Below, one piece after another: positions 1 through 64,000 of a stretch of 64,000 bases of DNA. The position numbers and the translations under genes were made by a program. The notes below the pieces were generated by a model, which made no database searches, was not told the origin of the DNA, and saw nothing but the letters and a program-made list of their open reading frames with translations. Every line of letters starts with the position of its first letter. Position 1 is the stretch's first letter. Origin of the DNA: Isoetes taiwanensis. Lineage: Eukaryota; Streptophyta; Lycopodiopsida; Isoetales; Isoetaceae. The DNA lies in assembly GCA_021234155.1 (NCBI GenBank), contig JAJEKV010000038.1, forward strand, positions 12,924,213 to 12,988,212, in the 5' to 3' direction.

Positions 1-7
1 CCAGGAC

Positions 8-571
8 ATGTTTGGGACTGACCAATCTTTGCTCCTAAGGTGGAATGGATTGCCTCCTGTTTGCCCTGTGTGCAGGAAGCGCTTGCATGGAGGACAGAAA
101 TGTATACCTGTCACGGATCACCCAAATATTTCTGAACAGATTCAAGCTCGACCTCTGCTCCAACACCAGGGTAATATTAATGGTAGTTCTAAGAGGATCC
201 GAAGAAGACAAATCATTAGAGATAAAATTGCAATGGCCAACAAGGAATTGGAGGAAAGATTCCAAAAATTGGAGGAACGGAAGGCCCAGGGGACCACCGG
301 ATGTATCAAGGTGCTGAATAAGGGTTTGACTACCAAAGGTGTCTCTTTCAACCTATCTGATATGGTCAAAACCTTTGATAAGCACAAACCCCCTGGTCAT
401 ATACATTACGACAAAACTACAGTGGTTGTGGCAAGAAAGGATCAAAGTCCTGAAGGAAATTACGGCCCGCATAAAGATGCATTGGAACACAAGATCCTCT
501 TACACTCCCTGGCGAGGGTAGAGGAGGATATTTTAAGCGCCCAAGCCCCTCGTGGGGTGGGTCTCGGTTGA
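8..571 (+). pseudogene. LINE ORF1 C-terminal part with CCHC zinc knuckle
   Basis: An open stretch of 187 codons. Near its start it reads CPVCRKRLHGGQKC, which fits C-x2-C-x4-H-x4-C, a CCHC zinc knuckle. In plant L1 ORF1 proteins such a knuckle follows an RNA-binding region and the phrase before it (here NGLPPV) is also typical. The protein binds element RNA and chaperones reverse transcription. The rest is lysine/arginine-rich and helical-looking (around residues 55-95). The N-terminal domain lies upstream of the window, so the ATG at 8 is unlikely to be the true start. Confidence 0.6.
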
Positions 572-1612
572 GGAGAAAGAAGTGTCTCCCCCTACAACAC
601 TTAGGCTTGAGGGGAGGGGAAATTATCTCCCCTATTCTCTCATAAAAAAAGGTGTATCAGGTCTTCTTTGGAATACTCAAACATGTCCGAAGATGATAAT
701 AGTGGGCTCCCCGACCCTAAAGGGAAAGGAAGGATTCTTGACAAGCTACACGACTCACCTTTGATCAAAGGAAACTGAAACCATAATTACGGATACGAGC
801 GAGCTACCACCACCGGTCATCTCCAGTGCATGAAGGGCCAGGATTGTTGTTGACCTTGCAGTTGACCCAGTCTCCAACCATACCTCTGTCCATCTTGCTA
901 CCCCACTATGCATCCCCCTTCTCATCATACCCCCCCTTACATTACGTATGGCAAATATGGTAAATCCACGGTTGACACGGTAAAGCGAGAATGGTAGAGG
1001 AAGCGATGGATGCTAGCTCCTTCCAACCGAGGGGCATTGAGAACAAGGACAACAAAAGGGAGCTACGGAGGATCTTTGGCGATTCGAGGTAAGTGATCAC
1101 TCCCCGGTTTTGTGGGGTTCCACAATCTAACTTCCGGGCAATCCATGGATGTGAGTTGGAGCTAGAATCCCCTTCCTTGACACAAATTCCCCTTTTTTGT
1201 GACATGGGATTGAGAAATTTGAAATTCCCTCTTCGATCTGAGAATTCTTCTATTTCTCCCTCTTGAATGTGACATGGTCCAATCTACCTACCGAGCGAAT
1301 GAAAGTGAAAGAACATTGAATCGCCCTCTCGGCTTTGCAACACAATTTAGATACTATGGAATCTTGGGGCCCAAACCCTGATGTGATTATTCGGACTCGA
1401 GGAGGAGGATTCCAGTGCAGACCCTCGCATGATATCTCCAACACATCCCTAAGATCTTTGAAAAGAAATTGAAAGGCAGGAACCTATCGAAATCCCTCTT
1501 GGCGGTGAAAATCTTCCCCATATTTACAACACTCGGAGTAAGGCCTCGCCTCATGGGTTAAAGAAACTCAATTATTGAACCTTGTCCCTTCTCTCGATCT
1601 CCCCCCCTATCA
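572..1612. other. Inter-ORF stretch of the LINE, no intact coding
   Basis: About 1 kb between the zinc knuckle of ORF1 and the endonuclease start. Only short open stretches exist on either strand and none resembles a known domain. I read it as the remainder of ORF1 plus the inter-ORF linker of the LINE, decayed beyond recognition. Confidence 0.5.
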
Positions 1613-2310
1613 ATGAGGATCTTAACCTGGAATCTTAGAGGTATTAAAGGGCCAACCAAAAGGAGAAGTTTTATTGCTACATTAGGGAATTCAAAGGGCG
1701 GACATTATCATGATCCAAGAACCACAGACTCCCCAAATTTGATTACGCCAATTTGGGGAATGGATCAAGCTTTGGTATGGCATCTTGCTATATCCGGCCG
1801 AGATGGTACCAAAGGGGGAATTGCTACCTTTTGGTTTAACCAGAAGCTCATTAATACCTATATCAGCCCATCCAATAGATGGCTTTGTGTCATTTTGCAT
1901 ATTAAGGACTGCCATGTGGCTTTTATAAACATTTATGCTTCCACTGACCCTTATGAAAGAGAACCTATGTGGGCTGAAATAAATAGGTGGATGAGTCAGC
2001 AACAAAATATTGACAACTGGATCATTACTGGGGATTTTAATAATACCCCCCATTGTGATATGAAGCTTGGCAATAAGATTAATATGTCCAAGAATGAAAG
2101 ACACTCTTGGGAGAATTGGCTCACTGATCAAGATCTTCTTTACATTCCTTCCTCAAACACCAAATTCTCCTGGAGTAATAAGAGGAAAGGAGACCAAAGA
2201 ACCTTTTGCATGCTGGACAGATTTTATATGCATAATTCTGCTACTTGGTTAGACAAGCGCAGACAGTGGTGACATTGCCAGCACAATCTCTGACCATCAG
2301 CCTCATTTTC
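1613..2310 (+). pseudogene. LINE ORF2 endonuclease domain (EEP family)
   Basis: Starts MRILTWNLRGI, the usual beginning of a plant L1 ORF2; the Asn of WN is a metal-site residue of the exonuclease-endonuclease-phosphatase fold. ITGDFNNTP follows at about residue 140, with the catalytic Asp and Asn of the GDFN motif. The closing motif SDH (read as ISDHQPHF) is at about 2297-2320, but in a different frame, after a stop at 2270. The enzyme would nick target DNA to prime reverse transcription. The frame change just before the SDH motif disables the protein. Confidence 0.85.
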
Positions 2311-2384
2311 TGGACATTAAAGATCTGTCTCCCAGCCCCAAAGGGAAGAATACCCCCTTCAAGTTTAACACTTCCCTGCTCCAA

Positions 2385-3990
2385 ATGAAATCCTTTTGTC
2401 AAGACTTTACTTCCTACTATTTGTCTCTTCCTAAGATTGGCCAGCATCAATCTATGAGGAGCTTTAATGACAAGTTGAAGAAGGTTAAAAATTGGGTTAA
2501 ACAATGGAGTAAAGATCTAGCCCAAAAAGGAAAGCTATTAAAACTAGTTTTTGGAGCAGATCAAAGAGGTCAGATCTCTCATTGAGAACAATCCTAATGA
2601 GGAAGCTTTGCATGTAAAAGAGGAATCCTAGAAATTCAGGATAAAACCCCGGAGGAACACCAAGTTAGAGGCATGGCTGTTAGGAGTAAAATTAAAATGT
2701 ACAACCAGCTTGACCATGAGAGCTCAAAAATGTTCTTCAGAATAGCAAGGAATAGGCAAATCAATAACTCCATCACTAAATTGGAATCTGACCAAGGAGT
2801 CATGCACACTGATGAAACTGAAATTGCTATTGCCTTTCAGAAGTTCTACACTGATCTCTTTAAGGAAGAAAGGGTTGAGGAGAGCAAAATTCAAGAGGTC
2901 TTTGAGATTATTGGTCCCCCTAATGAGGTCATGGAGGATGATTGGACTTTGGCCCCTGAACTCCCTGAGATATTTGAGACCCTCAAAAAGATGAAACATG
3001 GCAAGAGTCCAGGAATAGATGGTTTTCAGCCAGAATTTTTTGTGGAATTCTGGCCAATCATGAAGGATGATATTGTCCAGTTCATCCAAGGGATCTGGGA
3101 AGCCAAATCCATCTTTCCTACTTATAATGTGGGTGTGATTTCCCTTATTCCCAAAACTGATTCCCCTCTTAAGACTAATGAATGGCGCCCTATTTCTCTT
3201 ACCACTACCTTGTATAAGTTGGTAGCCAAAATCATTGCTGGTAGAATTGTGGTGCATCTCCACAATAAAATTAATCCTTGCCAATCTGCCTTTCTACCTA
3301 ATAGGTCTATCCTGGACAACTACATTGCAGCTAATGAGGCACTTCATTGGAACAAATTAACTAAAGCAATTGTGTGCTTCTTAAATTAGACTTCAAAAGA
3401 GCATATGGATATCTCTTGGAGTTTCTTAGAGAAAGCCCTTCATCACATTGGTATTCACCCTTTTTCATCAATCTCATTATGGGGTCCTAAAAATGCTACT
3501 TCTTGTGTTCTTATCAATGGAACACCCACAGATTTCTTTCCTATCCAAAGAGGGTAAAGGCGGGGCTGCCCCGGCCCCTACCTTTTATCATTCTGCTGAA
3601 ATTCTTACTAAGATGGTGCTAGCTTATCAAGGAAGAGGTTTAATTCAAGGCCTTAAAATGCGACTCGATCAACGGTGTCCATCCTTCAATATGCCGATGA
3701 TACCTTTATTATGACCAAAGCGAGAGAAAATAATTGTTTGGATAATCTCATGGGTGCATTACCAAGTTTGGTGCTTTGCCTCGGGATTCATCTCAATTAT
3801 GCCAAATGTTCAATTCTTGCTGATGGGTGTTACCCGATTTGAATACTCATGGAATCAAATTTGTCCCTGAGGGTCATTACTTAACCTTGTTGGGCCTCCC
3901 TCTTGCCATTCACATGTCTCACAAAGTGGCCTGGCAGCCTTTGATCAATAGGATCAGGAAAAAACTTCTTCTTCTTAAAGGCTCCCTTTC
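2385..3990 (+). pseudogene. LINE ORF2 reverse transcriptase domain
   Basis: Reverse transcriptase of L1 type, spread over several frames. The fingers/palm motifs are visible: GKSPGIDGFQPEFF (about 3001-3040), VGVISLIPKTD and NEWRPISLTT (about 3130-3200), and QSAFLPNRSILDN (about 3280-3320). The catalytic YADD is at 3690-3701 (LQYADDTF). A stop follows codon 238 of the segment starting at 2673, and the region 3390-3680 needs at least two frame changes. It copies LINE RNA into DNA at the nicked target. Inactive here. Confidence 0.9.
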
Positions 3991-5203
3991 ATTTGGCCGG
4001 AAGAATTTTAATTGCCAATTACGTACTTGCTAGTAGTCATGTTTATTTCTCCTCGGCCTTGATTGCCGATAAAGCTTCCTATAACAAAATTGAGCAATGT
4101 ATCGGAGAATTTATCGGCAGGGGAACTCATTTATCTTCTTGGGATGAGCTGATTCATGGCCGGGGAAAGATGGGGGCTTGGGATGTAAATCTCTTCACCT
4201 CGGGCCCAGTTCTAGGTGCAAAGAATGTCCGGAAAGCTATCTACGGTTTCCAATCCCAGCTATGGACTTTATCAGATTTTGGTTTAGTAAGAGTAAACCT
4301 TTAGGGGAGTCCTTCATTGATGCACCAACTCCCAGATTTACGCCTTCTATAACTTTCAATGTCTTTGCTAATACTTCCCTCTTGCTTAGGAACATCTTCA
4401 AAGCTTGGGAGAAAGTGGCTACTAAATTCACCCATGATAAGTTGACCAACTTCAAGTGGGGACACTTCTATTTTTTGGTCTCCCACCTTAGCTCCCCATC
4501 CTATTCTCTTTATGGCTATATGTCACCCGACCTGCTATAAGAAATGGCATAAGGCTAACATTCTTCATGTTAGGGACCTTATAGATGAGACTGATAACTG
4601 GATCCCTTGGGAGATAATCAAAAAGAAAGTTGGGGGAGGGGCCACTCATAGAACTATTTATAAGCGGTGTAGTGAGCATCTACTCTCCCCTTTTGGGAAA
4701 AAGATGGTAATGGGGAAAGTCATTCTCCTTTGAATTGGTTCTTCAAGGTTAAGAGGAGTTACAAAGTCTCCAAGATTTATCATGCTTGCCTTCCTCGAGG
4801 AAAAGAGAAAGCATGCCTCCATCTGAGGACTGTCACTAAAAAAAGTTCAAGAAAACTATCTTTTCCAATTGGCAGTCCTATTCCTGTCCCAAAATTAAAG
4901 TCTTTGCTTGGCTTGTCCTCCATAATGCTCTTCTCTGCAATACCAATATGATCAAGAGACAATTCAAGAATATTCATAGCCCTCTTTGCTCTCTTTGTGG
5001 TACCCATGATGAAACTGTCATCCATATTTTCAAGTGCGGAAGGTCAAGGAATTCGGAATTGGTTGTCCCAAATTAGTCCCAACCTGAAAATTCAGATTTG
5101 GACACCATTTCCACCCTCTGCTCAAGCTGGCTTTGCAACCTCGAGGATTCCAAAGTTAACTCAACCATCCTTCAACTTGCCCCGTGGGATTGCGGAAGCA
5201 TAG
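3827..5203 (+). pseudogene. LINE ORF2 C-terminal region with zf-RVT-type zinc finger
   Basis: Downstream of the polymerase the sequence continues with the conserved C-terminal part of plant L1 ORF2. At about 4895-5040 it reads KVFAWLVLHNALL, then CSLCGTHDETVIHIFKCG. This is a C-x2-C...H-x3-C pattern of the zf-RVT domain, which is linked to RNA binding in these elements. Several frame changes separate it from the RT. No clear RNase H motif was found after it. Confidence 0.75.
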
Positions 5204-6022
5204 AAATAATGTGCACCTTTGGCGGATAAGAAGTGTGATCTTTGCGGATGAAGCTCAACTTTCAATTTGGTGACCCGGATGTGCTATGGCCCATATGGCC
5301 ATAAAACGAGAGAGAAATTTGATTTTGGCTTCTTTGGGGCACCTTTAAGTCTAATTTCTTTATTGTCCGTTTTAACTCCCCGATTGACCAATTCCTTTGT
5401 GGATTTGCGGCATTTTTGAGCGATTGTGGTGCGGGTCTTCGAGGGGACAACTCACAGGATGGCGTGCCTACTCACCACTCGGGGACCCCAAGACAATTTG
5501 TTAGGCGACCTTTAGCCTCAAATTTCTTCCTCGAAAGAAGCATACAACGCTCATATTTTGCACAAGTTTATTGGTGCCAACAACGAATCTTCGGCAGAGA
5601 AGCGGTTCTCATTTTAAGGTCTATGTATTACTACCACAAAGGTAGATGTGAAGGCGGGCTTTGGTGTCTTATTGGACATTATCTGAGGTCCCCATTGATG
5701 AATTGTTGCTACCCCTTCACGGGCGAAATCAACCGGATGGCACCCCGTCTTTTGCCATGCCTATCTCGCTACTCACTCCTTCCGGATGCACGCAATCCCC
5801 GCTTCCCTTCTCAATTTATCGCCTCTCCCGCATCATACTTCCCCTCCTTCATGTAATCCTCCTCTTGCAGATGGAATTTGGCTTTGATGGTGCTCTTTCA
5901 GCAAATGGTTTTTGGTTGTAATTTTTGGTGCGTTTTTTTTCGAGGCCGATACTTGGTATTTGGGCTCGAGCCCCATTTTGTATGGTTTTAATTTATGATC
6001 AATAGAATCCTTCCTTTTCCTC
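5204..6022 (+). other. LINE 3' region
   Basis: Remaining ORF2 tail and 3' untranslated part of the same LINE. Open stretches at 5416-5856 and 5661-5921 overlap in different frames and look like decayed coding sequence rather than a separate gene. It ends directly at the A tail. Confidence 0.55.
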
Positions 6023-6045
6023 AAAAAAAAAAAAAAAAAAAAAAA
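6023..6045 (+). repeat. LINE poly-A tail
   Basis: Twenty-three consecutive A residues mark the 3' end of the L1-type element. Host sequence with no similarity to the element follows. Confidence 0.9.
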
Positions 6046-7128
6046 GAAAAAGTAAAATATGGTACATACTTAATTTACTCTACAATCAACTTACTTATGA
6101 TCATACACATGATACGCTAATGTTATCCACCCGTGAATACGCCTGACATGATCAAAATGAAACCAACTATTTGCATGATCACCAGTTGGTCTCATTTTGT
6201 TAATCAAATCTACTCCCGATCCAAGTCCAGTTGTGGACATTTTGAAAATATAGCAACGTTCATTATGTAGATCATGTGAGTGTGCTCCCCTGTATGTATT
6301 GCGATCCTTGTCTCCGTAGTCCCGTTAGGCATGCAATAGTACATTGAAAACAAACAACATGCCACACAGGTTGGTGGCAAATGGCAGTTTTCACAACATA
6401 TAGACCCATAAAATGAAATGACATCACCAACTTCAGGCCTCTTTGCAATGAACCTCTTCAATGCAACTCATTACCTCTTCAATGCAACTCATTATGGCCA
6501 CAATATGATATTCGGACCGTACCATCAAAACTAAGTACATTAGTCCTATTTGCATGAGTCACATGTGGATCCAATGAATGTTGCATACCATCCATTGGTG
6601 TTTTATTTGTTGACTGACAAGGCATCTGAGAAACAATATTCCCTTATAGCATTGTAGAATTCTACCTGTCTAGGTTTTTCAAATTCCAATAGCAATATCT
6701 TTAATTTGCTATTTACAGGACACGAAGTAATTTGTATGTAGGTAGGAGTTCAGTGGGATGTAGTTATTCCATTAGAAGATTGTGGAGAGTCAAGAACGAC
6801 TGGGCAGAGAGGAGATTTGCCTTCAGTAGTTATTCTATGGACCAGGACTACTGATCCATTCTTTTCATCAACCTTAAAAATCTTGCAGCCAGGAGTATTA
6901 AGCGAATCGACAACAACAGTGCTAGCTATATTAGATTCCAAATTAGTCTAACTTTGAATCATATATATATTGCAAGGAAATAGATTGAATGTTCTAGTCA
7001 CATCTGCTAAACTAAACTCATATACTCCATTCTTGAATGGAAGCAACAATATTTGTTGCCGAGGCCTTTACGGTGAGGTACGGCGCCATGCAGAGTACAA
7101 AATTGTATGCTTAAAGTATGCATAGGCC
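6046..7128. other. AT-rich intergenic DNA
   Basis: No supported gene. A 22-base stretch (cctcttcaatgcaactcatt) is directly duplicated at about 6452-6495. Short open stretches on the minus strand (6210-6461, 6750-6941) lack recognisable domains and are not called. Confidence 0.5.
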
Positions 7129-7500
7129 TTGGACACTTTCTGCCAAGTAACAAGAATGTTTGTCAATTCGGCCAAGACTAAGGTACTAAAAATTGTAGGT
7201 CTCATAACCCATGTTGCTCGTACATGTCAGTGGCTTTGGGATAAGTTGCTCCATCCTAAAGTTTTTGTACTTTGGTGGCAAGTTTTATATAGCTATTTGC
7301 GTGTAAATGCCTTGTGGCATCGCCAAGATCTTCGCATCTTTGCAGTATGCTTGCTTTGCCTTTTAAAAATACTTAAGCATTGCCTCTTTTGTTTTCTAGA
7401 AGTTCAACCAGCATGGCCTTGGCTACAAGGTCTATTTAACAACATACTGGATAGCCAATCTATTCTCTTGGCATCCTACCCAGGTGCATGAACCCCAGCT
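7129..7500 (+). pseudogene. LINE ORF2 C-terminal (zf-RVT region) fragment
   Basis: A 120-codon open stretch reads WDKLLHPKVFVLWWQVL and then a run ending HCLFCFLEVQPAWPWLQG. This corresponds to the segment of plant L1 ORF2 after the polymerase: a W-x-K-x3-P-K-V-x3-W core, a basic linker, a Cys pair and a final H-x3-C with W/P-rich continuation. Some Cys positions are changed and no polymerase lies upstream. It is an isolated fragment of a second LINE on the + strand. Confidence 0.6.
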
Positions 7501-9420
7501 ACGTAGAAAGTATTTCATATATTGTTTGATTAGCTATTATGGTCAATCTTGGAGCGAAGAAGCTTGCAAATCTTTCAAGGCATTTATTCCCCATTTATTC
7601 ATATATACATAGTGTTATTGTTATAGCCCAGGCTAAGATATTGTGCTTCTCTCATCATCCTGCCATTTGAGGCTTTCTCCTTTATTTATCAAGGGCAAAA
7701 CGTGGAGGTAACACCCTACCAGGGCATATACTGGGACACCTCCATCCAATTATAGGTAATATGTCGGAAGACACTGCAGCGATGTAGAACAATAGCTACA
7801 AGGTAGAGCTATATGACTGGGCTCATCTATCATGCTTGACAGGGTCTTGGTGGAACCCACTGGGCTCATCTATCATGTCTTGGTGGAACCCATTCTTTCT
7901 TACGTGGTTGAAATCTAGGGCCCAGAAATATTCAATCCCTTACCAGATTCATCTACAGGAGTCAGGTTTCTTATCTTTACAACATGCAACACTCGATCGC
8001 CATACTATCTACTTCCAGTAGGTAGTTAGTATGGGCAATGATCGTCTCTCCAACCTGCTTATACAGTGACCATGGATCCGCAGCGCCTAAAAGCCTGTTG
8101 GAAGAAGAGGCGAAATCGGTGGTTCTCCCAATGGAATGTGCAAGAGCATAGGTATATACTGGCGCCAATTTTTGGTCCACAATTATTTTTTAAGTGTTGT
8201 TTTGGCCCAAAAAGAACACCAAAATGACATGAAAAGACCATGTGGTCTGTTTATCCGAAATTGCTAGAAAAGACACGTGGTCTTTTGGCAAAAAAAAAAA
8301 AAAATTTGCACGTGGAAAATTGACAAGATTTTTATTTTTTGTCAATTTATACTTTTTCTTGACTATTGTTTAGCAAATCTGTGTCAATGTGTGTTTTTTT
8401 CTTCACTGTTGTTTTTGGAGGAGCCAGGCTTCGTTTGTCTTCAAAATAACACAACTAGATTTAGATATTAATATATGTGGAAAATTAAATTACAACACTA
8501 TAAAGAAAAAACTAAAGAAATAAGTACATATAAAAAAAAGGAAAAAAAAACCATTGTTTAGCATAGCCAAGCATTGCTGTCTTCGAATAATACACATTTT
8601 ATACGTTGGAAACCAATTTTACAACACCCCAACAAAACTGCAGGCTACAATATTGTTCTTTTAGGCCTTTACATGTAGCATTAAACAAAACAATAGGTGG
8701 AAAAACAATATTACAAAAGAAAAATATTGTTTTTAGGCGTTTATTTAAATTATGTGACATTTTTAACTATTGAATTGAAAAAGGACTACTGTTGTTTTGC
8801 TTTGTAATATTGTTTTTAAGTATTGTATTCTTTACATTCTTAGATATTATTGGTGTACCATTTTCAATTGATGCCTTTACCTTACATTCTAAACATGCAT
8901 CTTTAATTGTAGACAAAGGGATTGAGACGAAACAATATGATCATCTTTGATATTCATTGAACAAAAAGTAAACATGAGATGCAAAAATCTGAGATTCATA
9001 ATATATTATTAGTGGCAGTGGCATAGATAACCTCACATCACAAATGCAAAGGTTTCTGGAGTTTAATACAAATCTTTGAACTCCAGTCTGTATCAGGAAA
9101 ATAACCGTCAAGAAATAAAACAAACAAATGCAAAACCATCCCTTAAGGGCAAAGCTCACCACCCAACCGGGCTATCTTGAGAAAAAGAATCTCCAAGAAA
9201 GACTGAATTTTGGAAGAGGAAAAGCTCAAGGGAAAACAATTTAGCCAGTACAGGAACTCTACAACAAAACACAAATTTGGGAGATAGGCTAGGCTTAAGA
9301 ATTGGAAGAGGAAAAGGAATTGAGGGCTTCATGAAGATTGAAGCTTCTCCAAACAAGCAATCCACGTTGCAAACTCCAAGGTTTATCATTTAGGATTGGA
9401 AAGGAGATTCAGGATTAGAA
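7501..9420. other. AT-rich stretch, simple repeats, no supported gene
   Basis: Contains a two-copy imperfect tandem at about 7818-7892 (phrase ctgggctcatctatcatg repeated 42-44 bases apart), a run of A at 8290-8304, and very AT-rich DNA at 8440-8900. No coding potential that I can support. Confidence 0.5.
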
Positions 9421-9429
9421 TTGCAGGCT

Positions 9430-9943
9430 CAGTTGCAGTAGCCGAATTGCAGAAGTAATGGTGGGACAGAAATGTTTGCTTGAATCCCCTTCCGATGAGA
9501 TGGTCGTTGGGCAGATTCTTGGTTGCCGCTGATGCTGGTCCACCTTTGCCTTGTGTCGCTGCCCTCTTGCTGAAATTCACTGATGCCGCTTATATACAGG
9601 TCAAGGACCTTTCCTAAAGATCCGATGCCTCCTTGCTATTAAAAGATCTTGCCTTTTAATTTCATATGACCTTTAATATTCTAAGGCCATTGCGCCTTTT
9701 TCAAAAGGTTTGCTTCCTTTCTTTTATAGCTAAAGTCATACTTGTAATAATAGGTGCCACTAGATAGTCGATGCCCTTTCTTTGATTCCTTCAGAATCCT
9801 TGTAATACCCTTAAAACCGTTGTCTAATTTAACTACCATTTCCTAGAGGCCCAAATAATATAACTTGGCTTAAATGGTTTGGCACACTTTGACTTTCTTT
9901 CATTCTCTATTCCCATAGCCACTCCCCGAGCACCACCATATCA
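9430..9943 (-). repeat. LTR-like repeat, copy 1 (3' LTR of a Ty3-type element, - strand)
   Basis: About 500 bp that recurs at 14689-15205 in the same orientation with scattered substitutions and small indels. Read on the minus strand it starts TGATATGGTGG and ends GGCTACTGCA, the TG...CA ends of an LTR. Just upstream on that strand is a purine-rich tract (ggaaggggagg) after a Glu-Asp-Asp-like coding end, the usual layout of polypurine tract plus 3' LTR. I infer a 3' LTR; the rest of its element is not present intact. Confidence 0.55.
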
Positions 9944-10025
9944 ATTCCTCCCCTTCCCGAGATTATCGTCCTCGATCAAGAAACTATATGGCAAATTTAA
10001 CACAACCAAGTCCATGCAACCCTGA
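9944..10025 (-). mobile_element. Terminal internal fragment of a Ty3-type element with polypurine tract
   Basis: On the minus strand this reads ttgatcgaggacgataatct, then cgggaaggggagg directly before the LTR. It is the typical junction where the pol reading frame of a Ty3/Gypsy element ends in acidic residues and is followed by the plus-strand primer. Only about 80 bp can be recognised. Confidence 0.45.
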
Positions 10026-13000
10026 TTGAGTCCACAATCAGAAATATTAATGTCCAGTCGTTTAGGCCATAAACTTATCCAACCCTTAAGGCTAAAAACT
10101 TATCTAAACATATATAAAGCATTCTCCTTTTTTCCGTCCGCCTAAAAAAAAAATTGTATTTTCTCCCCGTCGTCAATAAACCGTGTTTAATGTTTTTTTG
10201 ACATCCACCGCCATCGCCATGTGTTCTTCGACTCTATCGAGAGAAAAATCTACAAATCTGAGGGCTTTCTTTGGCCCTGCATGGAAGACGTCTAAATTAG
10301 CGCAGACGTTGATCGCCGGATCATTTGATTAAGCGTGAATTTTGCAGCAGATTTAAAGGAGGACGATGCTTTTAGTCCGGCGGTGAGGCAGGGGCACGCG
10401 AAGTGCCTTGGTTGCCCTAATTGCATGCTCGGGGTTCACCGGAGTCTAAATTATTAGAAGCTACTTGGTAGGAAAGGTTTAGTAGGAGGGTAAAACCCAC
10501 GGATGCTCTCGGTTTCTAGGATCATAGATGTTTAATTTTTATTCATCGTTAAAACACGGACACATGCGCTTAATCTTTGGGATCGACTTCATAGGGGGCG
10601 AGATAGGCGGCAACGATAGCTGTGAGAATTTTCACGGAGCCATGGGCGCCTTCCTTAGACAAGCAGAATGGCTCATTCTACGGGTTGCTTTGCCATTCAA
10701 AATGGCTCGTCTCCGACTTGGCTGCCCAGCGGCTTATATAACATAAGGAAGGCGGTGGCTTGGCGAAGCTGCGGGAAGAGTTTGGAGCCAAGCTAGGAAC
10801 AGGGAAGAAGATGCTTGGAGTGGAGCAACAAGGGCCAGTAGAAAGCGACCGCTTATAAGAGGTAGGGATTTTTCGTGTTACGCTTTGCAAAAAGAACCGA
10901 ACATCTCTTGCACTCGAGAATCCCTTGCGCTCGAATCCGGCTTTTTGTCTCTTGAATTCGTCATCAAGCTTTTGTAAAGCTTCGGCCTTGTTGTGAGCCC
11001 GGCCATAGCTTTTGGTTTTATCGGTGTCCTTAAGCGGCGTTTGGATCAAGCATTTCGGCCATTGATTCATGCCACGTGATAGGGCATAACGGGGCAATCA
11101 AAACAGGAGGCACTGCTTGGCGTGCACAGCGGTGGGCGGGGCAACGGACTTACCGGGAGGGACATCCGAACCTATGATAATCGATCGGACGACCCAGAAC
11201 CTCGATGTCGGTATGCGGCCTCCCAAACCTCTCGATAACCCATGGCACTTTGCCGAACCTCGATAATCCAGCCCAATGGATGAGGCTGACTTACGCGGTT
11301 AAAGGGGATAAACACCCACGCTTCGCCCATTACCTCGAGATAAAGCTGGCCAGCCCCTCGTATCCCCTTCTTCCGGGATCGGCTATTCGAGTGGCAAAGA
11401 ACCTTAGAATGTGCATGGACCGCCATGATTCAACTAGAATTATTTCTAAAATTGAGAGACGAGAAATTGTTGTAAGGGATACTTAATGTTTCACCGATTT
11501 AAGCATGGATCTTGCTCTTGTGGTGACTCTGTTAATGAAATTAATGAAACACATTGAAATTGTGTCTTTGCAAATATTTTGTTGAAGATAATGAATGCTT
11601 GATGGAGTTAAAATTTAAGGCTTCACTCTTTTAAAATAATGATTAAGAAGCTTATCTTTGGCATGAAGCATGCAAAAAGTAAAGGGCCTTTTCTTTTCTT
11701 TGTAATGCGCAAAAAGTGTAAGGTCTTTTGTGCATACATCATCTGTGTAATGTGGTTTTATGGATTTGCCCTGGCCGGTATTATACACTTGGTATGTAGA
11801 TGCTTTGTTGTTGTCAAGAGCATACTTCGGGCTTGGATTTATCTTCAAATCGTGCAAGTCATACATTTGCTTTGCCCTTCTAGCTTGCATGTTCTTTGTG
11901 TATTCTACGGTTGATTTTCTTCCGATATGCTTCCTAATGCTATTCGCGGTTCATTACTTCCATAAGTTTTTGTCAATCAAGTCCATTGATTCTCTAATTT
12001 ATCGAGGCAACTGACAACATTACTCGAATTTTGTAAGTAGTCGCATGGTTACGTTTTTGCCTAGCTTTCATCATTAGTTGCATTTGCTTTTCGTCAATCA
12101 AGTCCATGGTGTCTCTCTTATTTATCAGCCGCAACTGCAAGATTGCTATTCTCATGCTACTTTTTGTAAGGGCATGCAGGTTTACATTCTTTTTCATAGT
12201 TGTTTTTGTTCAAATGTTCATGATCTAACATAATCATAAGAATAAATTCGAAATGTAGTGTGAATATGACATACTGCAAGGTGACCATTTTCTACATGGG
12301 AAAATTCATTGGGGTTCAACTCCTCAACGTGGGGCATGTCTGGGTAAATCTTTGACGCAAAGCCATGAGTTGTGTCGTTGTAAACCCGTTTCTTACCCTT
12401 GGCGTGTTTGCTCGCTTAACATAAAATTAGCGGTTATGCTATTTTATAGTTGTGCTTGCCATATCTGAATCAGTTTTACCTACCTTCAATATGAGCTATG
12501 ATAAGGTTTAGCTGTTGAAGACAGGTCATGACTTTTTGATATTTTCCATGAATGGATACCGGGATCCGGTATCCCTAGATTTATTAAACCAGGTGTACCT
12601 TTGCAAGCCTTGATATTTCAAGTTATAGAACCATGCCTTTGCCAACCTTGATATTTTAAGTTATAGAACCATACCTTAGCAAGACTTGGTATTTTAAATC
12701 ATAGAATCGTGCCGTGATATATTAAATGATAGATCCATGCTTGGATTATGAAAATTGTGATACATTTTCGTCCACTGTTACTAATTGGAATAAAACAGGG
12801 ACCCATAAAGCAATGCGAATATTGCATTTTAGTGAATTTTAAATCTTGCCCTCCACGCACAAATGCATGTTCCTTTATGTTTGTTACATAAGCACGTTCC
12901 TTCATGGTGCATTTTTTTACGAAGAGCAAATGCTAACTAGCTACAATAAGAAGCAAAAGAATTAACATTGTTGATGTTGGTCGGTTGAAAGGCACACCCA

Positions 13001-13680
13001 ACATTGTTGGCAATGCGTAACTTCAAGTTAAGGGTAGCCTTTTAATAGTCAATGGAAGACATGCTCAAAGAAGTTATCTAGCATGATGCTCATGAAGATG
13101 TCAAATTATTTTGCACGCGGTATACTTGTTGGGCATTCTTAACTTCCAATTCAAATCTAGCTTGACTTTTCAATTTTCACCTTCTCCATTTTGATCTCGT
13201 CATTCAAAACACTCTATCGTAATCTACCGGTTGACTTGTGACAATCCATACAATACAACATCAATTTAAGTAATGACTCGACGCCATACCATTTTTTTTC
13301 AGCTTTTTACCTCTCGGGGTCCTAGCAATGCAAAAGCTGAGGTTATAATTGGAACTTGCTTGAGAATTTCACCATACATTGGCCAGAGATGTTGACCTAG
13401 TCTTCGACCAAGCATACAACCACATTGCCTAAGGGATGAATTAGAGCCAAGTCACGGCGGATATCATAGGCAAGAGGGATCTAAAAGGAATAAAATCAAT
13501 CAAGACATATCAAGTCTTGCCCCTGATTTGAAAGAACGATCAAGATCAATGAATAGGCTTTAAAAAGACTTTCTTTCTCTAGCCTTTTCCTCCCTCCTGT
13601 CTCGATTTTAGAAAAAAGGTATTTTGAATTCAACTATCGCCATCATTATCAAAGCTTAAGCTTAGAAAATTTATTTTCTA
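10026..13680. other. Unassigned region, partly GC-rich at 10.2-11.4 kb
   Basis: 10.2-11.4 kb is richer in G+C and CpG than its surroundings. It has overlapping open stretches on both strands: 10678-11097 on minus (139 codons, Ser/Lys-rich) and 11172-11426 minus against 11205-11486 plus. I recognise no domain in any of them and do not call a gene. 11.5-13.7 kb is AT-rich with no supported feature. Confidence 0.4.
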
Positions 13681-13719
13681 ATGGTAGGTGTCACTAAAAT
13701 AAGCTTCAATCATTCTATA

Positions 13720-13994
13720 GACCTAATAATTCCACCTAACAATAAACTACTTTGCCCCCATTCATCTCATATTTGGTATCGTTATGGATGTTGCACACAT
13801 TCCCTATGTGATTCACTTTCTTACACACAAAGAGCCGGGAAAGAGAAATGTTCGCGGCGACCATAGACCTAATAATTCCACCTAACAATAAACTACTTTG
13901 CCCCCCATTCATCTCATATTTGGTATCGTTATGGATGTTGCACACATTCCCTATGTGCTTCACTTTCTTACACACAAAGAAGGGAAAGAAATGC
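13720..13994. repeat. Two-copy tandem repeat, period 146 bp
   Basis: The unit starts gacctaataattccacctaa at 13720 and again at 13866. The copies are nearly identical for about 130 bases and are joined by a short GC-rich linker (about 13852-13865). Confidence 0.9.
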
Positions 13995-14688
13995 CGCATG
14001 GCCTTGGTCATGCATGATAAATTTCTTGTAAGACTAACTATTATACTGCAATCATAATAGCTATCCCAAGATATACATTAAAACATGCTTTAAGAGGATT
14101 AGAATATATTACAATCCCTTAAGAATCAAAATTTTTGGCTATAAGAAATGAAAAGAATCATGAAAGTGTGAACCTTATAATCCCCTACGGCAATCTTAAC
14201 TCAAATATTCAAAAGTTAGCTTTTGGTTTGGAAGGAAGGTATCGGTTTAAGGAAAATTCAATGTAATCACTAAAGAACACTCTTTAGCAACAAACCAAAT
14301 CTGAGAAAGGTTTAGGTAAAAGGCAGTTCAATAAACCACTAGAAATTGCACTCTAGCAACAACCCAAATTTAAGGCTTAGGCTTTAAGAATTGGCTCAAG
14401 GAAAAATCAGAATTTTGGGCTACCTGCAAATAAAGCATATGGCGTATGACATAAAATATAGAAGCTGTGTATTAAAGGAGACTGGCAGATTTGATATTTG
14501 TTGAAGCAAGAAATGAGGTCACAGATGGCTTGGACTAGTTTGTTGATGATCACTACGAAATTATTTCTTAAGTGCTTTACATATTCGGAGTTGATCATAT
14601 TGCAGAAGTGTTTCCTTAAGTGAGTCACACTGTAGCAAAGTAGATCCGTCTCTAATATGCAATCACAAAGAACAACTTTTTGCGTCGG

Positions 14689-15205
14689 TTGCAGTAGCCG
14701 AATTGCAGAAGTAATGGCAGGACAGAAACGTCTGTTTGAATCCCCTTCCGATGAGATGGTCATTGGGCAGATTCTTGATTGCCGCTAACGATGGTTCGCC
14801 TTTGCCTTGTGTCACTGCCCTCTTGCTGAAGTTCGCTGCTGCCGCTTTATATAGGTCAAGTACCTTTTCCTAAAGATTTGATGCCTCCTTGCTATTAAAA
14901 GATCTTGTCTTTTAATTTCATATGATCTTTAATATTCTAAGGCCATTGCCCCCCTTTTCAAAAGGTTTGCTTCCTTTCTTTTATAGCTAAAGTCGTACAT
15001 TATTGTAATAATAGGTGCCACTAGATAGTCGATACCCTTTCTTTGATTCCTTCAAAATCCTTGTAATACCATTTAAACCATTGTCTAATTTAACTACCAT
15101 TTCCTAGAGGCCCAAATAATATAACTTGGCTTAAATGGTTTGGCACATTTTGACTTTCTTTCTCATTCTCTTGCCTCCATAGCCACTCCTTCGAGCACCA
15201 TCATT
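14689..15205 (-). repeat. LTR-like repeat, copy 2
   Basis: Second copy of the repeat at 9430-9943, same orientation. On the minus strand it starts TGAAATGATGG and ends GGCTACTGCA. Upstream on that strand (15206-15260) there is again an acidic-looking coding end but no clean purine tract. The two copies could bracket one decayed element or be independent insertions. The 4.7 kb between them holds no recognisable pol, which favours independent insertions or heavy replacement. Confidence 0.5.
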
Positions 15206-18200
15206 TCAGAGTTGTCTCTGTTACTAGGGTGGGAGCAGCAAGACTTGATCGTCCTTGACATCTTTTGGTTCGGTTTTATGATGCCCTCAGCCGCCAACAT
15301 ATTCTTTGGCATCGTAACCATCTCAGAGGGACTAGTTTTTCAGTACAAGAGGGCCTCTCTCCTCTTCAATATGTAACCGTAAGAGAAGTCTGCAAGGTCA
15401 GGGCAACCCGCTTGCAAAAGCAATGGGCAATATACAGGGGAGGCAGAACAATCATTCTAGATCAATGGCATTCCAATCCTTGGACTAGCTACGTTTAGAT
15501 AACTTAAGTAGCACAAAATTATCCTTAGCATTAGCATTATCTTGTTCTTTGTACTTTTTGGGCTTCCATGCCCCTTTTATTGTTTGGGTCTCATGGCCAA
15601 TTTTGTCCCCATGGACACCTAAAAGCTATCTATCTATATCTCCTTGTTGCCAAAAAAGATTGTTTTTCCAAAAAATGGAGCAACTTCCTCCTTAGAATGG
15701 TTCCACAACAGCCCTTGTATCTTTTACAATAAGGGGCATGTCCATCATAGCACGGCGTGCACATAATATATATCAGCATACCTTAAAGGGGACAACCTTC
15801 TCTGTGCTGGCTGTGAAACATGGAAAGCACGGACCCATAAATAAAATGCTTGCTAAAAAATTATTACACAAAAAAGATTTTGGTGAGCATCTTGTCATGG
15901 CGCTTGGTCCGGAGAGGAGTTGGTTGTGAGTTCCACTTAATATGCATCCTCCAAAGTTGTCACCATCCAGAAATGATCTTGCTTTTGTGGCAGCTAAGTG
16001 CACATACATAATTGGAGTAACTGGAATAGAATTCAAGATATTGATACCTTTTCCCATCATTATAAGCAAAATCAAACGATTTTCATTTTGGACTGTAGCA
16101 ATTTACCTACTGAAACAACAGTTGTGCTCTTCGCTTACATGTTAGAATGGAAACCCTATTAACTCTTGGCTATGTGAAAAATCAACTAAGAAATAATCTC
16201 ATACATACGTGTAGCTGAGATAATTTACACAATGTTGCAGCTCATCAACATTGAAACCAATCTCATCCATTAGAACAATGTAATGTGTTGGCCTGGTTGT
16301 TTTCTGTAGGTTCATGTGTACATTCTAGAAGAGAATGTTTTGGTTACCTGCAAATTTAGCAAAATATGGTAATAAACCGGGGAGGGGGGGGGTCAAGTAA
16401 GCACTAAAATATTCTGGCTCATCGCACCACACCTATTATTTTCAGAAAGAATAAAAATCCAATTGAATGCATGCTCTATTAGTACAAGTTTCTTACATCC
16501 AACCAGTATATCGGACATAACAAAACTGGTTGTTAATAGTAGTCATGTATTCAAGTTAAAACCAATGTCCGGTCTGCTCAGCGCTCTTGGGTAGGTAGCA
16601 TTTAATCCATGCTGTAAACGAGCCTAAGTATTACTTCATCAAGGATCAGTGCCTAAGACTCCAGTTTATGTACCACCAGTATTAACCATTATTATCAATC
16701 CATTATTGGCAGTTTGCCACAACCCGATTACCTTAGTTATGAAATTACATGAATCTAGATAGAAAGATCACTACATCACATGCATTGCATTAGCAGAAAT
16801 GAGCTCCTAAGATCCTATATAATATGCAATAAAGGCACGTATTTATAACCAAAACATAAGGATGGTCATGTATTTACAACCAACACATATGAAAGGGTTT
16901 TCAAGGTCCCAACTATTATGCCAACAAGGCATGCATTAACACTTAGCTTAGCTGGTCCTAAACTTTATAGTGTATTTTTCGAGACCAAATATTCTGAAAT
17001 ATGCCTAACCCGGTCTGAATTGATGGCGATATGGCAAATCCATAAACATTTCCTACTGTTATAAGGATGTACTTCAACAAATTAAAGTAACCAGCATGAA
17101 TCCAGCTATTGCACGCAATTACTAGCATGACCAACAGCAACATGCAGCATTCTAAGGCACACTACTACCTAAGAATAAACGATGTCGATTTTTTGCAACT
17201 GTCTAGAAAGCCTATATGCATGCCAGAAGCTAACCTGCAATCTAAGAACTTAACATCTCTAACTGACTATGGAATAGACAGGCAAAATAACAACTTTAGT
17301 AAAAGCTAAGAGCGCCTAATATTATCTAAGCACAAGGTCACCTATTAGCGCTCTCCTCTTTTAATTCAAAACCTAGCCCATAAACATGCATAATAGCGTC
17401 AGGATCAATAAGAGTCGCATTTAATTAAAGTGGGTAAGATCCTGACATTTGGGCCTCATGTAGAAAAATGAAACTCATACTAAAAATTTTAGTTTTGCAT
17501 TGAATCATTGTTAGATTTTCACATCATACAAATCATACAACAAGAAATACAACAAGAACTGGCTCATGATACGGTTGAAAAGTTGACAAAAAACCAGGGC
17601 GGGGTGAGAGCGAAAGGGGGGAAGGAAATGGGAGAAGTTGGGAGAAGTCATGGAAGCTGGAGCAGATGGTTTCAGGCGCATTCGATCAATGGATCCTCCA
17701 TCCTTTATTATAAAGTTTTAGTGTATGTCGTGCATAAAACCCTAAAACTTTCGACGGCCCAGATTTCACTTAAAATTTTGGACGGTCCTTGATTTTGTGG
17801 GTCGATAGGGTTGGGGAGGTCGCGGATCGAGCAAAGATGCCTGGCTATGGCTATGGCTGTGAACCCTGAGTATATATGCATGCTAGCGAGGCGTGGGTTT
17901 CGCTCCAAATGATTTCAATAGCTAAACATCCCTTTCAGCTGCTTTGTTTGATTCCATCAATGACGTCTTGCATCCTTGCTCTTCCGACAGATGATCAAGC
18001 ACAAGAGTTGGACACTGGAATGAGATTCCGCTGGGACCAGTCCTATAAGAGATCTGCATTGTTGCCTTTGGTATTTTGGCATACCAGAAACCTTGAGATT
18101 GGACGCCGTAACCGATAGAGGAAGAATAAGAGAGATAGAGAAAGTCCTGATGCTTTAGTTCGTGTGTAGCTTTTATGCATCCACTGGTGGGAAGTAATAT

Positions 18201-18300
18201 CTTCTGAAGCTGGTTTCGTCATTGTGGATGCGATGCAAAAATCCAAAATATCATAACCCAGATCACTGTGTTAGAGCGGCGAGCTGAGATTGACATCCAA
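15206..18300. other. Unassigned AT-rich region
   Basis: No supported gene. 15265-15498 (+) has a basic 77-codon open stretch ending in a QWHSNPW phrase that might be a decayed retroelement integrase tail, but the match is too weak to call. Around 17715-17800 is a telo-box-like aaaaccctaaaa next to a site II-like ggccca, a pairing common in plant housekeeping promoters; no gene can be attached to it. Confidence 0.4.
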
Positions 18301-18308
18301 GCTAAGGG

Positions 18309-19167
18309 TGTTCTTTGAGCAATCTTCATGTAGTTATGCCACACCTTTGGCAGTCTCGGATCTCAAGTGCCTTACTCTACTCTTCTCAGCTTCCCAGGTC
18401 GAGTGCTTCTCCCAAGTTTCCCTCTTGCCTTGGTTGTTTACACTGCAAAAGGCTTTTGTAGTTGCTCAGATATCTTATGATGCATTTAAAAGCAGGGATT
18501 TTTATGTTCGGCGCTACTGGCAACAACAGTATTGCGATGCAGTATTCCTTTGTAAACATGCAATATATGTAAACATGCAATATGGTTTCTTCATTTTATT
18601 TATGGAGATGGATGGGAAGTAACTGTAAATGTTGTGGTGGCTTTTGATTATTGCATTCTTCATTGCCCTTTCCTCTAAGTACTTGAGCAATTCATGTGCA
18701 CGTAGAGACACTGACAGATTCCCAACTTCCTGCAGAAATGTTCTTTGAGCAATCTTCATGTAGTTATGCCACACCTTTGGCAGTCTCGGATCTCAAGTGC
18801 CTTACTCTACTCTTCTCAGCTTCCCAGGTCGAGTGCTTCTCCCAAGTTTCCCTCTTGCCTTGGTTGTTTACACTGCAAAAGGCTTTTGTAGTTGCTCAGA
18901 TATCTTATGATGCATTTAAAAGCAGGGATTTTTTATGTTCGGCGCTACTGGCAACAACAGTATTGCGATGCAGTATTCCTTTGTAAACATGCAATATATG
19001 TAAACATGCAATATGGTTTCTTCATTTTATTTATGGATGGATGGGAAGTAACTGTAAATGTTGTGGTGGCTTTTGATTATTGCATTCTTCATTGCCCTTT
19101 CCTCTAAGTACTTGAGCAATTCATGTGCACGTAGAGACACTGACAGATTCCCAACTTCCTGCAGAAA
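18309..19167. repeat. Recent two-copy tandem duplication, period 430 bp
   Basis: Copy 1 is 18309-18738 and copy 2 is 18739-19167. Both begin tgttctttgagcaatcttca and end ttcccaacttcctgcagaaa. They differ by a one-base T-run change near 18932 and a 4-base ATGG/GATG difference near 19036, otherwise essentially identical. The open stretches in it simply repeat and are not evidence of a gene. Confidence 0.95.
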
Positions 19168-20680
19168 AGACTCCTGGACTGCCATGCTTCTTTCCAACTT
19201 GGAGCCTTGCCTCCACTCCTTTAGTTACCAGGCTCTTTATATCTGTATATTTATCTTGGGGTATCCAGCTGATAAAGTTTGCTTATTGCAAATCCATGTA
19301 GATAATGCCAAATTTTGAAGGATGCGTCGAGAGCAAACTCTCTTAGATATATTGGGTGCTGGGAAAACTTATTGTAGTGTTGCCATGCAGCATGGTAAGA
19401 GATGATGCAAACCTGACAAAAAGAGCCTGGATGAAAAGTTGAGGTAAAAATTACATCCTTGATTTTCATTGGATGTCGTTTCAGAAGATGATCCTGATCC
19501 ATCTCTTCTTGCGATGGTCTCACATATTTGCATCCATCTTCTGGCACAAAACGCATTTTATAACTTAGTTTGCAAAGCTTATTGTTAACTCTATTGTGGG
19601 CTAGAGGAAGATGCTCAGTTTAAACAGCTAAAGCATTCAGAAAGTATGGCTAAGAGGCACTCTTTTAACCCAGGATCTGGATACTGGAATCATGGGCAAA
19701 ATAGGGTGCAGGAATTAGTGTTTTATGATGTAAAAGGCTGTGTGATTTGTGGCTAGGGCTTGCCGGATGAACGCATAGCGGATTGAAGCAGGGCTATGGT
19801 GAGATTCCGCTGGGATCAGTCCTATAAAAGATCAGTTTAAACAGCTAAAGCATTCAGAAAGTATGGCTAAGATCATTGGTAACAGTTTCCTACTGCCCTT
19901 TCATGTTGAGATTTCCCTCTGTTAAAATTGTGATGTTTGCATGTGGAAAGATAAGATTTGCTATTAGCAAAGTGAAATTAACCTGAAAACTATTTTGTCT
20001 AGGCATTTCGTTTGTCAAAACATGCAGATAGGTAATAGATTTTGTAAGTGTGAATGGAGCAGCACATTACATGCATGAGCATTTTCATAATTTCTATGGT
20101 TACTGTTCCTATGGATCCCTCGCGTTTTAACAAGACTACCATTGTTATTCTGCTTCTTTTATTGATAATGTTTATATATTTTGCTCAATAAATGATTTTT
20201 GACAGTAATATCCTAATGCATATGTCTCCATTCATGCTTTTCGATCCACAATCCTTAGGAAGTTCTACACACAATTTTAGAACTACAATCTTCACGATTC
20301 TAAGGAAATTCTATATACAAGTTTAAAACTATAATGTTATGCTTTGAAATATAGGACAACTTGAAAAAAACGTTCTTGACGTGATATATAGTAATATAAT
20401 GATTCTAAATAAGCATTTTATTATACCATTTACACATGGAAACTTTGTATTGGCTTATAAATATTTCTTAGCAATCAATGGGGTCCAACAGTGAGGGCCA
20501 AGAAGGTTAGGGTACAACAGGTACAACGGGCCATGGGTATTGAGCTAGAAGCTAGAAGGCCGCCTGCCATCTCTAATATGTTCTTCCCCAATGCCATAAC
20601 CGACTCCGTCGTTGGTTATTTTGCAAGGTACAAAAGAATGGCGGTGGTTGGTTTTTTGGCTTGGCTTTCCCCATGAGTGG
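19168..20680. other. Mosaic repeat-rich stretch upstream of a Helitron-type end
   Basis: The phrase cagtttaaacagctaaagca occurs at 19617 and again at 19834. The second copy is fused to gagattccgctggga...cagtcctataa, which also occurs at 18020. The segment at 19800 is therefore patched from two nearby sequences. A 101-codon minus-strand open stretch at 19251-19556 has no recognisable domain. Confidence 0.5.
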
Positions 20681-20684
20681 CAAA

Positions 20685-20880
20685 GACTGTACAATGGATT
20701 GTATCCCAAAAGGCCATTATGATTAAAGTTTTGAACACACGAAAATAAATATAAAAAGTAGGTTAATGGCAGACACTGTACAATGGATTATATAGAGAGA
20801 TTATCACTTGAATGAACGTCAGAAAAGGCCCTTATTATTAAAGTTTTGAACACATGGAAAATAAATACGAAAAGTAGCTT
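20685..20880. repeat. Imperfect two-copy repeat, spacing about 90-115 bp
   Basis: Two units carry the phrase ctgtacaatggatt (20687 and 20776) followed by aaaaggcc and ttaaagttttgaacaca. They lie directly before the Helitron-type terminus and may belong to the same element. Confidence 0.6.
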
Positions 20881-20899
20881 TCTCATTGCTGAATTATTA

Positions 20900-20947
20900 T
20901 TTATAGGTTTTCAAACTATGCCCAGCAACGCTGGGCACCCTAACTAG
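20900..20947 (+). mobile_element. Helitron-type 3' terminus
   Basis: A hairpin with a 7-bp GC stem and AAC loop (GCCCAGC-AAC-GCTGGGC, 20920-20936) is followed by ACCCTAA and CTAG, with T as the next base (20948). A short hairpin a few bases before CTRR and insertion before a T is the standard 3' end of Helitron rolling-circle transposons. AT-rich sequence precedes the hairpin, as is usual. No Rep/helicase gene is present, so any element would be non-autonomous. The 5' TC end was not located. Confidence 0.65.
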
Positions 20948-21701
20948 TATCGTAATAAACTTAAGCCCAGCATTAAGACAGTCACTATAGAAGAGCCCCG
21001 CTCTGCTGGAAGGACCCAATCAAGATTCTGTGGCAGAAAAATCTGGCAGGCAAAACGCTCAACATACCGATTCTGATCTAGCATCAAGAAGGTTTATTTG
21101 AAGAAAAAAACCCAAGTGCAGGATCTGCCTTTCAGGCTTTCTTGCATCTTGAAGCCCCTTTCTTCTTTTCTTTAACATGCTTCTTTCGTTCAGGATCAAG
21201 GCACAAGAGGGCAAAACAAGGATCATATTGATTTTAATTCTAGCATGAAGCACATGTATAATAAGAAGAGGAAGATTGAGGAGCATGCTGATTCCGGATC
21301 TCATTTTGACAGCAATGTATTGAAGAAAGAAAGAAAGCCTATTCCAAAGCAAGCATCAAGATCGAAAGGCAGAGCAAAATAAATCCGAGAGGGCAAAATG
21401 AAGCCCGTGTTGGTTCTGAATCTGGTTCTATAGCATCAAGCAGCTCAAGAAGACGCAGATTTTTTTCGGAAAGAGTGTACTTCCAGAATCAGGCTTAAGA
21501 ATCGAGATCCTTCACCATACTAAAAAACAGAAAAAATATTCCAGAGGGAAGATTGTTACAGTTTGAAGCTCCCAAATCCTTTCGTAATTGCTCACATGGC
21601 ATGATCTTCTCATTTTCCATGATACTGCTTGACTCTTGGCCTGGGAAAGCATAGCGGAGCTCTTGAAGCTTGTATTTGCCGGATTGGGAACCTGGAAATG
21701 G

Positions 21702-21856
21702 ATGGCTCCACCGACCGCTGCAGCATCTCCTTCTTTGAACAAAAGAGCTGTAAAGAAAACACCGGAGAAGAGCCCTGTTCTTAGACATTCCTCCGCCATA
21801 GCCGTTCATGCTCCCCCACGGCCATTCCAAAAAACTCTCCCGGAAAAGTTTTTCAG
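21702..21856 (+). CDS. Possible first exon of an unknown gene
   Basis: An ATG at 21702 opens a 51-codon Ser/Pro/Lys-rich stretch (MAPPTAAASPSLNKRAVKKT at its start) ending at a good splice donor TTTTTCAG|GTACGTAA at 21856/21857. The composition resembles a disordered, basic N-terminus. No following exon could be joined with confidence and no family is recognised. It could be a gene fragment caught in a transposon. Confidence 0.2.
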
Positions 21857-21869
21857 GTACGTAATTTGA

Positions 21870-23516
21870 AGCAAACGTTTATTACGTTTGATATTTTCAG
21901 GCGGTCGAGATTCCGCCGGAAAATTTCTCGGCGGCCCCGCCATCAGCTGGCAGCACCGTCTCCAAATGTTCACGCAGAATCTCTCCCCCTCAAAATTATC
22001 TAATACTAGATTCTTAGGATCTTAGGTTCGCTTCAAGAATTGCCGCCAGGATCTTAGCATCGCTTCAAGAACTGCCACTTCAAGAACTTGAAAAAATGCA
22101 GCAAGAAAAGGAGAAAAACACTTCTACAAGTCGACTTCTGCATCTACAGGTCGGCTTCCGCATCCGAATGTAAACCCAATATAGGTCAGCTTCTACAGGT
22201 AGCTTCTACATGCTTTGCCAGTTCTGAGCTTCTGCCGTTCCCAAACTTTGTTTGAAACCTTGCAAGCCCCTTGTTCTACCATTTCTAAGCTTCATAACCC
22301 TTCCTTAGTTTCTAGCTTTCTTGCGTAACCGTTGGCAGTGTAGATGAAAGTAAACCTAGAGTCAACAATGGACCCATCAAAGACGGGACAATCCTTGCCC
22401 ACATTAGAACGCTTCAAAACTAGAATACAGATGCTTCTGAAGCTTGTTTAACGTAGACCTTTAGGAACGATTCAAATGCAGATGCTTCCGAAACTTGTTT
22501 AATCCTATGGCAGATCTTTAGGAGATCTCTTAGATTCGAATCTTACTCCTTATCTAGCTAAGGCCGATCTTGATAAGAGAAACCTCGAATGCTACTCTTC
22601 TACGCTAGCCCCTTGGCCAAGGCAGTCGTTCCGTGCACCGTTTTGGCCATAGGGCCACCATTCTTCCTTTTCCTTCCCTATTTTGCCATAGCCAAACCTC
22701 TATTCTGCTCTTCATGGGTCCTCCATTAGTTGCCTCTCCTAGATCCTTATCCCCTGCCCTCTTTGATTTGGAGTTTCAATTCTGTCCCGCTCACCTTCAA
22801 TTGTCCACCATTTTTATCTTGCCTTCGTTCCATTGCCTTTATTTTATTTTTTCCCTTTTCCATGAAGGATGATCCGTCGATTCGGTCCCGGTTCCTTCCT
22901 CCTTGCTGATTCCTCCTAAAACTTTTGGCATGGTGGAGCATCAGATTTATAGATCTGCACATCCCAGGCTTTAAATCTTTCATACAGAACAGGGCTGCAA
23001 ATATTTAAGAAAAGGCGAGAGAGCAAATCTTTGCGTCCTTGCTCCTTATGATCGTTTTGCTAAATCTGGTTTCTTCTTCGAGAACATGGCATGGACTCTG
23101 CCAATACTTGTGAGAGGCACATTCTGATACGAGAAACTTAAATGGAAGCTTATATCCTCCAAAAAGCTACGACGGCTTTCCAAGAAGCTTCAAGTGGTAC
23201 AACGGGATCGACCCAAAGATGTGTACCAAAATTCAAAATTTAGATTTGGGGGATAAAAAGAAAGGTATGCGTTTTTCACCCTGAGCTACATTTCTTAACC
23301 TGACTGTAGATTTAGCTCATTCTTCACAGTAAGTAGCATATTAACTGACCTGATTAGGAGCTCTACCAGTTTGGGCATTTTGCATTGCTTCACCATTATT
23401 TGGTCTTTCATCGGCCCTGATCAATGTAGTAGCCTCTAATATGTTCTTGATTTTTTGAACTCTGCTTGAAATTTGTTTGGAAACTCCAACTCTTACTTGA
23501 CCCTTGTCCCTATGGA
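21870..23516. other. Unassigned region with short internal repeats
   Basis: Short repeated phrases occur at 22020-22085 (aggatcttag...cgcttcaaga) and 22425-22495 (cagatgcttc.gaa.cttgtttaa). Open stretches on both strands at 22633-22983 have no recognisable content. Confidence 0.4.
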
Positions 23517-23538
23517 CAAAGAAGAAAACATTAAAGGA
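23517..23538. repeat. Target-site duplication, left copy (LINE with TTCC tail)
   Basis: Twenty-two bases beginning caaagaagaaaacattaaag are repeated exactly at 25401-25422. They flank the minus-strand LINE and mark its insertion. Confidence 0.95.
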
Positions 23539-24125
23539 AGGAAGGAAGGAAGGAAGTATATTTTAACGTCCGCGGAGGCCAAACTTGACCTATGAGACGG
23601 TACATGCAGTACACAAAGCAGATAAAACCACACCAAAAAGACAAATGCTACTATACAATGTGTCCCTACTACTGAGATGAAAAAACTCCCACATGGGAGG
23701 AAAAACCCTAGTAGTAGACTCTCAGATCCCTTGTCCTGTAAGGGATTCTCTGACGGTAGAGACTTGCAAAATGTAGGATGCGAGGCGTTGCAACCATTGG
23801 CGATGCCAAAGAATTGATGCGGCCGGTGCTTTGAGCATCTAAGATCGGCATGTGTTGCTTTCGGATATGCGTATATGCGGACACTCTTGCGAGCATGGTG
23901 CTCATCCTCTATTGTCGCGCATGTGGCAACAACGGCATATTCTCTCATGCCGGGGATTCTCGCCCTCCATCGTAGTTTAAAGACTGTTTCAATTCCGGAG
24001 ATGATGGGATCCACGTCCTCACGGAGGCAATAGCTCTCCGTTTCTTCATAGATATATGCGCTTTCAAAATCTTGGTGTGGGCCATGTTCGGTGTTGGATT
24101 AACTAGCGTGTGGTAGTGCTGCGTT

Positions 24126-24536
24126 TTAGGCTTTGCACGAGTGGTCGCATCCCACAGTGGTGGCAAAGCGTTCATTTAGGTGTGTGCGACTTGTCCACGG
24201 GCATCGAGGCATAGCCACAATCTGGCGGTAGTCTATAGACCCGTTGCGAACCACCCACGGCGATTGCTCTGCCATACCCTCTTCGGTCGTTGTGGCTCTT
24301 GTGCCAATAACAAAGCCCTCGAGGGAAGGCGTTGTGCATCCATCTTTGGTGACCTTGTGGAAATATGCAAGATGTGCAGCATAGCGGAATGTTGGGGGGC
24401 GAACCCGTCTCATATAGCAAAATCTGATAAGGCAGGTGTCCTTGATACCTGGGACGTATGTTAAGAAGGCCTTTTGCACCCTCTCTAGCTTATCGGGTGT
24501 TCTTGCCAATTCTTTGGACCCCGGACCTCTACCCAT
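24126..24536 (-). pseudogene. C-terminal region of the TTCC-tailed LINE ORF
   Basis: A 136-codon minus-strand stretch. It contains ERVQKAFLTYVPGIKDT, the connection region that in related plant LINEs follows the polymerase (V-Q-K-x-F-L-x3-L-G-V-x3-T). It is followed by a Cys/His-rich part. It lies downstream of the RT in the expected order and was used to set the element's orientation. Confidence 0.6.
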
Positions 24537-24699
24537 ACAACAATCTTGGTTCAGCGAGTGCTCACGAGCGGTGTGCTCACGTGCCCGATCACATAGGTCT
24601 ATACGTAATAGCTATTCTGATAGCATACTGGCTGACCGATCTTTCCACCACATCATCCCATAACATGCTAGCGCCAAAAGTCGATTTCGGATACTTGAA

Positions 24700-25398
24700 G
24701 GTCCTTACAACATCCACCTTCGTCCTCGTAATAGAGATCACGGGATATCATCTTCGCGAGGAGAGGACTGCCGGGGAGCTTAGTTTTCGCGGGTTCACCG
24801 TCATTTCTGTTGTGTCCACGAGAACCCACTAAGAGCGTCCAAATCTTTGCTGCATACTCACCGGGTATGGAATAGCAAGTCTACATCATCGCATAGAGCA
24901 ATTGCCTTATCTTGTATGCCTCACGGTAGCTGCGGGCCACCGCCCATGTTCTTGCATCGGGTCTCCAACTTGTCAATGTAGAGACCAAAGCGTTGGAGAT
25001 AACGGACATCCCTGTTGAACCCCTATGGTGCTAGCAACTTCGCTGATCGATCACGGCAATGCAGCATATATCCCATCATAGAGTCTATAGATGACATTTT
25101 GTAAGTCACGTGGGGCATGCACGATTGCGCAAAATTTGCCACAACAGTCCCGAGGGACCGTATCATATATGCCATCTTGAAATCACACGGCCGATCTGAG
25201 GTCAAGCCGCGCATTGCGAGTAGCTTCCATAAAGATTCTGAGAGTGAATATATGGTCGATTGTGGAGTGGGCAGGGCGAAACCCCGCCTGACCAACTGCA
25301 CGCACTCCAGCTTCCTCAGCCCATTGAGTTAACTTCTTCTCCACCACACCTGCTAAAAGCTTTGCGAGTAAAAGGGGCAAACCAGTTTGTCTATTCAT
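24700..25398 (-). pseudogene. Reverse transcriptase of the TTCC-tailed LINE
   Basis: Read on the minus strand. The start reads LAKLLAGVVEKKLTQW, then GQAGFRPAHSTIDHIFTLR (about 25235-25310), the conserved F-R-x3-S-x2-D-x-I phrase of non-LTR reverse transcriptases. VQQGCPLSPTL lies at about 25000-25030. The catalytic box is at about 24880-24905 and reads CDDVDLL where A/Y-DD is expected, so the aromatic residue before Asp-Asp is changed. Several frame changes and stops. The N-terminal RT motifs and endonuclease are absent because of truncation. Confidence 0.8.
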
Positions 25399-25400
25399 AC

Positions 25401-25422
25401 CAAAGAAGAAAACATTAAAGGA
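25401..25422. repeat. Target-site duplication, right copy
   Basis: Exact repeat of 23517-23538. Confidence 0.95.
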
Positions 25423-25682
25423 GACTCTGTTTGTCTATTCATATCTATTTCTGTGCCTCAAAAATCGCATGGCTTGTGGATCTGGATTTGTTGCTTTGTG
25501 CAAAGAAGAGCCATGACATATCATTGTTTTTCCTCCTTGCATGACAGAAACAAAAGAATGAAGACAAACAATCTACTTAAGTCTACATGTGCCAGTATTG
25601 CTACCTGCACTCAAAATAAATCCAAATTTATTATCTTCCATCGAGCAAACTATAACTGAATCAATATATGGAAACAAATAAC

Positions 25683-26110
25683 ACTTTGGTAAATCTATGC
25701 ACTAGCACCTCTAGTGGTAACCAACACACCAAAAAGGCAAATAATTTTTGAGCCTCAACCTCTACAAGGTTTTATCCCACACCCGACATACCATATCAAT
25801 TCATCCCCTTCCTTAAGATGCTTGAAAGCATGTTGGACACACCAATGTTGCAAAAGGGCAAATAATTTTTGAGCCTCAACCTCTACAAGGTTTTATCCCA
25901 CACCCCATTCATCCCCTTCTTTAAGATGCTTGAAAGCATGTTGAACACACCAATGTTGCAATGAGGAATTGAACCTTGTCTCTGATACCAAATGTTACGC
26001 ACTAGCACCTCTGATGATAACCAACATACCAAAAAGGCGAATCCTTTTTTAGCCCCAATGCGAGACTTTATCCATACCTCACATACCATATATAACTTCA
26101 GATTGAGGAA
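25683..26110 (-). mobile_element. LTR-retrotransposon remnant with tRNA-Met-type primer-binding site
   Basis: On the minus strand TGGTATCAGAG occurs at 25980-25990, the classic plant primer-binding site complementary to the 3' end of initiator tRNA-Met. It follows CGTAACA plus TT, a typical LTR end. The LTR would lie at 25993 and rightwards, the start of the internal region at lower coordinates. Related phrases (cactagcacctct, gagcctcaacctctacaagg, agatgcttgaaagcatgttg) recur at 25700-25990, so the neighbourhood is built from two to three rearranged copies of the same sequence. Confidence 0.55.
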
Positions 26111-26509
26111 GTTTGAACTCTTGTAACAACACAAAATTAATACTTGAGCATGAAATACAATGGACCATTGGATAATCGCCTAAATAATGACTATTCGTGT
26201 ATGGAATTCCACAATTCAGGTGCTCATCTTTTTTTTAGATGGTACTCAAAAACCACGATTCCGTTAATTTGAAATTATTCCACATTTCATTTTTTTGAAA
26301 ATGACATAAAAATGCGTCTTTCACACTTGATTTTGAGGTTCTTTGGAGTAACAGATAGGATTTTAAGGCTTCAATTTCCAAAGAATCTGGTTTAAAATTG
26401 ATCAAAGCATTAAAATACGAACATAAAATACGCGTTAAAAATTAATTTTATGAAGATTTCGCAGAAATATAGTAGAAAAATGGTCTATTTACATGAACTT
26501 TAGTGGTAG

Positions 26510-26990
26510 AAAAGTTAAGATTCTAACCTTTTAGACCAATATATTAGGTCTAATTTGAGGTCAAGTTGCAAGAATAGAGGCCCTTCTCTGCCGTACCTCG
26601 CGCTTAGCACGAGAATTGATGCAAAAATACAAATTTTAACTGTAAAAAAACTAAGATTCTCTGACCTTTCAAATCAATATACTATGTCCAATTGGATGGC
26701 AATGGCAAGGATAGCATACTCTTCTTTGCCACATCTCGCGCTAAGAGCGAGGGTTAATGCAAGAATTTAAATTTTAGTTGTACAAATTAGATGCCACATG
26801 GCAAGAATAGCAACCCATTCTCTGTCACATATCGCGCTACGTGGCGGTTAATGCAAAAATACAAATTCATGTTGTAAAAAAACTAAGAATTTAACCTTTC
26901 AATCAATATACTTAGTCCAATTGGATGTCGTATGACAAGAATAGTAAACCTTCTCTGCCACATCTCGCGCTTAGCGCGACAAGGCAAAAT
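26510..26990. repeat. Four-copy satellite-like repeat with palindromic GCGCTTAGCGC core
   Basis: The core ctcgcgct occurs at about 26597, 26735, 26831 and 26964 (spacings about 138, 96 and 133). Each copy is embedded in the same surroundings (aagaatag...ccttctctgccacatctcgcgct...aatgcaa-aatacaaatt). The best copy of the core is the palindrome gcgcttagcgc at 26966-26976. Confidence 0.8.
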
Positions 26991-26996
26991 AGGGAT

Positions 26997-27040
26997 TTTT
27001 TTTTTTTTTTGGTTTTTTTTTTTTTTTGTAAAAAAAATTT
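26997..27040. repeat. Poly-T/poly-A low-complexity block
   Basis: Two long T runs separated by GG and followed by a run of A. Confidence 0.9.
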
Positions 27041-27149
27041 CCTTTATCAAACACTTGCCAAACTAGAGCTCATCGAACTCATAGAAGGTAAGAATAGGAG
27101 CTCGCGTGTTGAGGCTCTAGTTGAGGAGCCAAGAGTTCGTATTGGTGTC

Positions 27150-27262
27150 AAGTGCCAGGAGCTCACTCAGCGCTAAGCACCAGGAACTCGCATTGGCCGC
27201 TAGGCGCCAGGGGAAGAAAAAAGAGAGAAACAATATTGGCCGCTAGGCGCCAGGCGCCAGAT
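27150..27262. repeat. Repeats of a GCCAGG/GCGCTAGGCGCC-like unit
   Basis: Phrases cagcgctaagcaccagg, ttggccgctaggcgccagg (27196) and ttggccgctaggcgccaggc (27236) recur. They share the short palindromic GCGCTWAGCGC flavour of the preceding satellite block. Confidence 0.6.
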
Positions 27263-27340
27263 AAAGACGTTCCCATTCAAGAAGAAAAAAGGACCAACTT
27301 AACCCCAAAATTTGTATTCCGTGGGAAGCCCATAACACTC

Positions 27341-27425
27341 GGCGGGAAATCCAAATTTTAATAGTAGGCGGGAAACTCAAAAGTAACACTGGGCGGGAAG
27401 CTTAAAACCAACACTCGGAGGGAAT
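27341..27425. repeat. Tandem 25-bp units carrying E2F-like GGCGGGAA boxes
   Basis: GGCGGGAAA occurs at 27341-27349 and 27367-27375 and GGCGGGAA at 27392-27399. A degraded fourth unit (cggagggaa) is at about 27416. The period is about 25 bases. GGCGGGAA(A) matches the E2F consensus TTTSSCGC on the opposite strand. No coding gene directly downstream could be shown to use them. Confidence 0.7.
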
Positions 27426-27429
27426 CCTG

Positions 27430-29610
27430 AAACTGACAACCCTAAAACTGACACATGGGGCCCCGACACACCTGGTGGGTTCAAAATCATGGAATAATTT
27501 CAAATTAATAGACTCGTGGTTCAAACCATAGCTTCTCCTTAGCCGCATTAAATATTGATAGTGGGAACTCTATAGTCGTTAGTACTGACATGAACACAAG
27601 GCTTAATTGCGAGTTCAAACCAAGCCTGTTCAAGAACAACTTCTGTTCGAACCGACATAAATCCACAAAGTAGGCATTACATTATCAAACATGGGACGTT
27701 AACAACAGTAGGTTCAATAAGGAAATATCTTCGACAACCGCAATAAAGTTCTTGTATCTTAAATAAGTAGGTATGGTATCATTTCACCCAACATGGTAAT
27801 ATCCTTCATAACTTATTGTTATGTCAATATCCTATATGAAAAATCATGTTCGTTGTTCTAACTAAGTCTCTATCGATGTAGCCACATGGTTAAGGGGTGA
27901 CCCTAGCTTGTGCAGCACTTGATGCCACTAAAATTATATGGTAACTAAAATGGATATCTTATCTATCCCTAGTCAAAAAGATTTGACAAGGATTGCAACC
28001 CCATTTCAATACTAGTCAATGTAGATCGATTGCTTCCATTATATGCACTCACAACCATCACTCCTAGAGTGCTATTGATGGGGAGAATATCCACACATCA
28101 CACTAATTGAAGATTAGATTCACTATGAAGGACTTATGTTGGCCCTCTACAATGCATATGATCATGGGCAAGGGGTGCAAATAAGTCTTAAACTATAAAA
28201 GTGCCTGTTTATTTTTTCAGAACTTTATAATGACATATATTTCACACAAAAAATGTTATATAAAATGAGCAAGGACCCATAGGGAGGTCCAAGCAAGGCA
28301 TCGAAAAAGAATGTTATGCACATGGTATTTAAATGCTAAAAATACCATGTATACGAATGTGTAGGGAGATGGACATCTGATAGGGATTTCTACCTAAAAG
28401 TAGCAAAACCATTGCAATCATCTTTTGGTTTTGTGAATCTTACAAGATATGACCTGGATGTGACACGTATTTCTGATTGGCACATATAATATAGAGTTTT
28501 TTATAATGTGCGCCAAAGGAGAAGAAAAAGAAGATCATGATCTAGGAGGCGTATCAAAACAAAAAGTTATTTTCTAATAAAAAATCTAACATAAATGAAT
28601 TTTGGTGGTCGCTTAATATGATTCTTTGAGTAACAATTCAACATTATGTGTTGTACAAACAGATGTTATATTATTGGTATATAGTTCTTGAATCTTCCAA
28701 TTGAAATAATGAAGTGTAACTAGGTTGCTTTATTGTCTAGAACACGATTATTAATATACAATAGTCTAGCTTAGTTTCGTTTTGCCATATTCATTGGTTG
28801 GGCAAGCAATTTGTGGAACATATATTTGAAGCTGATTGTTTAGGAATGATAAGTTTGATATATTCATCGAATTTCATTGCTTTATATGTTGTCTTGGATT
28901 TTATTCTTTTGAATTTATGTCATACAATTGGAATATGTGATGAATATTATACTACTACTTCAAAGAACATACTAGCCGCAACTTTTACAGTTATAATACA
29001 AAGTGATTGTCATGTCAAATATATTGTCCATTCTCGAGAATGTGTGAAGGCCGAGTGTGATATTTTACATGTCCATGGTATCAACATGTTATATTTTACA
29101 TGTCTAGGTACTATTATAAACAACTAATCAATTCTATTCTATAATAAATAAATGTAGTGATACGATTTTGAAGACCTGGAGCCAACCAGATATATGTAGG
29201 ACATAGGAATAAGGAAGTACTCAAGAACCATGTTTTGCGCATTGAGGAAGAGGACATATGTCACATTTCAACAATACAAGCGTCGAGAAAAGAAGGTACA
29301 AGGAGAAAAAAGATAAAGGGAGAGCACAGAAGGAAGGATGGAAAACGCTATGGAAAGGATACACCAAGTAAGACAAGCGAGGCCGACAAGGACAGGCCAA
29401 GTGGCGAGATCTAGGGTGCAGGCCACCAAGATGGCACGCCAACCGTCGTAAAGTAATCACAAATTTGAATTGAATTGAATTGATTAGGGACGAGGTTAAG
29501 ACAAACATGGAGGTTTGGGTGACATGTTGGCAAAACGAGACCATACATAGTGGAGGGGTACATCAAAAGAAGACTAGGTGGTCCAAGGGAACCTATGAGC
29601 TGGTCGGTGC
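27430..29610. other. AT-rich intergenic DNA
   Basis: No supported gene. A 109-codon open stretch at 28798-29127 lacks any recognisable motif. An AATTG repeat (ttgaattgaattgaattg) lies at 29464-29483. Confidence 0.5.
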
Positions 29611-29618
29611 AGAGCCGC

Positions 29619-29626
29619 TATATAAA
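29619..29626 (+). promoter_or_regulatory. TATA box of the glycine-rich protein gene
   Basis: TATATAAA lies 75 bases before the start codon at 29701, leaving room for a short 5' leader of about 40-50 bases. Confidence 0.7.
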
Positions 29627-29700
29627 CCCTTCCTCGTAAACCCAAAGCACATCAACGAGAGGCCTAGTAATTTCCTAGTTTTTTTCACAAGCTTCTACAA

Positions 29701-30689
29701 ATGGAGAAACTAGCTCCTTTCCTAGCGATCCTGCTCTTTCTGTGCATTCATTTTGCTCAAGGTCGAGAGAGATTTCTTCTTGAGCAGAACACTATCAGTG
29801 ATTCTTATAGCCATTATCCTGGCTCAGGCACTGGCTATGGCGCCGGTTCTGCCTCTGGGTATGACGCAGCTGCCGGAAGTAACAGTGGCAGCGGTCCTGG
29901 CTATGGCTATGGAAGTGGGTCGGGCTCAGGCTCTGCCGGATCAGGTTTTGGTTATGGCTATGGAGGTGGGAAAGGCAGATCCGATGTGGAGATCAAAACC
30001 CAACAGCATGCTGCTGCAACAGTTCACCCCGATGGTCTCTTAGATGGCCTTGGTCTAGGGATTGGTGCTGGTGTTGGCATTGGAGTTGGCCTTGGTGGTG
30101 GCGCATCCGGCTCGGGCTCCGGTACTGGCTCTGGTACTGGCTCTGGTACTGGCTCTGGCTCTGGCAATGGTTCTGGTTCGGGCTCTGGCAATGGTTTCGC
30201 AATGGCTCTGGCTCGCTCGCTGCGCACTGGCACTGGCACCGGCAGCCGGCTCGGCTCGGCTCCGGCTCGCTCCGGTTATGGCTCGGCCGTGCAGATGCCG
30301 GAAGTGGGAACTGGAAGTGGAAGCGGTATGGCAATGTGATCTGGTTCACGGTTACGGAAGTGGAAATGGTTATGGCTCGCTCGCAATCTTGGATCCGGAA
30401 GTGGCTTCGGGCTCGAGCCGCAGGATCCGGTTCGGGTAATGGTTATGGTGCTTGCTTCGGGCTCGAGCGTGCCGCTTATGGTAGCGGTGGTGGTAATGGC
30501 CTCGGTGTTGGATATGGCCATGGTAGTGGTTCTGGAAGTGGCTCAGGCAGTGGTTCCAATGGTTCTGGTTTTGGTTCTGGTCAAGGATCTGGCTCTGGTT
30601 ATGGCGTTGGTCTAGGAAATGGTAGTGGATCTGGCTCTGGCTCTGGGTCTGGGTCCGGGTCTGGTTATGGTGGTGGCCATGGACATTAA
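29701..30689 (+). CDS. Secreted glycine-rich protein (cell-wall GRP type), frame interrupted
   Basis: MEKLAPFLAILLFLCIHFAQ opens the protein and looks like a cleaved signal peptide (hydrophobic residues 5-19, cut near residue 21). After a short non-repetitive segment (RERFLLEQN...) come repeats of GSGSG, GYGYG and SGTGTG. A His/Asp-containing break at about residues 90-120 is followed by more GSG repeats. The first frame stops at 30337-30339. Gly/Ser/Tyr-rich coding continues in a second frame near 30345-30385 and a third from about 30430 to the stop at 30687-30689, ending GYGGGHGH. I read this as one gene of about 330 codons with two frameshifts. Proteins of this kind are structural components of plant walls; the role is inferred from composition only. 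TATA box and AATAAA signal frame it. Confidence 0.75.
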
Positions 30690-30785
30690 GTGGTCATTTT
30701 GATGATTTCATCATGAGTTGGTATCAAACAAATATGATAATGAGTAAATGCAGTAAATGGCTTATCTTGTAACTAACTATATATA

Positions 30786-30791
30786 AATAAA
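30786..30791 (+). terminator. Poly-A signal of the glycine-rich protein gene
   Basis: AATAAA about 97 bases after the final stop codon, in AT-rich sequence. Confidence 0.55.
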
Positions 30792-30907
30792 ATGGTCTAA
30801 GCAATTGTATTAGAGTTTTCTATACTAGAAAGATTGTTGATGCCTTTATTAAACCAAGCTTGACTTACATTAGCATAAATGTAAAATTGAATTTCCCCAC
30901 GTGTGAT

Positions 30908-31019
30908 GTAGAACGGAATGGGGGGAAGCCATTCTTGCTTCCCCCTGACCTGTAGAATCCGGAAGCGTCGTTCTGCAGGTCAGGGGGAAGCAAGAATGGC
31001 TTCCCCCATTCTGTTCTAC
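30908..31019. mobile_element. Foldback hairpin (MITE-like), about 49-bp arms
   Basis: The left arm 30908-30957 and right arm 30971-31019 are reverse complements with only about three differences (one base gap in a G run, two substitutions). The loop is 13 bases. A transcript would form a long near-perfect hairpin. No clear target duplication was seen. More inverted sequence follows: 31021-31036 (acgtcaaggtaaggtg) pairs with 31117-31132, and 30949-30959 with 31044-31054. Confidence 0.85.
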
Positions 31020-31249
31020 GACGTCAAGGTAAGGTGCTTACCTGATTCTACAGGTTTGTTGAAGCAATTTGTCATTCTGCTTAAGAATGAATCAAGAAAA
31101 GGATGGAATGCTCATCCACTTACCTTGACGTATGGGGGAAGCAAAGTTGAGAGGCAATTCTGCGACAACGGAAGCGGCCCCATATCCGGCCTTAGTTGGG
31201 AGCAGGTCTCCCCTTGTTGCAGAATCCTCGACCAATTTTGATTCCTCAT

Positions 31250-33180
31250 AACATGGAGGTTGGAGAGCCAGTGCATGCAGGAAAGTTTTTTTACTAGTTG
31301 TCCCTATAATGTTGAATATGGTTAGTTATTTTTGTGTCTGCTGTTTTGCTTTGTGGTTTCTCAAGGGGAAGCTATGGAGGCCACCCTTTGCACAGAATTT
31401 GTTGGGCTTACCAATCATATGATCCTTTATATCTCATGTGACATTTGGCAACACAATCTTATCTTCACATCGTAGGATGTGGGTAATCTTCAATGCAAGA
31501 GAACAACTTTTTTTTAGGACGACAAGCTTTATTCACCAATAAAAAATTGTAACAGAAGAAAATACAACTAGCAATAGAGCAGGCTTGGGGCAAAGGATCG
31601 GTAAAGTTGGGAACTTGGATTGAGCAAAATGTATCATACTTGGGCATGTGTAATATGTGTTTGAACCGTCCAAGCTTCATGCAGGATTTTGTGAAATACA
31701 AGATTTAAATCTTGAAGTATACATGCAAATGGATGTAAGAAATGGGTATAGTGTATTTTGCCATCTTCAAACAATTTACGAAGATTGATAATCTCTTTTA
31801 CGTTGAGTCAATGAGGTGTAGCCTTGCTTTTATGTGCTTTTTGGTCCATATGGTGTTATAAATTACTAAGAACTTTATCTCTATACTAAACAAGATCGAT
31901 AAAAGAACTAGAGGTAGTCACATACATGCATTCATCGCATTTGGCAAATAGTGAGTAAGATTTCTTTTGGCCCTAGAATTGTTTTGAATTTTAATTCCTT
32001 GCTTTTGTCGAGCAAAGACAATGGTTTATGAGTTGAAAAAACTTACGTTGTTATGGAGATTTTGATTACATACTGGAATCATAACTCTCCATAAATAATG
32101 TCATGCTGGAACACTCTATAGAAGTTGTTGCATGAACCCTTCATGCCATGCAAAAGTAGAAATAAGGCGTTGAATGTAAACTTATGGATTGCTATTTTTT
32201 CTGCTCCATCAGATGAATATAAAATTAGCGTAGACAGATCACATGTCCAAACATCCCTTCTTGAGCCCATAACAAAAATCACTGGCTAAGAACACTACAT
32301 GCAATAGAGCATGATAAATACGAATTAATAATGACAAAAAGATGGATTGGGCCAATTCTGACCCTGTGCACATATGGTTAAGCCTTAAACGTTCCAATCT
32401 TTTCTTGATCATCTATGTACATGGTGTTCAACTGAGCTACTCAGCTTGCACATATACGGCTAGAAAATTGCGAACCGCACTCAACCAAGCTGCTCAGCTT
32501 GTGCATGTACAACATGCCATCCATAGCTAGAAAATTGTAAACAACATTCAACAAAGGTTATTAGGCCATGCTTGTGGAGCATGGCAACTATTGGCTAGAA
32601 ATTTCGCAAATAGAAATCTTGTTTTGAAAAAAGCATTTAAGACCTAGATGTATGAGATATCACCTTGAATGCAAGCTCTTTGCGGTATTTTACATATGGA
32701 ATGTAGATATTGCTTCCCGCACTAGAATATTATATGGACAATAACACATTTGTCCCTTGCAATGGTGGATACTTATTAAATGTAATTCTCTAAAAACTCC
32801 TCCTCGCTGAAAAATACAATATAAATTTGCAATGTACATGCTTTCATATATGAAAAACACTTTCTAAGTAGGAATAATTTGCGCTGCCAAAAACATTCTT
32901 TTTTTAGTAGCCTCGTTGCATGCCCTAAGGTGAAAGAAATATAATGTTCCAAAGCATTTGAAGACCTAGGATCGTGATGAAGATAAAGCAATAAACATGA
33001 GAGAGTAATTACATAACCTAATCCATCTGACATTGTTTGGTCCAAAATTCTGAATCATATATTAATCTAGTCGTTAGTGCTTTTAAATCATTGGAAAAGC
33101 AATTGGAAGAATATTTAGACTTGATGCCCCGATAATGGTATGTTTTTCATGAAAGTAAATCAGAGCTCTTGGATATACTG
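31250..33180. other. AT-rich intergenic DNA with a short tandem repeat
   Basis: No supported gene. A three-copy imperfect repeat with period about 67 bases is visible around 32440-32610 (gctagaaaattgcgaac at 32459, gctagaaaattgtaaac at 32526, gctagaaatttcgcaaa at 32594). Confidence 0.5.
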
Positions 33181-33194
33181 CAAGGAACAACAAT

Positions 33195-33432
33195 AAGGCA
33201 GCTTGGTCCTGGGTGAGAGCCCTCTTTGGGACTTCATTATGCAGTCAGAAGATTCTCTTGGGAGTCCTTCCTAGCAGGTGGGCAGTGGCCAAGCGGCAGG
33301 CGTTTCATTTATGCAGAGCTTGGCTTTTGTGGCTGATTTGGAAAAGACGGAGAGCGAAGGTCTTTCAGAATGCAGTGCTTAGCCCTTTTCGGTTGGTTCC
33401 GATCTTGAGGCATAAGTTGTGGCCAGGGTAAT
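33195..33432 (+). pseudogene. LINE ORF2 C-terminal fragment
   Basis: A 72-codon open stretch contains AWLLWLIWKRRRAKVFQN. This matches the segment after the zf-RVT finger of plant L1 ORF2 (W-x2-W-x-I-W-x2-R-N/R-x3-F). No other LINE domain is adjacent, so it is a short relic. Confidence 0.55.
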
Positions 33433-34160
33433 AAAGAGTGGCTAAAATTCGCCAAATGGCGATTTTTTAGACCTTTAGTCAAATTTCATGGCTAAAGTTT
33501 ATAAAGGCAATTTTTTTAGAAAAAGCAATGTGCATTTCAAGCTTTAAATAGTAGTGCTCTCTTCTTGCAATTGTTGACCCTAAAGGGCTTTATCACCAAA
33601 TTCACCATTTGGATGCATTTGACCCCAACGTAAACATGCATGTTCCTTCAAACAATATTGTTTGTTCCTTATGAGTTGTACTTTGAACAACTTTGTTATC
33701 GTTTTGTAAAAGAAGCATATTGAATCAATGTCATTCATGTACTAATTAGTGCTCAAAGTTTGAAGTTAAATAGTTGCACTTTAGTTGGGGACCAAGAAAA
33801 ATTCGCCAACATAAGAATTTCATGTCATATAAATTTTACATTTTAGCCAAGTGGGAAGATAATTAAAAGGCTTTAATTTACCAAATTTCGCCAAGAAAAA
33901 ATCTAAGAACCTTTGTTTTTCATAGGTTTAGCCAACCTTAATTTGAATAGAAAAATATTTAGGGCCATTAAAATTTACCCTGGTTGTGGCAGGCGTACCA
34001 AGTCTCAAGCTTGTCTGGCACAGTTAAGCGGGAAATTTGGTCGACATTCCTACAGATTGTGGATCATGATGGGCGCTTCATTTCTTAGCACCACACTTAT
34101 CATTGTACTTGATCGCATTCTAGTGGTTTAATATGTAGCATTATAACAGGGGGTTCCTTG
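33433..34160. other. AT-rich DNA between two LINE remnants
   Basis: Nothing recognisable. Base composition changes sharply to GC-rich at about 34150. Confidence 0.5.
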
Positions 34161-34199
34161 CTACTACCGGACAACCTTGGCACATTCGGTTACCCTCCG

Positions 34200-34780
34200 A
34201 GGAAAATGAGCCGGAACCTGGCGGTGCCACGGGTTCGTGTGCATAATACCAGTGGCAACCCTCTTTTTCACGGCGCTGTTATTTCCCCGCGCAGCGGCAC
34301 CTTCTATCGCGACCACCCGTCTGGATAGGATGGACGTATGTCGATCATATGATGACATCTGGCGGCATCAGCGATTGGGTAAGGTCGTCCTTCTTGGAGA
34401 TTTCAATGCGGACGGGGGTAGAGCAGCCCATGCGACTTGACCCAACGGCGATGTCCTGCGGCCTACGCCCGCCAGAAGCACGGCCCCAGCGATTCCGGAT
34501 GGCCCACCCGAGGGTCACTTTCGCTTTGGCGGGCGATTGCTCTGCTATGTGGCATTTTTTGACTTGATAATTTGCAATGGCCTTTCCGCGATGGCGATTC
34601 ACCAAGTGCACATGCGAGGCGGGACAATCGAGGGGGAGGGTCTAGTGTGGTGGACTATGTGCTTGTAGTTGCGCCAAGATATGCATCTCATCGGTCGTTT
34701 CCGGTGGCACAGACAATGGGATGAGGAGGTCGACTCGCATCACCTCCACTTTATTTGGACTGGTTTGGCGAGCGCCAACC
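34200..34780 (+). pseudogene. Endonuclease domain of the GC-rich LINE
   Basis: LGKVVLLGDFNADGG at about 34378-34422 carries the GDFN motif of the EEP endonuclease fold. About 34640-34670 reads as VDYVLV and 34725-34750 has a D-S/H-H-L-x-F phrase in place of the closing SDHLP motif, each in its own frame. Non-functional. Confidence 0.65.
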
Positions 34781-35329
34781 CCCACTATGCCGGCCCTCGG
34801 CGGAGTCCTCGGTTGAGACTTCGATTATGGCGGTGCGAAGGACTTCAAGATGCTCATGGGCGCCCTCCCGGTAATTTCGACCTCCACACTAGAGCAGCAG
34901 GCAGACCCGGTGACCGCTATTACGGGATGCAATGGACAGTGCTTTAGCGGACCCACTTTGTCGCCGCTTCGAGGTCGGCCAACATTCCCTCATGTCGATG
35001 GTTTGATCGGGTGTAAAAGCAGCGCAGCGGCGGCTCGTCGATCCAGATCAGTAGTGCAGCTTTAGGCCACCACAGTACCGCGCCCATCTGAAGGACACAA
35101 AGGCGCGGTACCTTGCCTCTTTATCGGGGAGATGTTCGCTCTTTGGACACTCATCCTCGAACCTTTTGGCTTGAGAGTGCCCGAAGGCCCGATGACCCTA
35201 CGAGGGGGGACATCACATCGAGGCGTGGGAGCGGTACTACGGCGGCTCTATGACCCGCCCGGGGGCAGCGTGCATATACCGCGGGGGATGGCCCCATTGG
35301 TTCGTGGGCGAGGATGTTGAGGAGGGGGC

Positions 35330-35930
35330 ACGCAGCGGCTAGCTAATGGGAAAGGCGGTGACCTCGATGAATTATCGCGGTAGGGTTACTCAAAGTGGGC
35401 CCGAGGCTGACCCGTGCTTGTCTTGCGGTCCTCACTACCACTGTTGTGAGAGCATTGCGGGGGTTTCCCAGACAATGGACCCTGGCGGGGGGTTGTTCCC
35501 ATTCACAAAGGCCGACCCCCATTGTGACCAATTACGAGGACGATCATGTCGGTTAAATTATTTGCCAAATTGTTTGGCATTCTCGGCGGCAGTTGACCGG
35601 CGGAAGCGTGGATGTGCGAGCCCTCACCGCAGGCGGGAGCTTTTCGACCAGCCACTCAGCGATTGACCATATCTTTCTGTGCGGGCGATTGAAGGCGGCC
35701 GGAATCATAATTTGGACTTGTATTCTTTGCTTTGTGGACCCAAAAGGCTTTTTGTCGGTCCGGGGGAAAAGGCGTATTAAGGCTAAAATTGCGTCCTTGG
35801 AGGGCTCCTGTACTTTGCGAAGATACCATATCTGAGTTGTATGAGTTGTTTTGGCGGGGATGCGTGACGGGCCAAGCATTCACCGATGGTATCGAGTCGG
35901 CGGGGTTGCCCCCCTCTTCATAGCCAACAC
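35330..35930 (+). pseudogene. Reverse transcriptase remnant of the GC-rich LINE
   Basis: The phrase TSHSAIDHIFLCGRLK at about 35650-35700 corresponds to R-P-x-H-S-T-I-D-H-I-F in the related copy at 25.3 kb. It is followed by a segment reading CFVDPKGF, which matches the F-x-D-x-x-K-A-F catalytic aspartate motif A (lost Ala). NYRG at about 35365 fits the upstream N-W/Y-R-x-I motif. Later RT motifs are too scrambled to place. Confidence 0.6.
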
Positions 35931-37264
35931 TTTTGGCCTCTACATTGTCGATTAAGAGCCGCAGCTTCTTTGAGCATGGGGGGATGGCATCGACTTTGCA
36001 CGGGTCATCCGCCCGGCTCATCTATCTGCGGGCGATGTTTGGCCCACACCCGAAGCTATCGCGGTCTCACACGGATGCCTAGACACATTTTGTCGGGGCT
36101 ACGGACATGTAGCGTCAATCGGCCAAGACCGGGGTGGTTCTCATATCCTCTTCACGTCACCCCATGCCTCTGTACTCTCACATATGGGGGGCGGCGTGGG
36201 CGTCCGCCCACCTACAAAGTACCCTAGGGGTGGAGTTCCCCTCCCGCTTCTGGCGGGGGCGTCTATCGCTTGGTGTGGCAGTGGTAGGCGCTTTTATGCC
36301 ATGCGAGAACAAGTCTGATCACCCGGCTATATGATTGGGGCCATCGGTCATCTGTTAGGGCAGCAGTCCGAGCTGTCCTTTGCAATGCCGAGGAGTCGAG
36401 GTTTGGGGCCCGGTCGTCTCTTTAGCTGACACAGGAATGACTGGGCTTGAGTGCGAGGCATTTTTTGGTACGAAGCACTTGGGGTGAAACCCGTCCCCTC
36501 ATCTGCTGCGGGGAAAGCTGGATTCTTGCCGCTTCGGCGGGCAGCCCTTGATAGACACATGCGTCTATTTTCCAGAAAGTGGTTACTATGGGTGATGCTG
36601 GCTCCGCACGGCTACTTGTGCCATGAGTCCCTTGTGGCTTAGAGGCTGTTGGAGGGGAGATAGAGATGATGGTTCGCCCAGATGGAGCGTCGCGAGAACG
36701 CCGGATGCGCGGTTAGGTAGCGTGTGCGTCGTGGCTGCGGGAGTACCCTAGATGCTTGTTTCCTTGGCAAGCTCACGGGACCCCATTGCTCTAAGCGGGT
36801 CAAAATGGCCCATTACAAGGAGCACATCAACCCGTGTTAGCCGGGCCCCGACTCTACTGCGTTCCCGGTTGCCCCACGAAAAAGCCTTGAACTCATTGCC
36901 TCCATTACGCCTGACGGTGCCCACCATCTTCGCGCCGAAGGCGAGGCGGTGGATTGGGGAGCCCAGCGCCGGGACAGGCTGCATCGGTCTTTGTCAAAGC
37001 GGGTGCCATTGAGGATGAGTCTCACACTTTCGAGTTGCCCGGCCGTTGGTCAGTCCAGGGCGGAATCGCGGCTCTTGAAATGCGGCGGACGTGCCCTTGC
37101 ATTTCGCTGATGAACACACCGTCGATGCGTGCCACGGGGTCATACAGGAGGTACTAGACTGCGAGGTCACCTTTGCCCCCTTTGGTATCCGGTGACTAGG
37201 CACTACGGGGGGTGGTGCATGCCGTATATATTGGGATGTTTTACGCATTTTATATGATTAGCAA

Positions 37265-37430
37265 CCTTGTTTGAGGGGGGTGATTGCTGCCCGCGGTTTT
37301 TCCCTCGAAAACCCGGCGGGGTTTTTAATCCGGCGTAATCCGCTTGCTTGCGTTTTTGTATTGGGTCCCATAGACCGATTGGTCTCCGTGGGCCCGATAA
37401 AAGTACCTTCCTTCCTTCCTTCCTTCCTTT
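37265..37430 (+). other. 3' untranslated part and TTCC tail of the GC-rich LINE
   Basis: Contains ggtttttccctcgaaaaccc and a CGG/GGC-rich stem-like segment, then six TTCC units. A similar phrase appears at 56690-56740, where it suggests another LINE 3' end. Confidence 0.6.
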
Positions 37431-39726
37431 TGTATTTTTATGCGCTTTTTTGCATATGGTTTTGCTATGATTTCATCGTATGTAATTGAATGTACTAATG
37501 CGTACATCTAGAGTCTTATCTGAGTGCATTAATTTTGGACTAGTTTTATTGATCTTTTCCAATGGTTTAAGACCCTTTTTATTTTTAAGCTTCAAATCAT
37601 GGCATGCAAGACCTCGAGAGTTCTACTTTAGGGTTGGATTTGAGAGCTCTAGGGTTTTAGGGATTGTAGCCCTTTGCTTAGCGATGGCTTGCGGGAGCTC
37701 TATGGTAGTTTCGCAATGGCGGGGGTCCTCACGGCATGCTCTCTGAGATAACTATGGAGGGATTAGGCGGCCCAGTTGTCTGCGGGAGGTGGGGATGATC
37801 CATTGCGGTGTGTATACAAGCTCTGTTTGCCTTGGCTATGGGCCTCTCGGAATCCGCCCTCTGCAGAAGAAACCAGAGCAAAAAAGGTAAACATGCACAC
37901 AACCCACAACTTTTCAACTCCCGAATCTGCTCCTCCTTTCCGCAATGCCGTTCTTCTTCCCATTTGGGCTGCAAAATCCGGCCCCTCATGCAATAGGCCA
38001 TACATAAATCTGTAGAGGATAATCCAGGATGGAAAATTGTCTTTGGAAGAATCCCCTTTTAGGCGATCGAAATGCCCGGACAAACCCATTTCTTTAATCA
38101 TGGATGCCGCACCATTTGGGGAATGACATTTGAAAAGCATTCAAAGAATCGAAATGGATGGCTTTCCGTCATCCAATTTGGAAATTGTTTCATAATTGCG
38201 CGTGAAGACCAAGGAACTTTTCTAATGACAAGTATCATTACTTTATTGTTTTTAGATTAAGATGTCTACCTTAAATGCATTGTTGAAGATTATCTTCGGT
38301 TTCCACCGGATAGAAGAGCATTAGAGAACATGTATTAGCACTAACCTTGCCATATGAAGGAAAGTTATATGCACTTCAAAGGAGGATGCTATGATGTCGG
38401 GCTCACCAAGCTACCGCAAGGCCATTATCACGGTTTATATCACGGTTTAGAGTTAAATGCAAACCCTTGCGAGGGATAAAGGTTAAACTTCAGAGGATAA
38501 AAGTATGTCTAATAAATAGAATAGTCATTATTATAAAACCGCATTTGGTTGTTCCTTCATTCTTAAACAACCATATTTACATTAACGAATGAAAACATAA
38601 CATAGAGATGGCTAATAATCTAAAGAGATTTTGGTTGATGCTTTTTTGCATGAAGTGGAACATGGGCTTAGCTTGATTAGATGGAAGAATAGTCTAGGAC
38701 GTGGATTCAATATCAGGTTAGCACATTCCTCATGTTAATTATAGTGGACAGAAACATCTCTAATATATGGAGATGGCCATCTCTATCATATGCTAGAAAA
38801 CGTAGGTAACACGGCCATGGATAAAACCGTAGAGCAAAGATGTAGTGTCTCACGCTGCAAGAGAATCCTAGTTGTGTGTGGCGCCAAAGACCTTGATGCT
38901 TGTAGGAATGGGGAGGCCATTGAGATGTAGTTGTTGAATAAATATGTCAAGCTGATGCATGCTCAATTTGCTCCACAAAGAAATACGAGTTGAAATATGA
39001 ATGTGACCTCCATTTTGTCAACTTACAAAAGCAATTGGAGAGGTTGAAAAGTTCATGTGTTCATGACTGGCTAGAGCCCACAATTACGCTTTTGGTATCC
39101 AGAGGTCATGGTCCCCGATTCTCGACTTGAAGCATTTCCATATGTCTTTGTTTCTAGATGGAACGTAAACATTCATAGATGAGGTACGCAAATTTCTAGA
39201 ATGTTGTTATGTATTTCAAATCGATTATATTTTAAACCAATCAATTGTTGTATCCATTTGCAGTTTCAAATGCACACCTGAGCACCTATTCTCTTCATCC
39301 AAAGTCCCTAGAGTGTAATTGAGGGATGTCAGAAAATAATAAGGTTTCATGCATAAACATTTTCATCAATAGATGTTAAATGCTCTAGGTATTTCGTGCA
39401 TAGAGATTTTCATGAACACTATACTACTAAAATTTGTACCGTGATATTGGCTTTGGCATCACGTGCTATATTGAAAACTAATTATGACTTTGGCTTCTTG
39501 TGTTTGAATTACAATCCTCGTACATATTTTATGAATGTGGTCATATAAATTATGCTTAAGCTACCAACGAAACATTTAAACTTCTCACCATGTGTTCTAA
39601 TGCCATTCTTTAGTCAAATTACAACTAAAATCAAAGTTTTGTTTCAACTATGTTTTGCCAAACAAAAATTTAAGGCCTCCTCAGGTTCAATTGCAACACT
39701 GAAGCTTCTTAGTAAGTATCTATCTA

Positions 39727-39760
39727 TTTAGGTGACGAGGGCCCGAAGGGCCCAAAATTT
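39727..39760 (-). other. Possible Helitron-like 3' end on the minus strand
   Basis: On the minus strand a GGGCCC-TTC-GGGCCC hairpin is followed by TCGTCAC and CTAA. This resembles a Helitron terminus, but the next base is A rather than the required T. Confidence 0.25.
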
Positions 39761-40604
39761 TTTTAATATAACAATCAACACACAACTACCATTAACATTA
39801 TTAACACAAACCATTGCATTTAACACATTTAAATTAAAATCCCCCTTAAACCCCCTTTCGTTTGGGTGCATATTCATACGGGGGGTTACTCCGGGCAACG
39901 AGAGCCATCGGATGGGCATATTTGCCCTTTATTCCAAGATCTGGACCGTACATAGCAATCCTCGTTTGTGGGGTATGCATGTACAAGTTTTTGTATACTG
40001 TATATTAAGGTTTATCTTGTTGTGAAGATGTTACAAATTTGAAGTTTCTTGTAAAGTTCTCCTCTATCGGCATCAGTTAATATCATGTAAACTCTATTCT
40101 AGATGTTGTAGAGATATCAATAGAAAAGATAAACTTTACATCATACAAACTAGTACTGCCAAACATATTGACGCGACGACGCTTAAGGTTTTCTACACTT
40201 CAGCGCAAAATACTCTAAGCTATTTGGAATTGAACCAAGTATGTCAAAAATTTTGTGTGTCTATGCGGGCCATTTCATTTGGTTACAAGAAGATAACAGA
40301 GGCAAGACATTATGTAAGAGATTGGCGGATGGCATGGGCCATGGACGTTGGACCTCTCTTATACTCTACACATGGAGGGTCAGACTTTATTTCTCCAAGA
40401 GACTAAGGTGGACATGGCAGTTACATAATATCCCCTGTTATTAGAAGATTTTTGTTCTGATACATTAGTATATTGTTGGTAAAGGTATCGTAGTTGGTGG
40501 AGCTTCTAGAGCTCGCAATTGCAACATATAAAGTCTATTGGTGTGGTGATTTCTCTAATTCAGGCATTTTGCAACATTTGATGATGCAAATAAATGATGG
40601 CTTC

Positions 40605-40793
40605 GATGTCCTCTCCTTTAATTGGGTATTTTTTGTAATATGTTGTCAAAAACTATAGCACTCGACAACCAATTATCTGATGATGGAGTTATCACAATTG
40701 ATGTCCTCTCCTTTAATTGGGCAGTTTTTGTAATACATTGTCAAAAGCTATAGCACTTGACAACCAATTATTTGATGATGGAGTTATCACTAT
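40605..40793. repeat. Two-copy tandem repeat, period 95 bp
   Basis: Units start gatgtcctctcctttaattg at 40605 and 40700 and end gatgatggagttatcac. They are about 93% identical by eye. Confidence 0.9.
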
Positions 40794-41680
40794 CTGTTTA
40801 GTACTTGTGCACTCACTAGGCAACGTTTTTAGAGGGTCAATGTATATGCTCATCTTCGTAAAAAAAACAGCAGCATAAGCAATGATGACATTTGCAAATA
40901 TATTAGATAGCATGTCAACGCTTAAAGTGCTGAATCGTTGGCAGTTTAGTAACTCCAAGGCTCAAACACATATCACATCCAAGGGAAAAATGCATGAACC
41001 TACCCAGTTTTCTTTAATCTCTTTTAACATGAAATGATGACTTGAGGTTCGCCTATGGTACTTACCCAGATATCGGGCTTTACCAATCCGTTGCCATTTT
41101 TAATACCATGCCTAGAACCCAATATGAAAAACATCTGAGACATGAATTACTTTAGCTCCACAATTTCATGCAACTAAACACATGAATCTCTATGAAGATC
41201 GAGGATCCCAATCACCTCAAGTAAAAACATATGGACAAACAAAGATTCAGCTGGTTCACATAGCATGATATAATATGTTTGTTTATAACCTGTCTATATG
41301 GCAAGATCTATGGTACTATATATGGAAACAAGAATACTATAAGAATGAGAACTAGAATAAACTTGAATACAACTGGATTTACAAATTTTAGATGGAATGT
41401 GGTCCATTTTTTTCTCCTAAATTTATATCGATACAGTGACAGACATGAATAATGAAGCCATGAGATTTGCATTCTTGTCGACATAAGCCAAGGATTAAAT
41501 TGCAAATACCTTACTTTACTGAATATTCAAAATAATGGCTCTAGTTTTGAACTTATTTTTGGTCTTCCATTCCACCTTCATAGCTTGCACATCTGGCTAT
41601 GAATGTGCCTTTGCACAGTTTCTCAATATATAATCTCATATCTACCTTGTCTGTGACAGCAATGGTGGTATGGATACCTT

Positions 41681-41706
41681 GGGTATAAGCGCGCTTTTGG
41701 GGGACA
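41681..41706 (+). repeat. Left terminal inverted repeat of the DNA transposon
   Basis: Pairs with 49310-49335 at 25 of 26 positions. Two AAGCACCC motifs follow at 41721-41728 and 41732-41739. Confidence 0.9.
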
Positions 41707-41930
41707 ATTTTGCGAAATGAAAGCACCCCCCAAGCACCCTGCTTTGGTTTTTTATGGTGGGGGGGCTTTCATTGACGTTTTGCCGGGCTGGAGGAAAGAT
41801 TCCCCGTCACTTCCCCGTCACAAAATAGGGTTCCCGCCAATAGCTTTTCACTGTACTCCGACCTCCAGGTATGAATCAGAGCGCCAGAGGAGGATCATTG
41901 CATGTCATTTTTTCGTGAAATTATTTGGAA

Positions 41931-44616
41931 ATGGCAGGTAGCAGCAATGATTCGCCAGCCGCCGGGAGAGAAAAAAAAAGGTTAGTTTTAGGTTTCTTGA
42001 TATCCTTTCTCTTTCTTTTCGCCAAAAACTTAGTTCTTTCTTAATTTTCCTCTTGCATTTCGGATGAAAGTCGCTACTCTGATCGAGGAGTTAGCTAAGT
42101 TTCGAGGGCTATGTAATGAGGGCGGGGATCCGGAGACAATAACTTGGGATGAATGCCCTCCGAAGATTTCCGAGGTATGGTCGAGCTAATGAAGGAGGGA
42201 AAAATCAAACTACACAAAGCCCTACACGAGTTTGCAAGATCGGTTAGGGATTTGGCGGTCGAGTGTACCGGTTTGGGATCAAGAACAAGGAAGCAAGGGT
42301 TTATTTTGCAAGAGCTTTTGCATGGCGAGAATACAAGAAAAGCAAGACACGATACCGCAAAATATTTGGTTAAGCTGGGCAAAGTTTGCATTTACAGTAT
42401 GAACCAGCCAGGGAAAATGTTTAAAAATCTGGGGATGTAGTAATTTGAGACATGCTTAAAGAATATAAATGTGGGACTTGAAGCATTGCAAGATAGGGCA
42501 GGTACATCAGAAACTGAATTAAAAAGCATGTCTTCTAAATTTGTTGAGTTGCACAATGAGGTATGTAGGCTTGATGGCATGATTTTGCTTATGAAGATGC
42601 TTGCATGGCACTTGCGGGGGATATTCAAGAGCAAAAAGTTGCATTGAAGATTTCAGTTCTTTATTTCCAGAAGAAGATGGAGCCCTGAATGAACTTGCAA
42701 AGCAGGGTGATGGTATGGGTTTATCTCTCTTAACTATGGTAAGGAAAAAAAAAAGCATGATAGAGAAGAGGAGTGCCTTTCAGATGCAGGCACAAGACCT
42801 TGAGTTGCAGTTGTCTTCTTGCGGACAACTCAACAAAGATTTTCGAAACGCCATTTCTAACTTGAACGGACTTGGATCTAATTACCTTCACAAGTCTTTG
42901 ATCAAACCATATGCGAGGGTGAATGGATGGTTGTAGATGGGGAGGATGGATGCAAGGCCTGCATGCTTTCTTTTGACACACAGTTTCAGTTGCAGGTGAC
43001 ATTAGATTGTGGACACTCATACCATCTACTATGCTTCCAATTGTGCTTGGAGAATTTGTGCTGTATAGTATGCAAGGCAACTATACCTACTGGGATTTAG
43101 CGACCACGGGTGGGATATGCGAGATCATATCCCCGATCCGTAAGAAGTTTCGAGGGGGACAATGACAGGGATCGTATTACAGTTTCAAGTGATTATGAAA
43201 CTCCAGCCAATGATGATAACAACATGAAAAGAAGGCCTATAACCAGAGCCATGACCAGTCCAGCTGGAAAAGGTAATTGCATTTCTGTTAATTGAATTAG
43301 AATGTAGAAGAATGTAAATTCTTTTAATTAACATTTGTGCATTGCAGGGAGCAAAAAGAAGAGGAAGGTCTGCAGAGAACAAGTCGAGATTACTGGGTAA
43401 AACATGTTTCTTTGTTGTGTATGGATTCATGTGTAGAAGGTGTTAGTTGCTTTATTGATTTTGCGGGATCGGCATCCCCAAAAACACCAAGAGTCCAAAG
43501 AAGGCCACTAACACCAAGAGTCCAAAGAAGGCCTTTGCCACGAAATGTGAATACAATACACTGCTGATGGTCTTGAGATGATCGAGCAACACATTAGCTC
43601 AATCCCAAAAGCAGAGTACCACATTGCTTTGCCGAGAAGATGGGGTTGCTAAAGTATTAGATTTTGATGATGCCATGCCGGACAAGTGTAAGAAAGGGGA
43701 AAAGCATGCCTAGGAAGTGGAAGACTCAAATAAGGGAACTGATGGTATGAACCAATTACCATTACCATTACTAATGATATTGGTAAATTCTTGAATGCTT
43801 ACTATTCTTTTTTTTTTTTTTTTTTTTTTTGCGCGGTTCCTTTTACTACACCCCGATTACCAAGCGTGTGGAAAAGAAGACCAAAAAAGGAAGGAGAAAG
43901 TTGGAGCTGAGGGGAAAATTTGGATCATCAAAACGAAAGCGTTTGGGCGTACTTTTTGAACAAGAGCGGCGGGGTTTGCAAGCGGGGGCCTATATGAAAG
44001 CGTGGGGTTTGCAAAGCGAGTTTGAACAAAGCGGCCGGGGTTTATTGAGCAATGAAGTTGAGGACACGCATAAACAATGAGGTCTTGGTATAGAGCATTC
44101 AAATTTTGGTGCTAGTTGTGACTCACGGGTTTGTCAACCATGTGCGGTATCCGGGGTCTAGTTCAATACCGGTTGCTCGGTGTTGTTAACACTGTCTGAT
44201 AGTTCCTTTGGTGCTGCAGAGGTTTGTTCAGATGCTTTTTTTGTGCATAGAGTTAATCCTATATGTAATCCACAAATAGATCAGACAAGCACAAAGGATA
44301 CCTCTGCAGTTGATGAGGCTATTCAGGGGGTTTGCAATGAAATACTAGGTGGTAAAGAAGTTGCTAAAGAAGGTGAGTCAGACACATGTACAGGTGCTAC
44401 AAATGTAGAAGAAGATCATGTTACAAAAAAGTGGTTCTTGCCGAGAAAGAAGCTGATGTTGGAGATGAAGAGGCAATGAAAGAAGATACGGATGTTGGAG
44501 AAAGTGAAGAAGGCGATGAAAATGAAGATGGTGATGAGAGTGAAGATGATGTGGGCCCGAAACACTTGGCCAATACTATCTGCCATGATAGTGAAGAAGA
44601 AGATTCATTAAAATAG
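41931..44616 (+). pseudogene. Transposon gene 1: coiled-coil, RING-type finger and NLS protein
   Basis: An ATG at 41931 (MAGSSNDSPAAGREKKR) is followed by a possible donor at 41981. A helical Lys/Glu-rich segment spans about 42160-42900 over several frames. A zinc finger at 42951-43085 has C-x2-C-x15-C-G-H-x2-H-x2-C-x9-C-x2-C, the RING spacing. Its frame stays open to 43272 apart from one TAG at 43099. An intron 43273-43347 (GT...AG) restores the frame into SKKKRKV, an SV40-like nuclear localisation signal, and the exon ends at a donor at 43397. Further on come KSPKKA repeats (about 43490-43535), a basic region (43860-43960) and an acidic tail (44480-44610). RING fingers often act as ubiquitin ligases; here the role is unknown. 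A T run of about 27 bases at 43806-43832 interrupts the region. Confidence 0.65.
42951..43085 (+). other. RING-type zinc-binding motif in transposon gene 1
   Basis: All eight metal ligands are present in one frame: C, C, C, H, H, C, C, C. The core reads DCGHSYHLLC. The ligand order C3-H-H-C3 is that of RING-H2 fingers. Confidence 0.7.
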
Positions 44617-44959
44617 GCGAGGTTTGTTAAGGGTTTGTTAATATTTGGTGTTAATATTGGTGATTGGGGATGTATTCGATTAATGTCAGATTCGGTATGT
44701 ATCATTTTTGGAAACTTAAGTTATTCCTACAAAGAAACAGGTTATGTAATGGCCAGATTTTTGCAAGTTAACAAACCGTGTTAACTTCATATATATTTTA
44801 ACTTATATACCCGGTGGAAGAGATGTTGAATGTTCTTACACTCTTCATCGATATTATCTTGTGCTTTTACATGATTTTTGATATGAAATACAAACAGATT
44901 TTTGATATTTGTGCACAGTTGGAACTTGATTGATTTTCCTGTGTTTTTCTTGAATTCGG

Positions 44960-45182
44960 TCTGCCCCTGTTTCAAATTCATGTAAATTCAAATTCATATA
45001 AGCTCAAATTCATCTAAGTTTCAAATTCATTTAAGTTCAAATTCATCTAAGTTCAAAATTCATCTAAGTTTAAAATTCATCTAAGTTCAAAAATTCATCT
45101 AAGTTTAAAATTCATCTAAGTTCAAATACATCTAAGTTCAAATACATCTCATCTAAGTTCAAATTCATCTAAGTTCAAAGCG
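44960..45182. repeat. Minisatellite of 16-18 bp units (AAGTTCAAATTCATCT)
   Basis: About twelve units with T/A and length variation lie in tandem, in the central non-coding part of the DNA transposon. Confidence 0.9.
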
Positions 45183-45400
45183 TGCAAGGGAATATTAGCG
45201 TGAATATTCCCAAGGTAAGACCCCTTATGGAATCTAGAACTCGAGAAACTTGCAAGGGAATATTCCATGGGTACCTTTGTCAAGGAAATATTCCATAGAA
45301 TATTCCACGGGTAATACCCTTATGAATTCTAGAACTCGAAATTGCAAGGGAATATTCCATGGGTAATACCCTAGCAATTTTAGAACTCAAAATTAGAAGG
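45183..45400. repeat. Repeats of a gcaagggaatattccatggg unit
   Basis: Three to four degenerate copies of a 50-110 bp unit containing ggaatattcca and aatacccttatg...tctagaactcgaaa. Part of the transposon centre. Confidence 0.75.
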
Positions 45401-45417
45401 GCAACCCGAGGCACCAA

Positions 45418-45455
45418 AAGCACCCCAAGCACCTCGAAAGCACCCCAAGCATCCC
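45418..45455 (+). repeat. Central AAGCACCCC cluster of the DNA transposon
   Basis: Four near-tandem motifs: AAGCACCCC at 45418, AAGCACCTC at 45427, AAGCACCCC at 45438 and AAGCATCCC at 45447. The same motif occurs twice just inside each terminus. They are candidate transposase-binding sites by analogy with subterminal repeats of other transposons. Confidence 0.7.
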
Positions 45456-45599
45456 GGATATCTTAGTACGACAAATGATCATCTTCATTTACAACAAATT
45501 TAATTTGAGATACAAGGAGGATATGGAGACAAGGTAAATTTTTGTATTAGGATCAATTCTTTACAAGTTACATTCACTTCATTTACAAGTTACAAGTTA

Positions 45600-45950
45600 A
45601 GAAATCATCTAAGATTTCTTGGAAGTCCTTTAGCGATTGATTTTTTGGAAACTTCGGACATCACATTTGTTCTTTGAGTGCTTTTGGACTTACTTTTAGC
45701 ACCAGATTTCTTGGCAGTAACTGCGGACATCACATCACCGAATCTGCATTCTTGGATGTCCTTTTAGCGCAGATTTTTGGAAACTTCGGACATCACATTT
45801 GTTCTTTGAGTCTGCTTTTTGGACTTACTTTTAGCACGCATTTCTTGGCAGCCGGACATCACATCAGCTTACGAGATCTGCATTCTTGGATGTACTTTTA
45901 GCACATTTCTTGGAAGCCGCAGACATCACATTTGCTTACGAGTCTGGCGG
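45600..45950. repeat. Degenerate tandem repeat with cggacatcacat phrase
   Basis: At least five copies of a 60-75 bp unit (tttcttgga...cggacatcacat...ttggact-acttttagcac), with heavy length variation. Confidence 0.75.
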
Positions 45951-46399
45951 AGGTAAGCAATTAATTATTTGCTCATTATTATGCTTCTTGGACAACTTAT
46001 ACATGTTTTCCTCGTCGACAACATCCGCAATTCAACTTTTGACAATAACAAGATGAGAATAGTTGCGGTATGCGGCTTGTTTACCGAAGTTCATATTTTT
46101 TGTAGGACCTCAACTCATAGTACTTCCCTGTAATGATGTGCTCTCTTCGCTGAATTTTGCACCCCGACCATCTACAAAGCCGTTTCTACTACATGCATGG
46201 CCTCGGTGCACTTTACTAGCCAAAAATCATACTTGTTTTTTTGTTTACGGTTCGCTAACAATGGCAAAGTTGTCACTGGCTCTATGAGGCTAGCTTTCCA
46301 TTGATTATCACCCTCAAGCGCACATGCTCAATTATATCTTCTCGATCCACCTCCTTTGGTTTGAGTTGAGGAATAGACAAAGGCTTTTGTTCTTATCAA

Positions 46400-48860
46400 A
46401 TTCACACAACTCTTACATAGACCCTTCGGCATGCATCACAAAAACATGAAAGTGTTTTGTGTGCCATCATAACAGAGCCTTTCTTTACAAAAGGTGCGAT
46501 CATGTGAACTTTTTTCGTCCCTTTTAAAGTGTCACGGTCATACATACGATAGACACTCTCTACTTCTCCAAGTCCCGATAAGCCAAAAGTTCCTACAAAA
46601 TAATGCAAAATGAGAACACCTTTTGAATAGTAAAAAAATGTGGTGAGAAGAAATGTGTACACGATAGAATTATAGTCTTTACGCTTTCCCTTTTCACTAA
46701 AGTACCTCGTAGAAAAAGTACAAACATCTTTTGCATTTCTTAGTGGTGTGGAATTTCTTTTTCAAACATCTCACTTGTAAGAACTCTTTTGATCACTTTT
46801 GCACCATCGTGCTCACCTTTTCCATGGTGAGGCAAAGAAGTGCCAAGTTATCTTGATGCCTCTCATCCGAAAATACACGCCTAAATAATAAAATGCTCTT
46901 CTTTGATTTGAACTGGCGGCACATCCATCGACCAGAAAACATGGTTATCAACTTCTATATTTCCGGCTTTAAGAGCATCACTATGCCTTTGCAAACAATC
47001 TTTGCACAAATAAGCAATCATGGTCCCTATCATCGAGATGTAGAAATTTGTTTCCTTCACAATCTTCCCGTCACCAACAACGGGGTTTGCCTTCTCACCA
47101 TCTTTTGCATGTCTATATGTTATGTGCACTAGAAGCGTGCCCGGTCATTTCTCCAATGGAGGGTTTGTATTTCTGCTTTGTATCTTAAAGGTATAGTTTT
47201 ACGCAAAATCAATGACATGTACCATTGTACTGGAGGGAATGTTTGCAAGCGGGTCTTTGAACTTTTCATTTGCCATCTAGCGGTGTAGTTGTGAGGAATA
47301 AAGCGCTTAATAACACTCTTGGCATGCACAAAAACTCTTGCGAGAGAAGTGGATTTGTAAACTAGCTTCATAACATCCTTGGTTTTGGTTGTCCACCTTT
47401 TTTAATGAAGGTCTCGCACCTAAACAATGTACAAGCAAGGAAGAGCACATGTCAACCACAATCAATGGCATATATGTTGCTAATAAAAAGTGAGTCACCT
47501 TTTCAAAGTTCTTCCATTCCACCTTTGCCATGTGGCTGGCCTCTAAAGGACAAAGTTGGAACTTTTAATTCCACAATGCACATGACATCCTAAGGCATGC
47601 ATCTTTGTGCAACTCCACATTCTCATTCTTTTCACATAAGAAACTTTTCCACAAAACGCTTGTGTTTGCAAAGACATGGTTCCTTGCTTGACAAGTAGGA
47701 CCAACACCACATACCTTACATTGACAAATACATTGTTCACCATGCACATTCTTTGTCCCTTCTAATGCTATTCGAGCACGCCTTACATACTCCATTCTCA
47801 TGTGATAGATGCAACAACAAGTCTCTTTCGTTTAACCTCCTCACAAACTTTGGCTTCAAAGCTTCAAAAGTCTCAATCAATGCAAATCTCTACGGATGTG
47901 CTTTTTGAACCTTTCAAAGAATGTGACACACGCAAGTACCACAATATTTAGCAAGATGAATATGAATATACTAGGATTACTTACTCATTTTTCTGAATTG
48001 AATATGAATCCTAAGATTACTTACTTGTGGTTCTTCCGGAAAATGAATTGCATGCATCGAGTAAGGCTTCGTTCCTTTCTTCCATTGGGTGTTCTTCTCA
48101 ACTTGATAACTTGTCTCTTGTTAGGAGACACCCGAAAGTGTTATTTGTCCAAAAGCTGAACTATGTTTTCTCTATCTTCATCACTCAACCCGCCGGATCT
48201 TTCCTTACGTTTGAACATACTCCAAGGGCCTCGGTTTACGCTAGATTTCTCTTATCAATATTTTGCATAAAGCTGTTTTTCTTCTCAAGTTTAAGACCTC
48301 ACAAACCTTGCTTCACAGACCCTTCTTTCAAAGCCATCATGATAGTGGATGATCTTGCATTGCAAATGTCTGTTTCTTTTTTTTTTTTTTTGTTGGTGGC
48401 GAGTGTCTTTAACACTCTCAACAACATGTTTCATTGCGGTAACCTCTTTCTTTCCTAGCATCTTGAATTCGGTAGTGTGCGGCCTATTTCGTGCAATGAC
48501 CTCCTCTCGTCCTTAGGAATCATGTTTTTGCATCTTTTTTCTATGAATTCGACTATGATCCGGGCTTCTAACCTGTTTCACCCTCAAAGAAAGCCCTTCT
48601 TTTCTTTTTTGCTCGCTAAAGAATTCAATCCTAATCTTTCGGCTCTCCTTCTCCTTTGGTCTCTTCTCTTTGCAGCCATAATTTTTCTTGTTGTACTTTT
48701 TGGGGACATGCAACAACACGGTTTCTTGTGCTTTGGAGAACATGGGGAATTTTGTGTAAAGCATGCCTCCCTTGTTTAATTGGCGTGCGGTGGTGAAGTC
48801 TCATATACCTTGTTTTCCCCTTGCAAGGTGTGATGGACTCTCAATTTCTGGCCTTCCCCA
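46400..48860 (-). pseudogene. Transposon gene 2: DDE-like transposase, multiply frameshifted
   Basis: Read on the minus strand, parts appear in this order: a Lys-rich N-terminus (48764-48513), SDEDRENIVQLLDK (about 48160-48205), and a Cys/His-rich block (about 47735-47580) with CxC, CxxC, WKSFLCEKNEN and HKDACLRMSC. VIDFA*NYTFKIQ follows at 47179-47217 with a stop where Glu is expected, then AEIQTLHW (about 47150-47177), HITYRHAKDG (about 47100-47130) and DDRDHDCLFVQ (about 47000-47035). SDGCAA lies at about 46920-46940, HHGKGEHDGAKVIKR at 46786-46830, and a C-terminal LSCFCDACR finger at about 46430-46460. I recognise this motif series from uncharacterised transposase-like proteins of ferns and animals. 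The acidic residues of DFA, SDG and GEHDG are candidate catalytic residues (inference). At least six frame changes. Confidence 0.7.
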
Positions 48861-49309
48861 TCAATGGAATCATCATATTAAACTTCTAAGAGATTTCTTT
48901 GGTGGGTAGTAATTCAAATCCACTCCCAAAGATTCTCACGCCAAATCCAAATCCACCTTGAAATTTAGCTTCATACTGCAACAAGAGAATCAAAGTCCAT
49001 GCCATGCAACAAAATGCACTCTCGGAAAAGAAGGAGTGAAGAAAAAAATTCAGTGCAAGAACCAAGCAAAAGACATGGTTACCCCCCGCCCATTTTTGCC
49101 AAGAATGACTCTCCATTTTTTTTGAAATCAAAATGGAGCTCCCTCCCTTCCCCGAAAGCGGCGGGAGATCCGGTGCCACTAATTTCGTCTAATTATGATT
49201 AAGAAAAAATTAAAGAAAATGTTAACTACCCGTCAAAACAGGCGATGCCAAATTTTTAAAAAACACCCTAAGCACCCACAAAGCACCCCGATGTCGCGAC
49301 ATGAATTTC

Positions 49310-49335
49310 TGTCCCCCAATAGCGCGCTTATACCC
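49310..49335 (-). repeat. Right terminal inverted repeat of the DNA transposon
   Basis: Reverse complement of 41681-41706 with one mismatch. AAGCACCC motifs occur just inside at 49270-49277 and 49281-49288. Confidence 0.9.
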
Positions 49336-49919
49336 CCTTAGAGAAAGTGTCTGTCATCGATTTTGGAACTGCTAGTTGATGAGGACCCTGAATCATGGAG
49401 TAGAAATAAGAGTGTTTGGAATCACCCATCAGATGGGGCAAATACCAATGGAAGGCAAGTGAGGCAACGTACATAGGAACGATGGATCAAGCTTGAAGAA
49501 AACGTAGAGTAAGTCCAACATTATAGTTTGCTATTGTAGTCACAAAATAAAAGTTGTAAATTTAGGCGAGCCATTATTGTTTTGGGCCCTATCCGCATTG
49601 AAGGCTATTATCTAACCTTCTTGTTGCAGTATCCATGGTTTGATGCTAGGAATCTGCAACTTTTAACACTACATAAATCAGCATAATTTTTTTTCTGAGT
49701 AACTATGTTTCATATTTCTTGTTCTTAGATTTACTGTTGGCTTCCCCAAACAAATCATTTCAAAAGGAAGGATATATATTGTAGGAAATAAATGTTCAAT
49801 TTTGGCCTTCACCAATAGGTTCTTGCGAATTTGTAAGAGGTAAATCAAATCGCATAAGCATAGAAAGGACTTTAGAATCTTTCAACTAGGTACTGCCAAA
49901 TTATCATGCTTTCACCAGA

Positions 49920-50861
49920 TGTTACAGGTGCTCCCAAGAGTATAGCCGGAATCGGACCCTTGACGGACATCCATGAGCGTGGGGGACTATTAGTTGCAAT
50001 TGCCAGGCAGTTGTGATTAATGGGCCATGTTGATTGTAATCAGTCTATGGTGAGGAAATGCGGAATAAATGACAATGGTTGCTAGGGATGGATAATGGGT
50101 CGCTAGGGGCACTAATATTATTGAATAATATTAGTACGGAAGAAGAGCTTGTGAGATCTGTAGTTGCGGAACATTTATATTAATGTATGGTTAACATTGT
50201 TTTGTTAATGTTAGTAGTACTAGTGTTAGCACTAGGGGTTGAAACATTAATATAAAGGAGTAGAAGTTAGCTATGTTAAATATAAGGGTTATATGGATAT
50301 GTGGCGTTAAATGGTTGGATGGCAAAAAAAAAACCTGTTATTGAAACAGCCGGACGAATCTATATCAGACCTGACAAACCCAAAATGTCAGATCTGAGAG
50401 TCAAGGCTGAGACTGTGATTCGGATCGGATCTAAGGCTTGGCAGGCCGGTTTTTTACTGTAGAAGATTGCAGTGAACTCCAGAGCTACATTATAAAGCCT
50501 GGAGAATGAATTCATCTAGGGACAGTCGGAATTGGGTTTGAAGAAAGAAGCCGGTTCTGCAGTTAGAAGCATTCACTTGGATTAAGACTTGATCAGAGTA
50601 GTCGATTGGGCAGCACGAAACTGCTGTGGTGGCCACAGAGCGGATTGATTCTTCCTGTGGTCGAGTTAAGCCTTTGTGCAGTCGGACTGTTATCCTCTCA
50701 GGAAAGATTTACTGAGAGGATCCAGTCATCTGAGGAAACTCCGGCTAGGAGCAGACCGAATTGATCAGCGAGGGGGATCTGGGATCTGTGGTATAGGCTG
50801 AAGCTGATCGGCGTACTCTACGCGGGCGAGGTTTGTTCAGGGAAAATTTTTTGCCGTAACA
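49920..50861 (+). repeat. 5' LTR of the Ty3/Gypsy element, 942 bp
   Basis: Begins TGTTACAGGTGCTCC and ends CCGTAACA, so the ends are inverted (TGTTAC...GTAACA). The 3' LTR start at 55506 shares its first 26 bases with two differences. TATAAAG at about 50490 could be the promoter. It contains an unusual cluster of inverted repeats at 50111-50256. A convincing primer-binding site after 50861 was not found. Confidence 0.75.
50111..50256. repeat. Cluster of inverted repeats inside the LTR
   Basis: ACTAATATTATT-G-AATAATATTAGT is a perfect 12-bp palindrome at 50111-50135. TTTATATTAATGT (50174-50186) pairs perfectly with 50244-50256. Nested inside are TAACATT/AATGTTA (50192-50213) and CTAGTG-TTAG-CACTAG (50220-50235). 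Confidence 0.85.
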
Positions 50862-50908
50862 CCAGATCCTAATGGTAATGGGCAACTACTGTAGTATGGT
50901 ACTCTGAA

Positions 50909-52100
50909 TTGTTAATGGGAAGACAGATAAGCTATTATGTGATGACAAAATATGTCTCCGGGAATGCTTCGGGAGCAAGTACTGAGCGGGGTCCCGTAAG
51001 TGGAAACTTATCTGACGAGAATGAGGGTCATGTCAACCAATTGTCTAGGGAACTGAACGTGATCAAAACTGAACAAGCTAAGTTCAGAAACACCCTATGA
51101 TTGATGCAAGAAAACCTGCGGAAGTGGGCTGCTAAAGCAAAGCCCGGGAACTTCGTTTAAGTAATATAATATAGTAGAAAAATTTCTACTAGTGGCTAGA
51201 GCAGTTCCCACTGCCCCAGGGGCAAACCGTGATATTCCTCACGAGGTTGCACGTCCGGGACCTAATGCACCATCAGGAATAAACATGAGGCTGCCCGATG
51301 AACCGGTTGCTCAGCCAGAAGAATCCCTGGGGGAGCTTTCTGGCGAAGAGATTAAGTCTCTGGAGCGTGTAAAGATGCCCAATTTCTATGGCAAGGATGT
51401 TACGCCTGAGCAGGCTATGCCTGGTGCAAATGAAGCTGTATTTTGCAGCCATAAAGAAATGCGAGAATGCCCGACTGATGTATGCCATCCTGAAGTTGAA
51501 GGGTTGGTGGGACATCCACACAGACAATGGTCAGAAGCTGCGGACTTGGAGGGATTTTGTCGCTTGTTCCGACAGGAGTATGCACCTCACCATGACCGGA
51601 GATATGTGCTCATACAACTAAAGGAGCTCACTCAGACAGGGTCTCTATAGGATTATGTGACAGAGCTGAGGGCGCTATTTTCACGGTTACCTGAGATCAC
51701 TGCCGGGATGCGCGTAGATCATTTTATAAATGGTCTACGAGATGCTTGCATTCGCACACATTTGTTGCAGGCTGAACCTGCTGACTTTGAGCTGGCTGTT
51801 GAGATTGCCAGGAAACTAGTAAGTAGGGAAGAGTCCAAGAAGGCATAAAACTTTGCTAATTGGAAGGCAAAAAGAGCCGGGGGAACTTCTCAAGGATCTG
51901 CTCCTTCTAAGAAGCAGAAGAATGATTCCAAGGACAAGCCCACTGGGGGCAAGGCCAAGGAAGGTGATACCAAAATAGATAAACCCAAGGGGTGTTATCA
52001 TTGGGGGGTAGTAGGGCACTTTCCCCGGGAATGTACCAAGCCTCGCAAGAAAGTTTTGGCCAGCACCGCAAAGGTAAATGATAAGCCAGAGGTTACGGCA
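50909..52100 (+). pseudogene. Ty3/Gypsy gag (capsid and zinc knuckle)
   Basis: The main frame runs from 51192 to about 52140 with stops at 51648 (TAG) and 51846 (TAA). The capsid part has the retrotransposon-gag phrase FCRLFRQEYAP, then DYVTELRALFSRLP and FINGLRDACIRTHL. A lysine-rich stretch follows, then the knuckle CYHWGVVGHFPREC at about 51992-52033. There the second Cys of CCHC is replaced by Trp (TGG). A separate upstream stretch at 50909-51100 is probably the gag N-terminus in another frame. Gag packages element RNA into virus-like particles. Confidence 0.8.
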
Positions 52101-52189
52101 TTATCAGTTATCTCCCGAGAGGAAATGGTAAGCCCTACTTCACGCTCTTATGCAGATAAAGTTATAAGGTTGCTAGGTAGAATCAATAA

Positions 52190-52500
52190 TAGAAACGTGG
52201 TTGTTTTGTTGATTCTGGAAGCACTCATAATTTTATTTCTGTAGATCTAGTACACGATCTGGGGCTGGAGTTGAACGAGGTGGCTCCGTATATGATTGAG
52301 TATGAGGCCGGACCACAAACTCAGTGTCACAATGAGCAAGCACGGGGTGTTTGCTTGGAGTTGTTTGATAAAGAGTCGCGGGTTGTGACATCTATGTGCA
52401 TAGATTTAGACATTGCTCAGTTGAAGCGATATGATGTCATTCTAGACATGAAATGGTTACAACACGTCGAGCCACAAATTCTCTGGCCAACACACACACC
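52190..52500 (+). pseudogene. Ty3/Gypsy aspartic protease
   Basis: In the frame beginning near 52203 the sequence reads CFVDSGSTHNFIS, the active-site D-S-G of retroelement pepsin-like proteases. [14 protein letters not shown] follows at about 52425-52460, the usual D-x-I-L-G-M-D-W-L phrase with two changes. It cleaves the Gag-Pol polyprotein. Shifted relative to gag. Confidence 0.8.
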
Positions 52501-53620
52501 TTGATTTTCAATTTGCCGTCAAGTGAAGTAGTTAGTATTCAAGGTTTACCACATGTAGAGTCTGGTAGACTCATGTCAGCCACTCAGACTAAAAAATTTT
52601 TTAAAGTTAATACAAATGCACTTTCTTTAATGTATTTAAGAAGGGATGATTTGGTTATCAAATCGTGTAACTCCTTAGTGGTTAACACTGGAGTAAACCC
52701 TGAGGTAGATAAAAGACTAAAAGGTCTTTTGAATACTTTCTGGGATGTGTTTCCAGAGGAGTTACCCGAGGGGCCATCACCCTCGCGGGGTGTCGAACAC
52801 GAAATTGAGCTTGAACCTGGGGTTAAGCCCATGGCACGTGCTCCCTACCGATTAAGTCCTCTGGAGCTTGAAGAGGTTAAAAAGCAAGTGAAGGAGTTAT
52901 TAAGCAAAGGTTTTGTACGACCAAGTAAATCACCTTTTGCGAGTCCCGTGTTGCTCGTTAAGAAAAAAGACCGTACTATGCGGATGTGCATAGATTACCG
53001 TGCACTTAACAAAGCAACTATAAAGGATCGATATCCTTTACCTAGAGTCGATGATATTTTGAATCATGTTGGAGGAGCAAACTGGTTCACCAAGATAGAC
53101 CTCCGAAGCGGATATCATCAGATTAAGATTCGGGAAGGGGACGAGATTAAAACTGCGTTCAGAACTTATCAAGGTCATTATGAGTTTCTGGTTATGCCGT
53201 TTGGACTTACAAATGCTTCTGCAACGTTTATGTGATTAATGAATCAGGTATTCTCTGAGCATTTGGACAAGTTTGTCGAGGTATTTTTAGATGATATTCT
53301 CATCTACTCCCAAACTATTGAAGAACATTTCGCTCACTTGGAACAAGTTCTTCGAATTTTGCAAGAACACAAACTCTATGCAAAGATCTCCAAATGTGAC
53401 TTCTTTAAGCAACAGGTGGCCTATTTGGGACATATCCTTTCCGGTGAAGGTGTGTCACTTGATCCCGCCAAGGTACAGGTGGTACAACAATGGCTCCCAC
53501 CAGAGAACGTTTCGGAATTACGGAGTTTTCTGGGGTTAACAACGTACTATCACAAATTCGTACCCAAGTTCTCTAAAGTTGTACCTGCCCTCACTGATCT
53601 TTTGAAAAAAAGATCACGAT
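52501..53620 (+). pseudogene. Ty3/Gypsy reverse transcriptase
   Basis: Clear RT core. [19 protein letters not shown] and [15 protein letters not shown] precede [32 protein letters not shown] carries the first catalytic Asp, then [11 protein letters not shown], and VFLDDILIYS carries the Asp-Asp pair at about 53283-53312. A TGA at 53233-53235 interrupts between PFGLTNA and the Asp-Asp motif, probably from CGA by deamination. The connection motif LRSFLGLTTYY follows. Confidence 0.92.
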
Positions 53621-54090
53621 TTTGTGTGGAGGAGAGAGCAGCAAGAGGCGTTCCGGCGCATTAAGGACCTGCTGGTTAGCAGTCCTGTGTTAAAGGTGTC
53701 GGACTTGAATCAGGCATTCAAGGTCTATATTGACGCTTGTGAGCAAGCATTAGGGGCAGTACTAATGCAGCAAGGACATGTGGTGACTTATGAAAGTCTA
53801 AAACTAAGTCCTGCTGAAAGGAATTACGCAACCTATGAGCAAGAATTGTAGCCATTGTGCATGCGTTAAAGACTTGGAGGCACTACTTGCATAGTGGGAC
53901 GAGCAAAGAACCGCGCAAGTTTATCGTCTATACTGACCATAAACCGTTGAGGTTCTTGCAAAGTCAAGCCGAGATTAGCCCGAGACAGGCTAGGTCGCTA
54001 GACTTCCTCCATGAGTTCCATTTCTCCATCGAGCATACGCCTGGTAAAAATAATCTAGTTGCCAATGCGTTATCAAGGGTTAAGCATATA
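53621..54090 (+). pseudogene. Ty3/Gypsy RNase H domain
   Basis: In the 53624 frame YIDACEQALGAVLMQQ carries the first Asp and LSPAERNYATYEQEL the Glu region. A one-base loss at about 53850 breaks the frame before the H-A-L-x-x-W-R-H-Y-L phrase at 53860. YTDHKPLRFLQ (second Asp) and IEHTPGKNNLVANALSR (final Asp replaced in N-A-L-S-R context) follow. It removes the RNA strand during reverse transcription. Confidence 0.88.
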
Positions 54091-55090
54091 AATACCTTAA
54101 CAACTTTGGCAAGTGACCTTATACAAAGGATCAAGGATGCATATCCTGAGGATCAGCAAGATCCGGCAATGGTCAAGCTCGGAGAGCTGTGGACTGAGCA
54201 AGAGGGATTGCATTTTTACAAAGGAAGGATTTACGTTCCTTCGAGTGGGAATCTCAGGGAGTCAATTCTGCATGGGCACCATGATACTCCACAAGCTGGG
54301 CATGGAGGCGAATGGAAAACGTATGAATTGGTTAAGAGATTCTACTACTGGCCAGAGTTGCAGGATCAAGTCAAGGACTTGGTAAGTCACTGCATGGTGT
54401 GTCAAGCTGTGAAGGCGGATCATGGGAAAACCCCGGGATTGTTACAACCAAATGAGCATTGGGAAAGCGTGAGTATGGACTTTATAGTCGCGTTATCTAG
54501 AACTCCTAGGCAACATACTCAAATTTTAGTAGTAGTGGATCCGTTAACCAAGTATACTAAGTTCATAGCATTAAAAGGGGAGGCTACGGGACATGACGTA
54601 GCAGTTGCCTATATGCAACACATATTTCCAACTTTCGGACTTCCCTTGTCCATTGTAAGTGATCGGGACACTAAGTTCGCGGGTCACTTCTGGAGAGATC
54701 TCATGAGAGGATTGAGGATCCGATTGTATATGAGTAGCGGAAATCATCCACACACGGACGGGCAAACCGAGCGCATAAACACGATCCTAGAGGATATGTT
54801 GCAAAGCTCTGTCCACGAGAAGCAATCCAGGTGGGAAGACTATCTACCGTATCTGGAGTTTGCTTACAATAATAGCCATCATACGGGAATTCGGATGACC
54901 ACCCCCTTTGTGGCTATGATGGGTCGAAATCCAAGGGCTTATTTAGGTATACATAAACACCTCCGAACCGAAGTTGCAGTACATATACTCCATGATATGA
55001 ATGCAATCTTGCGGCAATGCAAGCAAGCTTTGTGAAAAGCTCATCAGCATAAACGTGATATCTCTTATACGGAAGGCGATTATGTTTTCC
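54091..55090 (+). pseudogene. Ty3/Gypsy integrase
   Basis: HHCC zinc finger: GHHDTPQAGHGG...RFYYWP...HCMVCQAVK. The catalytic core has D of SMDFIVAL (about 54470-54495), D of IVSDRDTKF (about 54650-54675) and E of DGQTERINTILE (about 54758-54790). The D-D-35-E arrangement and the frame are intact over 392 codons until a TGA at 55033. It joins element cDNA to the host chromosome. Confidence 0.92.
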
Positions 55091-55096
55091 TAAGGG

Positions 55097-55477
55097 TTGC
55101 TTATCCTTCTGACTAAGGGTTGGGTTCCCAAACTTACTCCGCGGTATGCTGGACCTTTAAAGATTACTAAAAGGATCGGGAAAACAGCGTATGAGTTGAA
55201 CTTACCGCAAGAAGTAGGAATCCATCCTGTGTTTCATGTAAGTTGGCTAAAACGGGCTATACTGGATACCGCTAATGTGGTTAGTCCGCAAAGTATACCG
55301 ATCGTCTTAAACTCCTCTGTAATACCAGAACGTCTTTTGGATAAAAGAGTTCGGTGGCTGCGCAAAAGGGATGTGGTAGAACATCTGGTTCAGTGGCAGG
55401 ACCGGTCTCCTGAGGATGCCACCTGGGAGATGGAGGAATTTGTGCAGCAGTTCCCTCATCTAAAAGATCAACCTTGA
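55097..55477 (+). pseudogene. Integrase C-terminus with chromodomain-like tail
   Basis: KLTPRYAGPLKITKRIG and HPVFHVSWLK are the GPY/F-type module of Ty3 integrases. The last 45 residues, with EHLVQWQDRSPEDATWE, match the second half of a chromodomain (Y/H-L-V-K-W-x3-P-x2-D-A-T-W-E). This is typical of chromoviruses and is thought to steer insertion into heterochromatin. A frame change separates it from the integrase core. Confidence 0.85.
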
Positions 55478-55484
55478 GGATAAG

Positions 55485-55505
55485 ACCCAAAAGGAGGGGG
55501 AGGAA
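55485..55505 (+). other. Polypurine tract of the Ty3/Gypsy element
   Basis: aaaaggagggggaggaa directly before the 3' LTR start serves as the plus-strand primer. Confidence 0.85.
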
Positions 55506-55535
55506 TGTTACAGGTGCTCCAAAGGGTATAATCTA
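55506..55535 (+). repeat. Truncated 3' LTR
   Basis: The first 26 bases match the 5' LTR with two differences (TGTTACAGGTGCTCC then AAGxGTATA). Similarity then stops, so over 900 bp of the 3' LTR is missing or replaced. Confidence 0.7.
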
Positions 55536-55539
55536 ATAA

Positions 55540-58500
55540 TAATATCTCAGATCAGGTAGGGATGATGATCTAGAATGTGCGATGGATCTGTCAAGTATGG
55601 AAATGTAATGACATGGTATCCTAGTATTGGTTTCTTTAATTATATTTTCTGTAGTAGATACTCTGGAGATGCATGCTATCAAGGAACTAATCTTAGCTCA
55701 ATGCAGTACAAAACATGAAGGACGCTAATACAAACACGTCTTCAAGCACAAGGAGCCCAAAAATGAACTACTATATTTAACCAATATCATATCATAAAAA
55801 AACCATGGTATATGTGGTTTCTTATGCATGAATTAATTCGATAGAAGAAAACTACATGCTATAGTGATTTGTCTAAACTGATTATGGTTTATGATATGGT
55901 TATTAATGTTGATTGTGATGCTATAGTGGTTTATTAAAGCTCGTTGTGGTTTTGTGAGATAGCTTTTGCATACTATAGTGGTTCGTTAAACTAGTAATAG
56001 TTTGTTAATACACTCCATATAAATGGTTATTAGACCATCTCCACAATATTGAAGTACCTTTAACTAATCTTTTGACATTCACAATTACCTTCCCATCTCT
56101 ATTGAATTCTTTTTTTTTTTTTTCCCAAAGGCCACTTAATCTAATGTGGAAACTTACATATGGACATATGAAATCCTCACGTATAAAGAACATGTATGAT
56201 ACAAGATCACATGATGAGGATTTACACAAGGAAGAAATACTTGTGTGTATATTTAAATTTACCAAAAGGGTATTGTTATGCAATCGATCCGAGTAGCCGA
56301 TCGGGATTCTCGGACAACATCCATGCATTGCATGCGTCGCATGCATATATCACATGCATTTTTGAGCCAGCTCATTCAGTGAGGAGATTGCTATTTATTG
56401 TGGAGTTCTTCTTTAACTTATCATTGGTGCTTTCTCATCTCTCAGCAGTTTCCTTGTTTCTCACTCTCCATCCCTTAATTTTGTTATTTAGGTAAATGTT
56501 GTTTATCAAAATTCTCTCGTGGCATGCGTGACCAGCCTCTGGCTTTTCGAGGTTTTTGTTTTATTATCATTGTGTTTTAGTGGTGGTGATGTGCAGGTGA
56601 TGCGCGACTACGTTTCTCCTTGAAGCGTGGGATTTTTATGGGAGCGTTTTAGCAACCTTGCATTTGTTTAAGCCCCTTGCCAGCTTATCACTAGGGTTTT
56701 TCCTTGAAAACCCAAAAGGGCGAGGTTTATTAATCTCGATGATAAGCTCTTGACAGGTACATTAGCCAAGATTTGTAGCAAACAATAGGCGATATAACTA
56801 GATATTCTCTAGGGTTTTTAAATTTTATGGGTACCTTATAATATGCAGCTCCACTCTATATCATTGTAGAAAAACTGAGATGAATGAAAAGCCTATCTAT
56901 TGTTGTTGTATCTTGCGAGTCGCAGCACGAGAATGTTCAATTTTGATCTACGATGGTGATAAAGATTATAAATAAATATTTCACTGCATATTTAATTTCT
57001 TACTTAAAAAGAAATATGCACTACATGCACATGTGTCCTTGCTACTGGATGGCTCGGATTGCTCTATGGATATGGTTCAGTATCCATCCTTGCCCAAAAA
57101 GGGCATATAAAAAGGGGGGAGGGGGATGAGAAGAAAAGTGCATGCTAAACCCGATGTTTGATAAAGGTAAGAGGGCATGATAAAGATAAGTGGGCATTAA
57201 TACCTATACAACATGCATACTGATAAAGCATAACATGAAATACTGCTTTGTTTATATCTTATATCTTTAGAACCTAAGCATTGCAACTAAATGCAGGGCA
57301 TGCAACAATATATCGAGGTACAAATTATTTGAATGATGCACCACTAACCAACGTGCGGCCCTACTATTGGAACTTTACCATTGACATCAATATCAATATA
57401 AAAAATCTCTCCTAAATATTACCCATTTCTCGCTTGTCACATGGGGATAATTCTAGATTCCTTAGAAAAACTCGATTAAGATGGCACATGTGAAAATATT
57501 AGAAGATTAGAAAGCTAAAATATCATGTTAGGCATCTCCATAGGTTGTAAAGGCATTCCTTGATTTTAAAAGAGTCAAGAACTTGAGGTAGATTTGGAGC
57601 TTATAAATATTAGCCACTATAACATTAGAACACAAAACTCCAGTTTAAACAAGTCATTAAGAATTGAATTGAATTGAATTGTCTTTTATCACCATGGAGA
57701 CGAAATGACGTATGGGACCCAGACAAACAAACAAAGAAGATATAGTATGGACTAATGGAAAAATGCAAAACTATCTTCAATATTAGTACAAATAGCAAAG
57801 TATGGAGAGAAGCACAAATCAAGTGACTGAAGAAAATGTTGCATTCTGCTTAATTTCACATAGACAAGGTAGGATCTACGTTAGCTTCCTACTCAAAGTA
57901 CAATCTAGATACAAAAATCTTTGTTTTAGTTGGAACTGACATCTAAAAGAGTAGTCAGAGCATACATGAACTATTATTGGTGTAGATAGAAGGAAATGGC
58001 ATATATTCTAAGAATAAGAATAAGAACAATGGGAAAAAAATATGTACCTATTAACAAGACTATTTTGGATCCTTGTAATTTTTCCAAGAAGCAGCTTCAT
58101 TCAAAGCATTCAACCAAGTTTATAAAGAATAACCATAAAAGTTGCTATGCTTCAATTGCTATGCCCTTTGTTGCACACACGGCATGCGGGCATGCAACTA
58201 TAGCTATGGAAGAAGGGGAGGGGAGGAGAGATGCATGATGGATATAATAGCAAAAAAAAAATCCTATCACCATATTTTTGGGAAGCCCAATGTCTTGGTA
58301 AGGAGTCCTTCCATATATATGCTTCTTCATGTGCCCTTTGTGGTTCTTTGCATCTCATGAAGAAAAAAAGAAGAAGAAAAAAAACAATTAAAAGTTCCAT
58401 ATTCTATCCCATGAAGACTTACCATCTCACAAAAAGAAGAAGACAAAAAACAATTAAAAAATGATTCTCGATGTCATGCAACAAATTGACCAAAACTCAT

Positions 58501-60880
58501 AGCTACCCGGAACCTGAGAACCAGAACATCCAACTTTCACAAAAAAAAAAAAAAAAGAAAAAAAGAATTGACTATGGATTTGGGGAACACATTGAACTAC
58601 TTTGCTAGCTTAAAAGTATAAAGGGCAATGAATAATATTGGTCTACTCAAATCTGTAAATTATGATATTGTGCAGAATATGATAGAATTCAAGCAATATG
58701 CCGATTTAAACAAATTAATCTCAAGATTAATGAATATCGATTCTTGCTGCAACGCTGCAGCTGCCCCTTGCAGCTGTGGAAGAGAGAGATGGGAAGAAAA
58801 GGACCACATTCCTGTTTCATTTTAGACTAAAATGCTTTTTTAATTTTTGCTATTAAGAACGACATCAGAAACAGTGTTTGAAACGTCTAAAATGTTGAAC
58901 ACCGTTCGGTGAATACCGATTTCAAAATAGGAACAAACATTTCGGGAATGTGCCACCTCTCGGAACGTATTCGAAATCGGAACAACGTTCAGAATGGCAT
59001 TCCCAGTAGCTATGCCAAAACTGCTTGGGACCGTGTATCACAACTTTCCTTTGCATTTCTCTAGATTAAATGGCCCATGTCTAAGTTGGTCCCATATTAA
59101 AATGCTAGTAACTTCCATAGCTCTGCGTCTGCTCCCCCAATCACAACTGCTGCCTGCTTCCCTATCTACTGGGTAGAGAACCGTTATGGACAAGGAGGGA
59201 TTCGAAACCCAACACCGTGGATCGTAGCGATTCTAATCCTCTGACATACTCGAACGCTATGTACCGGAGGAAAAGATGATAGCCACATTTTTTTTTAATC
59301 ATTTTATTTTGCTAAATAAGATTGGACTTATTTCAAAATGTCACCTTCTAAAAGAATTAAAAAAATTCAAAATTCCCACCATATTTTCATATCACGTTTA
59401 GGTTTCCCTTTCGCATGGCCAGTTGGCTCCGCTTCTACCCATACTTCTTCTCTGCCAGCTCCGGTTTCTTAAGCTTATGAGGAAATAGTAAGGAGGAGCA
59501 GACGATCTTAAGCCATAGCAGCACAATGGTTTTATTCCTCTACCCCGGTAAGCAATATCGTCTCTCTTCTTTTCTCTCTAAAGCATCTTACTTTGCCGAT
59601 TCTCTCCTTTATGATGCAGATCAATCGGATCCTAAGCATGAGGAGTTTTAGGTCATATATCACCTTGTTAAAGTCTAGCCAGGGAGAAAGCAACCCCATT
59701 AATTGTCTGGAACTGCCCGACACTTTTCCTTAGGTATTTCTAACTGCCAGTTTTGTTTATCATGCTATGTTTTTATTCTTCCTTGTATTTTGTTATCAAA
59801 ACTTTCCAGTCAATATTGGAACATATGGCCTTCTCTATTAAGTGTATTTGATATTGCATAATGGTTATGTATTGTCACATCTCGACTGGAGAGTGCACAG
59901 TGAAAAAGCTAATGCTGTTCACAAAAGCACTAACAATACCAGATGGCACAATTGTTGCTGATGCATGCTGGAGAATGGCAACCTGGGATGTGGATGCTGC
60001 ATTTCCTTCTGATTCAAGCACATTATTATGCAGAATCATTACTGATAAGGTATTGCTTGACTAAGTTACGCTATTATGCTGGAGAAGTAGTTCTTCTGTC
60101 CTAACACATGTTAGGGAGTTGTAGGACATTGCCCCAAAGGTAATTGCAGAGGAACTTAGACCTGAGGACACTCCTTTTCTAGAGTGATGACAAGAAATCT
60201 AGTCTTTGAAACATCAGCAGTTGATCCCCCACAGAAGATAGTGCAAGGTTTGATGAAAGCAATTCCTTATTCATTTTGATGCTTTTAAAATTTGTATTTT
60301 ATTGTCTGTTTGCGTTGTGCAGGAAATTCTAGGCATCTCTCCGTTGTGGAAAATGGGTAAGTCAACAGTAAAAGTGATTTTTCAGATGTTTCTAGATGCC
60401 CATTTGAAAAGTTAAAAGATAAGATCCTCGCTTTAGGTTGGAAACATATCTTCAAATATAGTTCCAAACATGTACTTACTGTTTCTTTGCATTGCTGCAG
60501 GTTATCCAAGGCAACATTTCCTGCAAGAACAACAGGCATTTTTAGAACTTGCATTCTGATCCGTTGTATTTTTAGAACTTGCATACAGATATAGACATCT
60601 TGTATTTTAGGGCACCAAACCCAGGGGTTCTCTTTACTATTTATCCATTTCAGAGGAGCATGAAATGGTTGTTCCATTAATCTTATTGAATGCCAGAGCC
60701 AAGATATTTTGTAGAGCAAATATGCAAGAGGGTATCGTTTTCCCTCAGCTTAACATGTGTTATTCGTGTGCGTATAGATTACAAGCAAAGCCCCTTCCAA
60801 TTTCGGGAACACAGATCTTTGGGGATCGGGCGGGGGTTAAAAAGCTCGTAAACAATGGGAGGGGCTTTTTTCCTCCTGGA
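55540..60880. other. AT-rich intergenic DNA with simple repeats
   Basis: No supported gene. 56690-56745 resembles the 3' end of the TTCC-tailed LINEs (ggtttttccttgaaaaccc followed by gaggtttattaatctcg). An AATTG repeat is at 57664-57682, A-rich runs at 58535-58565 and a T run at 56108-56122. 59530-59560 has an ATG with a gtaagc donor after 8 codons. 59861-60064 has an open stretch ending near a gtattg donor. None could be joined into a gene. Confidence 0.45.
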
Positions 60881-60889
60881 TTCTAGTTT

Positions 60890-61309
60890 TTGTTTACAGT
60901 CTGGAAACTTCTGTTGGTGGCGGAACTTAAGCGGCGCCACCAGAATTGTTATGTCAGTGCACTTCTGTGTTTTGGGGCTCGATTCTTGTTTGTTTCTGGA
61001 TTTATCTGCTGGATTATCATGCAGGCACTTTACATTTTCTCAGCTTCAGCACTGCTATTCCTCAATATACTAGTGGTAAGCAATGTCATTGCCGCATTGT
61101 GTACACTTTTCTTAAGCAGTTAGGACACTGTTTCAGCCCGACACTGATAGTGAGAACAGGATCTTAGTGTCTAGTTGAAATAGCATATTTTTCCTGTTTA
61201 ATTGCATATGGTTTCTCAAGTTTATGACTGAGCATTTGCAGGCAGAGGCTTTTGACCCATTAGGAAACATTACCATAAAATGGGATGTAATGAGCTGGCC
61301 TTCAAATGA
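60890..61309 (+). CDS. COBRA-like protein, N-terminal exons only
   Basis: The exon 61242-61309 reads AEAFDPLGNITIKWDVMSWP. This is the conserved start of mature COBRA/COBL proteins, plant GPI-anchored extracellular proteins that bind cellulose and orient microfibrils. It has a good acceptor (tttgcag|GCA) and a donor at 61310 splitting a GA-/Asp codon, where the family continues with D-G-Y-V-A. Upstream, an open stretch 60890-61075 ends at a donor (GTG|GTAAGC) in the matching phase. It encodes a hydrophobic segment (FLFVSGFICWI...SASALLFLNILV) suitable as a signal peptide. The start ATG at 60890 is uncertain. The remaining exons (Cys-rich CCVS region, GPI signal) were not found, so it is a gene fragment or pseudogene. 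Confidence 0.55.
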
Positions 61310-64000
61310 GTAAGACCTCTTCCTCTGCTTCGCAGCAGGCCAATCCCTTTGTACTGGTTCTGCCAGATGCGATAAGGCCCAAACCATATCCAAAGGTTGC
61401 AAGCCAGCCAGTTAATTTACTGCTAGACTTTTAGTAAGATCATGCTAGACTTTTTTACTGCAGCAAACATGATATTATGGTGCTGAGAAAGGGCACTGAC
61501 TGCTTGCAGCATGATGGCATCTTCCTCATTGAGGCTCTTTTATATTGGTGTCTTCTGCTCTTAAATTCTGGTTTTTAGAAAGGTTGCCCTTCAGCTTCCT
61601 TGCTGCAAAGTCTTCAAGCAGCAGATGTATTTGACGTTTCTAGCTTGTGGTTGCCCAAGTGTATAGGCGGAAATCTTGTAGCATGTGAAAAATGCATTAA
61701 GCTTGTAGCATGCGAATAAAACATTACTTGAGAACCTGCACTATGCAGTTTGGAAAGCTTTTTTTTTTCTGCAGGCACTAGGTTCAATTCAATGACAGAA
61801 TTGAACATTGAGAAGTTGTTTCCCGGAGAGAGCTTCCCCTGCACTATGTTGATCAATTTGAATAATAAGCTGTACTTCAGAACCAGCACCCTTTGCGCTC
61901 AGATTTGTGCTTAGAGGGTTCCAAGGTTGTAATGCATCAGATAAACCATCTGCTACTTTTGTGGAGAAACCAAGAAGTATTTGTTGGATTAGAAAAAACT
62001 ATTAGGTATGTTTCTTTGTTTCAGAGATTTGAATTAGAATTTTTGTTAAGCATTTTTTAAATCTGACATGTTGTAGACGAGATGTGGTTGAACTTTCATA
62101 TGGTAGTGGATGACATAGCTGTTAAGACAGCTAAAAGTTTACTAAAAGACATGGCATTGAATTTGCGATCTGGAATGGTGCAGATCACATTATCAGTGAT
62201 CTTGCTCGTTGTATGCATGTCCAAGTACAAATGGAAATATTAGGGTTCAAATCCCTGCCCGTTGAACTGGCTTATTTAACATCACAATATACCATAGTTA
62301 CTTTAATGATCACACATGCTTTTTCAATGTGAAAGTGTGATGTTTTATGTAAAAGCTTGCATTACTTTTCTTTTCTTCTTAACAATTTTGATTACCATTT
62401 ATGTTCGCAAAATGGCAATGGTTTTCGGGCATGAGTATGTGTGACTACATTTATTAAACCAACACCAAATTTATTGTCTAAAATATTATCAGCTTGTCCC
62501 AAAAGCTATCACTATCTTGACGAAAAACCACTAGCAACTTGACCCCAAAGCTCCCATTATGTTGACAAAAAACCATTAGCAACTTGACACAAAAGCTACC
62601 ACTATCTTGATGAAAAGACCATTAGTAGTTGACATGTGTCTTTTGATAAGAAATTGAAAAGTTTTATTGTATGAAACAACACTGGTTCATGTGAAAAATG
62701 AATAAACAACTTAATTATAAACCACTCTAAGTCACATGAACATTTTAGGCCAAAAACAAGGGGTGGTTCACTGCCTACATTACTTGTTAAACCATATACT
62801 TAAAACATAGACATAAAACATAGTGCTAAACTAAATAAATTAACTAGCATAAAGAACTGTGATGGTGAACTGTGGTAAGTAACTAGTCATAGTTTTTCAA
62901 CATATTAACCCACAAAGTAACATTAATATATTATAATGGTTTCGGGTAAAAACTATTATAAGAAACTAATAACGAAAATTTTTTGGGGGCCTTGTGAAGT
63001 GGAGCATGAATAGTGAGGTTGGATGACGTGAAGGTATGGTTTTTACATTTACTTATTTTCTCTACAATTGGTAGATGGTTGAGTGGTAGACCCTCTTGGC
63101 AAAGTATTTTGCAATAAAGTGTGAAAGAATGTCACAGCAGAATTCGGGTGAATTATTTCTACATTAGGGAGACATTAAGTGGCTTGCTGCTAGTGGATTG
63201 ATGCTTCTAGATCTTTAAGTATGAGGTGTTAATATACCCTCGCCTATTGTTGCTAAATCAATTTTAGGCAGGTTACATCTGAGTCCATGGTCACAACAAT
63301 GCAGTTAAAATAAGATATAAGCTGAGGCTGTCTGTTTGGATTGCTTTTGACGGTCCAAGTTGTCAGGATGGCTAGTTTGAAAATCTTGTATAGATAGTTA
63401 TGATGTTGACATAGAAGAAAATGCCATTATCCTACACAATGACTCTATTTGGAGATTAAAACTTTGTGCACGTTCTCGTAAGCAGTCTTTTGTGCATCTT
63501 TCTATCTAAGGTTATAGTTGGAACAACAAGAATTTCAACAAGAAAATCCACCATGCCCCTTAGTTGAAAACCTTTCTTGTCCTATTTGAACTGGGTGTCT
63601 TTGAAGATTCTTCTAGCTGACACATATAGAATTTCAGTCAATGTAGCTTTTTCTTTGTCCACAAGAATCCCTTGAATAAAAAACTTGAGGCTGGCAAAGG
63701 TTCTGCCCACAAGAGCAATTACTCATCCAACTATGCAATATGCAAAATTAGAAATATGGAAGTATAAATATATAATGGATATATGCCACTTTATTCTCTT
63801 ATTTTGGACTTCACTTTCTAGCTATTTTTTTGGTTCATAATGTATGTGAGCAGTAAGTTAAGATTCCTTAAGCTAATTGACCCAAATCTCATGATCATGT
63901 ACCAACTAATCTCACAAAAAAATACATATATCTAAACCAATATAATGTAGCTTCATTTTCGGATTTTGCATTGTAATAATTATGTCCAAAAAATAATAAT
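61310..64000. other. AT-rich DNA downstream of the COBRA-like exons
   Basis: No further COBRA motifs seen up to the window end. A three-copy 45-bp tandem occupies 62498-62633 (listed separately). 61771-61905 has an acceptor-like tgcag followed by a 45-codon open stretch without known motif. Confidence 0.45.
62498..62633. repeat. Three-copy tandem repeat, 45-bp unit
   Basis: Units of the form caaaagctaYcactatcttg followed by acgaaaaaccaYtagcaacttgac repeat three times with a few substitutions. Confidence 0.85.

Follow-up and report, generated by a model that had tools for sequence, protein, structure and literature searches.

The 7.65-kb segment at positions 41681..49335 of the window, the 64,000-nucleotide stretch of Isoetes taiwanensis DNA analysed here, is best explained (with a probability of about 0.85) as a degraded copy of a terminal inverted repeat (TIR) transposon, in which a three-aspartate transposase is accompanied by a facing, co-inherited nuclear RING-H2 protein, most likely a helper of the ubiquitin-ligase type. 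The left TIR (41681..41706, plus strand), which starts with GGGTATAAGCGCGC, is complementary to the right TIR (49310..49335, minus strand) at 25 of 26 positions, and the repeat finder ranked this pair first among the 70 inverted pairs detected over 8.2 kb. Two copies of CCTT, at 41677..41680 and 49336..49339 (unstranded), flank the repeats as the target site duplication. Both the 25/26-bp repeats and the CCTT on either side had been read in the earlier note, and both were recovered here.

Searching the genome (1,658,258,908 bases in 1110 contigs) with both ends, as the earlier note had advised, revealed a multi-copy family, with the left end in 30 rows corresponding to 28 genomic places and the right end at 26 places. 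The genome contains the exact 13-mer end 43 times, 40 of them at family ends, compared to 2 occurrences of the reversed control; pairs of this exact 13-mer delimit no small TIR-bounded derivatives. We examined the window and 27 further loci, which were fetched via the left end, the side that holds the RING gene. Both ends are recognisable in 20 of these 28 loci. Fifteen were recognised automatically, spanning 5.8-7.75 kb with identical 4-bp flanks in all 15, and these copies share a pairwise identity of 92-96%. Alignment added five two-ended loci, with the duplications TTAA (L016), ATAT (L019), CGTG (L035) and GTTA (L031, its damaged right boundary being placed by eye), and L034, the sole two-ended locus without matching 4-bp flanks, the sister version of which is L035 with its CGTG.

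Altogether, the 4-bp flanks are identical in 19 of the 20 two-ended loci, against a chance of 1/256 per locus; a check of duplications across copies had been proposed in the earlier note. Their sequences vary (CCTT, TATA, AATG, AGGG, AGAG, CGTG, TTGC, TTAA and others), and part of the best explanation is that the target is cut with a 4-bp stagger at no fixed target word. The flanks agree within each of three locus pairs (window/L030, L023/L032 and L034/L035) at 88-92% identity, so each pair represents one insertion, and no insertion is counted twice among the 19 matching duplications. Each pair stems either from a segmental or tandem duplication or from a second haplotype that was poorly purged. 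Moreover, the joined flanks of the window copy match a related unoccupied site (C913:3349763-3349925) with 75% identity over query positions 2-137; this site is a paralog and is 27 bp longer than the query.

Transposase sequence is present in 25 of the 28 family loci, the other three (L017, L025 and L032) having none within the stretch fetched. The presence of the RING gene in these loci was selected for by fetching through the left end. The outcomes that the earlier note had named as contrary to its reading, namely other boundaries, no 4-bp duplication or two genes never found together, were not encountered, with one or both ends missing in 8 of the 28 loci. These results support the reading of the element as a genuine TIR transposon that was once mobile, duplicated 4 bp of its target and has two convergent genes between its ends. 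Two rearranged places were also seen: at C952, the orientation of a left and a right family end (8702446 and 8709537), separated by 7 kb, implies an inversion, and the copy at C856:131030-143126 has its ends 12.1 kb apart, presumably owing to a nested insertion.

The window copy is broken in both genes, partly perhaps through assembly error. No open frame of at least 150 residues is left inside the element, none of the 15 family copies with frames listed has an uninterrupted transposase, codon-position counts at nine loci gave no sign of constraint within the window's family, and a majority consensus of the family copies did not restore the open frames. The published I. taiwanensis assembly was built from Nanopore reads and polished with racon and pilon (PMC8566536). 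Over 10 kb of flanks and element, L034 and L035, two versions of one insertion, are 88% identical and show 391 gap openings, so some of the broken frames may reflect assembly error rather than decay, two causes that these data do not separate. Elsewhere in the window, reverse transcriptase, RNase H, H2C2 and integrase matches at 52435-55032 (plus strand) mark an LTR-retrotransposon-type polyprotein remnant, and endonuclease-like and reverse transcriptase matches at 1562-3386 (plus strand) a LINE-type remnant; Rfam gave no match anywhere in the window.

The transposase gene occupies 45921..48743 on the minus strand in several exons with a broken frame, and all 863 residues of a composite, read through frameshifts and introns, map to this interval (863/863). 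The whole motif series reported in the earlier note, from DFA to CFCDAC, was located between 47216 and 46429 on this strand: VIDFA (47202-47216) and NYTFK (47184-47198), which a stop codon separates in the window copy, EIQTLHW (47153-47173), DGCAA (46915-46929), HGKGEHDG (46803-46826) and the cysteine motif CFCDAC (46429..46446). When the composite was aligned with 67 proteins of at least 480 residues, drawn from 127 relatives, three aspartates proved invariant: composite D457 in DFAENY (47208..47210; 68/68 rows), D551 in SDGCAAQF (46927..46929; 67/67 rows) and D592 in HGKGEHDG (46806..46808; 67/67 rows). H429 and H520 are likewise invariant (68/68 each), and in the CFCDAC motif the cysteines C689 and C692 are kept in 64/66 and 64/64 rows, respectively. 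The earlier note had called the protein DDE-like; a transposase with three invariant acids stands, and its catalytic set looks DDD rather than DDE. A crude propensity plot placed strands before the first aspartate, after it and before the second, whereas the helix expected at the third is not clear, so that an RNase H topology is at most suggested. At the N-terminus, a winged helix-turn-helix is predicted, part of which (VCEVLNLRRK) lies at 48277..48306 on the minus strand; the Pfam family HTH_29 matches here with E 2.6e-4 and 21.4 bits, below its cut-off of 28.1. By eye, the C-terminus had looked BAH-like, but such a domain had no profile support and is not claimed. Short tandem repeats lie at 45000-45180 and 45600-45960, at the 3' end of the gene; in other copies, they give rise to a repeated, Lys/Ser-rich C-terminus.

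The composite matched 33 proteins with E values of 1e-3 or below, and a search that started from an alignment of 32 members gave 221, of which 120 were listed; no functional name or "transposase" label is attached to any of the 33 or of the 120 listed. These relatives come from Klebsormidium, moss, liverwort and conifers, the named sources being Klebsormidium, Cryptomeria, Ceratodon, Taxus and Calypogeia. In a tree of 65 rows, the composite falls within the green-plant part, where its neighbours are L036 and metagenome rows (support 92/83). Searches against Pfam, NCBIfam and PHROGs gave nothing at cut-off and isolated weak matches in the latter two, and DUF6597 matched three of 32 members, at best with E 2.4e-4 and below cut-off in the one shown. 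The only match in a PDB sequence search, to a CRISPR protein at E 1, was taken as chance. No relatives were found in viral contigs, in GTDB genome contigs or, at the DNA level, in plasmids.

The RING gene faces the transposase on the plus strand, running from an ATG at 42064 to a TAG at 44614-44616 (42064..44616) with several introns, and its frame is broken in the window copy. Exon 1 extends from 42064 to about 43272, with borders set by eye, and contains at 42951..43073 a complete C3H2C3 pattern, the zinc-ligand arrangement that defines RING-H2. A 75-nt GT-AG intron (43273..43347), likewise read by eye, is followed by an exon that opens into the nuclear-localisation-like signal SKKKRKV (43350..43370), and the acidic C-terminal tail lies at 44440..44613, its start being approximate. 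The complete pattern, the intron opening into SKKKRKV and the acidic tail had each been described in the earlier note and were each located. Pfam RING matches stay below their cut-offs, zf-RING_5 having E 0.0022 and 18.3 bits against 27.9. Among solved chains, those closest to the protein are RING-H2 E3 ligases, the best ten with E 0.009-0.05 and an Arkadia chain with E 0.0086. The RING pattern is the basis on which the protein may have E3 ligase activity.

A 402-residue composite of the RING protein has no homolog at E 1e-3 among 5.8 billion proteins. Within its own genome, it has at least 108 rows (103 of 3087 first-look candidates being scored), including at least 71 outside the window's family at 31-46% identity. 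Twenty-nine of these 71 outside rows are without a stop, 18 of them being 1150 nt or longer and so close to full length, and frames that stay open at such divergence point to coding constraint.

To assess the pairing of the two genes, 70 RING loci were compared with 93 transposase loci, all outside the window's family and among the matches listed; for the transposase core, 165 matches were obtained and 150 listed (104 of 11,718 candidates being scored). Among these matches, 22 pairs lie within 9 kb of each other, compared to 0.07 expected by chance, and all 22 are convergent like the genes of the window element, the facing order that the earlier note had read from a single copy. Within 15 kb there are 26 pairs among the matches listed, of which 24 are convergent and the other two are cross-pairs of neighbouring elements. 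For the other 48 of these 70 RING loci, the matches listed include no transposase within 9 kb. These counts support convergent RING and transposase genes as a conserved architecture rather than a one-off capture.

The partnership does not extend to the whole transposase family. None of 69 P0002-ranked transposase places has a RING row within 15 kb among the matches listed, and one such place, L036, has neither a RING gene nor a TIR pair in the 7.2 kb around its intact transposase relative; the RING partner therefore belongs to the clade of its transposase. L036 also carries at 934-1479 (plus strand) a DUF7869 gene (Pfam E 2.3e-30), 2.3 kb from the intact relative, in which the motifs LDNCAGQNKN and THEDVDA show a similar-looking spacing of acids, and it may represent a related transposase family.

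The left end of the element can be followed to divergent RING relatives as well. In the 200 bases before one of them (C1018:6264785), a sequence matches the left end of the window element at 44 of 61 positions, beginning from the first base. The first 14 bases of this terminus occur 22 times in the genome, compared to none for the control, and at four of the 22 places (in C907, C1018, C1042 and C1087) a listed RING relative follows on the same strand after 429-430 bp; one of the four is the source place itself, and the distance in C1042 was extrapolated from residue 24. A related terminus thus precedes divergent RING relatives, as judged from the one terminus read, that of C1018, for which an exact pattern found no inverted partner.

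Based on these findings, we propose that the element belongs to the class II TIR transposons and presumably moved by cut-and-paste. The minus-strand gene would encode a three-aspartate transposase with an N-terminal helix-turn-helix, which would act on the GGGTATAAGCGCGC ends and join them to target DNA cut with a 4-bp stagger. The plus-strand gene would supply a nuclear, acidic-tailed RING-H2 protein, inherited together with its transposase clade and most likely acting as a ubiquitin-ligase-type helper, with either the transposase-DNA complex or host silencing or repair proteins as its possible target. Since many distant relatives have the two genes in this facing arrangement, the RING partner probably helps the element to move. 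The accessory ubiquitin-ligase-like protein posited in the earlier note accordingly stands as a RING partner that is no one-off capture, its putative ligase activity being read from the RING pattern. Plant transposons are known to capture genes, and the RING gene might be a passenger taken from the host with no part in transposition, an idea with which the absence of RING rows from the 69 P0002-ranked places would agree. We nevertheless regard it as improbable, given that all 22 pairs, from divergent families, are convergent, that RING frames stay open at 31-46% identity, and that the RING composite has no homolog outside this genome at E 1e-3 among the 5.8 billion proteins. A RING finger with ubiquitin ligase activity is found in RAG1, a descendant of a transposase (PMC4411706).

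As to classification, we regard the element as a TIR transposon whose accessory architecture is new and as a probable member of Sola, to which it is likened by description rather than by sequence. The earlier note had held that no plant superfamily fits, a view that is not supported as it stands in the light of Sola, which is described as having a DDD transposase, 4-bp duplications, a length of 2-9 kb and TIRs of 11-1124 bp, and as present in Physcomitrella (PMC10741241), from which Sola1 is also reported (PMC9033089). The 4-bp duplication, the 26-bp TIR and the 5.8-7.75 kb of 15 copies all fall within these dimensions, the three aspartates are invariant, and the transposase has a moss relative in Ceratodon. 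On this description, the balance tips slightly towards an ordinary unannotated Sola element, perhaps Sola1, with a lineage-specific extra gene. However, Sola2 elements insert at AT-rich AWWT targets (PMC3627910), which differ from duplications such as CCTT, AGGG, AGAG, CGTG and TTGC, and a RING partner is not among the Sola features described in the available text of PMC10741241 and PMC9033089. The missing profile matches at cut-off would suit a superfamily of its own, defined by a DFAENY / SDGC-QFK / HGKG-D transposase, as would the absence of a match named transposase among those listed and of DFAENY from the papers of a full-text library; but missing names do not show novelty, and we hold this reading as a tentative and rather doubtful one.

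Chapaev, of the CMC group, resembles the element in its 3-4-bp duplications and in the RING finger within the transposase of two subgroups (PMC4079192, PMC4411706), and with RAG1 it shares a RING finger tied to a transposase. In these systems, the RING is fused into the transposase and the termini begin with CAC, whereas the window element has a separate convergent RING gene and GGG. Since Chapaev ends are described as invariably CAC...GTG (PMC4079192) and the element has GGG...CCC, we reject this assignment on its termini and consider it very improbable. Similarly, Kolobok combines a DDD/E transposase and 4-bp duplications with lineage-specific second proteins, but its targets are TTAA only and its accessory proteins are nucleases, a helicase and KolX (PMC9587614). 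Kolobok and piggyBac were rejected on target, TTAA being found in one of the 19 duplications (L016).

Three distant transposase relatives (P0030, P0092 and P0116) have a C-terminal DGNC stretch, which we take to be OTU-protease-like. A Pfam OTU match was obtained for P0092 alone of the three, at E 0.045 and below cut-off, and we treat the stretch as a lead, not as evidence. A bolder and unlikely reading would make the family a superfamily-level lineage of green plants distinct from Sola, in which one clade encodes a facing nuclear RING ubiquitin ligase and needs it for transposition, and in which ubiquitin control recurs, some distant relatives ending in an OTU-protease-like stretch.

The analysis brings to light an abundant green-plant transposase family without a Pfam model, the matches seen being annotated as hypothetical or uncharacterised proteins only. 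A 2015 paper states that, among transposable elements, only Chapaev has RING fingers, with RAG1 as a host descendant (PMC4411706); in contrast, many divergent elements within one genome here have a separate RING gene that faces the transposase. That this gene travels with the transposase across so many of them argues that it forms a conserved part of the machinery. A question thereby becomes testable: whether a transposon's own ubiquitin ligase may free or renew its transposition complex, or may instead remove host silencing.
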